From an uncultured Granulosicoccaceae bacterium (GTDB taxonomy: Bacteria > Pseudomonadota > Gammaproteobacteria > Granulosicoccales > Granulosicoccaceae): DNA of 38,509 nt. Below, piece after piece: positions 1 through 38,509 of the stretch. Each line of letters starts with the position of its first letter. Positions within the stretch are counted from its first letter, which is position 1. The stretch is from positions 1 to 38,509 of the forward strand of contig CALJNA010000149.1 in assembly GCA_937981955.1 (NCBI GenBank). Reading direction: 5' to 3'. The notes beneath the pieces were generated by a model. That model searched no databases and was not told the DNA's origin. It saw nothing but the letters and a program-made list of their open reading frames with translations. The position numbers and the translations under genes were made by a program.

Positions 1-2
1 CG

Positions 3-134
3 AAAAAGCCCGAACGTCTGGCTGATCACATGGATATTTTCATCGATGTGTTTTGTGATCGATTGAAACTATTAAATCTTGCTCCCAGGACCTTACAACA
101 GCGTGCTGCTCGGCACACTGCCCAGTGGGGATAG
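3..134 (+). CDS. C-terminal fragment of an unidentified protein (cut by window start)
   Basis: Reading from base 3 the frame stays open to a TAG at 132-134 and gives 43 residues with protein-like composition, rich in Arg, Leu and Asp and ending in RHTAQWG. The other two forward frames stop by base 66. No family can be recognised from so short a tail. The 5' part lies outside the window. A long imperfect hairpin follows directly, as would be expected at the end of a gene convergent with the next minus-strand gene. It could still be a chance open frame. Confidence 0.4.
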   Translation, partial: KKPERLADHMDIFIDVFCDRLKLLNLAPRTLQQRAARHTAQWG

Positions 135-170
135 CCTGATAACCAGCCCCACTCATCTGGAGCAGTTTTT
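117..170. terminator. Possible terminator hairpin between convergent genes
   Basis: ACTGC (117-121) pairs with GCAGT (162-166), and AGTGGGG (124-130) pairs exactly with CCCCACT (147-153). The structure is imperfect, with bulges, but five T residues (166-170) follow on the plus strand. It sits between the plus-strand fragment ending at 134 and the minus-strand gene ending at 169. Folding energy was not calculated. Confidence 0.35.
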
Positions 171-1359
171 ATGCTTCACGAACCATGCGATAAGCCGTGC
201 CAACACCAAGCAACAGGAACACGATTCCCACAATTCCAAAGTTTTGCATGACCGAAGTAAATGACGCCTCACTAGCGAATTCTTCCGACACCACCTCCTG
301 TAACTGACTCATCGTTTCCTCAAAGTCTGGCATTCCATCCATGTCTGCCACGGCAATAGCCATGTCCTCTCTAAACTCGTTGAGCTCTTCATCGCTGATT
401 TCAGTGACGCTATCCGAATTGGTATAACCGTAGTCGCTCATAAAGCGTTTTACAGAATAGTCGTCGTGCTGAACTTGCTGATACGCTGAAATTTCGTCTT
501 GATACTCCTGAAAGCCGGCATGTATCTCTTCGCGTAGTTCTCCATTAAACATGGAATCCACTTGTTCCATGTAGTATTGCTCTATCATGTATTTGCCACC
601 AATAATGGCAAATGCGGCTAACAGGGCACAGGCCACTGCAGGTGCCTCACCGCGAGCACCGAACATGACGGCTACAAAACCTATCGCGCCGCCAACCGCC
701 CAGGCAACAACGCCAAGCTCATAACCTGTGTGTATTGCAATTAGTTTCCAGACAAATGCCAAAATACAAGCAACTATTGCTGCGGCCCCAAGACCGACTA
801 CAACATTGCCTTCACTCTCAACGTTCCCGCTACGTCTTTTGTCAGCGTTATCTTTATTTGTCTGAGAAGAAGTTGTGTCCTCACCTCTAATACTGCGAGA
901 CGATTCCTTTAGCTTGTCAAATATAACGCCGCATTTAACGCATTCAGCCGCTTTGTTTTGCTCAAACTCGCACTTGGGACAAGCAAAGCCCTTCTTTACT
1001 TTAGTGCCGCTGGTACTGGGTATGCCTTGCTCAGACTCGGAATCTACTGGTAGCAAGCTAAATCCGTCGCTGGCGGGCGGTGTTACTTCAGTGTTTATGC
1101 TCTCATTGGCAGCAGGTGCGTTTGTTATCGCCGGTTCAATGAGTGTCGGCAAGCCGATCTTTTTCAGTTTGATTTGATAGAGCTCCGCCTGCTCCTGCGT
1201 TAACCCTTTTCTAATCAGCTTTTTCTTCTGGATGTATTCTTCTGCCTTCGCTTCACTAATACCAAAGATTTTTGCAAATTCCTGTTTAACAGGATTGGTA
1301 CTATCATCTGTATCCAAATGACCGGTGGAATAAACACTGAATTGCGCCTGATTAGACAT
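169..1359 (-). CDS. Zinc-ribbon membrane protein of unknown function
   Basis: A 396-residue protein. Residues about 25-75 form a Lys-rich helical module (FGISEAKAEEYI...KKGL...A) of the kind often found before zinc ribbons in proteobacterial membrane proteins. Cys pairs CPKC (127-130) and CVKC (140-143) make a four-Cys zinc ribbon. Three hydrophobic segments follow at about 184-258, then an acidic extracytoplasmic or cytoplasmic stretch, and a last membrane helix near 372-390. There is no catalytic motif. The start is supported by GGGAAAGGAG about 11 bases upstream of the ATG. The gene stands alone and divergent from the next ORF. I infer a small-molecule or envelope-sensing role only from the architecture; the function is unknown. 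Confidence 0.8.
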   Translation of the reverse strand: MSNQAQFSVYSTGHLDTDDSTNPVKQEFAKIFGISEAKAEEYIQKKKLIRKGLTQEQAELYQIKLKKIGLPTLIEPAITNAPAANESINTEVTPPASDGFSLLPVDSESEQGIPSTSGTKVKKGFACPKCEFEQNKAAECVKCGVIFDKLKESSRSIRGEDTTSSQTNKDNADKRRSGNVESEGNVVVGLGAAAIVACILAFVWKLIAIHTGYELGVVAWAVGGAIGFVAVMFGARGEAPAVACALLAAFAIIGGKYMIEQYYMEQVDSMFNGELREEIHAGFQEYQDEISAYQQVQHDDYSVKRFMSDYGYTNSDSVTEISDEELNEFREDMAIAVADMDGMPDFEETMSQLQEVVSEEFASEASFTSVMQNFGIVGIVFLLLGVGTAYRMVREA

Positions 1360-1538
1360 ACGACTGGTGACTCCTTTCCCGAGTGTCGATTTATCCGCTC
1401 ACCTTTACGTGAGACCAAATCCGTTTTTGTTGCACGTTTCAGGAATGGCGGCATTTTCCGAAGAAAATGAATGTTTAAGTGTGGTTCAGATCAATAAAAT
1501 GATGAAGTTTTTTCTTCACAAGCCTGAAATAATACTGT

Positions 1539-1571
1539 ATAAATAAACAGTAATGACATCTGTTTATTTAT
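1539..1571. promoter_or_regulatory. Perfect 12-bp inverted repeat in front of a small ORF
   Basis: ATAAATAAACAG (1539-1550) is exactly mirrored by CTGTTTATTTAT (1560-1571) across a 9-base spacer. It ends six bases before the ATG at 1578. It lies in the divergent region between two genes and could be an operator for a dimeric regulator or an mRNA hairpin masking the start. No regulator is identified. Confidence 0.5.
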
Positions 1572-1577
1572 TGTTGT

Positions 1578-1937
1578 ATGGATTCTCAGCAACAAGCTTT
1601 CCTGGAGCATATCGGCATGTTAATTCCGAAGTTATTCGATGCTATCCGGCTGGGTAACGTCAAGTCTGAGTACGTACTGGGCGATCGTATTATTGGTCGG
1701 CGGCAGGTGCGTTTAAAGCTGGTTGCAGAAGTGGTTGATCCGGGTAGCAATCCGCTGGCCACGCACAGTCAAATGCGCAAACAGTCTGGTTTAGCAGATG
1801 TACAGGGTAGATCATCCGACAAGCAACAAGCATCGGCCAGCGATGCAACGAGTACCCGAACATCATCGAATGCATCGCCAAACACGCCCGTTGGCCCACG
1901 CCGTGGACCACGACGCAAACATCCAATGTCGAGTTAG
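1578..1937 (+). CDS. Small hypothetical protein
   Basis: A 119-residue ORF that I do not recognise. Residues 1-55 look folded, with amphipathic helices (LEHIGMLIPKLFDAIRLG) and then a strand-like stretch (RRQVRLKLVAEVVDPG). Residues 60-119 are low-complexity, rich in Ser, Thr, Ala and Gln, and end in a basic tail (PRRGPRRKHPMSS). No Shine-Dalgarno sequence is seen; the start sits directly after a 12-bp inverted repeat. The downstream neighbour, past a tandem repeat, is flgM. It is not the length or composition of FlgN, which often accompanies flgM. It may be a real lineage-specific gene or a spurious ORF. Confidence 0.45.
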   Translation: MDSQQQAFLEHIGMLIPKLFDAIRLGNVKSEYVLGDRIIGRRQVRLKLVAEVVDPGSNPLATHSQMRKQSGLADVQGRSSDKQQASASDATSTRTSSNASPNTPVGPRRGPRRKHPMSS

Positions 1938-1950
1938 CCGGTCCCAGAAT

Positions 1951-2130
1951 AAGTGCTCATAAGGCAAGCGGTTCTAAGTCATACGCTCGTAACTTAATCG
2001 GTTGTAAGTTAAATGCTCATATCTCAAACGCTCATAACTCAAACGCCCATAACTCAAACGCCCATTACTTAAACGCTCATTACTTAAACGCTCATAACTT
2101 AATCGGTTGTAAGTTAAACGCTGGTGACCT
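1951..2130. repeat. Twelve-unit 15-bp tandem repeat
   Basis: The stretch divides exactly into twelve 15-base units with consensus AAACGCTCATAACTY. The centre (units at 2026-2100) is nearly identical from unit to unit. The first units and the two AATCGGTTGTAAGTT variants (1996-2010 and 2101-2115) are more diverged. Because 15 is a multiple of three, one forward frame stays open and would spell a five-residue periodic peptide (N-A-H-N-S/L), but no ATG, GTG or TTG start was found in that frame after the TAG at 1808-1810. The array lies between the small ORF and the 3' end of flgM. Confidence 0.85.
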
Positions 2131-2188
2131 GCAAGGGCTGACAAACCAATTGTGTCATCAGCCCGAACTCACTTACCAGAGGTGCAAA

Positions 2189-2467
2189 CTACTGATTTCT
2201 GTCGTGCTCAATGAACTTGTCAGCAATGCGGGATGGATTAATTTCGTATTCACCGGCAGCAATGGCTGCCTTGATTCGCGCCACTTTTTCAGCATCAAAT
2301 CGGCGGTTGCCGTGTAAATCCTGGTGAGTGGGGGTGTTTTCTTCTAACTGTTCATCCACTGCAAATGCGACTTCTTCCTGAGCCTTTGCTTTGGCTTTCG
2401 CAAGACGGACTTCATCCAGATTGGTCACTTTACTGCGGCCGCGCGAGTTTTTCTCACTTGGAACCAT
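2189..2467 (-). CDS. flgM: Anti-sigma-28 factor FlgM
   Basis: FlgM binds FliA (sigma-28) in the cytoplasm and holds it inactive until it is exported through the completed hook-basal body. The product is about 92 residues, the usual family size. The conserved C-terminal sigma-binding helix is visible as VARIKAAIAAGEYEINPSRIADKF, while the N-terminal half is charged and disordered-looking, as expected. Two ATGs are possible: 2476 and 2467. GAAGAGG abuts the first with no spacer but lies nine bases before the second, so 2467 is chosen. FliA is encoded 3.2 kb away in this window. The usual partners flgN and flgA are not adjacent. Confidence 0.85.
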   Translation of the reverse strand: MVPSEKNSRGRSKVTNLDEVRLAKAKAKAQEEVAFAVDEQLEENTPTHQDLHGNRRFDAEKVARIKAAIAAGEYEINPSRIADKFIEHDRNQ

Positions 2468-2876
2468 GTTGTACATCCTCTTCCCATCCTTATAGTGCCA
2501 CGGTTAGCCGCGATCTCTTAAGGAATTATTATTATTATTATATTTGTCAGCCTAATGCAGGGCAACATAAACGTCCTGCGCACCATATAGTCGATGCTTG
2601 TAGCTTCCATTGCTGACAAAGACGGAATCGGCCCTATCGTCAACTAATGTAACGCGCATTTTTGTTTGAGACGGGCAGTTCACAAAGCAGATTGAATCAG
2701 CCGCCGTTAATGCAGATACCGTCAGATTACGGCGCTCGAATGAGAATTGGTTAAGGCTATAAATGCGCTCTATTGAAAAAATCTTTCGTCAAATCTTTGT
2801 CTTATTCAGATCATCTTCTATCCTTTGGTGATGTAGTACACATATTTTGGTCGACTAAGGTCGCAAGAGAGCGGGA
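2468..2876. other. 409-bp divergent intergenic region flgM/fleQ
   Basis: No convincing gene is seen here. It holds an (ATT)n microsatellite near 2525-2541, the sigma-28-like element for flgM, and an AT-rich stretch before fleQ (2755-2860) where the fleQ promoter must lie. I could not identify a clear -35/-10 pair for fleQ. Confidence 0.6.
2625..2651 (-). promoter_or_regulatory. Possible sigma-28 (FliA) promoter for flgM
   Basis: Read on the minus strand, TACATTAG, an exact 11-base spacer and GCCGATTC resemble the FliA consensus TAAAGTTT-N11-GCCGATAA. The -10 core GCCGAT is intact, but the -35 is weak (four of eight). It lies about 150 bases before the flgM start. FliA control of flgM is known in enteric bacteria and pseudomonads. 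Confidence 0.3.
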
Positions 2877-4328
2877 ATGAGCGCGAAGAAAGAAGCAAAG
2901 AAAGTATTGATTGTGGATGCGAATGCGGAAAATTCGCTGCGTCTGACACATCAACTGGAATTTATCGATCACGACTCCAAAGTCCTCAGTTCACACGAGC
3001 TTCTGGACAGTCTTGGTGATCTGGCTGACTATCAGGCTATTCTGGTCGCGAATTTTCACGGCATTGTTGATTGGGCCAAGACGCTGACATCAAAGCATGC
3101 AGATTGTCCGCCCATGATACTGATGCTGGGTGATCAGCCAGCGGATATCAGCCAGCCCGAGATTGAGGAAACCTTCATTGGTTGCCTGAAATCCGACATT
3201 CGATACGGCTTGTTGTCGGATTTATTGCACCGGGCAGATGTGCGCGGCACGGCAACCACCGTTGTTAACAAGGAAGGTACGCAGAATCCTGAGTTGTTTC
3301 GAAGCCTGGTTGGGAACAGCAGGGCTATCGTGCGCGTACGCAAAATGATTGATCAGGTTGCCCCTACCGAAGCCACTGTGCTCATACTCGGTGAATCGGG
3401 TACTGGTAAAGAGGTTGTAGCCCGAAACATACACTATTACTCCAACCGTCGAAACAAACCGTTTGTGCCGATTAACTGTGGTGCGATACCCAGCGAACTA
3501 CTGGAGAGCGAGCTGTTTGGGCACGAGAAGGGTTCGTTTACCGGTGCGGTTGGTGCACGTGAAGGTCGTTTCGAACTGGCTGAAGGCGGCACGATATTTC
3601 TCGACGAAATTGGAGATATGCCGCTGAACATGCAGGTCAAACTGCTGCGCGTAATACAGGAACGTTCGTTTGAAAGAGTGGGTAGTAATAAGAGTATTAA
3701 AAGTGATGTACGTCTGGTTGCAGCAACTCACCGAAATCTTGAAACACTGATCGAGGATGGCACCTTCCGCGAAGATCTCTACTATCGCCTGAATGTGTTT
3801 CCGGTCGAGATGCCACCGCTGAAAAGTCGTGCGGAAGATCTGCCACTGCTGGTTAATGAACTGATAACCCGTCTGGAACACGAGAAAAAGTCTTCTGTTC
3901 GTCTTACGCCCGCTGCGATGATGGGGCTTTGTAACTACGATTGGCCCGGAAATGTTCGCGAGCTTGCTAACTTGATGGAACGCCTGACGATCTTGCACCC
4001 CTACGGCGTGGTAGATGTAAGCGATTTACCACCAAAAATTGCACCGCATGGTCGAGGCCAGAGCAGCACCGACTCAACTGATACGTCGGCCATGCCAATG
4101 GTCCAGGGAATGCCGGCAGCCCAGCTCAACAACAAGCCAAGATTGCCAAGAGACGGTCTGGACCTTAAGCAGCACCTGACAGATATTGAAATAAGTCTGA
4201 TCGAACAAGCGCTGGATGAGTGTTCCGGTGTTGTGGCTCATGCGGCGAACAGACTGAAAATCCGACGCACAACGCTTGTTGAAAAAATGCGTAAATACAA
4301 TATCCAGCGCCCTGAAGAGGTGTCGTAA
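2877..4328 (+). CDS. fleQ: Flagellar master regulator FleQ (sigma-54 activator)
   Basis: FleQ/FlrA proteins activate sigma-54-dependent flagellar genes and, in Pseudomonas, bind c-di-GMP. Residues 8-125 are a receiver-like domain with no phospho-acceptor Asp (AILVANFHG), typical of FleQ. The AAA+ domain has Walker A GESGTGKE (172-179), Walker B FLDE (241-244) and the sigma-54-contact loop as GSFTGA (219-224) rather than the usual GAFTGA. The C-terminal Fis-type helix-turn-helix (VVAHAANRLKIRRTTLVEKMRKY) closely matches known FleQ. Length (483) is normal. ATG 2877 follows AAGAGAGCGGGA, a modest ribosome site. It is alone on the strand; the FleQ antagonist FleN comes next, 448 bases downstream. 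Phosphorylation-independent regulation is inferred. Confidence 0.9.
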   Translation: MSAKKEAKKVLIVDANAENSLRLTHQLEFIDHDSKVLSSHELLDSLGDLADYQAILVANFHGIVDWAKTLTSKHADCPPMILMLGDQPADISQPEIEETFIGCLKSDIRYGLLSDLLHRADVRGTATTVVNKEGTQNPELFRSLVGNSRAIVRVRKMIDQVAPTEATVLILGESGTGKEVVARNIHYYSNRRNKPFVPINCGAIPSELLESELFGHEKGSFTGAVGAREGRFELAEGGTIFLDEIGDMPLNMQVKLLRVIQERSFERVGSNKSIKSDVRLVAATHRNLETLIEDGTFREDLYYRLNVFPVEMPPLKSRAEDLPLLVNELITRLEHEKKSSVRLTPAAMMGLCNYDWPGNVRELANLMERLTILHPYGVVDVSDLPPKIAPHGRGQSSTDSTDTSAMPMVQGMPAAQLNNKPRLPRDGLDLKQHLTDIEISLIEQALDECSGVVAHAANRLKIRRTTLVEKMRKYNIQRPEEVS

Positions 4329-4336
4329 TATCCAAT

Positions 4337-4363
4337 CGGGCAGGTGCACAACGCATCTGCCCG
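4337..4363 (+). terminator. Hairpin after fleQ
   Basis: CGGGCAGGTGC and GCATCTGCCCG form an 11-bp stem with one G-U pair and a five-base loop, beginning eight bases after the fleQ stop. No T-run follows, so it may be a weak terminator or an mRNA 3' end stabiliser. Confidence 0.5.
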
Positions 4364-4651
4364 CAGTCCTTCAGTATTCAGTTGCCAAGGCATCCCGGTT
4401 TTTTATCCGGGACGGCTATTTTGACACCCATGCGGTTTGTTCTTGCATCACGATCTCGTAGATGATGTAACGAACAGTTGGCTTTGATGGTTATACCTCT
4501 TCAAGCAACACTTCTAGCTTAAAAACAAGGCATGCTTCACATGCCAACTAAGCCTCTTTAAACGCGTGCCAACTCTAAATTGAGGTGCGTTTCCCAATTC
4601 TGATGTTCGTCCCCATAAGCGCTCCGGTATGCGCTCTATGTCCATGTTCAG

Positions 4652-4667
4652 TGGTTCGATGCTTGCA
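4652..4667 (+). promoter_or_regulatory. Sigma-54 (-24/-12) promoter candidate for fleN-fliA
   Basis: TGGTTCGATGCTTGCA matches the RpoN consensus TGGCAC-N5-TTGCA in the invariant GG (4653-4654) and GC (4665-4666) at the exact spacing, and in the whole TTGCA block. Predicted start near 4678, about 100 bases before fleN. FleQ, a sigma-54 activator, is encoded just upstream, which makes FleQ control plausible. Confidence 0.55.
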
Positions 4668-4776
4668 AATTTGACGCTCAGTTCTGATCGACCGTATTGC
4701 GGTAGAGCAGTGGTTATAGACGGTAGTTAAAAGCGCAAGAGGATCAAGACTTGTTGTTGGGCAGACCGGACAATAA

Positions 4777-5649
4777 ATGGATGTTTGTTGCGATATGAAT
4801 GCCTCTGTCGCCACTGATGTCGATGACAAACTTGTCCCAGTTCAAACAATCGCTGTAATCAGCGGCAAGGGTGGGGCAGGAAAATCCAATTTGGCTGTGA
4901 ATCTTGCTGTGTCCTTGAGTGAGCTTGGTCGTCGGGTTTTGTTGTTCGACGCGGACTTTACCAAAGGCAATGTTGATTGCCTGATGAATGTAAAGCCGGC
5001 ATTCAATCTTGCTCACGTTATGTCCGGTGAAAAGCAGTTGAGTGAAGTGTTAGTGACCGGTCCGGCGGGTGTAACCATCGTGCCCGGGTCGAATGGTGTC
5101 ATGGAAATGGCGCGTATGTCACAAATTCAACACGCAGGGTTGATTGGACTGTTCAGTGATCTCGGGATCGATGCCGACACAATGGTTATCGATAGCGCGA
5201 CTGGTTTATCAGATTGTGTGGTGAATAACTCACGAGCTGCGCGTGAACTGCTTCTGGTTGTGTGCGATGAACCAGCAGCTTTGCAAGATGCGTTTTCTAC
5301 GATAAGCGCACTAAACAGAAATTCAGGGGTTCGACGGTTTCGCGTTGTAGCGAATCAGGTGGAATCTTCTCAGCAGGGTTTAGATCTGTACTCCAAGTTG
5401 ACGAAACACACGGAGCGGTATCTGGATGTATTGCTCGACTACTGCGGTTCGATTCCATTCGACCCGCATATGCAGCAAGCAGTAAGGGAACAGCAGGTGG
5501 TAGTGCAAGCGCACCCGCGATCTGCTTCGGCAATGGCTCTCAAGAAGCTAGCCGCAAGGGTAGATAAATGGCCACGACCACAGAGTCCGGGGGGGCATGT
5601 GGAATTTTTCGTAGAACGGTTGATACAAACCGAACGCGAATCTCGGTGA
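4777..5649 (+). CDS. fleN: Flagellar number regulator FleN/FlhG (MinD-like ATPase)
   Basis: FleN/FlhG is a cytoplasmic, membrane-associated ParA/MinD-type ATPase that limits flagellar number and antagonises FleQ. The 290-residue product has the deviant Walker A SGKGGAGKSN (29-38), the DADFTKGNVD switch region and MVIDSATGLS as Walker B. The C-terminal half is the usual FlhG helical region. Length is close to the family norm. ATG at 4777 is the first in frame; a second Met at residue 7 is possible and neither has a strong Shine-Dalgarno sequence. It is followed after 13 bases by fliA, the usual order. Its normal partner flhF is not upstream. Confidence 0.88.
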   Translation: MDVCCDMNASVATDVDDKLVPVQTIAVISGKGGAGKSNLAVNLAVSLSELGRRVLLFDADFTKGNVDCLMNVKPAFNLAHVMSGEKQLSEVLVTGPAGVTIVPGSNGVMEMARMSQIQHAGLIGLFSDLGIDADTMVIDSATGLSDCVVNNSRAARELLLVVCDEPAALQDAFSTISALNRNSGVRRFRVVANQVESSQQGLDLYSKLTKHTERYLDVLLDYCGSIPFDPHMQQAVREQQVVVQAHPRSASAMALKKLAARVDKWPRPQSPGGHVEFFVERLIQTERESR

Positions 5650-5662
5650 GACGAAGACAATA

Positions 5663-6391
5663 ATGAATGCACATGCCATGTACAACGAGGTGGAAACCGT
5701 TGATCCGGATGGATTGGTTGCCGCCAATGCCAATCTGGTAAAACGTATAGCGTTTCACCTGATGAACCGATTACCGCCGAGTGTTCAGGCAGAGGATCTT
5801 ATCCAGGCGGGTATGATCGGATTGCTTGAAGCCTCAAGGCACTACGATCCTTCGCAAGGCGCAAGCTTTGAAACCTATGCTGGCATTCGTGTTCGCGGTG
5901 CCATGCTCGATGAAATACGTCGTTCCGATTGGACTCCACGTTCTGTTCACAGGAAGTCTCGTGAAGCTGCAGAGGTGCTGAGAAACCTTGAACAGGCAAC
6001 CGGTCGTGATGCAAAAGATGCAGAAGTGGCCGAGCTTCTTGGTCTTGATTTAAGCGCTTATCACTTGATTTTGACTGAAAGTTCTGCAGCTCATATCTTC
6101 AGTTTTGATCAGCCGGATGAGCATACGGGTGAAACCATTGCATTACCACAAAGCGATGAGACCACTCCAGGCGAACAGGTTGAGTACCAGTCGTTTCGTG
6201 ATGCATTGGCTGAAGCTATCAAGAACCTGCCGGAGCGTGAAAGTCTGGTTATGTCTTTATATTATGACGAAGATCTTAACCTCAGGGAAATTGGTGAGAT
6301 TCTGGGTGTCAGTGAATCTCGTGTTTGCCAGATTCACGGGCAAGCGCTGGTGCGTTTAAAGGCTCGTCTCGCAGAATGGACGCAACGGTAG
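5663..6391 (+). CDS. fliA: Flagellar sigma factor FliA (sigma-28)
   Basis: FliA directs RNA polymerase to late flagellar and chemotaxis promoters and is restrained by FlgM. The 242-residue protein shows region 2 (EDLIQAGMIGLLEASRHYDP then FETYAGIRVRGAMLDEIRRSDW), region 3 (RDAKDAEVAELLGL) and region 4 with the -35-binding helix-turn-helix (LNLREIGEILGVSESRVCQIH). These are standard FliA features and the length is normal. The start is 13 bases after the fleN stop, preceded by a weak ACGAAG ribosome site. It is co-transcribed with fleN and probably with the GYF protein that follows. Sigma-54 control through the promoter before fleN is inferred. Confidence 0.93.
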   Translation: MNAHAMYNEVETVDPDGLVAANANLVKRIAFHLMNRLPPSVQAEDLIQAGMIGLLEASRHYDPSQGASFETYAGIRVRGAMLDEIRRSDWTPRSVHRKSREAAEVLRNLEQATGRDAKDAEVAELLGLDLSAYHLILTESSAAHIFSFDQPDEHTGETIALPQSDETTPGEQVEYQSFRDALAEAIKNLPERESLVMSLYYDEDLNLREIGEILGVSESRVCQIHGQALVRLKARLAEWTQR

Positions 6392-6400
6392 GTTTTTTCT

Positions 6401-6847
6401 ATGGTCGCTGACGAATCGCAATGGTATGTGCAAAAAGGTTCCCGGGTTCAGGGACCTTACTCCACACATGAAGTAGGTCGATATCTGCTACTGGGTCGTG
6501 TTCGAAATACCGATCGAGTCAGTCGCGACGGTGAACTATGGGAACCTGTTACCCAAGTCCCCGAATTGATTCCAGAAGAGTTGCTTGATCTTGATACCGA
6601 TATTGGTTGGCAACGTTTCGTGAACGCACGTTCAAGAGAAGATCAGCGATCTGAAAGTAATGTGGTGTCTCCGGAACGTCGAACCGACCCGGATGCTATG
6701 CAAAAGCAGATTCGTGATGACTGGACCGTTGAAAAGAACACCGAAATGCAGGGTGCAGGTAGCTCAGCTTTGCCCTGGTCGCTTCTCGGCGTGACACTCG
6801 GTGCGCTGGGCATCGTGTTGTATCTCAACTCCACGGGCGGCGTCTAG
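6401..6847 (+). CDS. GYF_2-domain membrane-anchored protein
   Basis: A 148-residue protein beginning nine bases after fliA. Residues 7-55 carry a GYF_2-type fold (WYVQKGSRVQGPYS ... GRVRNTDRVSRDGELW), a small proline-rich-peptide or protein-interaction module. The middle is charged and low-complexity, and residues about 125-145 form one membrane helix (WSLLGVTLGALGIVLYL), so the GYF domain should face the cytoplasm. In other bacteria chemotaxis or motor genes usually follow fliA, so this gene may add an accessory function to motility, but that rests on position only. The ribosome site is weak (TAGG). Confidence 0.7.
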   Translation: MVADESQWYVQKGSRVQGPYSTHEVGRYLLLGRVRNTDRVSRDGELWEPVTQVPELIPEELLDLDTDIGWQRFVNARSREDQRSESNVVSPERRTDPDAMQKQIRDDWTVEKNTEMQGAGSSALPWSLLGVTLGALGIVLYLNSTGGV

Positions 6848-6932
6848 CCCTATTAGCCACGTCCCGGCAACAAACCGGATTACCTCGCCAATCGCGCCTT
6901 TTTGATAACTGATTCACAAAAAACGGACCGAT

Positions 6933-6948
6933 TGGAACACCGCTTGCA
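6933..6948 (+). promoter_or_regulatory. Sigma-54 (-24/-12) promoter before the GGDEF-like gene
   Basis: TGGAACACCGCTTGCA fits TGGCAC-N5-TTGCA with only one mismatch in the conserved positions and exact spacing. The predicted start, near 6960, is about 22 bases before the ATG at 6982. This is the best RpoN site seen in the window. Confidence 0.7.
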
Positions 6949-6981
6949 CTGAAGTAAGACCTTTAAAACGGACGGCTCGCT

Positions 6982-7923
6982 ATGGCCATCGTTAGCCCTG
7001 AAAAATCAGTTGTTACCTCCCTGTCGAGTGTCAAAGAGCAGCGACTCGATCTGCAGCTGCGCCAGCTCGAATTCCATGCACTCTTGCACCGCAAACTTGA
7101 TCTTGAGCTCTTGCTTGAAAGCTTCATGAGTGAAGCCCAGGCTTTTGTTCGATTCGATGGTATGCAGTTTCTGGCTGGAGATCGCGGGCGTGATTTGCTG
7201 GTCGGCGATGTTCGCCAGCATCGACAACAATTTGAGCTGAAGCTCGGTGATCGTCATCTGGGTGATATTTGCCTGATGCGCGGCAAAGCGTTTACTTCTC
7301 GTGAGCAGCGCGATGCCGACCGGTTGGTTGAAAGTCTGGTTTACCCGCTTGAAAATGCGCTCGAGCATCACAGTGCCTTGCTTGCCTCAATGACAGACCG
7401 TGCCTCTGGCGTGCACAACCAGCTGGCCTTGCAACAACAACTACCACGAGAAATTCGTCTGGCGCGGCGTGCTGAACAGCCATTAGCCGTGATGCTGATT
7501 ACGGTAGATTATCTGGAGTCCATCAGTGAACACCATGGTTCGTCAGTAGGGGAGCAAGCGTGGCAGTCGGTTGCTGAAGCGCTCAGCGAGCGTTTGCGTC
7601 AAAGCGATATCATATTCCGCACAGAGCTTGATGAGTTTCTGATCATCCTGAACCACACTGATTTAGACGGTGCACTGGCGCTCAGTGAACGATTGAGAGC
7701 GCAGGTTGATCGGGCGGTGAGCTTCGACAACGTGCAATTTGTGTTGACTGCCAGCGCTGGTGTGACGGTACTGGATGAGTCGGATAATGGCGATGCGCTG
7801 ATACAGCGAGCCAGAGAGGCATTGTCCCAGGCACGGCAGGCCGGTCGAAATCAGATCAAGGCTTTGCCTGCCGAAACACCCGACGGCGGAGACGATTCGC
7901 CAGGTGGCGGCTCGGTCGCTTAA
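6982..7923 (+). CDS. GAF-like/degenerate GGDEF protein, candidate c-di-GMP receptor
   Basis: A 313-residue soluble protein. Residues about 30-130 look like a GAF-type sensor domain joined by a helix to a GGDEF fold (about 140-300). The active-site signature is ELDEF (215-219), not GGDEF, and the substrate-contacting Asn and Asp after the first metal Asp (D176) are Ser and Glu. Diguanylate cyclase activity is therefore unlikely. The RxxD inhibitory site, RQSD (206-209), is intact at the usual five-residue distance, so it may bind c-di-GMP. It is expressed from a strong sigma-54-type promoter, next to fleN-fliA, which suggests a motility role. The last 20 residues are Gly/Asp-rich. Confidence 0.8.
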   Translation: MAIVSPEKSVVTSLSSVKEQRLDLQLRQLEFHALLHRKLDLELLLESFMSEAQAFVRFDGMQFLAGDRGRDLLVGDVRQHRQQFELKLGDRHLGDICLMRGKAFTSREQRDADRLVESLVYPLENALEHHSALLASMTDRASGVHNQLALQQQLPREIRLARRAEQPLAVMLITVDYLESISEHHGSSVGEQAWQSVAEALSERLRQSDIIFRTELDEFLIILNHTDLDGALALSERLRAQVDRAVSFDNVQFVLTASAGVTVLDESDNGDALIQRAREALSQARQAGRNQIKALPAETPDGGDDSPGGGSVA

Positions 7924-7972
7924 ACTTATTGGCGAAAACGGCTAAAAGATCCCCACAGATTTGTCTTTCGGG

Positions 7973-7978
7973 TATAAT
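7973..7978 (+). promoter_or_regulatory. -10 element of the tRNA-Glu promoter
   Basis: A perfect TATAAT is followed by a G/C-rich discriminator (CTCGGCTCG) 41 bases before the tRNA. The hexamer at the -35 position (around 7950) is poor. Such promoters are typical of stable RNA genes. Confidence 0.55.
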
Positions 7979-8018
7979 TCTCGGCTCGAAGGCGTCAGGG
8001 TTCCCCTGTCGAAACAAC

Positions 8019-8094
8019 GTCCCCTTCGTCTAGTGGCCTAGGACACCGCCCTTTCACGGCGGTAACAGGGGTTCGAGTCCCCTAGGGGACGCCA
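8019..8094 (+). tRNA. tRNA-Glu (anticodon TTC)
   Basis: A 76-base cloverleaf: acceptor stem GTCCCCT/AGGGGAC, D-arm, anticodon stem CCGCC/GGCGG with loop CTTTCAC (anticodon TTC), T-arm with GTTCGAG, discriminator G and an encoded CCA. It reads glutamate codons GAA and GAG. Confidence 0.97.
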
Positions 8095-8110
8095 TTTTCT
8101 TCAAATGGCG
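8090..8110 (+). terminator. Hairpin at the 3' end of tRNA-Glu
   Basis: CGCCATTT (8090-8097) and AAATGGCG (8103-8110) form a perfect 8-bp stem with a five-base loop. The left arm contains the tRNA CCA end. No T-run follows. It may end transcription weakly or mark a processing site. Confidence 0.5.
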
Positions 8111-8167
8111 TTAGTTGTTACTTCTTTATGTTTTCACTCGGCTTGCATAGCTTGCCACGCCTACCGC

Positions 8168-10300
8168 CTACTGAGACGAGGAAGCGTGTGACTGGGTTTG
8201 CTCAGCTACGTCCTTAACATCCGGGTTCAATCCAGCTTCCACATTGGCAGCCGCTTCGCTATTTTCTTCAGAATTGTCAGACCACGTTAATCCGTTGGGT
8301 GCGACATTCCAACTAAGCATGTCGTTCGCAGCTTTCGCATCCGCAACGAACTCAAGCAAAGCCTCGCGTGGTACCGACATGGATTTCAGAATGAAGGTAT
8401 GTGAGATGACGATCGATTTTTCGTCGCTCTTCTGTCTAATGTAGAGCGCATAGTCGAAGTAATCGTTACTGATGGTTTCCGTATACGTGCCGTCTTCCTG
8501 AATTTCAGGCAGGTAGAGTTTCGTGTTCTCAGAGATCTTTACTCCGTGTCCAAGGTAGTAGGCTCTTTCCCGATATTCCGGTGCTTTTGGTGTTTTAAGG
8601 TAGTGCTGAATTTCTTCAGTGGACACTTCAAAATAGGGATCTTCGGGGCCGCTTGCGTGCCATACATTCTTTAGCCCGTAGTGTTCAAACGTAAAGTTTC
8701 GGTTACGAGAAGCTTCGGTAAAGCGCATTGGCTCAATGCGATCGATTGTTCCATAGATATCGCGATAGTACTCAAGATAGCTATCTGACAATTCATCGAT
8801 ACCCTGATTGCTGATTCGGCTACGATGCGATTCAGCGCTGAGTGCTGCGCGTTCTGTTCGAATGGAGTACTCGCCTTCAGTCTTACTCGCTTCTGTCATT
8901 GTCAACTGTTTTCGTACAGTCATTTTGTACAAGTCTCTTTTACTACCCATGGCAGACAGTGCGGATACATCATTATCTATGACTAGCGCATAGCCGTAGT
9001 CGGGCTCATGGAAATCGCCCAGTTTGCCTGTTTGATAGCTGCTGGTCGGGTCTATCCAGTGAGACTCACCGTTTCTCTCCACATGCACAATGACATGGTT
9101 AAACGCGTGTAAACGATAAATGTAATCACTTCGTCGTAGTCGTTCTCGGGTGTTCACCAGAGCGGGTTGTGCTTTCACATCGAGCTCATCGAGTATGGCA
9201 ATAAGTAGTAGTGCCTTGTCTTTACAATCACCAAAGCGTCGGGCCAGTGTTTCATCGGGGTGGGAAGGGTTATGAGAATTTTCGCCAAGCTCAACGCCAA
9301 AGTAACGTATTTCATCCTGTACCCATTGCAGGGCTGCGCCAATATACGCAGCTTCAGATTTGTGTTCGGCTTTGATTTCCCGCGCAATCTGTTTCACTTG
9401 CTCAGATTGCATGTTGGGCTTGTTGTAGTGCGGTAACGACCACGCAACAATATCATCCCAGTCACCCACCGAGCTTATGCTGAATGCCGGGTCGAACTCG
9501 GTCCATACTGGTTCGTTTTCAACGTCTTTCAACTCTTTCGGATCGGTCGAATTCCAACTGTATGTTCGAATACCGTTAGCAACAGATTCGCTGAGACTGA
9601 ACTGATCTTTGATATTGGCCTGATTGTCGAGATCCTGCTGACGTACAAACATGTTGGTGTTTGCATCTACCTGTATTCGAAATCCAACTTCGCCGATTGC
9701 AGAATAGTACTGAGTGGCCACACCGTATTCGACAATGTCTTCGTAGACAGGATTTGCACCTTTAATGGTATAGCTGTGTCTGATCACATCACCCACGCGG
9801 ACGTCTTTCAGAATCGCTGCGAGTGTGGTGGTGCCATCGTACAGAAGTTCGTCGAGGCGACCTTCGGTTCTGAGTTGTTCGTAACTGGTTTCGGTTAGTC
9901 GGTCGAGGTATTTGCCTTTGCGAATAATGCCGAGTTCATGAATAACCACCGATTCGTAGTTCGGATCGTAATGGATTTCGATAGTTGATCGAGACTCCAC
10001 ACCTGCACGGTTAGTCAGCTCATATTCCAGGGCTTTGTAAGAAGATCGGTTTTGCGGGTCAATGGCGTTGATCTGGCGGTCGTAAAGTCGATAGAACACG
10101 CCATCGTTCGCGCGATACTTTGCCTGTTCGATCGGGGCAGGTGAGGGGGTTACCTGCACCCAGTCTGGCGCATCTTCAATCGTATACGCCGATGCGATGC
10201 CGGCGTAGGTAAAGCTTAGTAATGTGAACGCAGCGGTGATGACTTTGCGTGTTGTTGACTGGTAACGAGTGGGTGTCAAACTGACTGGCAGTAAAGTCAT
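8168..10300 (-). CDS. Secreted DUF3857/transglutaminase-like protein
   Basis: A 710-residue protein. A signal peptide with cleavage after ASA (about 38) exports it to the periplasm. Residues about 75-230 form a DUF3857 domain, and 300-430 a transglutaminase-like papain fold with the expected triad: Cys359 in GDCKDKA, His402 in FNHVIVH and Asp417 in WIDPT. The C-terminal third (about 450-670) is the beta-rich domain usually seen with DUF3857. Family proteins are often annotated from the domains alone, and the substrate is unknown; peptide or cell-envelope processing is a guess. ATG 10300 is preceded by AGGA eight bases upstream. It lies downstream of a LysR gene on the same strand but 275 bases apart. 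Confidence 0.85.
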   Translation of the reverse strand: MTLLPVSLTPTRYQSTTRKVITAAFTLLSFTYAGIASAYTIEDAPDWVQVTPSPAPIEQAKYRANDGVFYRLYDRQINAIDPQNRSSYKALEYELTNRAGVESRSTIEIHYDPNYESVVIHELGIIRKGKYLDRLTETSYEQLRTEGRLDELLYDGTTTLAAILKDVRVGDVIRHSYTIKGANPVYEDIVEYGVATQYYSAIGEVGFRIQVDANTNMFVRQQDLDNQANIKDQFSLSESVANGIRTYSWNSTDPKELKDVENEPVWTEFDPAFSISSVGDWDDIVAWSLPHYNKPNMQSEQVKQIAREIKAEHKSEAAYIGAALQWVQDEIRYFGVELGENSHNPSHPDETLARRFGDCKDKALLLIAILDELDVKAQPALVNTRERLRRSDYIYRLHAFNHVIVHVERNGESHWIDPTSSYQTGKLGDFHEPDYGYALVIDNDVSALSAMGSKRDLYKMTVRKQLTMTEASKTEGEYSIRTERAALSAESHRSRISNQGIDELSDSYLEYYRDIYGTIDRIEPMRFTEASRNRNFTFEHYGLKNVWHASGPEDPYFEVSTEEIQHYLKTPKAPEYRERAYYLGHGVKISENTKLYLPEIQEDGTYTETISNDYFDYALYIRQKSDEKSIVISHTFILKSMSVPREALLEFVADAKAANDMLSWNVAPNGLTWSDNSEENSEAAANVEAGLNPDVKDVAEQTQSHASSSQ

Positions 10301-10575
10301 CGATCAATCCTGTGAGTTCGATATGCTGTTTGTCCAAGTTCATTATGGAACGGCGCTGAGCCAGCTCAAATTCAGTATAAAACAATAAAGTGTGACACAG
10401 GTACGTCTGTCTAGTTACAGCTTCGCACCAAAACGGGTTCTTTGTGATCTGCTCACAACGGCCATATTTTCACACCAGAGTGATGGCGGTTCGGTACGCA
10501 GAAATTACTTTGGATTAAAGTGTCTATATTTTGGTAGCTAATTCGGTGCTATAACGAGACGAGTGTGCAAAGAAA

Positions 10576-11460
10576 CTAGCACAACCCTTTCTCGGCAATG
10601 AAACGGCTAAATAATAATGTGAGACTTTCTCTGCGCGAATTGTCTGGCCAGATGGCGTAGATGCCCAGGTTGCGAAGTTTCCAATCGGCTAGCAGCCGCA
10701 CAAGCTTACCACTTTCAACTCCGCGTTCAGCCAGAAAAGATGGTAAGACAGTCACCCCCATATTCTGTGTAGCCAGGTGATACAACGCATCGATACTATC
10801 TACAACAATTTGCGAATTACCGGTAACTTGCACAACTTCATCTGCAGGAGAAGTAAATTCAACTTTATTACTGCGCTGGTTGAAATGAATCCAATCCCAT
10901 GACGACAGGTCGGACGGTTGCAATGGATTCTCCCGCTCGCTCGCGTATTCTTTCCCGGCCACCAGCCAACGATGACCTTCAGCTAACCGTCTGGACATCA
11001 GGTTACTGTTATCAAGCCAGCCCACACGGATGACGAGATCAAAGCCGTCTTCTATGAGTCGCTGTCGATGATCTGTGTAATTTACGTAAAAATTTACTTT
11101 CGGGTGAATTCGAGCAAACTCTGCGATAGCTGAAGTTAGCGGACCGTTCGTCAGGAAAGCGGGAATTGATATTCTGAGCGTGCCAGAAAGCTCGTTTGAC
11201 AGCGCATTAAGTTCGTTAAGACCCGCGTCTGCGCTACGGAGTATCTCTTCAGCTCGTGCATATAAAACGCTGCCTTCGTTTGTTAGTGATATTTTTCTTG
11301 TGCTGCGATACAGCAAGGTGACTCCGAGATAGCTCTCAAGATTTGAAACCAGTTCGCTAATTCTAGAAGGCGCAAGATCCATTCTTTGTGCAGCTGCGCG
11401 AAAGGAGCCTTCCTCGACAACCACAGCAAAAATGGCCATATTTCTTAAGTGATTTATCAT
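10576..11460 (-). CDS. LysR-family transcriptional regulator
   Basis: A 294-residue protein of normal LysR length. The N-terminal winged helix-turn-helix is clear (MAIFAVVVEEGSFRAAAQRM ... SRISELVSNLE), followed by a helical linker and a substrate-binding domain (about 90-290, LSGTLRISIPAFL onward). It resembles the group that controls neighbouring oxidoreductases or transporters. It is divergent from a pair of secreted-protein genes across 363 bases, the classic LysR arrangement, so it probably controls those genes; the effector is unknown. The ribosome site before ATG 11460 is weak (GAGA). Confidence 0.88.
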   Translation of the reverse strand: MINHLRNMAIFAVVVEEGSFRAAAQRMDLAPSRISELVSNLESYLGVTLLYRSTRKISLTNEGSVLYARAEEILRSADAGLNELNALSNELSGTLRISIPAFLTNGPLTSAIAEFARIHPKVNFYVNYTDHRQRLIEDGFDLVIRVGWLDNSNLMSRRLAEGHRWLVAGKEYASERENPLQPSDLSSWDWIHFNQRSNKVEFTSPADEVVQVTGNSQIVVDSIDALYHLATQNMGVTVLPSFLAERGVESGKLVRLLADWKLRNLGIYAIWPDNSRRESLTLLFSRFIAEKGLC

Positions 11461-11823
11461 TGTGTTGTCTCGCGGAACAGACAGTTTCGGTTTTACGTAT
11501 TTATCCAGATTACCTTAATAAAACTTATTTATTCGGAAATTATCCTTCGCGCCAGTTAATCTCAGCTATTCGGCTCTGCCATGTACGAGTGCAATCCTTA
11601 ATAAGTTAGATATGACAACAGCAAGAGTTTACGTGTTGTATGTTAGTTATTGTTCGGATAAACAGAACCGTCGTTTCGGGTTTCAGCCTATTGTCTGTAT
11701 ATATACGCGATCGTAGACTGAATGGAGCAATATAGTTACGTGCTGTCCGGCGATGTGCGCCAGCTTCTCTCATCCACACATCCACTTGAATGTTAACGAA
11801 AAAAAACCTAAGGATCACTTTGA
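11461..11823. other. 363-bp divergent intergenic region (LysR/secreted protein)
   Basis: No gene is supported. Two loosely similar stretches, GTTTCGGTTTTACG near 11487 and GTTTCGGGTTTCAG near 11674, could be regulator sites but differ too much to call. The only clear signal is CTAAGGA, a good ribosome site for the gene at 11824. Confidence 0.5.
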
Positions 11824-13062
11824 ATGGCTAGAAGAAATAACATGATCAGCTTGATCGTCGTTTTGGCAGGTGGCATGTTTTCCATGTCAGGAGCCTACGC
11901 ATCTGAACTTGACATTGAATTTGCCGGAGCGCTGGAATTTTCCGACACAGGAACGCTTTTTGTCGGTGACAACTACAACGGTTCTATTTACGCTTTTGAT
12001 TTAGAAGCCGAGACTAAGTCTGAAAAGGTGGTGCCGGTAAATATTGGAGATATCGATGTAAAAATCTCCGATGTGCTGGGTGTAGCGCCTAGTGCATTAT
12101 CAATAAATGACATGGCCGTACACCCTTTATCGGCGGAGGTTTTCATATCAGTTTCACGAATTGGTAACTTTGAATCTGCACCTGCGATAGTCAAGGTGGC
12201 GCAAGATGCCACGATTGAACTGGTAGATCTCAACTCACTCGGCTTTCAAAAGCAGGAACTTGCTAGTTATCCCAATCAGGATACAACTTTCAGACCCCGT
12301 GGACTCGGTAAATCTCCACCTATGGTGCGTGACATAGCAAAAGGCAATATCAAACTTAGCTCTTTAGCCATCATGGATATGGAATTCTACAAAGGAGAGT
12401 TATTTGTATCGGGAGTTGCTTTTGATAATTTCCTTTCGACACTACGACGTTTGCCTTATCCATTCTCAGGGGAGCAAACTTTAGCAAGCGTGGAGATGTA
12501 TCATATTTCGCACGATCAGTTTGAAACGCGTGCTCCGGTACGAGCCATGTCGATTCAGGAAATCGATGGTAAGCCACAGCTTGTTGCTGCTTATACCTGC
12601 AGTCCCATCGTTCTAATCGGTTTGGATGAAATAGTGGATGGCGCTAAAATCAAAGCGCGAACACTAATGGATTATGGTAACGGGCAACCGATTGACATGG
12701 TCTCATACTCCATGAACGGGGAAGAGATGCTGTTTTTAACCAGTAACAGCAGATCACCTCACGTTATACCCGTCTCTAGCCTGAACAACGCCAAAGTGTA
12801 CACACCCGAAGAACTACCACGTGGTGGAAAATCAGACATGATGCCCATAATGCCAGTCGGTGATACCGGAAAAACGGTTATGTTTGACGGCATGTCCATG
12901 CAAATTGCGCCGTTGGGAGACTCTCTGTTTGTATCCCTGACTCGAGACATGTATACAGGTAGTTTGAATATGGACTCCAACTACAATGGGTTCCCTAACA
13001 GATTGCACAACCTCACCGCAGAGTTCGACTTCCCACAGTACTGGACAGATAAAGCCAAATAA
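11824..13062 (+). CDS. Secreted protein with propeller-like sequence, function unknown
   Basis: A 412-residue protein with a signal peptide (hydrophobic 8-24, likely cleavage after AYA near 26). The mature part starts with GALEFSDTGTLFVGDNYNGSIYAFDL, which is like a beta-propeller blade (SMP-30/NHL style), and similar strand-turn patterns recur (about 90-130, 240-300). It contains no Cys pairs or heme motif. AAGGA nine bases before ATG 11824 supports the start; Met7 is an alternative. The next gene begins 13 bases downstream and is also secreted, so the two probably work together in the periplasm. A divergent LysR regulator faces them. I do not recognise a named family. Confidence 0.7.
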   Translation: MARRNNMISLIVVLAGGMFSMSGAYASELDIEFAGALEFSDTGTLFVGDNYNGSIYAFDLEAETKSEKVVPVNIGDIDVKISDVLGVAPSALSINDMAVHPLSAEVFISVSRIGNFESAPAIVKVAQDATIELVDLNSLGFQKQELASYPNQDTTFRPRGLGKSPPMVRDIAKGNIKLSSLAIMDMEFYKGELFVSGVAFDNFLSTLRRLPYPFSGEQTLASVEMYHISHDQFETRAPVRAMSIQEIDGKPQLVAAYTCSPIVLIGLDEIVDGAKIKARTLMDYGNGQPIDMVSYSMNGEEMLFLTSNSRSPHVIPVSSLNNAKVYTPEELPRGGKSDMMPIMPVGDTGKTVMFDGMSMQIAPLGDSLFVSLTRDMYTGSLNMDSNYNGFPNRLHNLTAEFDFPQYWTDKAK

Positions 13063-13074
13063 CTTTGTAAGTTA

Positions 13075-14214
13075 ATGCGTCTTTTGCCGCTCAAAAATTG
13101 CTGGGTTACAGGTGTTACAATCGCGCTCTACTGCTCATTGGTATTTGCCAATGACAGTAGAGTGATTCTCCCAGAGTCAGCGAACGACAATCTGGAGTTG
13201 TTGCTTCAGCACGACATCGGTGATGAACTTCCCTCGAACTACCTGGAAGTTTTTGTTGGCGAGCAAACCAATTGCTGTTCTGGAAAATCTGCTGTTGCCG
13301 GGCGTTATTTTGTCGAAAACCGTAAAGTCACTTTCGAACCAGCGTTTGAGTTTATTCTGGGTCAAAGTTATACCGTTGTCAGTCGGAGCGTAGTTGGCAG
13401 CAACCACGGTACAACGCAGGTTCAGGAATTTTCCATTGAACCCTCTGAAAAGACTGTCAGACCAAGTGTTGTTGGCATCTATCCTAGCGGTGATACCCTC
13501 CCGGAAAATACCCTGCGATTTTATATTCATTTCTCAACTCCAATGCGGCCCCACCTGACGACAAAATTCATCAGGCTTCTTGATGCTGAAGGTAGGTCAG
13601 ACACAGCTGCATTCATGAACTTTAAGCAGGAATTGTGGAGTAAGGATCGTAAGCGATTGACTTTGCTTATGGACCCCGGTCGAATTAAAAGAGGGGTAGC
13701 GCAAAACATGCGACTCGGTCCTGCGCTCGTTGAAGGCAACCGTTTTTCAATTGTTGTAAAAGAAGGTTGGCCGAGTGCAAATGGTGATAGTAAAGCGTCC
13801 AGGTTTGAAAAACGTTTTCTGGTTTCCGAGCGCCTGTCTACGCTACCTCAGATTGATCATTGGCAGATATCCGTACCCCATGTATTGACGCAAGATCCGA
13901 TAATCATTGACTTTGATCGACCGTTTGATCGCGTACTCGCCCAACATGCGATCAATATTATCGATCAGAATGGAAAACCCATTCAAGGTACTGTGTCGCT
14001 GCAGAAGAATGAAGAAAAGTGGATTTTCATGCCGCAGGAAACATGGCTGGACACAACTGTTCAGTTGGTTGTTGATACACGGTTAGAAGATGTTGCAGGA
14101 AACAACTTGAAAGAGTTGCTGGATAAAGCTTTACTAATTAATCCGGAAGAGACGAAAAATCAGGATTTAGATGCAACGACACAACGCCGTTGGCTGAAAC
14201 TTCGTTCGGGATAA
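13075..14214 (+). CDS. Secreted protein with bacterial Ig-like domains
   Basis: A 379-residue protein with a signal peptide ending near VFA (about 25). Two stretches, about 125-235 and 260-355, have the pattern of SbsA/Big_5 Ig-like domains (VVGIYPSGDTLPENTLRFYIHFSTPM, and IIIDFDRPFDRVLAQHAI... with VVDTRLEDVAGN near the end). Such domains occur in extracytoplasmic adhesion or assembly proteins. It follows the propeller-like gene by 12 bases with a weak ribosome site (TAAG) and converges with the MFS gene after only 17 bases. The function is unknown; a cell-surface or periplasmic partner of the upstream protein is inferred. Confidence 0.7.
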   Translation: MRLLPLKNCWVTGVTIALYCSLVFANDSRVILPESANDNLELLLQHDIGDELPSNYLEVFVGEQTNCCSGKSAVAGRYFVENRKVTFEPAFEFILGQSYTVVSRSVVGSNHGTTQVQEFSIEPSEKTVRPSVVGIYPSGDTLPENTLRFYIHFSTPMRPHLTTKFIRLLDAEGRSDTAAFMNFKQELWSKDRKRLTLLMDPGRIKRGVAQNMRLGPALVEGNRFSIVVKEGWPSANGDSKASRFEKRFLVSERLSTLPQIDHWQISVPHVLTQDPIIIDFDRPFDRVLAQHAINIIDQNGKPIQGTVSLQKNEEKWIFMPQETWLDTTVQLVVDTRLEDVAGNNLKELLDKALLINPEETKNQDLDATTQRRWLKLRSG

Positions 14215-14231
14215 GTCAGATTGCGACAAAG

Positions 14232-15458
14232 CTATTTATCCTCTTTTTGTCCGCGGCGTAAGAGTCGACCCAAAATAAAACTGGTTCTTGGAAGATAACG
14301 ATACGGACGACGGGTTTCGCTTTGTGGGCCTGCGGACATTCGGTAAAAGCCAAACACAACCAGAGCGGCGTGCGCGCAGGCGATCATAACGAACAGCATA
14401 GCCGGTCCTCCTGTTTGCATCAGGTAAGACGACAGCAACGGGCTTGCAATAGCTCCCACCCCGTATAAGAACAATAGCGATGCACTTAATTCAACAGCTT
14501 GCCCCGGTTCCGCAAAGTCATTGGCGTGGGCGGCAGACAGAGAGAAAACCGGAAACGTCACCAGTCCAAATATTAGCGCCGAAAAATAGACAATTGAACG
14601 CGAATCATTGTCGTTCAGGACGGTTGCTGCGCACACTACAATTGACAAAGCTGAAACGGCGATCAAGACCCACCGGCGATCGAAACGGTCGGCTAACCAC
14701 CCGATAGGGACTTGCGCAAGTGCACCGCCGAGAACGAAGGCGGCCAGAAAGTAGGCTATTTCGGTGGCAATCAAACCCACCTGTTGCCCGTACACCGGCC
14801 CGACCATACGAAACGATGCTGCGGTGACCCCCGCAACGATGGCGCCTGCTGCACCCAAGGGTGATACACGAAACGTTTTTAACGGGCTAAGGCTCGGCGC
14901 TTCGGAAATAGTGGGTGGTTGCACTCGGGTTACGACCAGCGGTAACAGTGATGCACAACAAAGTATGGTCAGCAGATTGTATGCAACGTAGTGAGCAGGC
15001 TCGAGTACGCTAAGCATCAACTGCGCTATCAACGACGCTCCCAAGTCAACCGAGCGGTAAACACCCAGTACTGTGCCACGATTGTTGTTCGTAACGCGTG
15101 CTTGCAGCCAGGCTTCCACAACCGTGTAGCAACCGGCCACACAGAATCCGGTCAACACTCTTAGTGCGGCCCAGATTACTGGGTCTATAAGAATAGGGTG
15201 GCCGGCCGCGCCAATGGCGCCACATGCTGCAAAGGCTGCAAACGTGCGTGAATGGCCGACAATGCCAACGAGCTTTGGAGCAAGCCAACAGCCAAGGAAA
15301 AAACCAAGAAAATGGCTGGACCCCAAAAGCCCGACTTCGGTTGTTGTAAAACCACTTTTCAGACCACCCAGCGCATCCAGTGGAGAAATGGCACCACTGC
15401 TCAGTTGCAGTAACGCTACAGATAAAAAGAGCGCGGCGAACGAGATCAGGGTGCGCAT
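14232..15458 (-). CDS. MFS transporter, YcaD-like
   Basis: A 408-residue inner-membrane protein with twelve predicted helices. The N-terminal half resembles Escherichia coli YcaD (TEVGLLGSSHFLGFFLG, then the WAALRVLTGFCVAGCYTVVE stretch), and the cytoplasmic loop motif appears as GWLADRFDRRWVL between helices 6/7-8. The substrate is unknown. It is alone: the peptidase upstream on the same strand ends 120 bases away. No clear Shine-Dalgarno sequence precedes ATG 15458. The C-terminus is basic (RRPYRYLPRT...RRGQKEDK), consistent with a cytoplasmic end. Confidence 0.85.
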   Translation of the reverse strand: MRTLISFAALFLSVALLQLSSGAISPLDALGGLKSGFTTTEVGLLGSSHFLGFFLGCWLAPKLVGIVGHSRTFAAFAACGAIGAAGHPILIDPVIWAALRVLTGFCVAGCYTVVEAWLQARVTNNNRGTVLGVYRSVDLGASLIAQLMLSVLEPAHYVAYNLLTILCCASLLPLVVTRVQPPTISEAPSLSPLKTFRVSPLGAAGAIVAGVTAASFRMVGPVYGQQVGLIATEIAYFLAAFVLGGALAQVPIGWLADRFDRRWVLIAVSALSIVVCAATVLNDNDSRSIVYFSALIFGLVTFPVFSLSAAHANDFAEPGQAVELSASLLFLYGVGAIASPLLSSYLMQTGGPAMLFVMIACAHAALVVFGFYRMSAGPQSETRRPYRYLPRTSFILGRLLRRGQKEDK

Positions 15459-15564
15459 AGTCGGTTTGGAAGGCTGCTGTTAGCGGTACGTTACACCTTT
15501 GCTAATGACATGGTGTGTTAAATATATAATTAAGTCTCGTGTGGATTATCTCACTCAGCAATTA

Positions 15565-15579
15565 AGCTTAGCCTAAGCT
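15565..15579 (-). terminator. Short dyad at the end of the glutamate mutase operon
   Basis: AGCTTAGCCTAAGCT is a 6-bp perfect palindromic stem with a three-base loop, overlapping the peptidase stop. No T-run follows on the minus strand, so a terminator role is weak. Confidence 0.25.
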
Positions 15580-16664
15580 CAGGCTTCGATTACTTTTAGA
15601 TCTCGAGGTAGCTCAGAGAAAATTTCTGCACCGTCTTTTCTAAGAATAACGATGTCTTCGAGTCTCAGGCCAAATTGTCCGGGTAAGTAGATGCCTGGTT
15701 CAATCGAGAACACCATACCTTCATCGAGCACGGTTTGTGACGACGAAGTGATATAAGGTGTTTCATGAATTTCCACCCCCAAGCCATGACCGGTGCGGTG
15801 CACGAAATAGTCGCCGTAACCTGCATTGCTTATGACCTGTCGTGCCGCATCATCAACCACGTGAGCTTTTACACCGGGCTTTGCCGCTTGCATAGCAGCC
15901 TGGACCGCCGCTTCCACAATGGCGTGTATTTCTGCATAGTTTTCTGGTGGCGCGCCCATGGCAGCCATACGGGTAATGTCGCTGGGGTAGCCATCGATAC
16001 AACCACCAATATCCATGACCACAACATCGCCTGACTGCAGTGTGGTTTTGCCGGTGTGATGGTGTGGGAAGGCACCATTGGCACCGGTACCCACAATGGT
16101 AAACAGCGGCTGCGCCTGCTGTTGTGCAAAGGCGTCTCTGACCACCTGAGCTACGTCCAGTTCACTCATGCCAACCTGCATGCTGGCCCAGGCGGTTTGC
16201 ATGGCTTTGTCAGCTGAAAGCGCATTACGTTTTAATATGCTGAACTCCGACTCGTCTTTGCGCATCCGTAAAGCGCCGATGGTGCTAGCGGTGAATTGTC
16301 TGTCAGAGGCAGGCAGGGCATCTTGAACGAGTGCTGCAAAGTCAGCTCGCATGGTTTCGTCAAGTACTATGCTCTTGGCCTGACTTGCACCCGCAGCTTT
16401 AAGGCAATCAGCAAAGGCGGCCTCTGGTCCTTCGTCATCTGCCCAGGTATGGAAAGGCAGATCTGTCTGTTGTTTGGCGCTTTGGGCTTCCAGCGCCGGC
16501 ATAAGAAAACCAGCGTAGGATTTGGTTATGCAAAACAGTAGTGGGCGTTCGTCGGCATGAGGTCGAACCCCGGTAAGCCAGGCGAGATGAGCGCCAGGTC
16601 CGAGTGCAACCAGATCGACACCTTCTTGTTGCATGGTGTTGCGCAATACGTCCAGTCGACTCAT
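15579..16664 (-). CDS. M24 metallopeptidase (Xaa-Pro aminopeptidase-like)
   Basis: A 361-residue cytoplasmic peptidase. An N-terminal creatinase-like domain (1-130) is followed by a pita-bread domain with all five dinuclear-metal ligands: Asp218 (VVMDIG), Asp229 (PSDITR), His293 (GHGLG), Glu322 (IEPGIY) and Glu336 (LEDIV). His201-203 and His289 resemble the proline-dipeptidase substrate site. It removes or cleaves Xaa-Pro bonds in family members, though some relatives act on creatine-like substrates. AGAGG eight bases before ATG 16664 supports the start. It is the last gene of the glutamate mutase operon, 28 bases after the ligase. Its presence there suggests that the product may be a peptide or amide, which is inference. 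Confidence 0.85.
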   Translation of the reverse strand: MSRLDVLRNTMQQEGVDLVALGPGAHLAWLTGVRPHADERPLLFCITKSYAGFLMPALEAQSAKQQTDLPFHTWADDEGPEAAFADCLKAAGASQAKSIVLDETMRADFAALVQDALPASDRQFTASTIGALRMRKDESEFSILKRNALSADKAMQTAWASMQVGMSELDVAQVVRDAFAQQQAQPLFTIVGTGANGAFPHHHTGKTTLQSGDVVVMDIGGCIDGYPSDITRMAAMGAPPENYAEIHAIVEAAVQAAMQAAKPGVKAHVVDDAARQVISNAGYGDYFVHRTGHGLGVEIHETPYITSSSQTVLDEGMVFSIEPGIYLPGQFGLRLEDIVILRKDGAEIFSELPRDLKVIEA

Positions 16665-16692
16665 GATATTTGCCTCTTGTGTATTAAGAGCG

Positions 16693-18264
16693 TTAAGCGC
16701 CGGACAACTCTTGCTTTAGTTCTTCTTTATTTATCTGATTACGGTCGCTTTGTACCAGTGGTAACGATTTTCGGTAAACAATGCGGCCTGGAATCATATA
16801 GGAGGCAAGGTGTTTTTTCAGTTCAAACGTTATTTCCTTTTCGGAAATTTCTCCTGCAGCTGAATACACCATGACTATTTCTTCCTCAATGAGTGGATTG
16901 TCCATACCAAACACGGCGCATTGCTGAATCTGTGGAAGATTCTTTTCCACGACCGACTCTATTTCAAACGGTGACACGCGAAATCCGCTGGTTTTAATCA
17001 TGTCGTCGCGTCGGTCGACAAAGTAGAAGTAGCCTTCTTCATCTTTATATACGTAGTCACCAGAGGCGACGACGATTTCATCAGCTAATTGTCCTTGTAA
17101 ATCGACCACGTTCTTTAAAATATCCACAGATTTGAAACGCTCTGCGGTGTCCTCTGGCGCATTCCAGAAGCCTCGGTAAATATAACTGCCTCGGTGTATA
17201 AGTTCACCAACCTCGCGCGGTGCGCAAGCCTGACCATCTTCGTTGATGACATAGAGCTCGACGTCGGGTATGGCCTTGCCAATGGAATCGGGGCGAATTT
17301 TGATTTGAGACGGATCCAGATAGGTAGAACGAAACGCTTCCGTCAGTCCATGCATGGAATAAAAGGACGCATTCCTGAATGTTTTCGCACAGTCATCGAT
17401 CATTCGCTCTGTTACGTTGCCGCCGGATGATGTGATGATTCGGACCTTGTCAAACAGTTCTGCGCCGGGTTGGGTGTACAGGTCTTCGTCGAACATTTGC
17501 GAAATATTCACCGGCATAAGTGGTAACACGGTGACTTGATCATTCACCAAGTGGTTGAAAAAATCTCCCGGTAAGATAAACCCATGCAGTGCCAGCGTTG
17601 CCTTGTTCAGCAGTGAACAGAAAATCTGATTCAAACCGTAGTCAAGGTTGAAGATAAGCAACCCGGATATTACATCTTGCTCGTTTAAATTCAGATATTG
17701 GGATACCACACGTGCAGAGTCGATCAGATTCCGATGCGAGATAACAATGCCCTTCGGTGTACCGGTAAGACCGAAGGAATAGGTGATAACGGCATTGTCG
17801 TGGCCGTTGATATCACATTGGTATGGCTTGTTGTAGTACTTGAATATTTCTTCGAAAGAGGGGATATCTTTCCCTACTGTTTCAATAGAAACTATGTGTC
17901 CGTCGAAGTTGACCTCTTCGATACTTTCAAGTTTAAGCTTGTCAGTAATAATACACTGGATTTCGCAATCACCAATGATGTACTGCACTTGTTCAGGCTT
18001 GAGCAAGCGAGTCAGCGGCACCAGTATGTAGTCGGTCGATAATATAGCCAGTATTGCAATGACCTGCGAGACATCCTTTTTTGCATACAGGCCAACCCGC
18101 GCACCTTTGGGTAAATCAAGTTCCTTTAAATACAGTGCAACTTGATTGACTCTATCGAGTAATTCGGCATAGTTAAGTTTTCGCGCGTCCTGGGTCAGCG
18201 CAATTTTATCGGGGTGAGACAGTGCTGCGCTTTCCAGCAGGGTGCGAATACAGTTTATTGACAT
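16693..18264 (-). CDS. AMP-forming ligase/adenylation enzyme with altered catalytic motif
   Basis: A 523-residue ANL-superfamily enzyme, which would activate a carboxylate with ATP. The motifs seen are the A3 phosphate loop as YSFGLTGTPKG (162-172; usually SGTTGxPKG), A5 GLTE, A7 SGDYVYKDEEGY and A8 DRRDDMIKTSGFRVSPFEIE. The A10 motif near 508-513 reads RNQINK, so the catalytic Lys (usually NGK) is Gln510. This could abolish or slow adenylation or mark specialised chemistry. AAGGAG nine bases before ATG 18264 supports the start, which overlaps glmL by 10 bases. A stand-alone ligase next to glutamate mutase recalls vicenistatin-type 3-methylaspartate activation, but no carrier protein is seen here. 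Confidence 0.82.
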   Translation of the reverse strand: MSINCIRTLLESAALSHPDKIALTQDARKLNYAELLDRVNQVALYLKELDLPKGARVGLYAKKDVSQVIAILAILSTDYILVPLTRLLKPEQVQYIIGDCEIQCIITDKLKLESIEEVNFDGHIVSIETVGKDIPSFEEIFKYYNKPYQCDINGHDNAVITYSFGLTGTPKGIVISHRNLIDSARVVSQYLNLNEQDVISGLLIFNLDYGLNQIFCSLLNKATLALHGFILPGDFFNHLVNDQVTVLPLMPVNISQMFDEDLYTQPGAELFDKVRIITSSGGNVTERMIDDCAKTFRNASFYSMHGLTEAFRSTYLDPSQIKIRPDSIGKAIPDVELYVINEDGQACAPREVGELIHRGSYIYRGFWNAPEDTAERFKSVDILKNVVDLQGQLADEIVVASGDYVYKDEEGYFYFVDRRDDMIKTSGFRVSPFEIESVVEKNLPQIQQCAVFGMDNPLIEEEIVMVYSAAGEISEKEITFELKKHLASYMIPGRIVYRKSLPLVQSDRNQINKEELKQELSGA

Positions 18265-19541
18265 GTTGCCTGCTCCTTCGCGCCAATGGTCCAGATATCG
18301 TACTGTGTATCCAGTACGGTCACAGGCTTATGATCCGAATTCATTATTTTTCGGTAAAAGAACGCCACAACATCTTCGATATCGGCGGTAGTGAGTACTT
18401 TCGTTATGCCACCGGTAAACACAATGGAATTCATCGACAGCAGTTTTAACGTGACATAAGCAGGTCGGTAGTGGGACATTTTGCACAGAACCAGAAAGAT
18501 GGCCAGTTGCATGAGTATCTTGGTTGCCTTTTCACTGTGCTCTTTGTAGATATTTTCTGTCACTTTCAGGTGCATGAGCAGCTCATAGGCATACTCGTTG
18601 TTCTCTGCTGTGAATATCAGCGATTGCCGTGATTTGAAAACACCGAGCTTTTTAAACACAATTCTGTCGTGTTCCTGTTCAGTCACAATATTATCGCTGA
18701 CCAGATCTTTGGAGTAATGTACATCGGTTGTGGCACCGCCAATGTCCAGCAGAATAAACGGGTCGGTAACTGAAAAAGACGCATGAATATGCGGAAGAGA
18801 TTTATTCACCACAAACGGAGTCGAGTAAATCTGATTGCCGGTAATTTCATACAGGTGTTTGATGTCTTCTTTACCTTCAATATCTTCCTGATACAAGTTG
18901 GTTAAATAATCCTTTAGATGCTTCTCAACGATGTGCAGCCGATCATCAATAATATTGGGTAGCACAACGAGCTGGTTAATTGATTTTGAAAGCGTGGCGG
19001 CATCCGGGGCGTTGCCAACATAAACCACATTTGAGTAATTCAGTTTTGAAAGGTATGCGTGCAGTCGGTCATCGAACATGCCCCCGTTGGAATCGATTCC
19101 ACCCACAATAATGACCACATCGATAAGATCGCTGGGAATGGAATATTCCTCAATATCCTGAAACAGTATTGAGTCGATAACATTGATGCCAGAGTTGTAG
19201 GCAATATTGGTGGCGTACTTTAAAGAGTAGGAGTGTGTAAGTCCGATAATCAGTGTGCTAAGCCCGCCGTTTGCGGAGGAGCAAATATGTATGTCCTGCG
19301 CATCGAAGCGTTGCACGGTATCACCGCACTTGTGCATCAAGTCATCGAGAATACGCTTGTTGAAATCGCGAAAATGTTGCTCGATGGAATGTGCGGTACT
19401 GACTTTGAAGTAGGTGCTGCCAATATCAACCAGCAGTTTGCTATTACTGCTTGACTGGTCGGTTGGCTTCTCGCTGGAATGGCCGTTTAACTGGCCAACT
19501 CCGTTCAGGACGGAGCCATCTGTTTCATTCTCTGTGCTCAC
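18255..19541 (-). CDS. glmL: Glutamate mutase reactivase GlmL (ASKHA ATPase)
   Basis: A 428-residue MutL/GlmL protein. In the methylaspartate system it is an ATPase chaperone linked to glutamate mutase. The actin-like phosphate-1 motif LLVDIGSTYFKVST (35-48) and the second motif ILLDIGGATTDVHYS (about 267) are clear, as is VVIIVGGIDSNGGMFDDRL between them. The N-terminal 30 residues are a Ser/Asn-rich extension. It overlaps glmE by four bases (ATGA), so the genes are translationally coupled, and it overlaps the ligase by ten. It is not DNA mismatch repair MutL. The role is inferred from the family and the neighbours. Confidence 0.88.
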   Translation of the reverse strand: MSTENETDGSVLNGVGQLNGHSSEKPTDQSSSNSKLLVDIGSTYFKVSTAHSIEQHFRDFNKRILDDLMHKCGDTVQRFDAQDIHICSSANGGLSTLIIGLTHSYSLKYATNIAYNSGINVIDSILFQDIEEYSIPSDLIDVVIIVGGIDSNGGMFDDRLHAYLSKLNYSNVVYVGNAPDAATLSKSINQLVVLPNIIDDRLHIVEKHLKDYLTNLYQEDIEGKEDIKHLYEITGNQIYSTPFVVNKSLPHIHASFSVTDPFILLDIGGATTDVHYSKDLVSDNIVTEQEHDRIVFKKLGVFKSRQSLIFTAENNEYAYELLMHLKVTENIYKEHSEKATKILMQLAIFLVLCKMSHYRPAYVTLKLLSMNSIVFTGGITKVLTTADIEDVVAFFYRKIMNSDHKPVTVLDTQYDIWTIGAKEQATCQ

Positions 19542-20902
19542 TGCATGATTCCGATGTCGTGAATGATGTCATTCACAATGCTGGTGGTGTCCTTGTTCAG
19601 GTCGCAACAGGATTTTTCGTATTCGAAACAACGATCGGGGATGGGAACGTTTCCACGATCGATAATGCGAATGTTCTTCTGCGCATCGCGGATGGTGATC
19701 ATTTTATTGTGGTTAATAATGTGCGGTGAAAATGGCACATCAATAACCCCGTTCTTGATTGAATTAAATACTTTACGCCACAAAGTGTCGGCCGGGTCGT
19801 TAAACACCGCCTCCATAATCGCCTTGACTTCCGCGGTCAGAATCTCCTCTTCCTGTTCATCGACAACGGCTGGCAGACCGCCCAGAATGTTAAGCGTGTA
19901 TTGTGTGTTGGCAACAGTTTGTGCGTTGGCTTCCTTGGTCGGTATACCGACAGCTTCCTCTCGCGTTTTAGTAATGATTTTGTCTGCACCAACCATGGAG
20001 GCAATAACGGTAGACATATTGATCAGCTGATCGGCTGAGTCTCTGTTGGTTGGAAACGCTCCCATCCATTGGTGATAGACAAGGTGGATACTTGCATCTT
20101 CACAATCAATTTGTTTTGCATAGTGATCGGCCAGTTTGCGTGTCACCGTGCCAGTAACTATGTCTTGTATCATCGAGCCTTGCTGAGCGAACGAGACCGA
20201 GAAAGACTTTACCCCTTCCTCGAGTGAGAGCAACATTTCAAGCAACTGAATAACAATCGTGATCGATGGTGGTACTAGAGTCGCAGTAAGTGGCCCAAAC
20301 GACTCCCGGTTGATTGGCTTGTTCAGCGTGGAATAGTCAGCACAGACACGTTCAACATATTTCCAGTACAAAAATGCCTTGTCTAGTGGGAAATTCTTTG
20401 AGTAGGGGAGCAGATAGGTTATCGGTCCACCCTCTATTTCAAAAATGCCAGAGGCAATGGCAATTTCAATTAATAACCTGGCATCCGGCGTACCGTGCCG
20501 AAGGCTTACAGGGTGATTGAAGTGAGTCATCATTTTCCGCGTGGTGCGATAACCATGATTAACCAGCGGGTAACCATTGAGCATATCAATCTCGTTTGCC
20601 TCGCTCAATCGCAGCATTTTCTTCGCGGTGGTGTAGTCATTGAGGCGCGTGTTGGAGTCGATGGTCAGTGGCAACACATCGACATTGGCGTCGACAAAAA
20701 ACTCATACAGCGCAAATTGCTTTTCGTATGTCGGGAAGCCGCCTCTGGGCTGAACCAGCATTTTCTCTGCAGTATCAAAGTGGTGCGAAATAAACAATTG
20801 CTCGTCAGCACCTCTGACGAATTCACGAACCTCATCGAAATCAAAGGCATCAACGTTTTCATTGCCCAGAATGATTTCACGTTCTTCTTGTAGCTGGCTC
20901 AT
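19538..20902 (-). CDS. glmE: Glutamate mutase epsilon subunit
   Basis: The catalytic subunit that, with GlmS and coenzyme B12, converts L-glutamate to L-threo-3-methylaspartate. Length is 454 (clostridial about 480). Mapped by eye to the Clostridium cochlearium enzyme, the arginine claw is kept (Arg53, 86 and 135 for 66, 100 and 149). Glu157 (171), Tyr163 (177), Tyr167 (181), Lys312 (326) and Glu316 (330) are also kept. Landmark stretches are TLVPPS and VYHQWMGAFP. All major substrate contacts are present, so it should be active on glutamate. It overlaps glmS by four bases and glmL by four bases. Confidence 0.92.
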   Translation of the reverse strand: MSQLQEEREIILGNENVDAFDFDEVREFVRGADEQLFISHHFDTAEKMLVQPRGGFPTYEKQFALYEFFVDANVDVLPLTIDSNTRLNDYTTAKKMLRLSEANEIDMLNGYPLVNHGYRTTRKMMTHFNHPVSLRHGTPDARLLIEIAIASGIFEIEGGPITYLLPYSKNFPLDKAFLYWKYVERVCADYSTLNKPINRESFGPLTATLVPPSITIVIQLLEMLLSLEEGVKSFSVSFAQQGSMIQDIVTGTVTRKLADHYAKQIDCEDASIHLVYHQWMGAFPTNRDSADQLINMSTVIASMVGADKIITKTREEAVGIPTKEANAQTVANTQYTLNILGGLPAVVDEQEEEILTAEVKAIMEAVFNDPADTLWRKVFNSIKNGVIDVPFSPHIINHNKMITIRDAQKNIRIIDRGNVPIPDRCFEYEKSCCDLNKDTTSIVNDIIHDIGIMQ

Positions 20903-21330
20903 GCGCCTGTGGTTTCCAATGCTGGCGAGCTTTGTCGCATATGGTCTTCAAGCATATCCAGACCTGTGTTCAGATCGATTTGATGGCAAACCAGATCGAA
21001 GCCGTATGATTTGAAACGCTGAACGATATCTTCAGCATTACCGCTACCCACGGTTAAGTTACCACCGATCATCATGACCAGATTATCGAGGTTTTTGTAT
21101 TTCGCTTTAAGCAACTTGACTTCACGGCCCCAGCCCTCGGCTTCACCATTCAGCGAGGAGATCAGCAGAATGTCGGCACCGGTTTCCACCGCCGCATCGA
21201 AGAATTCCTCAAGGTAGGTGTTAACGCCCAGATTAAATACTTCATAGCCTCTCGCATTGAGAGATAAATCCATTAGACGATTGGCAACCACGTGGATATC
21301 ATTGCCAATGACCCCTGTAACGACTTTCAT
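20899..21330 (-). CDS. glmS: Glutamate mutase sigma subunit, cobalamin-binding
   Basis: A 143-residue B12-binding subunit. The base-off cobalamin motif is DxH, with Asp11 and His13 (lower axial ligand), but the canonical DxHxxG Gly is Ala16 (NDIHVVANRL). SxL (Ser58-Ser59-Leu60) and GG (89-90) are normal. It is the first gene of the operon glmS-glmE-glmL-ligase-peptidase. GTGAG lies a few bases before ATG 21330. No B12 riboswitch is seen in the 126-base divergent region, and cobalamin synthesis or uptake is not encoded here. Confidence 0.9.
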   Translation of the reverse strand: MKVVTGVIGNDIHVVANRLMDLSLNARGYEVFNLGVNTYLEEFFDAAVETGADILLISSLNGEAEGWGREVKLLKAKYKNLDNLVMMIGGNLTVGSGNAEDIVQRFKSYGFDLVCHQIDLNTGLDMLEDHMRQSSPALETTGA

Positions 21331-21456
21331 TGCTCACTTGCTCTTTTTCTGCTGATTTCATTCTACCAAAAGCATCCAGCGCACAGACGCCGGGATGGTG
21401 GTATCTTTACGGCGAGGCTTGCGATTAGCAGGTAATACCCCAGCGGAGAAGACTAT

Positions 21457-21942
21457 ATGGGCGATTATACCGCCGATTTCTGTGACACCCATCCGGATAA
21501 AGTATCGGTCCTTGGACCAGGCTTTTCTAACTACGGTGGCGCCGGTATGTGTCAGGGAGAGATAAGCACTATCTGGCTTGACCAGAACAACAGCGACCTC
21601 ATCACACTATTACGGGATGAAAAAGGTGATGGCAAAGTCGTTGTGGTTGATGCCGATCAGGCCTATTACGCTATCGTTGGCGAGATGCTCATGAAGTATG
21701 CGCACGAAAACGGCTATGCAGGCATCATCGTCAACGGCTATATCAGAGACACTGAGCAGATCAAAGATATCCCTGTGGCCTTGTACGCTCTAGGGACTTG
21801 CTCTAGAAAATCCATTCCAGTCACCCAGGGTCGACGCAACATTTCGTTGTCGTTTGGCGGTGTGGAGTTCAAGCCAGGCAGCTATGTGTATGCAGATAAC
21901 GATGGCATAATTGTTACTGCCGAAAAGCTTCCTTCGGCTTAG
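21457..21942 (+). CDS. RraA-like aldolase/decarboxylase family protein
   Basis: A 161-residue protein of the RraA/HMG aldolase family. The core TADFCDTHPDKVSVLGPGF and GEMLMKYAHENGYAGIIVNGYIRDTEQI, with the Arg and Asp of the active site (YIRD), and the end GVEFKPGSYVYADNDGIIVT are typical. Relatives cleave 4-hydroxy-4-methyl-2-oxoglutarate or decarboxylate oxaloacetate; others (RraA of E. coli) bind RNase E. The GGSLR-type loop is replaced by DADQAYYA. GGAG eight bases before ATG 21457 supports the start. It diverges from glmS across 126 bases, so a link to methylaspartate or methyl-branched C5 acids is possible but unproven. It converges with the cytochrome gene. Confidence 0.82.
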   Translation: MGDYTADFCDTHPDKVSVLGPGFSNYGGAGMCQGEISTIWLDQNNSDLITLLRDEKGDGKVVVVDADQAYYAIVGEMLMKYAHENGYAGIIVNGYIRDTEQIKDIPVALYALGTCSRKSIPVTQGRRNISLSFGGVEFKPGSYVYADNDGIIVTAEKLPSA

Positions 21943-21975
21943 AAATAGCCGTCAGCATCGCGTTGAACCGTCGGT

Positions 21976-23370
21976 CTATTTATCGACGGGCAATCCGCTG
22001 GGTACCTGATCAGGAACGCCGAATGCCGTTTGCGTAACATCCGGGCTGCTAAGTGTTTTCAGGAACTCAACAATCGCTTGAACCTGGTCTTTGTCCAGCT
22101 CAACCGGTTGAATATCTTGCCTGGCCTGATAGCGCTGCATCTCGCGTTTATCTTGTTGAATCAAAAAGTCTGCTTCGTTAAGCCAAGCAATATCGGGTAT
22201 AGCGGCGTCGTTGGGTTTCCAGCTATTGCGTGAAGCGGCAGGATTCAAGTGATGTTCCACCATGGCTTTCAGCGAGCGGTAAGCACCGTTATGTCCGTAT
22301 GGCGCTGTGAACTCCACGTTACGAAGCGAAGGTGTGCGGAAGCGATAAGCGTCTTCTCGTCGGTCACTTTCACCTAAGCGGCCAACATCTCGTGGCATTG
22401 GATCATGGCGTCGTGTCCGGCCCGGTCCGAAGGGCGGTAGTCCAAGTGCATAAAATTTCTGATCAGTAAATAATTTGCCTGAATGGCATTCACTGCAATT
22501 TGCCTGGCCGTAGAACAAATTCATACCGGTTTTCTCTGACTCAGACAGGGCATCATTTCGGCCGGAAACAAATTGATCAAAGCGTGAGTTGGTCGATTGC
22601 CACTCAAGTGTTTCAAACGCTGCAATTGCATTCGCAATATCAACAATGCGAATATCACGTTCTGATTCTATGTGGTCGAATGCGTCGACGAACAAGGCAA
22701 CATAGTCTGGTATGCCCTTAATGCGCTTAGTGATTATTGGCCATACGTGATCTATACGGTCAAAGGCCGCCCGCGCAACTGAATTCTCTTCCGGGTCACC
22801 TGCCATCTCGAATCGCGCTGCCATTGGAAACAAGGCTTGTGCTGCCAGCAGGCCTGATAAGCCTTCTGGCAATCGTTCTTCTGCAGGTGAATTAAACCCG
22901 TTGCCGTAGTCATCTGATAATGACAGCCTGCCATCATGAAAAAGTATTTCGATGTCGTTCGCACCAAGGTTCCACAAAGCGGGTGCGTTTCTTGGGATAC
23001 GTCGTTTTATTCGAGATTCACTGGTACCGGGTAATCTGTCAGGGCCGAGCCCTGAACCGCCCTCACCAATACCAAGCGAAAGCCCGTCAGCGCCACCATG
23101 CTTAAGATGGTGACAGGTGCCGCAGGAAATATTTTTGTTTCCAGATAAAATTTTATCGTAGAAAAGTAACTGGCCAAGCTTTGCCTGCTTTTCGTTTTGT
23201 ACCGGAAAGTCTTCAGCCGTTAATGGCTCTGGTAGACTGCTTGCGTTTGCAGCACCCATTTCAAGAACCAGCAGGGTGGTTACCAATGCAATTTTGTATG
23301 TACAGTTTACAAACTTAAGTTTCAGGCATCGAGAAAGGCAATGAGCGTAACTCGCAAATATAGTCTGCAC
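21976..23370 (-). CDS. Diheme cytochrome c peroxidase/MauG-type protein
   Basis: Two heme-c motifs are present: CGTCH (first) and CSECH (second), each in the usual CcpA/MauG context (LGQLLFYDKILSGNKNISC... and MNLFYGQANC...). The TAPYGHNGAYRSLKAMVEHHLNP stretch is typical of the family's second domain. A signal peptide (KIALVTTLLVLEMGAANA) puts it in the periplasm, where it would reduce peroxide or oxidise a partner. The 5' end is uncertain: no ATG fits. I choose GTG 23370, with GGTGA eight bases upstream; CTG 23325 directly before the signal peptide is an alternative. The chosen start overlaps the Sel1 gene by 30 bases head to head. Confidence 0.8.
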   Translation of the reverse strand: MQTIFASYAHCLSRCLKLKFVNCTYKIALVTTLLVLEMGAANASSLPEPLTAEDFPVQNEKQAKLGQLLFYDKILSGNKNISCGTCHHLKHGGADGLSLGIGEGGSGLGPDRLPGTSESRIKRRIPRNAPALWNLGANDIEILFHDGRLSLSDDYGNGFNSPAEERLPEGLSGLLAAQALFPMAARFEMAGDPEENSVARAAFDRIDHVWPIITKRIKGIPDYVALFVDAFDHIESERDIRIVDIANAIAAFETLEWQSTNSRFDQFVSGRNDALSESEKTGMNLFYGQANCSECHSGKLFTDQKFYALGLPPFGPGRTRRHDPMPRDVGRLGESDRREDAYRFRTPSLRNVEFTAPYGHNGAYRSLKAMVEHHLNPAASRNSWKPNDAAIPDIAWLNEADFLIQQDKREMQRYQARQDIQPVELDKDQVQAIVEFLKTLSSPDVTQTAFGVPDQVPSGLPVDK

Positions 23371-23904
23371 ACATTTTTCACCAGAGTTGTTTGCATCGGT
23401 ACCATTGGCACAAGCATCATTGGTATAAGCGTTCGAGTTGCTGTACTGAGTGTTCCGCTTCTGTTCAGTTCGCATCTTTATGCCGATCTTGAAAAGGCCA
23501 GAGATCTGATGGATGCGAATGAGTTCGAACAAGCCATGGAGGAGCTGCTGCCAGCAGCACAATCGGGCAATGCGGAAGCCGAAGAATTGATTGGTGTCAT
23601 GTATGCCATGGGGCTTGGCGTTGAACGTGATGACATGCGTGCGTTTGAGTGGTACCTGCGTGCCTCTTTGAAAGGCCATCCCGGCGCGCAATCTGGTATT
23701 GGCTGGTACTACGAAGTGGGTCGCGGCGTCAGCGCACCGGATTTGGTCAGAGCCTACGCCTGGTATGTCTTGTCGGCGATTGGTGGTGACCCGGATGCGG
23801 CTATCAGTCAGGAAGAAGTGATCAAGAAAATGACTCAGGCTGAAATAGAACAAGCGCATAAAATCATCGATGACTATAAAACCTGGATATATCCGTTCGA
23901 TTAG
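23341..23904 (+). CDS. Sel1-repeat secreted protein
   Basis: A 187-residue protein with an N-terminal hydrophobic segment (about 12-42), a signal peptide or anchor, ending near LYADLE. Two Sel1-type repeats follow (about 73-105 and 106-145: SGNAEAEELIGVMYAMGLGVERD and GHPGAQSGIGWYYEVGRGVSAPD), solenoid helices used for protein contacts. The C-terminal helix is rich in Glu and Lys. The ribosome site before ATG 23341 is AAAGG but close (about two bases). It is divergent from the cytochrome c peroxidase with overlapping or abutting 5' ends, so the two may share regulation; the partner and function are unknown. Confidence 0.72.
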   Translation: MSVTRKYSLHTFFTRVVCIGTIGTSIIGISVRVAVLSVPLLFSSHLYADLEKARDLMDANEFEQAMEELLPAAQSGNAEAEELIGVMYAMGLGVERDDMRAFEWYLRASLKGHPGAQSGIGWYYEVGRGVSAPDLVRAYAWYVLSAIGGDPDAAISQEEVIKKMTQAEIEQAHKIIDDYKTWIYPFD

Positions 23905-23945
23905 TCGCAGTGGGTTGCAAGACAAAAGCGGGTTACAAGAGCACT

Positions 23946-23983
23946 AAAGAAAAACACTGGCACGGTTTTACTACCGTGCCAGT
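23946..23983 (-). terminator. Rho-independent terminator of the TRAP operon
   Basis: ACTGGCACGGT (23956-23966) and ACCGTGCCAGT (23973-23983) form a perfect 11-bp GC-rich stem with a six-base loop. On the minus strand GTTTTTCTTT follows. It lies about 20 bases after the dctP stop and ends the TRAP operon. Confidence 0.9.
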
Positions 23984-24003
23984 ATCAACATAACTAACTA
24001 ATA

Positions 24004-25062
24004 TTAGTTGATGTCTTTGCTATTGCCGTCAGCAAGTGCCTTCTCAGTTTCAGCAACTGCACCAGTTAAAGCATCAAAAATTTCCGGTCCACCTTCAACG
24101 TTTTCTTTGAACCAGTCGTAAACGGGTTCAGCTGCTGTTTTAAACGCCGCTTTTTCATCAGGTGTTGGAACGTAAAGATCGCCGCCACCAGCTTTGAACT
24201 CTTCATACGCAGCAATTGACTTGCGCTTTGGTGATGCGAATGTAGCTTGTTGAAGAGCAGAGAAACCATCAACAACCACTTGACGCATATCTTCATCCAT
24301 GCCCAGGAATTTCTCGTTGTTCATCCACCATAGTGCACCCATGTAGGCGTGGCCATCGAGTGTGACGTACTGCAGACCAGCATCTGGAAATTTCATGCCC
24401 ATGATATCGGTAATACCGTTCTTGGAACCTTCAACAACACCGGTTTGGAAAGAGGTGAATAGTTCAGGCCAGGGAATCGGAGTCGGTGATGCGCCCAGAG
24501 CTTTAACCAACTCTTGTGGCAAGTCAGCAACAACGGTTCGAATCTTCAATCCTTCCATGTCTGCAGGCTTGGCAACACGTCGCTTGGTGTTGGCAAAGTT
24601 TCTCCAGCCACCAGTGTTACCAATAGTCATTAATCGGATTTGATCGTTTGAACTTTTCAGCGCCATGGCTCGCATGGTACGAGTGAAGTCGCCAGTGAGC
24701 ACGCCCTCGGCAACACGGTCGCTCGCCATAAGATACGGCAGGTCGAGTACCTGAACGTATGGGAAGATACCAGCCGCGCCACCTGAAGTTGAAATGTATA
24801 TATCGATTGAGCCATCGGCAACGCCTTGTAAGCACTCAGCACCTTTTGAACACAGTTGTGTTCCGATGAACAGTTCAACTGCGATCTTGCCGTTGGATGC
24901 ACTTTCTACATGGTTCTTGAAGACAACAAGACCGTCATAGTCTTCGTCATTTTCGTTTGAGTTTGCTGTAGCACGTATGGTTATATCGGCAGCTGTAGCG
25001 GCGAAGGATGAAACTGCCAGTACCGCTGCGGACAGTAGCAGTGATGATTTGATTAACTTCAT
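24004..25062 (-). CDS. dctP: TRAP transporter substrate-binding protein DctP
   Basis: A periplasmic solute-binding protein of 352 residues. The signal peptide (KLIKSSLLLSAAVLAVSSFAATA) precedes ADITIRATANSN. The conserved Arg of the carboxylate clamp is in MEGLKIRTVVADLP, and PWPELFTSFQTGVVEGSKN is the standard DctP stretch. The substrate is therefore likely an organic anion, but its identity cannot be read from sequence. The start at 25062 is preceded by GAGGAG at good spacing; an earlier in-frame ATG at 25092 lacks it. It is the last gene of the operon before a strong terminator. Confidence 0.92.
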   Translation of the reverse strand: MKLIKSSLLLSAAVLAVSSFAATAADITIRATANSNENDEDYDGLVVFKNHVESASNGKIAVELFIGTQLCSKGAECLQGVADGSIDIYISTSGGAAGIFPYVQVLDLPYLMASDRVAEGVLTGDFTRTMRAMALKSSNDQIRLMTIGNTGGWRNFANTKRRVAKPADMEGLKIRTVVADLPQELVKALGASPTPIPWPELFTSFQTGVVEGSKNGITDIMGMKFPDAGLQYVTLDGHAYMGALWWMNNEKFLGMDEDMRQVVVDGFSALQQATFASPKRKSIAAYEEFKAGGGDLYVPTPDEKAAFKTAAEPVYDWFKENVEGGPEIFDALTGAVAETEKALADGNSKDIN

Positions 25063-25097
25063 AATACTCCTCGTGGTGTTAGCTATAAACATAGTTT

Positions 25098-26387
25098 TTA
25101 TTGAACAAATCCCGTCAGTCTGGGAATGGTCATGGAAATGGCCGGAAAGTAGGTGATTAAAAATATTACAACGACTTCCACCGCCAAAAAGGGCAAGATG
25201 GTTTTTGCGATTGCCTGGACTCTTTCCCCCGACACAGACGATGCCACAAATAGTACCAAGCCCATGGGCGGTGTGGCGAGTCCAACGGTCAGATTAACCG
25301 ACATAATTATCGCAAAGTGGACGGGGTGCACACCCAGATCAGTGAAAATTGGGCTCAGTATGGGGCCAAGAATGATTATCGCAGGCCCGGCGTCGAGAAA
25401 CATTCCGACAACAAACAACAACATATTGATCAGAAACAGCAGAATATACGGGTTGTCGCTGAGTCCCAGAATAAACGCTGCAAGGGTCTCGGGTGTGTGG
25501 CTCAGGCTAACAACCGTCTTGAATGCCATAGCCGCACCGACCAGCAGCAACACAACGCTTGAGGTTAACGCGGCCTTGGATAGTATGGCTGGCAGCTCTC
25601 GCCATTTTAGTGTGCGCAGCACATAAATACCGATGATCAAAGCGTAGAAAACGGCCACGGCTGCTGCTTCTGTCGGAGTGAATACCCCAAGCAGAATGCC
25701 ACCAAGAATAATCACAGGCGTTAGCAACGGGAAAAAAGCTCTGGAGAATGCTTTGCCTTTTTCAGGCCAGGTGGAGCGTCTTGTTGCCACTGGAAACTGA
25801 TAGCGGTTGGCCATGACACCGACCATAATCATTAAGCCCACACCAACCATAATACCGGGCACGATGCCCGCCAGAAAAAGTGCTGCGACACTTTCACCCA
25901 TAACATAGGCGTAGATAATCATGATGCCAGAGGGTGGAATGATTGGTCCGATTACCGAGCTGGCTGCAGTAATAGCGGCTGCAAAACGTCGCGTATACCC
26001 CTGCTTTTCCATTGCCGGAATAAGCATGGAACCCAACGCTGATGTATCAGCAACAGCAGACCCAGAAAGACCGGCAAATAACATGGAAGAGAGCACATTT
26101 ACATGCGCAAGACCACCACGCAAGTGTCCCATCATTGACTGCGCAAACTCAACCAATCGCTCGGTGATACCGCCTTTATTCATAAGCTCGCCAGCAAGCA
26201 TGAAGAACGGCACAGCCATTAACGGGAAACTGTCCATACCGTTATAGACATTCCGATACAGCAGGGCAAGATCTCGCTCTTGCCCGTTTAACACCAGCAT
26301 GATGCCGGGTGCTGCAAGCATGCCAAAAAATACCGGCAACCCGATAAAAAGAAAGACAAGAAATAAGGGTAGAAACCAAACCAGCAT
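25098..26387 (-). CDS. dctM: TRAP transporter large permease DctM
   Basis: A 429-residue inner-membrane protein with about twelve helices, the DctM size. Family stretches are GLSGSAVADTSALGSMLIPAME (near 107-130) and GPIIPPSGIMIIYAY (about 147-161). With DctQ and DctP it makes a sodium- or proton-coupled uptake system. The start overlaps the DctQ stop by one base (TAATG), so translation is coupled. DctP starts 35 bases downstream. Confidence 0.92.
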   Translation of the reverse strand: MLVWFLPLFLVFLFIGLPVFFGMLAAPGIMLVLNGQERDLALLYRNVYNGMDSFPLMAVPFFMLAGELMNKGGITERLVEFAQSMMGHLRGGLAHVNVLSSMLFAGLSGSAVADTSALGSMLIPAMEKQGYTRRFAAAITAASSVIGPIIPPSGIMIIYAYVMGESVAALFLAGIVPGIMVGVGLMIMVGVMANRYQFPVATRRSTWPEKGKAFSRAFFPLLTPVIILGGILLGVFTPTEAAAVAVFYALIIGIYVLRTLKWRELPAILSKAALTSSVVLLLVGAAMAFKTVVSLSHTPETLAAFILGLSDNPYILLFLINMLLFVVGMFLDAGPAIIILGPILSPIFTDLGVHPVHFAIIMSVNLTVGLATPPMGLVLFVASSVSGERVQAIAKTILPFLAVEVVVIFLITYFPAISMTIPRLTGFVQ

Positions 26388-26992
26388 TAGTCTGCTCCCA
26401 CCGATACGTTCGTTATGTCTGCCGGTGTATTCTGATCATCGGAATCTTCACCTGAAAACAGCGTGACGATAGATTTAAGAATGAGCTCGATATTGACGCT
26501 TGTAAGCAGTATTAGTCCTATCCACAGCGATGAGTACATGTAGACCAGCTTTAATTTAACACTCTGCATACCGATCAGGCTTAGCGGAATTTTTAATGAC
26601 GACGATGAAAACAACCAGCCGCTGTTCACATGTTTGTAGCCAAGCTTTACTCCCATAACCAACACCAGTAATGACAGCAGCAGCAATAACAAAGACAGGG
26701 CAGCCGACAGGCGCTTGCCCATAACTTCCTGCAACATATCAATGGCGACAAAGCCGCCTTCTCTGTATGCAATCGGTGCCATTAAGCCTGTCATCCACAA
26801 CATGCAGAATCTGGCAAGCTCATCTGGCCAGGGCAGTGCGTTACCAAGCACGTAGCGAAAGAACACCTGAACCAGTATGGCTATAACCATAGCGGCAATA
26901 CCGGCTATGGCGAACACTCTGCCGATACTCAGGACGAAGGAATTGATTCCGCCAAGCAGCTTGATCAAAGGCACTAGGAAAGCGCTTATCAT
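26387..26992 (-). CDS. dctQ: TRAP transporter small permease DctQ
   Basis: A roughly 201-residue inner-membrane protein with four helices. FRYVLGNALPWPDELARF (about 47-64) is the conserved DctQ stretch and is seen whole. ATG 26992 is chosen; a GTG at 27013 in frame is possible. Neither has a strong ribosome site. The acidic C-terminus (SGEDSDDQNTPAD) is cytoplasmic. The gene follows the flavin reductase by about 55 bases in the same direction, and its stop overlaps the dctM start. Confidence 0.88.
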   Translation of the reverse strand: MISAFLVPLIKLLGGINSFVLSIGRVFAIAGIAAMVIAILVQVFFRYVLGNALPWPDELARFCMLWMTGLMAPIAYREGGFVAIDMLQEVMGKRLSAALSLLLLLLSLLVLVMGVKLGYKHVNSGWLFSSSSLKIPLSLIGMQSVKLKLVYMYSSLWIGLILLTSVNIELILKSIVTLFSGEDSDDQNTPADITNVSVGAD

Positions 26993-27046
26993 GAGCGCGC
27001 TTCTGTCTCGCACACAGTTACGCTTGCAAAGTTCAGCAGCATGGGA

Positions 27047-27586
27047 TCAGGTCGCGGAGACAAAGCGACCGAATTGACCGCCAACAAACATGAGTGGATC
27101 GCCGCCAGTGCTGACGACGCGCGATACTTTCCCAATAACGATGGCATGGTCACCACCATCATGCGAGCAAATGCGTTCACATTCAAATCGAGTCACGGTG
27201 TTTTCAATAACGGGAACACCGTTATCGCTCCAGTGCCAGCTGCAATGATCGAAATTGTCTGCCTGTCTTGCAAATAACGAAGCCAGATCGGTTTGTTCCT
27301 GATCGAGAACATGAATCGCATAGTGCTCTGTTGATTCGAACAAGTCAAAGCGTTTTGATGCTTTGGCCGGGGACCACAGTACCAACGCAGGATCAAGCGA
27401 CACTGAGGCAAAGGAATTCACGGTGATGCCGTATGGCACACCATTTTTTGCCGCGGTGACAATAGTTACCCCTGTACCAAATCGACCAAGCGCGTTACGA
27501 AGCTCACGTGAATTTCCTGATGATGGTTCAAAATCCATCAAGGACTTGTCGTCATTATCCATTTGCTGGTGAGACTGAGCGGTCAT
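27047..27586 (-). CDS. Flavin reductase (HpaC-like) component
   Basis: A 179-residue flavin:NAD(P)H oxidoreductase of the flavin_reductase-like domain family (RNALGRFGTGVTIVTAAKNGVPYGITVNSF..., then CSWHWSDNGVPVIENTV and the final FGRFV). It would supply reduced FMN or FAD to a partner monooxygenase, here most likely the luciferase-like enzyme in the same operon. AGGAGGT lies seven bases before ATG 27586, and this ATG shares one base with the aldo/keto reductase stop (TGATG). An upstream ATG at 27607 lies inside the neighbour and lacks a ribosome site, so 27586 is preferred. Confidence 0.88.
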   Translation of the reverse strand: MTAQSHQQMDNDDKSLMDFEPSSGNSRELRNALGRFGTGVTIVTAAKNGVPYGITVNSFASVSLDPALVLWSPAKASKRFDLFESTEHYAIHVLDQEQTDLASLFARQADNFDHCSWHWSDNGVPVIENTVTRFECERICSHDGGDHAIVIGKVSRVVSTGGDPLMFVGGQFGRFVSAT

Positions 27587-28488
27587 CAGGGCACCTCCTG
27601 CCCACAAGCGAGGGTGTAAAGCTCGTACCAGGTTTCGCGATCGAGCTGAACACGCATGGCGTCGGACATTGTTGCAATACGTTCAAGCGAATTGGTACCG
27701 AGTACCGGCAAAATGTTAGCCGGATGCAGCAACAACCAGGCTACTGCAACAGCATCGATACCGACGTTCTGTTCTTTTGCAATCTGGTCGAGCCGCTGAT
27801 GCAGCTTGACCAACAATTCGTTTTTGTCCTTGCTGAATAGTTGTCCACCTGCCAAAGGTGACCAGGCCATCGGTGCAATTTTATGTTGTTGCATATAAGC
27901 CAGATCACCGTTGGTAAACGCATCGGTTGCCAGCAGACTTAGTTCAACCTGATTGGTTTGCAACTGTGAATTCATGTTCGATTGCAGCAACTCCCAGTCG
28001 AAAGGACGGAAATTGGATACGCCAATGGCGCGCACTTTCCCAGACTTGACCAGCGTGTCAAGTGCTGCACCGGTCTCGGCTGCATCCATTAATGGATCTG
28101 GTCTGTGTAATAACAAAAGGTCTATCTGCTCGATGTTCATGTTAGACAAAGAGTTATCGACACTCATGTTTAAGTGAGCTGCAGTGGTATCGTAGAATTT
28201 AACGCGTCGGTCGGGGTACTTTTCTGACAACAACATGATGTCGCACTTGGTGATAATTTCCATTTTTTCGCGCAGTGCAGGCGAGGCCTTTATTGCTGTG
28301 CCGAGTAATTTTTCAGACTCATAGTCGCCGTAAATGTCTGCCTGATCAAAGCTTGTGATGCCTTGCTCCAGACAGGACTCCACCTTTGCCTGAATATGAG
28401 CAACGGATGTGTCCTTGTCATCGCCTAGTCGCCACAATCCATAGATAAGCCGGCTGAGCTCCAGTTCCGGAAGTGAAACTCTTTCCAT
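27586..28488 (-). CDS. Aldo/keto reductase, YdhF-like
   Basis: A 300-residue NADPH-dependent oxidoreductase. It resembles E. coli YdhF in DQADIYGDYESEKLLG, LLLHRPDPLMDA, SGKVRAIGVSNFRPF and MAWSPLAGGQLF. The AKR catalytic residues Asp (DQAD), Tyr (IYG), Lys (ITKCD) and His (LLLHRP) are all present. It reduces or oxidises a carbonyl; the natural substrate is unknown. It starts one base overlapping the monooxygenase stop region (28488), and its stop overlaps the flavin reductase start. It may handle the aldehyde released by the monooxygenase. Confidence 0.88.
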   Translation of the reverse strand: MERVSLPELELSRLIYGLWRLGDDKDTSVAHIQAKVESCLEQGITSFDQADIYGDYESEKLLGTAIKASPALREKMEIITKCDIMLLSEKYPDRRVKFYDTTAAHLNMSVDNSLSNMNIEQIDLLLLHRPDPLMDAAETGAALDTLVKSGKVRAIGVSNFRPFDWELLQSNMNSQLQTNQVELSLLATDAFTNGDLAYMQQHKIAPMAWSPLAGGQLFSKDKNELLVKLHQRLDQIAKEQNVGIDAVAVAWLLLHPANILPVLGTNSLERIATMSDAMRVQLDRETWYELYTLACGQEVP

Positions 28489-29648
28489 TACACGCGCTCT
28501 CCTGCAGCCAAAGGTACCTTGGGTGGCTCACTCGGTACTCGGCCGTACACCTCGGGTAGTGAGCAGGTATTCAAGTGCGGCAACACCTTCTCACCGAATG
28601 ATCGGCATTCATCAAGGTGCGGATAGCCTGAAAATATAAACGAGCGAATGCCCATTTTTTTATAAGCCTCGATTTCACTGAGTATTTGATCAGGTGAACC
28701 TACCAGTGCAGCTCCACAACCCGACCGGGCCCGACCCACGCCGGTCCACAGGTGTGGTTCAACATAGCCGGATTCATTCGCCTGATCGCGGTTTTTTGCT
28801 TGCAAAGACACACCAAGTGACTTTGCATCCTGAGCCCGGTTTCGAATTTCAGAACCAAAATCATCATCCAGTCTGGACACTATTTCTGCAGCGTACTCTC
28901 GGGCTTCAGCTTCTGTGTCTCGCACAATCATGTGCACTCTCAAACCGTAGTCCAGTGTGCGATTGTATTTCGCCGCACACTCATTAACGGCTTTCATGCG
29001 TTCAGCCAGTTCTTCTTTTTTCTCAGGCCACATTAAGTAAACGTCGCAATGTTCACCGCATAGATCCAGCGCAGGTGGTGAGTAGCCACCAAAATAAAGT
29101 AACGGACCACCATTGTTCTGATAGGGTTTTGCCGGCGCTGTGCTTAAGCCTTCGAACTTATAAATTTCGCCGTCTATGTTGATCTCATCCTGAGTCCAGG
29201 CTTGTTTGAGAATGTCGACAACTTCGCGCGAACGTTGATAACGGTAAGCACTGTCATCTTTTTCACCAGGAAAGTCGGATGAAATAATGTTGACGGTCAA
29301 TCGGCCTTTGAGCATGTGATCGAGCGTAGCGATTGTGCGTGCCAGCATGATTGGCTGCATTTCACCGCAGCGCACAGCCGCGAGCATATTGATTTGTTCA
29401 GTTAGAGGTGCATTGGCTGCCACAAAGCTCAGCGTGTCCTGACCCACCTGATAAGAGGAAGGGCAAAGAATATTGCGGTAACCAAGTTTGTCTGCTGTTT
29501 GCAGTACCTCGGAGGTGTTTTCCCAGCTTGAACGTAAAGCACCATCTGGTACCCCCAAATAGCGGTAGTCATCCGAGCACAGAGGTGCGAACCAGGATAT
29601 TTCCAGCGCATCGAGCTCGGGGGAGGTAATCGGAACGACAGTGCTCAC
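28488..29648 (-). CDS. Luciferase-like FMN-dependent monooxygenase (SsuD/SfnG-like)
   Basis: A bacterial luciferase-family enzyme of about 387 residues. It has the SsuD-like pattern: ALEISWFAPLCSDDYRYLG at the start, RCGEMQPIMLARTIATLD, GRLTVNIISSDFPGEKDD, and LWTGVGRARSGCGAALVGSPDQILSEIEAYKKMGI near the end. SsuD and SfnG release sulfite or sulfinate from organosulfur compounds using FMNH2. A flavin reductase in the operon fits. Substrate is unknown; TRAP rather than ABC uptake is unusual for alkanesulfonates. GTG 29648 with AAGG seven bases upstream is chosen; GTG 29687 is possible but lacks a ribosome site and lies closer to the operator. Confidence 0.85.
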   Translation of the reverse strand: MSTVVPITSPELDALEISWFAPLCSDDYRYLGVPDGALRSSWENTSEVLQTADKLGYRNILCPSSYQVGQDTLSFVAANAPLTEQINMLAAVRCGEMQPIMLARTIATLDHMLKGRLTVNIISSDFPGEKDDSAYRYQRSREVVDILKQAWTQDEINIDGEIYKFEGLSTAPAKPYQNNGGPLLYFGGYSPPALDLCGEHCDVYLMWPEKKEELAERMKAVNECAAKYNRTLDYGLRVHMIVRDTEAEAREYAAEIVSRLDDDFGSEIRNRAQDAKSLGVSLQAKNRDQANESGYVEPHLWTGVGRARSGCGAALVGSPDQILSEIEAYKKMGIRSFIFSGYPHLDECRSFGEKVLPHLNTCSLPEVYGRVPSEPPKVPLAAGERV

Positions 29649-29712
29649 GGGCAGGCCTTGAATCGAAATGTCCGGAGAATGTATCACTTGTGTATCAATG
29701 GGTCAAGCGTGC

Positions 29713-29723
29713 ATCAATTTGAT
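29713..29723. promoter_or_regulatory. Candidate GntR operator
   Basis: ATCAATTTGAT is a perfect 5-bp inverted repeat around one base, in the divergent region between the monooxygenase and the GntR gene. A related half-site series (TATCAATGGGTCAA, upstream at about 29693-29706, and AAATCAATTTTGAATCAA at about 29761-29778) surrounds it. HutC-type GntR proteins bind such short dyads. Confidence 0.45.
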
Positions 29724-29798
29724 CCGCTTTGAACCTTGAATAGGGTGGATCAGGCTGAATAAATCAATTTTGAATCAATCTGTGGTTAGAATTGCAGG

Positions 29799-30554
29799 AT
29801 GAGTATCGAAAAGCGAAAAGCACGGCGCGATAAAGCCAGCGCAGATCCGGGAGCCACGGTTCGCGGTCGTTTGCCGCTGCATCTGGAAATCAGTGAAATG
29901 CTTGCTCGTGAGATAAAAGCCGGTGTTCTGCTCGACGGTGAGAAGCTCGAGCCCGAACGAGCCATGGCGGAAAGCCTTGGTATCTCGGTGGGCACACTGA
30001 GAAAAGCGCTGGCTGAATTGCACAATCAGGGGTTGCTGGAGCGTGTTCATGGTTCTGGCAACTACGTGCGTAATATCGAAACCACAAATACTATCTACGG
30101 TTTTTTTCGTTTGGAGTTGTTATCTGGTGGCGGGCTACCCAGCGCCACAGTAGAGTCCATTAAAAAGATGTCTGGCGATCAGGGTGTTGATTTTGGAGCG
30201 CAAGATGAATACTACCGAATACGTCGGCAGCGTTTTTTAAACGAGACTGCCAGTGCGGTGGAAGAAATCTGGCTCGATGCTGCCTATGTGAAGGACAAAC
30301 TCACCGCTAATGAACTATCAGATTCTCTTTATCAGTATTACAAGGAAAGCCTTGGCTTCTGGATCGCTCGGGTGGAAGACAGTATTGGATTGCAAAAACC
30401 ACCAGCGTGGATCCCAGAGAATTTCCAGACACTTGCCGAGGCTGATTGTTGTTTCGTTGAGCGAAGAAGCTGGGACCAGCTAAATCGACAGGTGGAGTAC
30501 TCACGCACTTGGTTCGACCCGTCTACTACGCGTTATGTTGCCCGCTGGAAATAA
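29799..30554 (+). CDS. GntR-family regulator, HutC/UTRA type
   Basis: A 251-residue repressor. Residues about 28-92 form the GntR winged helix-turn-helix (LEPERAMAESLGISVGTLRKAL... and GLLERVHGSGNYV), and 100-250 a UTRA-type effector domain (YYRIRRQRFLNETASAVEEIWLD...). It diverges from the TRAP/monooxygenase operon and probably represses it, with the effector being the substrate or an intermediate. A basic extension (KRKARRDKASAD) lies before the DNA-binding domain. No clear ribosome site is seen before ATG 29799. Confidence 0.88.
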   Translation: MSIEKRKARRDKASADPGATVRGRLPLHLEISEMLAREIKAGVLLDGEKLEPERAMAESLGISVGTLRKALAELHNQGLLERVHGSGNYVRNIETTNTIYGFFRLELLSGGGLPSATVESIKKMSGDQGVDFGAQDEYYRIRRQRFLNETASAVEEIWLDAAYVKDKLTANELSDSLYQYYKESLGFWIARVEDSIGLQKPPAWIPENFQTLAEADCCFVERRSWDQLNRQVEYSRTWFDPSTTRYVARWK

Positions 30555-30561
30555 CCGTGAT

Positions 30562-33500
30562 TCAGGTTGCTGCAGGTATCGCTTGAGCTGCCTGTTTGGC
30601 TTTGCGTTTCTGCATGCGTTTGTGTTTGCGGATGGTGCGCTTCGCACTGACTTTTGCACCCAGTACCAACAAACATGGCGTTAGAAACAGTGTAAGCAAC
30701 GTCGTAAACGCCAGTCCACCAGCGATGGCGCTGGCCAGTTGCGTCCACCATTGAGTAGACGGTGCACCAATTGACACCTCGCGCGAGATGAAGTTGATAT
30801 TCATCGACAACACCATTGGCATTAGTCCAAGTATTGTAGTCAGGGCAGTTAAAAATACCGGCCGTGCGCGCACTGAACCTGTGAGCATGGCAGCATCGAG
30901 TGCAGAGGAACCACCGGCGCGAAAACGGTTATAGGTATCTATAAGGACGATGTTGTTGTTCACTACAATACCCGCCAGCGCGATAATGCCAATGCCAACC
31001 ATAACGATGCCGAAAGTCTGACCGGTAACCAGCAATCCAATCAATACACCCGAGGTTGAAAACAGTATGGCGCTCAGTACCAGCGTTGCCTGGTACAAGC
31101 TGTTGAACTGAGTGACAAGGATAATCATCATAAAAAAGATGGCAGAAACAAATGCCGTGATTAAAAAGATCATGGCTTCTTGTTGCTCTTGCGCTTCACC
31201 TTTGAATGTGACCGATACATCCGGGTCGACAGGCCCGTCCAGCAGGCGTTGTTCAAGCGCCTTCTTCTGAGTATCAGGCAGAAAACCTTCCGCTACGTCA
31301 GACTGGATTGTGATGACCCTGTTGCCATCTACACGATTGATAACACCGGTTTTAGGCGCTGGTTCCAATGACACGAAATTGGAAATCGGCACCATACCCT
31401 GACTGGTTAATACGCGAAGGTCGACAATTTGATCAAGATTGCGCTGAGCGACCGGGTAACGCATGCGAATATCAAGTTCATCGGTCGCATCATCGGGTCT
31501 GTACCCCGCGACACGAATACCGGACGTAATCAACTGAATGGCATTGCCAATGAGCGCAATACTGGCACCGTACTCTGCGGCTTGCTTGCGATCAACATTC
31601 AAGCGCCATTCAATACCCGGTAACGGGCGATTGTCTTCAATGCCGGAGAAGCCTCCGATTGCGTTCATTTGATTGCGGATGTAATCAACCGCCTCGTACA
31701 GTTTATCCGTAGTAGTTGCACTGACCTGTATGTTGATGGGTTTACCACCGCCACCAGGGCCACCTTCGTCTTTAAGAAATTCTATTTGCACACCAGCGAT
31801 ATCCGATACCATTTCTTCCATATCTGCAATGAGCTCAACGGCTTTCGGACGTTTGTTCCAGTCCTTGAGTTCAAGGGATATGTTGCCGATGACATCGCCG
31901 CCATCCTGTGAGTCTGCACCGGTTCTGGTGTACACCGATTTAAAGGCCTCGTTGCCTAACAGCTTGTTCTCGACCCGGCTAAGAATCTTGTCTTGTTCGT
32001 AAATGGATAAATCGCCCCGGGCATGAACTTTAGCGATGAGCGTCTCGGGTTCAATGTCGGGGAAAAATTCCACCCCTTTACCCAGCGCACCGTAAACCAT
32101 GTAGCTCAGGATGGTAAAAATCAGCACTGCAACCAAAGTGAAAGTTGGAAAACGCAGCAGTTTGTTCAGCACTCGCAGGTATCCCGCACGCGCGCCACTG
32201 GATGCTTTGATAATGTCTTCAGCCACAATGCTGCCTGTGTCGCTAGAACCGTCCGGGTTCTTCAACACACGGCGCAGTTGAGCGCGCTCAGGATTAGTTT
32301 GGTCTTCTTCGGTGACGACATCTTTTTCGGGTTTTCGTCCGATAATTTTTCCAATGACCGGTATAAACACCAGCGCCATAGCAAGGGAAGCAAGCAAGCA
32401 CGATATAACGGTGATTGGCATGTAGCGCATAAACTGGCCTATAAGGCCGGGCCAGAAAAGCAAAGGAGCAAATACGGCAAGGGTTGTAAACGTTGACGCG
32501 ATAATAGGCCACGCCATGCGTTTTGATGCCGAGGAATACGCCTCCGCCTTGTTCATGCCTTGACTCAGGTTGCGATCAGCCAGCTCCGATACAATGATGG
32601 CACCATCGACCAACATGCCCACAACGAGTATCAAGCTGAACAGGACGATTACGTTCATGGTAAATCCCATGGCGTTAATGACCATGATACCGGCCAGAAA
32701 CGAGCCGGGGATAGCAAAGCCGACCAGCAGAGATGAGCGAAAACCCAGGGCTGCCATAATGACGATCATGACAAGTACAACGCCGGAGATAACGTTGTTT
32801 TGTAAGTCGCCCAGCATTTCCTTGGTTTGTTTGGATTTGTCCTGATGAAAACCAATTGACAAAGTGTCTGGCAGAAACTCTTTTTTGGCTTCAATGGTTT
32901 CGCGCACTGAATCGATGGTTTCAATGATGTTCGCGCCCAGGCGTTTACTTATTTCGAGCACCAGCGTGGGTTGTCCGTTGAGTCTGGCGAAACTTCTCGG
33001 GTCTTTGAATGTACGACGTATAGTGGCTACATCTTTTAGTACCACGACAGCATCTTCGGTCACTTTGACCGGCATGTTCATCACATCATTGATATCTTCA
33101 ATAATGCCGGGGACCTTCAGCACCATTCGACCAGCACCCGTATCAATGGCACCCGCTGCCACTAACAAATTGTTGTTGCTGATCAGATTGAACAGTGAAT
33201 TAAAATCAACCTGATAGGTTTCCATGATGTTCGGATCAACTTCTATCTCGAGCACTTCTTCACGTTCACCGGCAATATCGGCTTCCAGAACACCGGGCAG
33301 GCTTTCCAGTGAGTCTTTAAGATCACGAGCAATTTTTACCAGCGTACGCTCTGGAATCGGACCTGACAGGCTGATGTTCAGTACTGGAAACAGAGATATG
33401 TTAATTTCGTTAACGGTGGGTTCGTCTGTGTCGGCTGGCAGTTTTGATTTGGCGGCATCGACTTTTTCACGAACGTCGAGTAAAGCGGTATCACCATCAA

Positions 33501-33798
33501 AACCAGCATCGAATTCAAGCAGTACTGATGCGTGACCTTCGCTGGCAGTACTGCGCATCTCTTTTATGCCAGTGATGCTTTGCAGTTCCTTTTCCATGGG
33601 TCGAACCAGCAATCGCTCGGAGTCTTCGGGAGAGATACCATCGTGGTTCATGGAAACGTACATGATCGGAATCGGCACATCGGGTTCCGATTCTTTGGGG
33701 ATGTTGTTATAAGCAACGATGCCAGCCGCAATCAGAAATACCAGCAGCATTAAAACCGTGCGGCTTCTATCGAACGCAGCACCGATTAAAGCGTTCAT
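30562..33798 (-). CDS. RND efflux permease
   Basis: A 1078-residue inner-membrane protein of normal RND length with two periplasmic loops and twelve helices. The proton-relay motif in helix 4 reads GMLVDGAIIVSELADRN: the first Asp is present but the second position is Gly instead of Asp. The helix-10 motif reads GIVVNNNIVLIDTYNR, without the AcrB Lys. It belongs to the broad hydrophobe/amphiphile (HAE-type) group; the substrate is unknown. It starts immediately after the adaptor stop (TAGATG). No outer-membrane factor gene is near. The C-terminus is basic (RKHKRMQKRKAKQ). Confidence 0.88.
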   Translation of the reverse strand: MNALIGAAFDRSRTVLMLLVFLIAAGIVAYNNIPKESEPDVPIPIMYVSMNHDGISPEDSERLLVRPMEKELQSITGIKEMRSTASEGHASVLLEFDAGFDGDTALLDVREKVDAAKSKLPADTDEPTVNEINISLFPVLNISLSGPIPERTLVKIARDLKDSLESLPGVLEADIAGEREEVLEIEVDPNIMETYQVDFNSLFNLISNNNLLVAAGAIDTGAGRMVLKVPGIIEDINDVMNMPVKVTEDAVVVLKDVATIRRTFKDPRSFARLNGQPTLVLEISKRLGANIIETIDSVRETIEAKKEFLPDTLSIGFHQDKSKQTKEMLGDLQNNVISGVVLVMIVIMAALGFRSSLLVGFAIPGSFLAGIMVINAMGFTMNVIVLFSLILVVGMLVDGAIIVSELADRNLSQGMNKAEAYSSASKRMAWPIIASTFTTLAVFAPLLFWPGLIGQFMRYMPITVISCLLASLAMALVFIPVIGKIIGRKPEKDVVTEEDQTNPERAQLRRVLKNPDGSSDTGSIVAEDIIKASSGARAGYLRVLNKLLRFPTFTLVAVLIFTILSYMVYGALGKGVEFFPDIEPETLIAKVHARGDLSIYEQDKILSRVENKLLGNEAFKSVYTRTGADSQDGGDVIGNISLELKDWNKRPKAVELIADMEEMVSDIAGVQIEFLKDEGGPGGGGKPINIQVSATTTDKLYEAVDYIRNQMNAIGGFSGIEDNRPLPGIEWRLNVDRKQAAEYGASIALIGNAIQLITSGIRVAGYRPDDATDELDIRMRYPVAQRNLDQIVDLRVLTSQGMVPISNFVSLEPAPKTGVINRVDGNRVITIQSDVAEGFLPDTQKKALEQRLLDGPVDPDVSVTFKGEAQEQQEAMIFLITAFVSAIFFMMIILVTQFNSLYQATLVLSAILFSTSGVLIGLLVTGQTFGIVMVGIGIIALAGIVVNNNIVLIDTYNRFRAGGSSALDAAMLTGSVRARPVFLTALTTILGLMPMVLSMNINFISREVSIGAPSTQWWTQLASAIAGGLAFTTLLTLFLTPCLLVLGAKVSAKRTIRKHKRMQKRKAKQAAQAIPAAT

Positions 33799-34920
33799 CT
33801 AACTGTTCTCTTCCGCAGTTTCTTCTGCAGTTTCTTCTGCAAGCACTGGCTCAACTTTCTGACCGCTTTTAACAAAGCCCTGTCCAAGCGTTATAACGCG
33901 ACTGTTATCCGGAATACCGGTAACCCAGGCGCCATCGAGAGATGAGCTGACAAGTTCAATTGGAGTGAACACAACTTGTTGGTTTTCATCGATGGTTTTG
34001 ACACCGAGTTCACCGGTGTCACCCAGTGACAATGCAGAAGGTGAAATGAACACGGCTTCGACTTGCTCAACCGGAACAACCAGTGATGCGCTGACTCCGG
34101 CAGAAATTTTTCCACCCACGTTCGCAACTTCTGCTTCTACCGTGAAGCTTCTGCTTGCACTGTTCGCCACCGAGGATATAAACGTTAGCTTGCCCGGCAG
34201 CACTTCACCGGTTATTAGTTTGACGTCTATCGTCTTGCCTAACTCCAGTTTAGCAAGCGTTTGTTGGGCGACCTGTGCTGTAACGATGAAGCTACTGTTA
34301 TCCACCAGCTCGGCAACAACTGCACCGCGATCTATCATTTCCCCAACTTCTACCGGCACATCATTAACAACGCCTGCAAACGGTGCGGTAATTTGCGTGT
34401 TCTCTATATCGCGTTGTATCCGTTTAAGCTGCGCGCTGGCAGACGCCAGTTGCGCCTGTGACTGTTCCAGTTGTACCTGTGATTGCAGTCCTTTCTGGCG
34501 CAGTGAAGCGGCGGCTTTTTGCTGAGAACGGGCTGTTTGCAATTGGGCGCGCGCTTCCTGCAAATCGCTTTCCCGACCATCGAGTGATAGTGCGACGATG
34601 GTGTCACCTTTATTAACAGTTTTGCCTTTATCGGCGTTGATGGTCTCAACGATACTGCTCGTTTCGGCACGGATTTGCAGATGCCGACGCGGCTCAAGTT
34701 GTCCTTGTAAGATGATGTCACGTGATTTGGGTGATAGCGTAACGTCGATGTATTCCACCTTCATTGGCGGAGCTTCGTCATTGGCTGCTGTTTGGCTTAA
34801 TGCGGCGCTGTCGACATTTCCTGCGGCTTCCTCATTACCACTGGAAGGCAGTAGCCCGCTGGCCATCCACAGGCCAAGAGCCAATACCAACACGCCAGCT
34901 GCGAGGTAGGATGTTCTCAT
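33799..34920 (-). CDS. RND periplasmic adaptor (membrane fusion protein)
   Basis: A 373-residue HlyD/AcrA-type adaptor. An N-terminal membrane anchor (AAGVLVLALGLWMASGLLP) is followed by a lipoyl/barrel-sandwich region (RDIILQGQLEPRRHLQIRAE...), a coiled-coil hairpin (SDLQEARAQLQTARSQQKAAASLRQKGLQSQ...), and beta-barrel/membrane-proximal domains (ITAPFAGVVNDVPVEVGEMI). The end is a five-residue acidic repeat (EETAEETAEENS). It links the downstream RND permease to an outer-membrane channel encoded elsewhere. The ribosome site is weak. Confidence 0.88.
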   Translation of the reverse strand: MRTSYLAAGVLVLALGLWMASGLLPSSGNEEAAGNVDSAALSQTAANDEAPPMKVEYIDVTLSPKSRDIILQGQLEPRRHLQIRAETSSIVETINADKGKTVNKGDTIVALSLDGRESDLQEARAQLQTARSQQKAAASLRQKGLQSQVQLEQSQAQLASASAQLKRIQRDIENTQITAPFAGVVNDVPVEVGEMIDRGAVVAELVDNSSFIVTAQVAQQTLAKLELGKTIDVKLITGEVLPGKLTFISSVANSASRSFTVEAEVANVGGKISAGVSASLVVPVEQVEAVFISPSALSLGDTGELGVKTIDENQQVVFTPIELVSSSLDGAWVTGIPDNSRVITLGQGFVKSGQKVEPVLAEETAEETAEENS

Positions 34921-35088
34921 GACTCAATTTGCTCCAACAAATTGTTCTGAAGCAGGCTGCCATGCAAGTAACCGGACATGCTCCTAAGGCATCGCAGATT
35001 TTGGCCTGCAACTTTCCTTACAACTTGGTTTAATGACTCTTTCACTGTTTATGCACCTTGTTGACCGACTCGGATCTGTCCGCGAAAT

Positions 35089-35130
35089 CCAGTATAAAGC
35101 CAGCATGGACCCAGTATATAGCCAGCATGG
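35089..35130. repeat. Two direct 20-bp repeats upstream of an esterase-like gene
   Basis: CCAGTATAAAGCCAGCATGG (35089-35108) and CCAGTATATAGCCAGCATGG (35111-35130) differ at one base and are 22 bases apart, about two helical turns. They lie in the divergent region between the RND adaptor (ends its start at 34920) and the lipoprotein gene at 35184. They may be tandem operators or a recent duplication. Confidence 0.7.
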
Positions 35131-35183
35131 CGCTGTTTTTGTAGGCAATTTAGGTCAAATGCTTCACATGCGTGATGAAATAG

Positions 35184-36056
35184 ATGACGTATAAGAAAAT
35201 CGGGTGTTTCATCGTACTTTTAATGCTGATCACCGGCTGTACTACGCCCACAGCCCGGCTCCAGAATCTTGCTGAAAGCCATAAATTTGAGCGGTCAATC
35301 GTTAATACGAACGGGTTTGACCATCTGGTTTACTCAGCGAATCTGACCAGCACACAAAATTACGCAAAAAGCGTGCTGCATGTGTATCTGGAAGGTGATG
35401 GAACGCCATGGAAATATCGAGTCGTCGCCATGCCGGACCCAACGCCACGAGACCCATTGGTGCTACGGTTGATGGCGCAGGATGCTGCACCGTCCGTTTA
35501 CATCGGCAGACCGTGTTACAACGGTACTTCAAAGGCCGATGGTTGCCATGTAAGCATGTGGACTTCGGGACGTTATTCGAAGCAAGTGGTGCGTGGAATG
35601 ACCGAGGTTATCGAGGGCATCATGGCTGAGAACAACTTCGATGAAGTCAAACTGATTGGCCACAGTGGAGGTGGTGCACTGGCCATGTTGATCGCTGCAA
35701 GATTACATGCGGTCAGTCATGTGGTGACTATTGCCGGTAATCTGGATACGCTGGCCTGGACGACCCATCATGGTTATTCAAGGCTGTATACGTCGTTGAA
35801 TCCCGCGGAACAACCTGACTTGCCTGAGCATATTATTCAGTGGCATCTGGTCGGCGGCCGCGATAATGTGGTGCCACCGTCAATCGTAAAAGGGTTCATT
35901 CGTAATCAGAAGAATGCGTTGGGAACTCAGGTACAAAACTTTTCACACGGTTGTTGCTGGGAATCGATTTGGCGAAATATAACAAAAGGTATTGCGTCTT
36001 CATCATCCGGTTTTCTGCCAGGCACACGCTTCAAATTACCTGAACATGCAAACTGA
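35184..36056 (+). CDS. Alpha/beta-hydrolase lipoprotein
   Basis: A 290-residue protein with a lipobox LITGC (Cys19), so it is a lipoprotein. The hydrolase core is GHSGGGALA (nucleophile Ser about 160), with Asp in GGRDNVVPP and His in FSHGCCW as probable triad partners. HVYLEGDGTPW near 67-77 is the oxyanion-side strand. The substrate is unknown; envelope ester or peptide hydrolysis is a guess. The ribosome site before ATG 35184 is weak. It converges with the glycerophosphodiester phosphodiesterase. Confidence 0.82.
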   Translation: MTYKKIGCFIVLLMLITGCTTPTARLQNLAESHKFERSIVNTNGFDHLVYSANLTSTQNYAKSVLHVYLEGDGTPWKYRVVAMPDPTPRDPLVLRLMAQDAAPSVYIGRPCYNGTSKADGCHVSMWTSGRYSKQVVRGMTEVIEGIMAENNFDEVKLIGHSGGGALAMLIAARLHAVSHVVTIAGNLDTLAWTTHHGYSRLYTSLNPAEQPDLPEHIIQWHLVGGRDNVVPPSIVKGFIRNQKNALGTQVQNFSHGCCWESIWRNITKGIASSSSGFLPGTRFKLPEHAN

Positions 36057-36082
36057 TTAGCGGGAACCGCTTCGCGCTATCA
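36054..36082. terminator. Hairpin between convergent genes
   Basis: TGATTAGCG and CGCTATCA pair with one bulged base around a GGAACCGCTT-type loop, overlapping the hydrolase stop. There is no clear T-run on either strand, so it is a weak bidirectional candidate. Confidence 0.35.
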
Positions 36083-36105
36083 GCAACGACAATCGCTTTG
36101 TAAAA

Positions 36106-36843
36106 CTAGCTCAAGCTATCCAGCAATTCACCGGGGTAGTCGCTGAACACGCCATGAGCACCCATCTCAAGAAGCTTTGCTGCTGTATCGGAATCGTTGA
36201 CAGTAAAGCAATACAAACCCAGGCCGCCATCAATGATGTCCTTAGCCCTCTGTGCATCGAGTAGTGGTGCGGCCATATGTAAATTTCGACACTGCAGCAG
36301 CTGCGTCTGGTGTTGCCAGTCATCGGGAACTGCACAAACAATTAATGCTCTTGCAGCACCAGGCAGGGTATCTCGGGCAACAGCGAGAGCTTCCCGGCTG
36401 AAACTGGATAACACCAGCGGTAAATCAATGGGCCAACTGTCGCGAATAACGTCGCACACTGCCAGCGCGGTTGGCTCTTCTAATCCAGGTGTTGGTTTAA
36501 TTTCCAGGTTCAAGCCCATTTGCAGACTGCTAAGAAGTGCAACTGCTTGGCTTAATCTTGGCAGGGGTTCGCTATCGAATCCGGCTTTGTTTGAAGATGC
36601 AGTTAAAGCGTCAAGTTCCTTGGCGGTATGGGCGCAGAGATAACCGCGTCCGTTAGTACAGCGTTCTAGTGTGTCGTCGTGATGAACAAATGGAATGTTG
36701 TCGCTGCTGATGGATGCGTCCAGTTCTACGCACGTTGCACCGACTTCGGCGGCAAGCGATATTGCTGCCAGTGTGTTTTCAGGTGCTGAACCGGATGCAC
36801 CTCTGTGCGCTATGACCTTTGCAAGTAAAGCTGGCTCTGTCAT
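36106..36843 (-). CDS. ugpQ: Glycerophosphodiester phosphodiesterase
   Basis: A 245-residue cytoplasmic GDPD of the UgpQ type, which hydrolyses glycerophosphodiesters to sn-glycerol-3-phosphate and an alcohol. AHRGASGSAPENTLAAI (13-29) carries the catalytic His and the metal Glu, and VELDASIS with VHHDDTLERCTNG gives the remaining metal ligands and His. No signal peptide is seen. The start overlaps the stop of the small lipoprotein gene upstream by four bases (ATGA). The symbol is given on similarity only. Confidence 0.87.
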   Translation of the reverse strand: MTEPALLAKVIAHRGASGSAPENTLAAISLAAEVGATCVELDASISSDNIPFVHHDDTLERCTNGRGYLCAHTAKELDALTASSNKAGFDSEPLPRLSQAVALLSSLQMGLNLEIKPTPGLEEPTALAVCDVIRDSWPIDLPLVLSSFSREALAVARDTLPGAARALIVCAVPDDWQHQTQLLQCRNLHMAAPLLDAQRAKDIIDGGLGLYCFTVNDSDTAAKLLEMGAHGVFSDYPGELLDSLS

Positions 36844-37136
36844 TGATAATAATCCGAGTCATCCAGTTTGAAGCTGGTTCTAGTCAGTGTATAGCGCTGC
36901 TCTGGCTCTTTGGTGTCGTGCAGGTATTGTTGGCGCATACGTTCGTACTGATCGTACTCATTGGAGAAACCGCGTTCGCAAAAGGCGTTGGGTTCATTGA
37001 TGCGGCAATCATGTTGTCGAAGTGCCTTGTAGGTTATTCTTTTGACATCGACCTGTGCCACATCGACCTGAGCGCAACTTTGCAATGAAGATGCAATCAG
37101 TAAGGCCATAAATACAAAAAATAGCTTTAAAAGCAT
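36840..37136 (-). CDS. Small putative lipoprotein
   Basis: A 98-residue protein with a hydrophobic leader and a lipobox-like SSLQSC (Cys21), so it is probably lipid-anchored. The mature part is charged, with two further Cys (about 44 and 53), and ends in an acidic tail (SFKLDDSDYYQ). No family is recognised. It is translationally coupled to the downstream phosphodiesterase. GGA six bases before ATG 37136 supports the start. Confidence 0.65.
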   Translation of the reverse strand: MLLKLFFVFMALLIASSLQSCAQVDVAQVDVKRITYKALRQHDCRINEPNAFCERGFSNEYDQYERMRQQYLHDTKEPEQRYTLTRTSFKLDDSDYYQ

Positions 37137-37403
37137 GTCTATCCAGGGCTCGTTGTTAAGTTGTTCAAGACGAAAAAACCGCCGTCGGGCCGAAAAGTAT
37201 AGGGGGCATTTTTAGCTTTGCAGAACCGATTTGGAGCTTATTTTAGGGTGCTCGAGTCTGAGCTCGTTTATCGCGCAATGTCGGTATTTTGCTTGGCGCT
37301 GTTGTCGCATAATGGGCGTCATGGAAATGAAATGATGTCAAGCTATTGTCCAATAACGTGTGCTTGGTACACTGCGCCTTCGCCATTCGTTTTTTGACAC
37401 ACT

Positions 37404-38246
37404 ATGTTACTGCCGAAATTTCCCCGAATCGAAATCGACCCCGCGACAGTGGAGCGGCTGATGTCTGTGGCCCATAAAGCCGCAGATGCCGCATCGGTGC
37501 CATCCATGGCAAATTTTCGACAGGTGCTTGATGTACACAACAAAGAACAACCCGGTCGATTCGATCCGGTCACCATCGCTGATCGGGAAGCGGAGCAGGC
37601 CATAAGACAAGTGGTACTGGATGCTTTCCCTGAGCACGGTTTTTTCGGAGAAGAAAGCGAGAGGCGCATCAAAACCGATCAGCCAATGTGGATTGTTGAT
37701 CCTATTGACGGCACACGTGCTTATATAACCGGTTCACCACTGTGGGGAACTCTTATTGCTCTATACGATGGGAGCGATGCAGTGCTTGGCATACTCGAGC
37801 AGCCGGTATTGCAAGAGCGATATGTAGGCCAGTCATTTTCCAATGTGTCCAGCTGTGATCTGATCAAACCGTCTGGCAGCAAACGGCTGCATACTCGACA
37901 AGGCGTTTCATGTTCGAATGCGATCATGCAGACCACGGCACCGGAATTCTTTGAAGAACGCTCGGCAGCTCAGGTTTTTGAACGAGTCAAATCATCGGTA
38001 GAAATGGTTCGTTTTGGCGGCGATTGCTACTGCTATGCCTTATTGGCGATGGGGTTTGTTGATGTCGTTATCGAAGCAACCCTGCAGCCCTATGACATAG
38101 CTGCTCTGATACCTATCATAAAAGGTGCGGGCGGAGTGATCACGCAATGGGATGGAAGTTCTGCAGTTAATGGCGGTTCGGTCATTGCCTGCGGCAGTCA
38201 GCAATTGCATGAAGAGGTGTTAACACTGATACAGTCATCTGGCTAA
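37404..38246 (+). CDS. hisN: Inositol monophosphatase-family phosphatase (HisN-like)
   Basis: A 280-residue Mg-dependent phosphatase. The metal-site motifs are FDPVTIADREAE, GEESE, WIVDPIDGTRAYITGSPLWGT and ATLQPYDIAALIPI. The DPIDGTRAF-type sequence and overall length are like the HisN class of histidinol-phosphatases, but inositol phosphatase cannot be excluded. ATG 37404 gives the family N-terminal helix but has no ribosome site; an internal ATG at about 37461, with GGAG six bases upstream, would lose the first helix. No his genes are nearby. Confidence 0.83.
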   Translation: MLLPKFPRIEIDPATVERLMSVAHKAADAASVPSMANFRQVLDVHNKEQPGRFDPVTIADREAEQAIRQVVLDAFPEHGFFGEESERRIKTDQPMWIVDPIDGTRAYITGSPLWGTLIALYDGSDAVLGILEQPVLQERYVGQSFSNVSSCDLIKPSGSKRLHTRQGVSCSNAIMQTTAPEFFEERSAAQVFERVKSSVEMVRFGGDCYCYALLAMGFVDVVIEATLQPYDIAALIPIIKGAGGVITQWDGSSAVNGGSVIACGSQQLHEEVLTLIQSSG

Positions 38247-38350
38247 GCACACGGCACGAATACAAACATGGCAAGGGCCGGCGTATGGCCGCTTTCCCCG
38301 TATAAAGTTGATAAGCTTGCAAGCCCACAAATCTCGAGCAGTTAAAACTG

Positions 38351-38366
38351 CCCCAGAATGCTGGGG
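38351..38366. repeat. Inverted repeat before a transposase-like gene
   Basis: CCCCAGAATGCTGGGG is a perfect 6-bp stem with a four-base loop, followed by ACAGACTTTTCTG. It lies between the phosphatase and the transposase-like gene and may be part of an insertion-sequence end or a REP-like element. Confidence 0.5.
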
Positions 38367-38416
38367 ACAGACTTTTCTGATACTGTTTAGTTTCCCAGAC
38401 AATTAAGGAGGTTCGC

Positions 38417-38509
38417 ATGGACGCGACCACCCAATGCCCGAGCTGCGCGGCAAGCCGACAATCCATTGTGCGTGACGGACACTTTTTTCGCGCCGATGAT
38501 GCCAAAGCG
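38417..38509 (+). CDS. N-terminus of a zinc-ribbon transposase-like protein (cut by window end)
   Basis: AAGGAGG five bases before ATG 38417 gives a strong ribosome site. The 31 visible residues include CPSC and IVRDGHFFRADDAK, resembling the zinc-ribbon start of some insertion-sequence transposases (CPxC ... NGxFxRxxDxK ... then a second Cys pair). The second Cys pair and the catalytic domain lie beyond the window, so the family cannot be settled. Confidence 0.55.
   Translation, partial: MDATTQCPSCAASRQSIVRDGHFFRADDAKA

What the first reader, a model, noticed from the sequence alone, without database searches (positions are those of the whole stretch)
15579..21330. Coupled glutamate mutase/ligase/Xaa-Pro peptidase operon of unknown product
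glmS, glmE and glmL overlap by four bases each, the ligase overlaps glmL by ten, and the peptidase follows by 28. The arrangement couples coenzyme B12-dependent formation of 3-methylaspartate to carboxylate activation and to a Pro-specific peptidase. All eight substrate-contacting residues I could map in GlmE are kept. The usual fermentation partner methylaspartase is absent, so the product may be incorporated or activated rather than degraded. In vicenistatin-type pathways a stand-alone ligase activates 3-methylaspartate, but no carrier protein or PKS/NRPS gene is present here. I infer an undescribed methylaspartate-derived metabolite or amide pathway.
Basis: partly seen in the sequence, partly recalled or inferred. 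Interest (0 to 1): 0.82.

Follow-up and report, generated by a model that had tools for sequence, protein, structure and literature searches.

The report
Conserved five-gene methylaspartate cassette
Five neighbouring genes that stay together in many Proteobacteria and Campylobacterota are predicted to rearrange the common amino acid glutamate into 3-methylaspartate with vitamin B12, and one of them likely activates that product for attachment to a partner that is still unknown.

Summary
The gene layout is exactly as reported, but the unit is drawn wrongly. Among 80 related loci (the best of 215), glmS, glmE and glmL are present in 80 and the ligase in 75; the five without it end just after glmE. 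The M24 peptidase is in one, so it is a chance neighbour. The missed fifth gene is a divergent rraA-like gene (21457-21942), in 71 of 80; in the genus it occurs in 15 of 16 GlmE-positive and 0 of 11 GlmE-negative genomes. GlmE keeps all nine active-site residues checked in 81 of 81. Only weak, partial methylaspartase-family matches occur in 27 genus and 15 other cassette genomes. The ligase pocket resembles VinN, the 3-methylaspartate activator, but unlike its exosortase-associated sisters the ligase has a changed P-loop and no conserved A10 lysine. No linked carrier protein was seen, and the partner decarboxylase is above cut-off in 1 of 27 and 1 of 15 genomes. I commit to: glutamate to 3-methylaspartate, activated at C4 and passed carrier-free to an unlinked acceptor. 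Every reaction is untested. It is a new variant of a known kind.

The parts
20899..21330 (-). glmS: B12-binding sigma subunit of glutamate mutase (143 aa), motif DxHxxA
   Evidence: PRK02261 147.9 bits, above cut-off 110; TIGR01501 94.5, under 135.8; A16 in 72 of 72 aligned; found in 80 of 80 loci
19538..20902 (-). glmE: catalytic epsilon subunit of glutamate mutase (454 aa)
   Evidence: PF06368 394.7 bits; TIGR01503 376.7 bits, just under cut-off 390.1; nine active-site residues 81 of 81
18255..19541 (-). glmL: divergent mutase reactivase of the MutL family (428 aa)
   Evidence: PF13941 88.6 bits; NF040745 71.7 bits against cut-off 475; found in 80 of 80 loci
16693..18264 (-). VinN/TIGR03098-like adenylate-forming ligase (523 aa), predicted to bind 3-methylaspartate; altered A3 and A10 motifs
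   Evidence: found in 75 of 80 loci, the other 5 cut by contig ends
21457..21942 (+). divergent rraA-like gene (161 aa) with class II aldolase / keto-acid decarboxylase type residues
   Evidence: PF03737 115.2 bits; E76-X20-R97-D98 in 64 of 64 aligned; 15 of 16 GlmE+ and 0 of 11 GlmE- genus genomes
21331..21456 (.). 126-base divergent intergenic region between rraA-like and glmS; presumed promoters of both (inferred)
   Evidence: no Rfam family there at gathering score
15579..16664 (-). M24 metallopeptidase (361 aa): neighbour, judged NOT part of the cassette
   Evidence: relative in the fetched stretch of 1 of 80 loci, L026

Best explanation
A five-gene cassette (glmS-glmE-glmL-ligase with a divergent rraA-like gene) is predicted to turn L-glutamate into (2S,3S)-3-methylaspartate with a coenzyme-B12 mutase, and its VinN-like ligase likely activates that product at the C4 carboxylate for transfer, probably as an amide, to an acceptor not encoded nearby. 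GlmL is expected to reactivate the mutase. The rraA-like protein probably acts on a related keto acid, for example by decarboxylating 3-methyloxaloacetate that escapes by transamination. Shown here: the cassette, its conservation, the kept mutase active site, the VinN-like pocket, the changed ligase motifs, the lack of a convincing methylaspartase, and the lack of an above-cut-off partner decarboxylase in nearly all genomes tested. Inferred: every reaction, the C4 site, the amide, and the role of the rraA-like gene.
Against: VinN's K330 is F311; L141's ligase has A where the cassette has S280. Over the full length VinN is not the best PDB sequence match: LgrA leads and VinN is 7th or 18th, and VinN is not in Foldseek's first 50 rows. 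The ATP-site motifs depart from the superfamily (F164; position 166; A10 position 510 is K in 36 of 194 rows, and 119 of 194 have no K at 508 or 510), so adenylation may be slow or lost. No acceptor was identified, and carriers elsewhere in the genome were not searched. The same pocket occurs in exosortase-associated ligases whose substrate is unproven. The rraA-like protein scores above the cut-off of the RNase E regulator model (149.2 against 136), so a regulatory role is not excluded. GlmS has DxHxxA where DxHxxG is usual (recalled). Seven Aliarcobacter-type loci lack a linked rraA. The window genome is 77% complete.
Confidence: 0.4

Rival explanations
1. The ligase no longer adenylates: it binds 3-methylaspartate in the kept pocket but serves as a sensor, a carrier-like holder or a transferase that uses another activated donor.
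For: A10 lysine lost in most cassette rows and P-loop changed (F164 194/194; 166 hydrophobic in 189 of 194) while pocket, A7 and A8 residues stay fixed; 117 of 117 sister ligases keep S164, S166, Y305 and K510. Passages say the A10 lysine contacts the alpha-phosphate and that its acetylation blocks adenylylation.
Against: P-loop positions listed as sensitive to mutation (my mapping: S163, G165, G168, P170, K171) are mostly kept, S163 replacing T; 52 of 74 locus rows still have K at 508, the place expected from Px4GK spacing; K513 is near and kept in 69 of 74.
Confidence: 0.2
2. Alternative 2-oxobutyrate/isoleucine route: GlmES makes 3-methylaspartate, an aminotransferase makes 3-methyloxaloacetate, and the rraA-like enzyme decarboxylates it to 2-oxobutyrate; the ligase is accessory.
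For: rraA-like residues of the class II aldolase type 64 of 64; an aromatic-amino-acid-transaminase-type gene lies within the fetched stretch of 34 of 80 loci; a glutamate mutase route to 2-ketobutyrate is on record (PMC7476758, one passage).
Against: Threonine deaminase IlvA is above cut-off in 24 of 27 genus genomes with or without the cassette (the window's own draft genome is one of the three without); the aminotransferase type is not cassette-specific in the genus (best matches 41-45% identity in 24 of 27 genomes); the fixed ligase has no role.
Confidence: 0.13
3. Vicenistatin/exosortase-type pathway: 3-methylaspartate is loaded on a carrier protein encoded elsewhere, decarboxylated to a 3-aminoisobutyryl unit and attached to a larger product.
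For: Pocket close to VinN and shared with TIGR03098 ligases; ligase, decarboxylase and carrier-like protein occur together in L137, and mutase, ligase and decarboxylase in L141.
Against: TIGR03099 above cut-off in 1 of 27 genus genomes (at the separate exosortase locus) and 1 of 15 cassette genomes; the best match elsewhere scores about 190-234 bits, as expected of LysA (inferred). Unlinked carriers were not searched.
Confidence: 0.12
4. CoA-ligase variant of the methylaspartate route: 3-methylaspartyl-CoA is made and then deaminated to mesaconyl-CoA for central metabolism.
For: Ligase family includes CoA ligases; A8 lysine is kept.
Against: Best-scoring solved relatives are amino acid adenylation enzymes; no other conserved neighbour family among the loci that could be a hydratase or lyase was seen (most families not annotated).
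Confidence: 0.07
5. Glutamate fermentation via methylaspartase.
For: Same mutase type as fermenters. Two of 27 genus genomes and two of 15 cassette genomes have a PF07476 match just over the cut-off of 27 bits (27.5, 27.6; 27.9, 29.4).
Against: All those matches cover only 79-129 of 249 positions, and the same search rings in 11 of 14 control genomes (over the cut-off in 2), as enolase-superfamily relatives would (that reading is inferred).
Confidence: 0.03

Closest known systems
Vicenistatin starter-unit enzymes VinH/VinI (glutamate mutase) and VinN (3-methylaspartate ligase), Streptomyces
   Same: Mutase plus a stand-alone ligase; D/aromatic/S/R pocket with the same loop length
   Different: No linked carrier VinL, decarboxylase VinO, VinM, VinK or PKS here; K330 is F; altered A3/A10; linked rraA-like gene
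Exosortase A-associated ligase TIGR03098 with decarboxylase TIGR03099
   Same: Closest NCBIfam model (443 bits); same pocket residues in most of 117 sisters (Y209 in 111, S280 in 92 else T, N212 in 34 else S)
   Different: Below the 592-bit cut-off; no exosortase locus, carrier or decarboxylase linked; 27-38% identity to the sisters aligned; A3, A5, A10 differ
L141 cluster (GlmS-GlmE fusion + TIGR03098-like ligase + TIGR03099-like decarboxylase)
   Same: Mutase genetically tied to a ligase with D, Y, F, R of the pocket
   Different: A at the S280 place, fused mutase, decarboxylase present, canonical ligase motifs, no glmL or rraA-like gene noticed next door
Clostridial/enteric glutamate-fermentation glm operon
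   Same: glmS, glmE and glmL with the same active site
   Different: No methylaspartase gene here; GlmE only 36-40% identical in the ten plasmid rows listed of 30
ANL amide bond synthetases such as McbA
   Same: Fold; adenylation and amidation in one active site
   Different: 17-18% identity; acts on aryl acids; offered as analogy, not membership
RraA / HMG-CHA aldolase family
   Same: PF03737; R-D pair plus an acid 21 residues before the R; above the PRK09372 cut-off
   Different: E instead of D at that place (recalled motif), Q101; a second short RraA at 30-42% identity coexists in 13 of 15 cassette genomes

Membership tests
Glutamate (methylaspartate) mutase | Arginine claw R66/R100/R149 with E171 and Y177 | tested here: met
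   R53, R86, R135, E157, Y163 in 81 of 81; residue roles from PMC10947579 passages
Glutamate (methylaspartate) mutase | Curated model score of GlmE | tested here: inconclusive
   PF06368 394.7 against cut-off 26.6, but TIGR01503 376.7 under 390.1
Glutamate (methylaspartate) mutase | DxHxxG...SxL...GG B12 motif in GlmS (recalled) | tested here: inconclusive
   D11, H13, S58, L60, G89, G90 kept; G is A16 in 72 of 72
Glutamate (methylaspartate) mutase | Interconverts glutamate and 3-methylaspartate | not testable with these tools
   Needs enzyme assay
Glutamate fermentation (methylaspartase) pathway | Full-length methylaspartate ammonia-lyase in the genome | tested here: not met
   PF07476: window genome 23.9 bits (cut-off 27); 2 of 27 genus genomes (27.5, 27.6) and 2 of 15 cassette genomes (27.9, 29.4) just over it, all partial; controls ring in 11 of 14
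VinN-type 3-methylaspartate ligase | Pocket D230, aromatic 231, S299, R331 and short loop | tested here: met
   D208, Y209, S280, R312, gapless; 194 of 194 rows
VinN-type 3-methylaspartate ligase | K330 | tested here: not met
   F311 in 194 of 194 rows
VinN-type 3-methylaspartate ligase | Linked carrier protein and decarboxylase | tested here: not met
   No carrier-like sense ORF in the window; no such conserved neighbour family seen; decarboxylase. Unlinked carriers not tested
TIGR03098 exosortase A ligase | Score above curated cut-off | tested here: not met
   443.1 against 592.35; but L137, a ligase beside an above-cut-off TIGR03099 gene, also falls short at 520.8
ANL adenylate-forming enzymes | A7 Asp, A8 Arg and A8 Lys | tested here: met
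   D403 and R418 in 194 of 194, K424 in 193 of 194 with one X
ANL adenylate-forming enzymes | A3 P-loop (S/T)(S/T/G)G(S/T)TGxPK | tested here: not met
   F164 in 194 of 194; position 166 S in 5 only
ANL adenylate-forming enzymes | A10 catalytic Lys | tested here: not met
   Window has R508 and Q510; no K at either in 119 of 194 rows, 17 of 74 among locus rows
RraA-like class II aldolase | Acid-X20-R-D metal/catalytic residues | tested here: met
   E76, R97, D98 in 64 of 64; published motif recalled; PMC5065237 passage says most homologs with such motifs likely act as aldolases
RraA regulator of RNase E | Score above curated model cut-off | tested here: inconclusive
   PRK09372 149.2 over 136, but the enterobacterial model TIGR02998 100.3 under 241.25; RNase E binding not testable

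The most novel reading that the evidence does not exclude
A widespread, undescribed carrier-free methylaspartate pathway: a B12 mutase and a VinN-like ligase with a rebuilt ATP site attach 3-methylaspartate through C4 to a common cell metabolite or macromolecule, so that Proteobacteria and Campylobacterota share an unknown 3-methylaspartyl compound, with an rraA-like enzyme as its dedicated partner.
Probability: 0.33. Interest if true: 0.82.

Novelty: new variant of a known kind. Interest (0 to 1): 0.62.

Why it matters
It would give glutamate mutase a further role besides fermentation and antibiotic starter supply, here with no PKS or NRPS gene seen beside it, and would point to an unknown 3-methylaspartyl compound made by many bacteria. 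The conserved cassette gives a compact target: five genes, a likely substrate, and cultured carriers (Granulosicoccus antarcticus by a source name; Neptuniibacter caesariensis and Colwellia echini by record title). The ligase is also a natural case for asking what adenylation needs when the A10 lysine and P-loop are changed.

Tried and rejected
Peptidase as pathway member: rejected (1 of 80 loci). Aminotransferase as sixth member: it lies within 34 of 80 fetched loci but is not cassette-specific in the genus, so left out. Isoleucine supply: weakened by IlvA in 24 of 27. Plasmid carriage: GlmE matches in 30 plasmid records, all under 60% identity; the ten listed reach 40% at most. Riboswitch: only a tRNA at 8019-8091 in Rfam at gathering score. 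Promoter and terminator scans of 15400-22100: 11 promoter-like sites against 10.3 expected, 10 terminator-like against 6.3. A conserved operator upstream of glmS: no 8-mer was shared by more than 19 of 77 upstream stretches. First structure model with 13 close sequences was poor (pLDDT 43.9); repeated with 76 more varied sequences. Phylum search: 1 of 396 other genomes sampled has the close GlmE type (86%), four more have 33-39% relatives, so the type is patchy. Papers: no hit joins glutamate mutase with RraA; methylaspartate with exosortase gives one haloarchaeal genome paper (listing only); 'methylaspartate mutase' with Gammaproteobacteria and operon gives none. I found no description within that library by those searches; nothing more is claimed. 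Of every cited paper I saw passages only, apart from one whole section of PMC11284099.

Limits: only the best 80 of 215 loci were examined, with flanks of uneven length. The 194 cassette rows are 74 locus rows plus 120 database rows and overlap (the window is in both). Rows dropped by length: 3 of 120 sisters under 480 aa; alignments used 72 of 73 GlmS, 76 of 80 GlmL and 64 of 70 rraA-like rows. L042's genome was not held. ORF-based counts missed some genes, so tblastn counts replace them; spacings use longest-ORF starts. Some records look misassigned (L027, L094, L045), so phylum spread rests on the clades with several genomes.
Full report
What is there. The window is one contig (C149, 38,509 bases) of a 4.34-Mb draft genome, 77% complete; its nearest named relatives are Granulosicoccaceae. 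Searches confirm the reported genes and spacing: glmS, glmE and glmL overlap by 4 bases each, the ligase overlaps glmL by 10, and an M24 peptidase follows after 28. On the other strand, 126 bases from glmS, lies an rraA-like gene (21457-21942).

Which genes belong together. One search found 215 contigs encoding close GlmE relatives and kept the best 80 (78-96% identity): Gammaproteobacteria of many families, three betaproteobacterial records, and Campylobacterota (Sulfurimonas, Arcobacter, Aliarcobacter), all by record title. By tblastn glmS, glmE and glmL are in 80 of 80, the ligase in 75 of 80 and the rraA-like gene in 71 of 80 (in a few of these several kb away). The five without ligase end 108-770 bases after glmE. 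Of the nine without rraA, two start within 1.4 kb of glmE; the other seven are Arcobacter caeni, Aliarcobacter bins and one like them, and A. caeni has two rraA-like genes at 47-50% elsewhere in its genome. A relative of the peptidase is in 1 of 80 (L026). The flanks otherwise vary from locus to locus, even within Granulosicoccaceae. Strand and overlap are uniform: glmS-glmE (73 loci) and glmE-glmL (80) have a median overlap of 4 bases, glmL-ligase (74) of 10, and rraA is opposite in 70 of 70 (longest-ORF starts).

Co-occurrence across genomes. In the 27 genus genomes, GlmE is in 16. The ligase at 429-452 bits is in 16: 15 are shared. G001, with GlmE, also carries a ligase, broken by a frame change, next to glmL on another contig. 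G011 (63% complete) has the ligase but no GlmE hit, so it probably also bears the cassette. The close rraA-like gene (72-81% identity, besides the window itself) is in 15 genomes, all GlmE-positive; the GlmE-positive genome without it (G022) has GlmE incomplete (residues 88-454). It is in 0 of the 11 GlmE-negative genomes, G011 included; counted against the 17 probable cassette bearers it is in 15. The other rraA-family hits in the genus are at most 33% identical. In 15 cassette genomes reached through other loci, 13 have a second short RraA at 30-42%, so there the cassette copy is not the only, presumably housekeeping, one. In a phylum-wide sample 1 of 396 other genomes has a GlmE of this type (86%); the next best is 39%.

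History. A tree of GlmE+GlmL+ligase (74 rows, SH-aLRT support only) puts the 19 Campylobacterota rows on one side of a fully supported branch among gammaproteobacterial families. Pairwise distances of the five cassette genes correlate (r 0.52-0.83, 0 of 999 permutations as high), but so do those of the neighbouring aminotransferase (r 0.52-0.72), so this does not by itself show co-transfer.

The mutase. The only solved relatives at E<=0.001 are glutamate mutase epsilon chains (the organism, Clostridium cochlearium, is recalled). R66, R100, R149, E171 and Y177 (roles from passages of PMC10947579), and Y181, H291, K326 and E330 (recalled), are all kept in 81 of 81 sequences. GlmS keeps D11, H13, the SxL and the GG, but has A for G in DxHxxG in 72 of 72. 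GlmL is divergent (71.7 bits against a cut-off of 475).

Changed ATP site. Against 117 sister TIGR03098-type ligases (of 120 returned), 194 cassette rows have F164 for S and mostly L166 for S in the P-loop, H305 for Y in A5 (an aromatic, so allowed by the consensus in PMC8388817, passages), and a two-residue longer A10 loop in which the canonical lysine (117 of 117 in sisters) is K in only 36 of 194; 119 of 194 have K at neither 508 nor 510. A7 D403, A8 R418 and A8 K424 are kept. The A10 lysine contacts the alpha-phosphate, and its acetylation prevents adenylylation (PMC4053389 passages). Position 508 is K in 52 of 74 locus rows, so some members may still use a lysine there; whether adenylation works is open.

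Independent pairing. In another genome of the phylum (L141, from G069) a GlmS-GlmE fusion lies next to a TIGR03098-like ligase (505 bits) and a TIGR03099-like decarboxylase (443 bits, cut-off 478). That ligase shares D, Y, F and R of the pocket but has A at the S280 place. In L137 a TIGR03098-type ligase lies with a TIGR03099 decarboxylase (514 bits) and a carrier-like protein (PF00550, 21.8 bits, cut-off 20.8). So most of the pocket recurs with a glutamate mutase in a separate setting, which supports 3-methylaspartate as ligand, while the cassette has no linked carrier or decarboxylase: TIGR03099 is above cut-off in 1 of 27 genus genomes and 1 of 15 cassette genomes, and no carrier-like sense ORF is in the window. 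Carriers elsewhere were not searched.

Fate of 3-methylaspartate. A full-length methylaspartase was not found: the window genome has one PF07476 match at 23.9 bits, under the cut-off of 27. Two of 27 genus genomes (27.5 and 27.6 bits) and two of 15 cassette genomes (27.9 and 29.4) are just over it, but those cover 79-129 of 249 positions, and 11 of 14 control genomes ring too, as expected of enolase-superfamily relatives (inferred). IlvA is above cut-off in 24 of 27 genomes regardless of the cassette, so isoleucine supply is an unlikely main purpose. The rraA-like protein keeps E76-X20-R97-D98 in 64 of 64, which fits a metal-dependent aldolase or decarboxylase (passage of PMC5065237); against that, it scores above the RNase E regulator cut-off (149.2 against 136).

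Verdict. The finding is real and more general than reported: a conserved five-gene cassette, with the peptidase replaced by an rraA-like partner. I rate as likely that it makes 3-methylaspartate and presents it to the ligase; carrier-free amide transfer is the best single guess for the last step and is untested. It is a new variant of the mutase-plus-VinN-type-ligase kind.

Noticed in passing
L141:6113-10959: GlmS-GlmE fusion protein next to a TIGR03099-like decarboxylase and a TIGR03098-like ligase: a compact vicenistatin-like starter module in a proteobacterial genome, near a glycosyltransferase-like gene (the last by eye only).
   Followed up: partly
L137:7690-12609: Exosortase-A-type locus with ligase, decarboxylase and a carrier-like protein; its ligase pocket (D, Y, T, F, R) resembles VinN's, suggesting that exosortase A systems handle a (methyl)aspartate-derived beta-amino acid.
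   Followed up: partly
window:20899-21330: GlmS has DxHxxA instead of the usual DxHxxG (consensus recalled), invariant in 72 of 72 cassette sequences.
   Followed up: partly
window:24004-29687: TRAP-type transporter genes, flavin reductase, aldo/keto reductase and a luciferase-family protein closest to alkanesulfonate monooxygenase (below cut-off) on one strand, with a GntR-like gene (by eye) divergent: looks like a separate uptake and oxidation cluster.
   Followed up: no
L087, L090: Two different contigs of one Aliarcobacter bin (STC_124) carry identical GlmE-GlmL-ligase rows in the tree: duplication or assembly artefact.
   Followed up: no
L027, L094, L045: A 'Rhodothermales' record nested in Granulosicoccaceae, an unclassified record 98% identical to Aliarcobacter, and a 'Colwellia' record 95% identical to Sulfurimonas in GlmE: probable misbinned contigs or recent transfer.
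   Followed up: partly
L135:7157-13148: In G023 a second, distant ligase lies with an asparagine-synthase-like gene, a small protein read by eye as carrier-like (no Pfam match) and further small-molecule genes (by eye).
   Followed up: no
window:2877-6391: FleQ-domain regulator, a MinD/ParA-type ATPase and a flagellar-type sigma factor (the last by eye) in a row: ordinary flagellar regulation genes.
   Followed up: no
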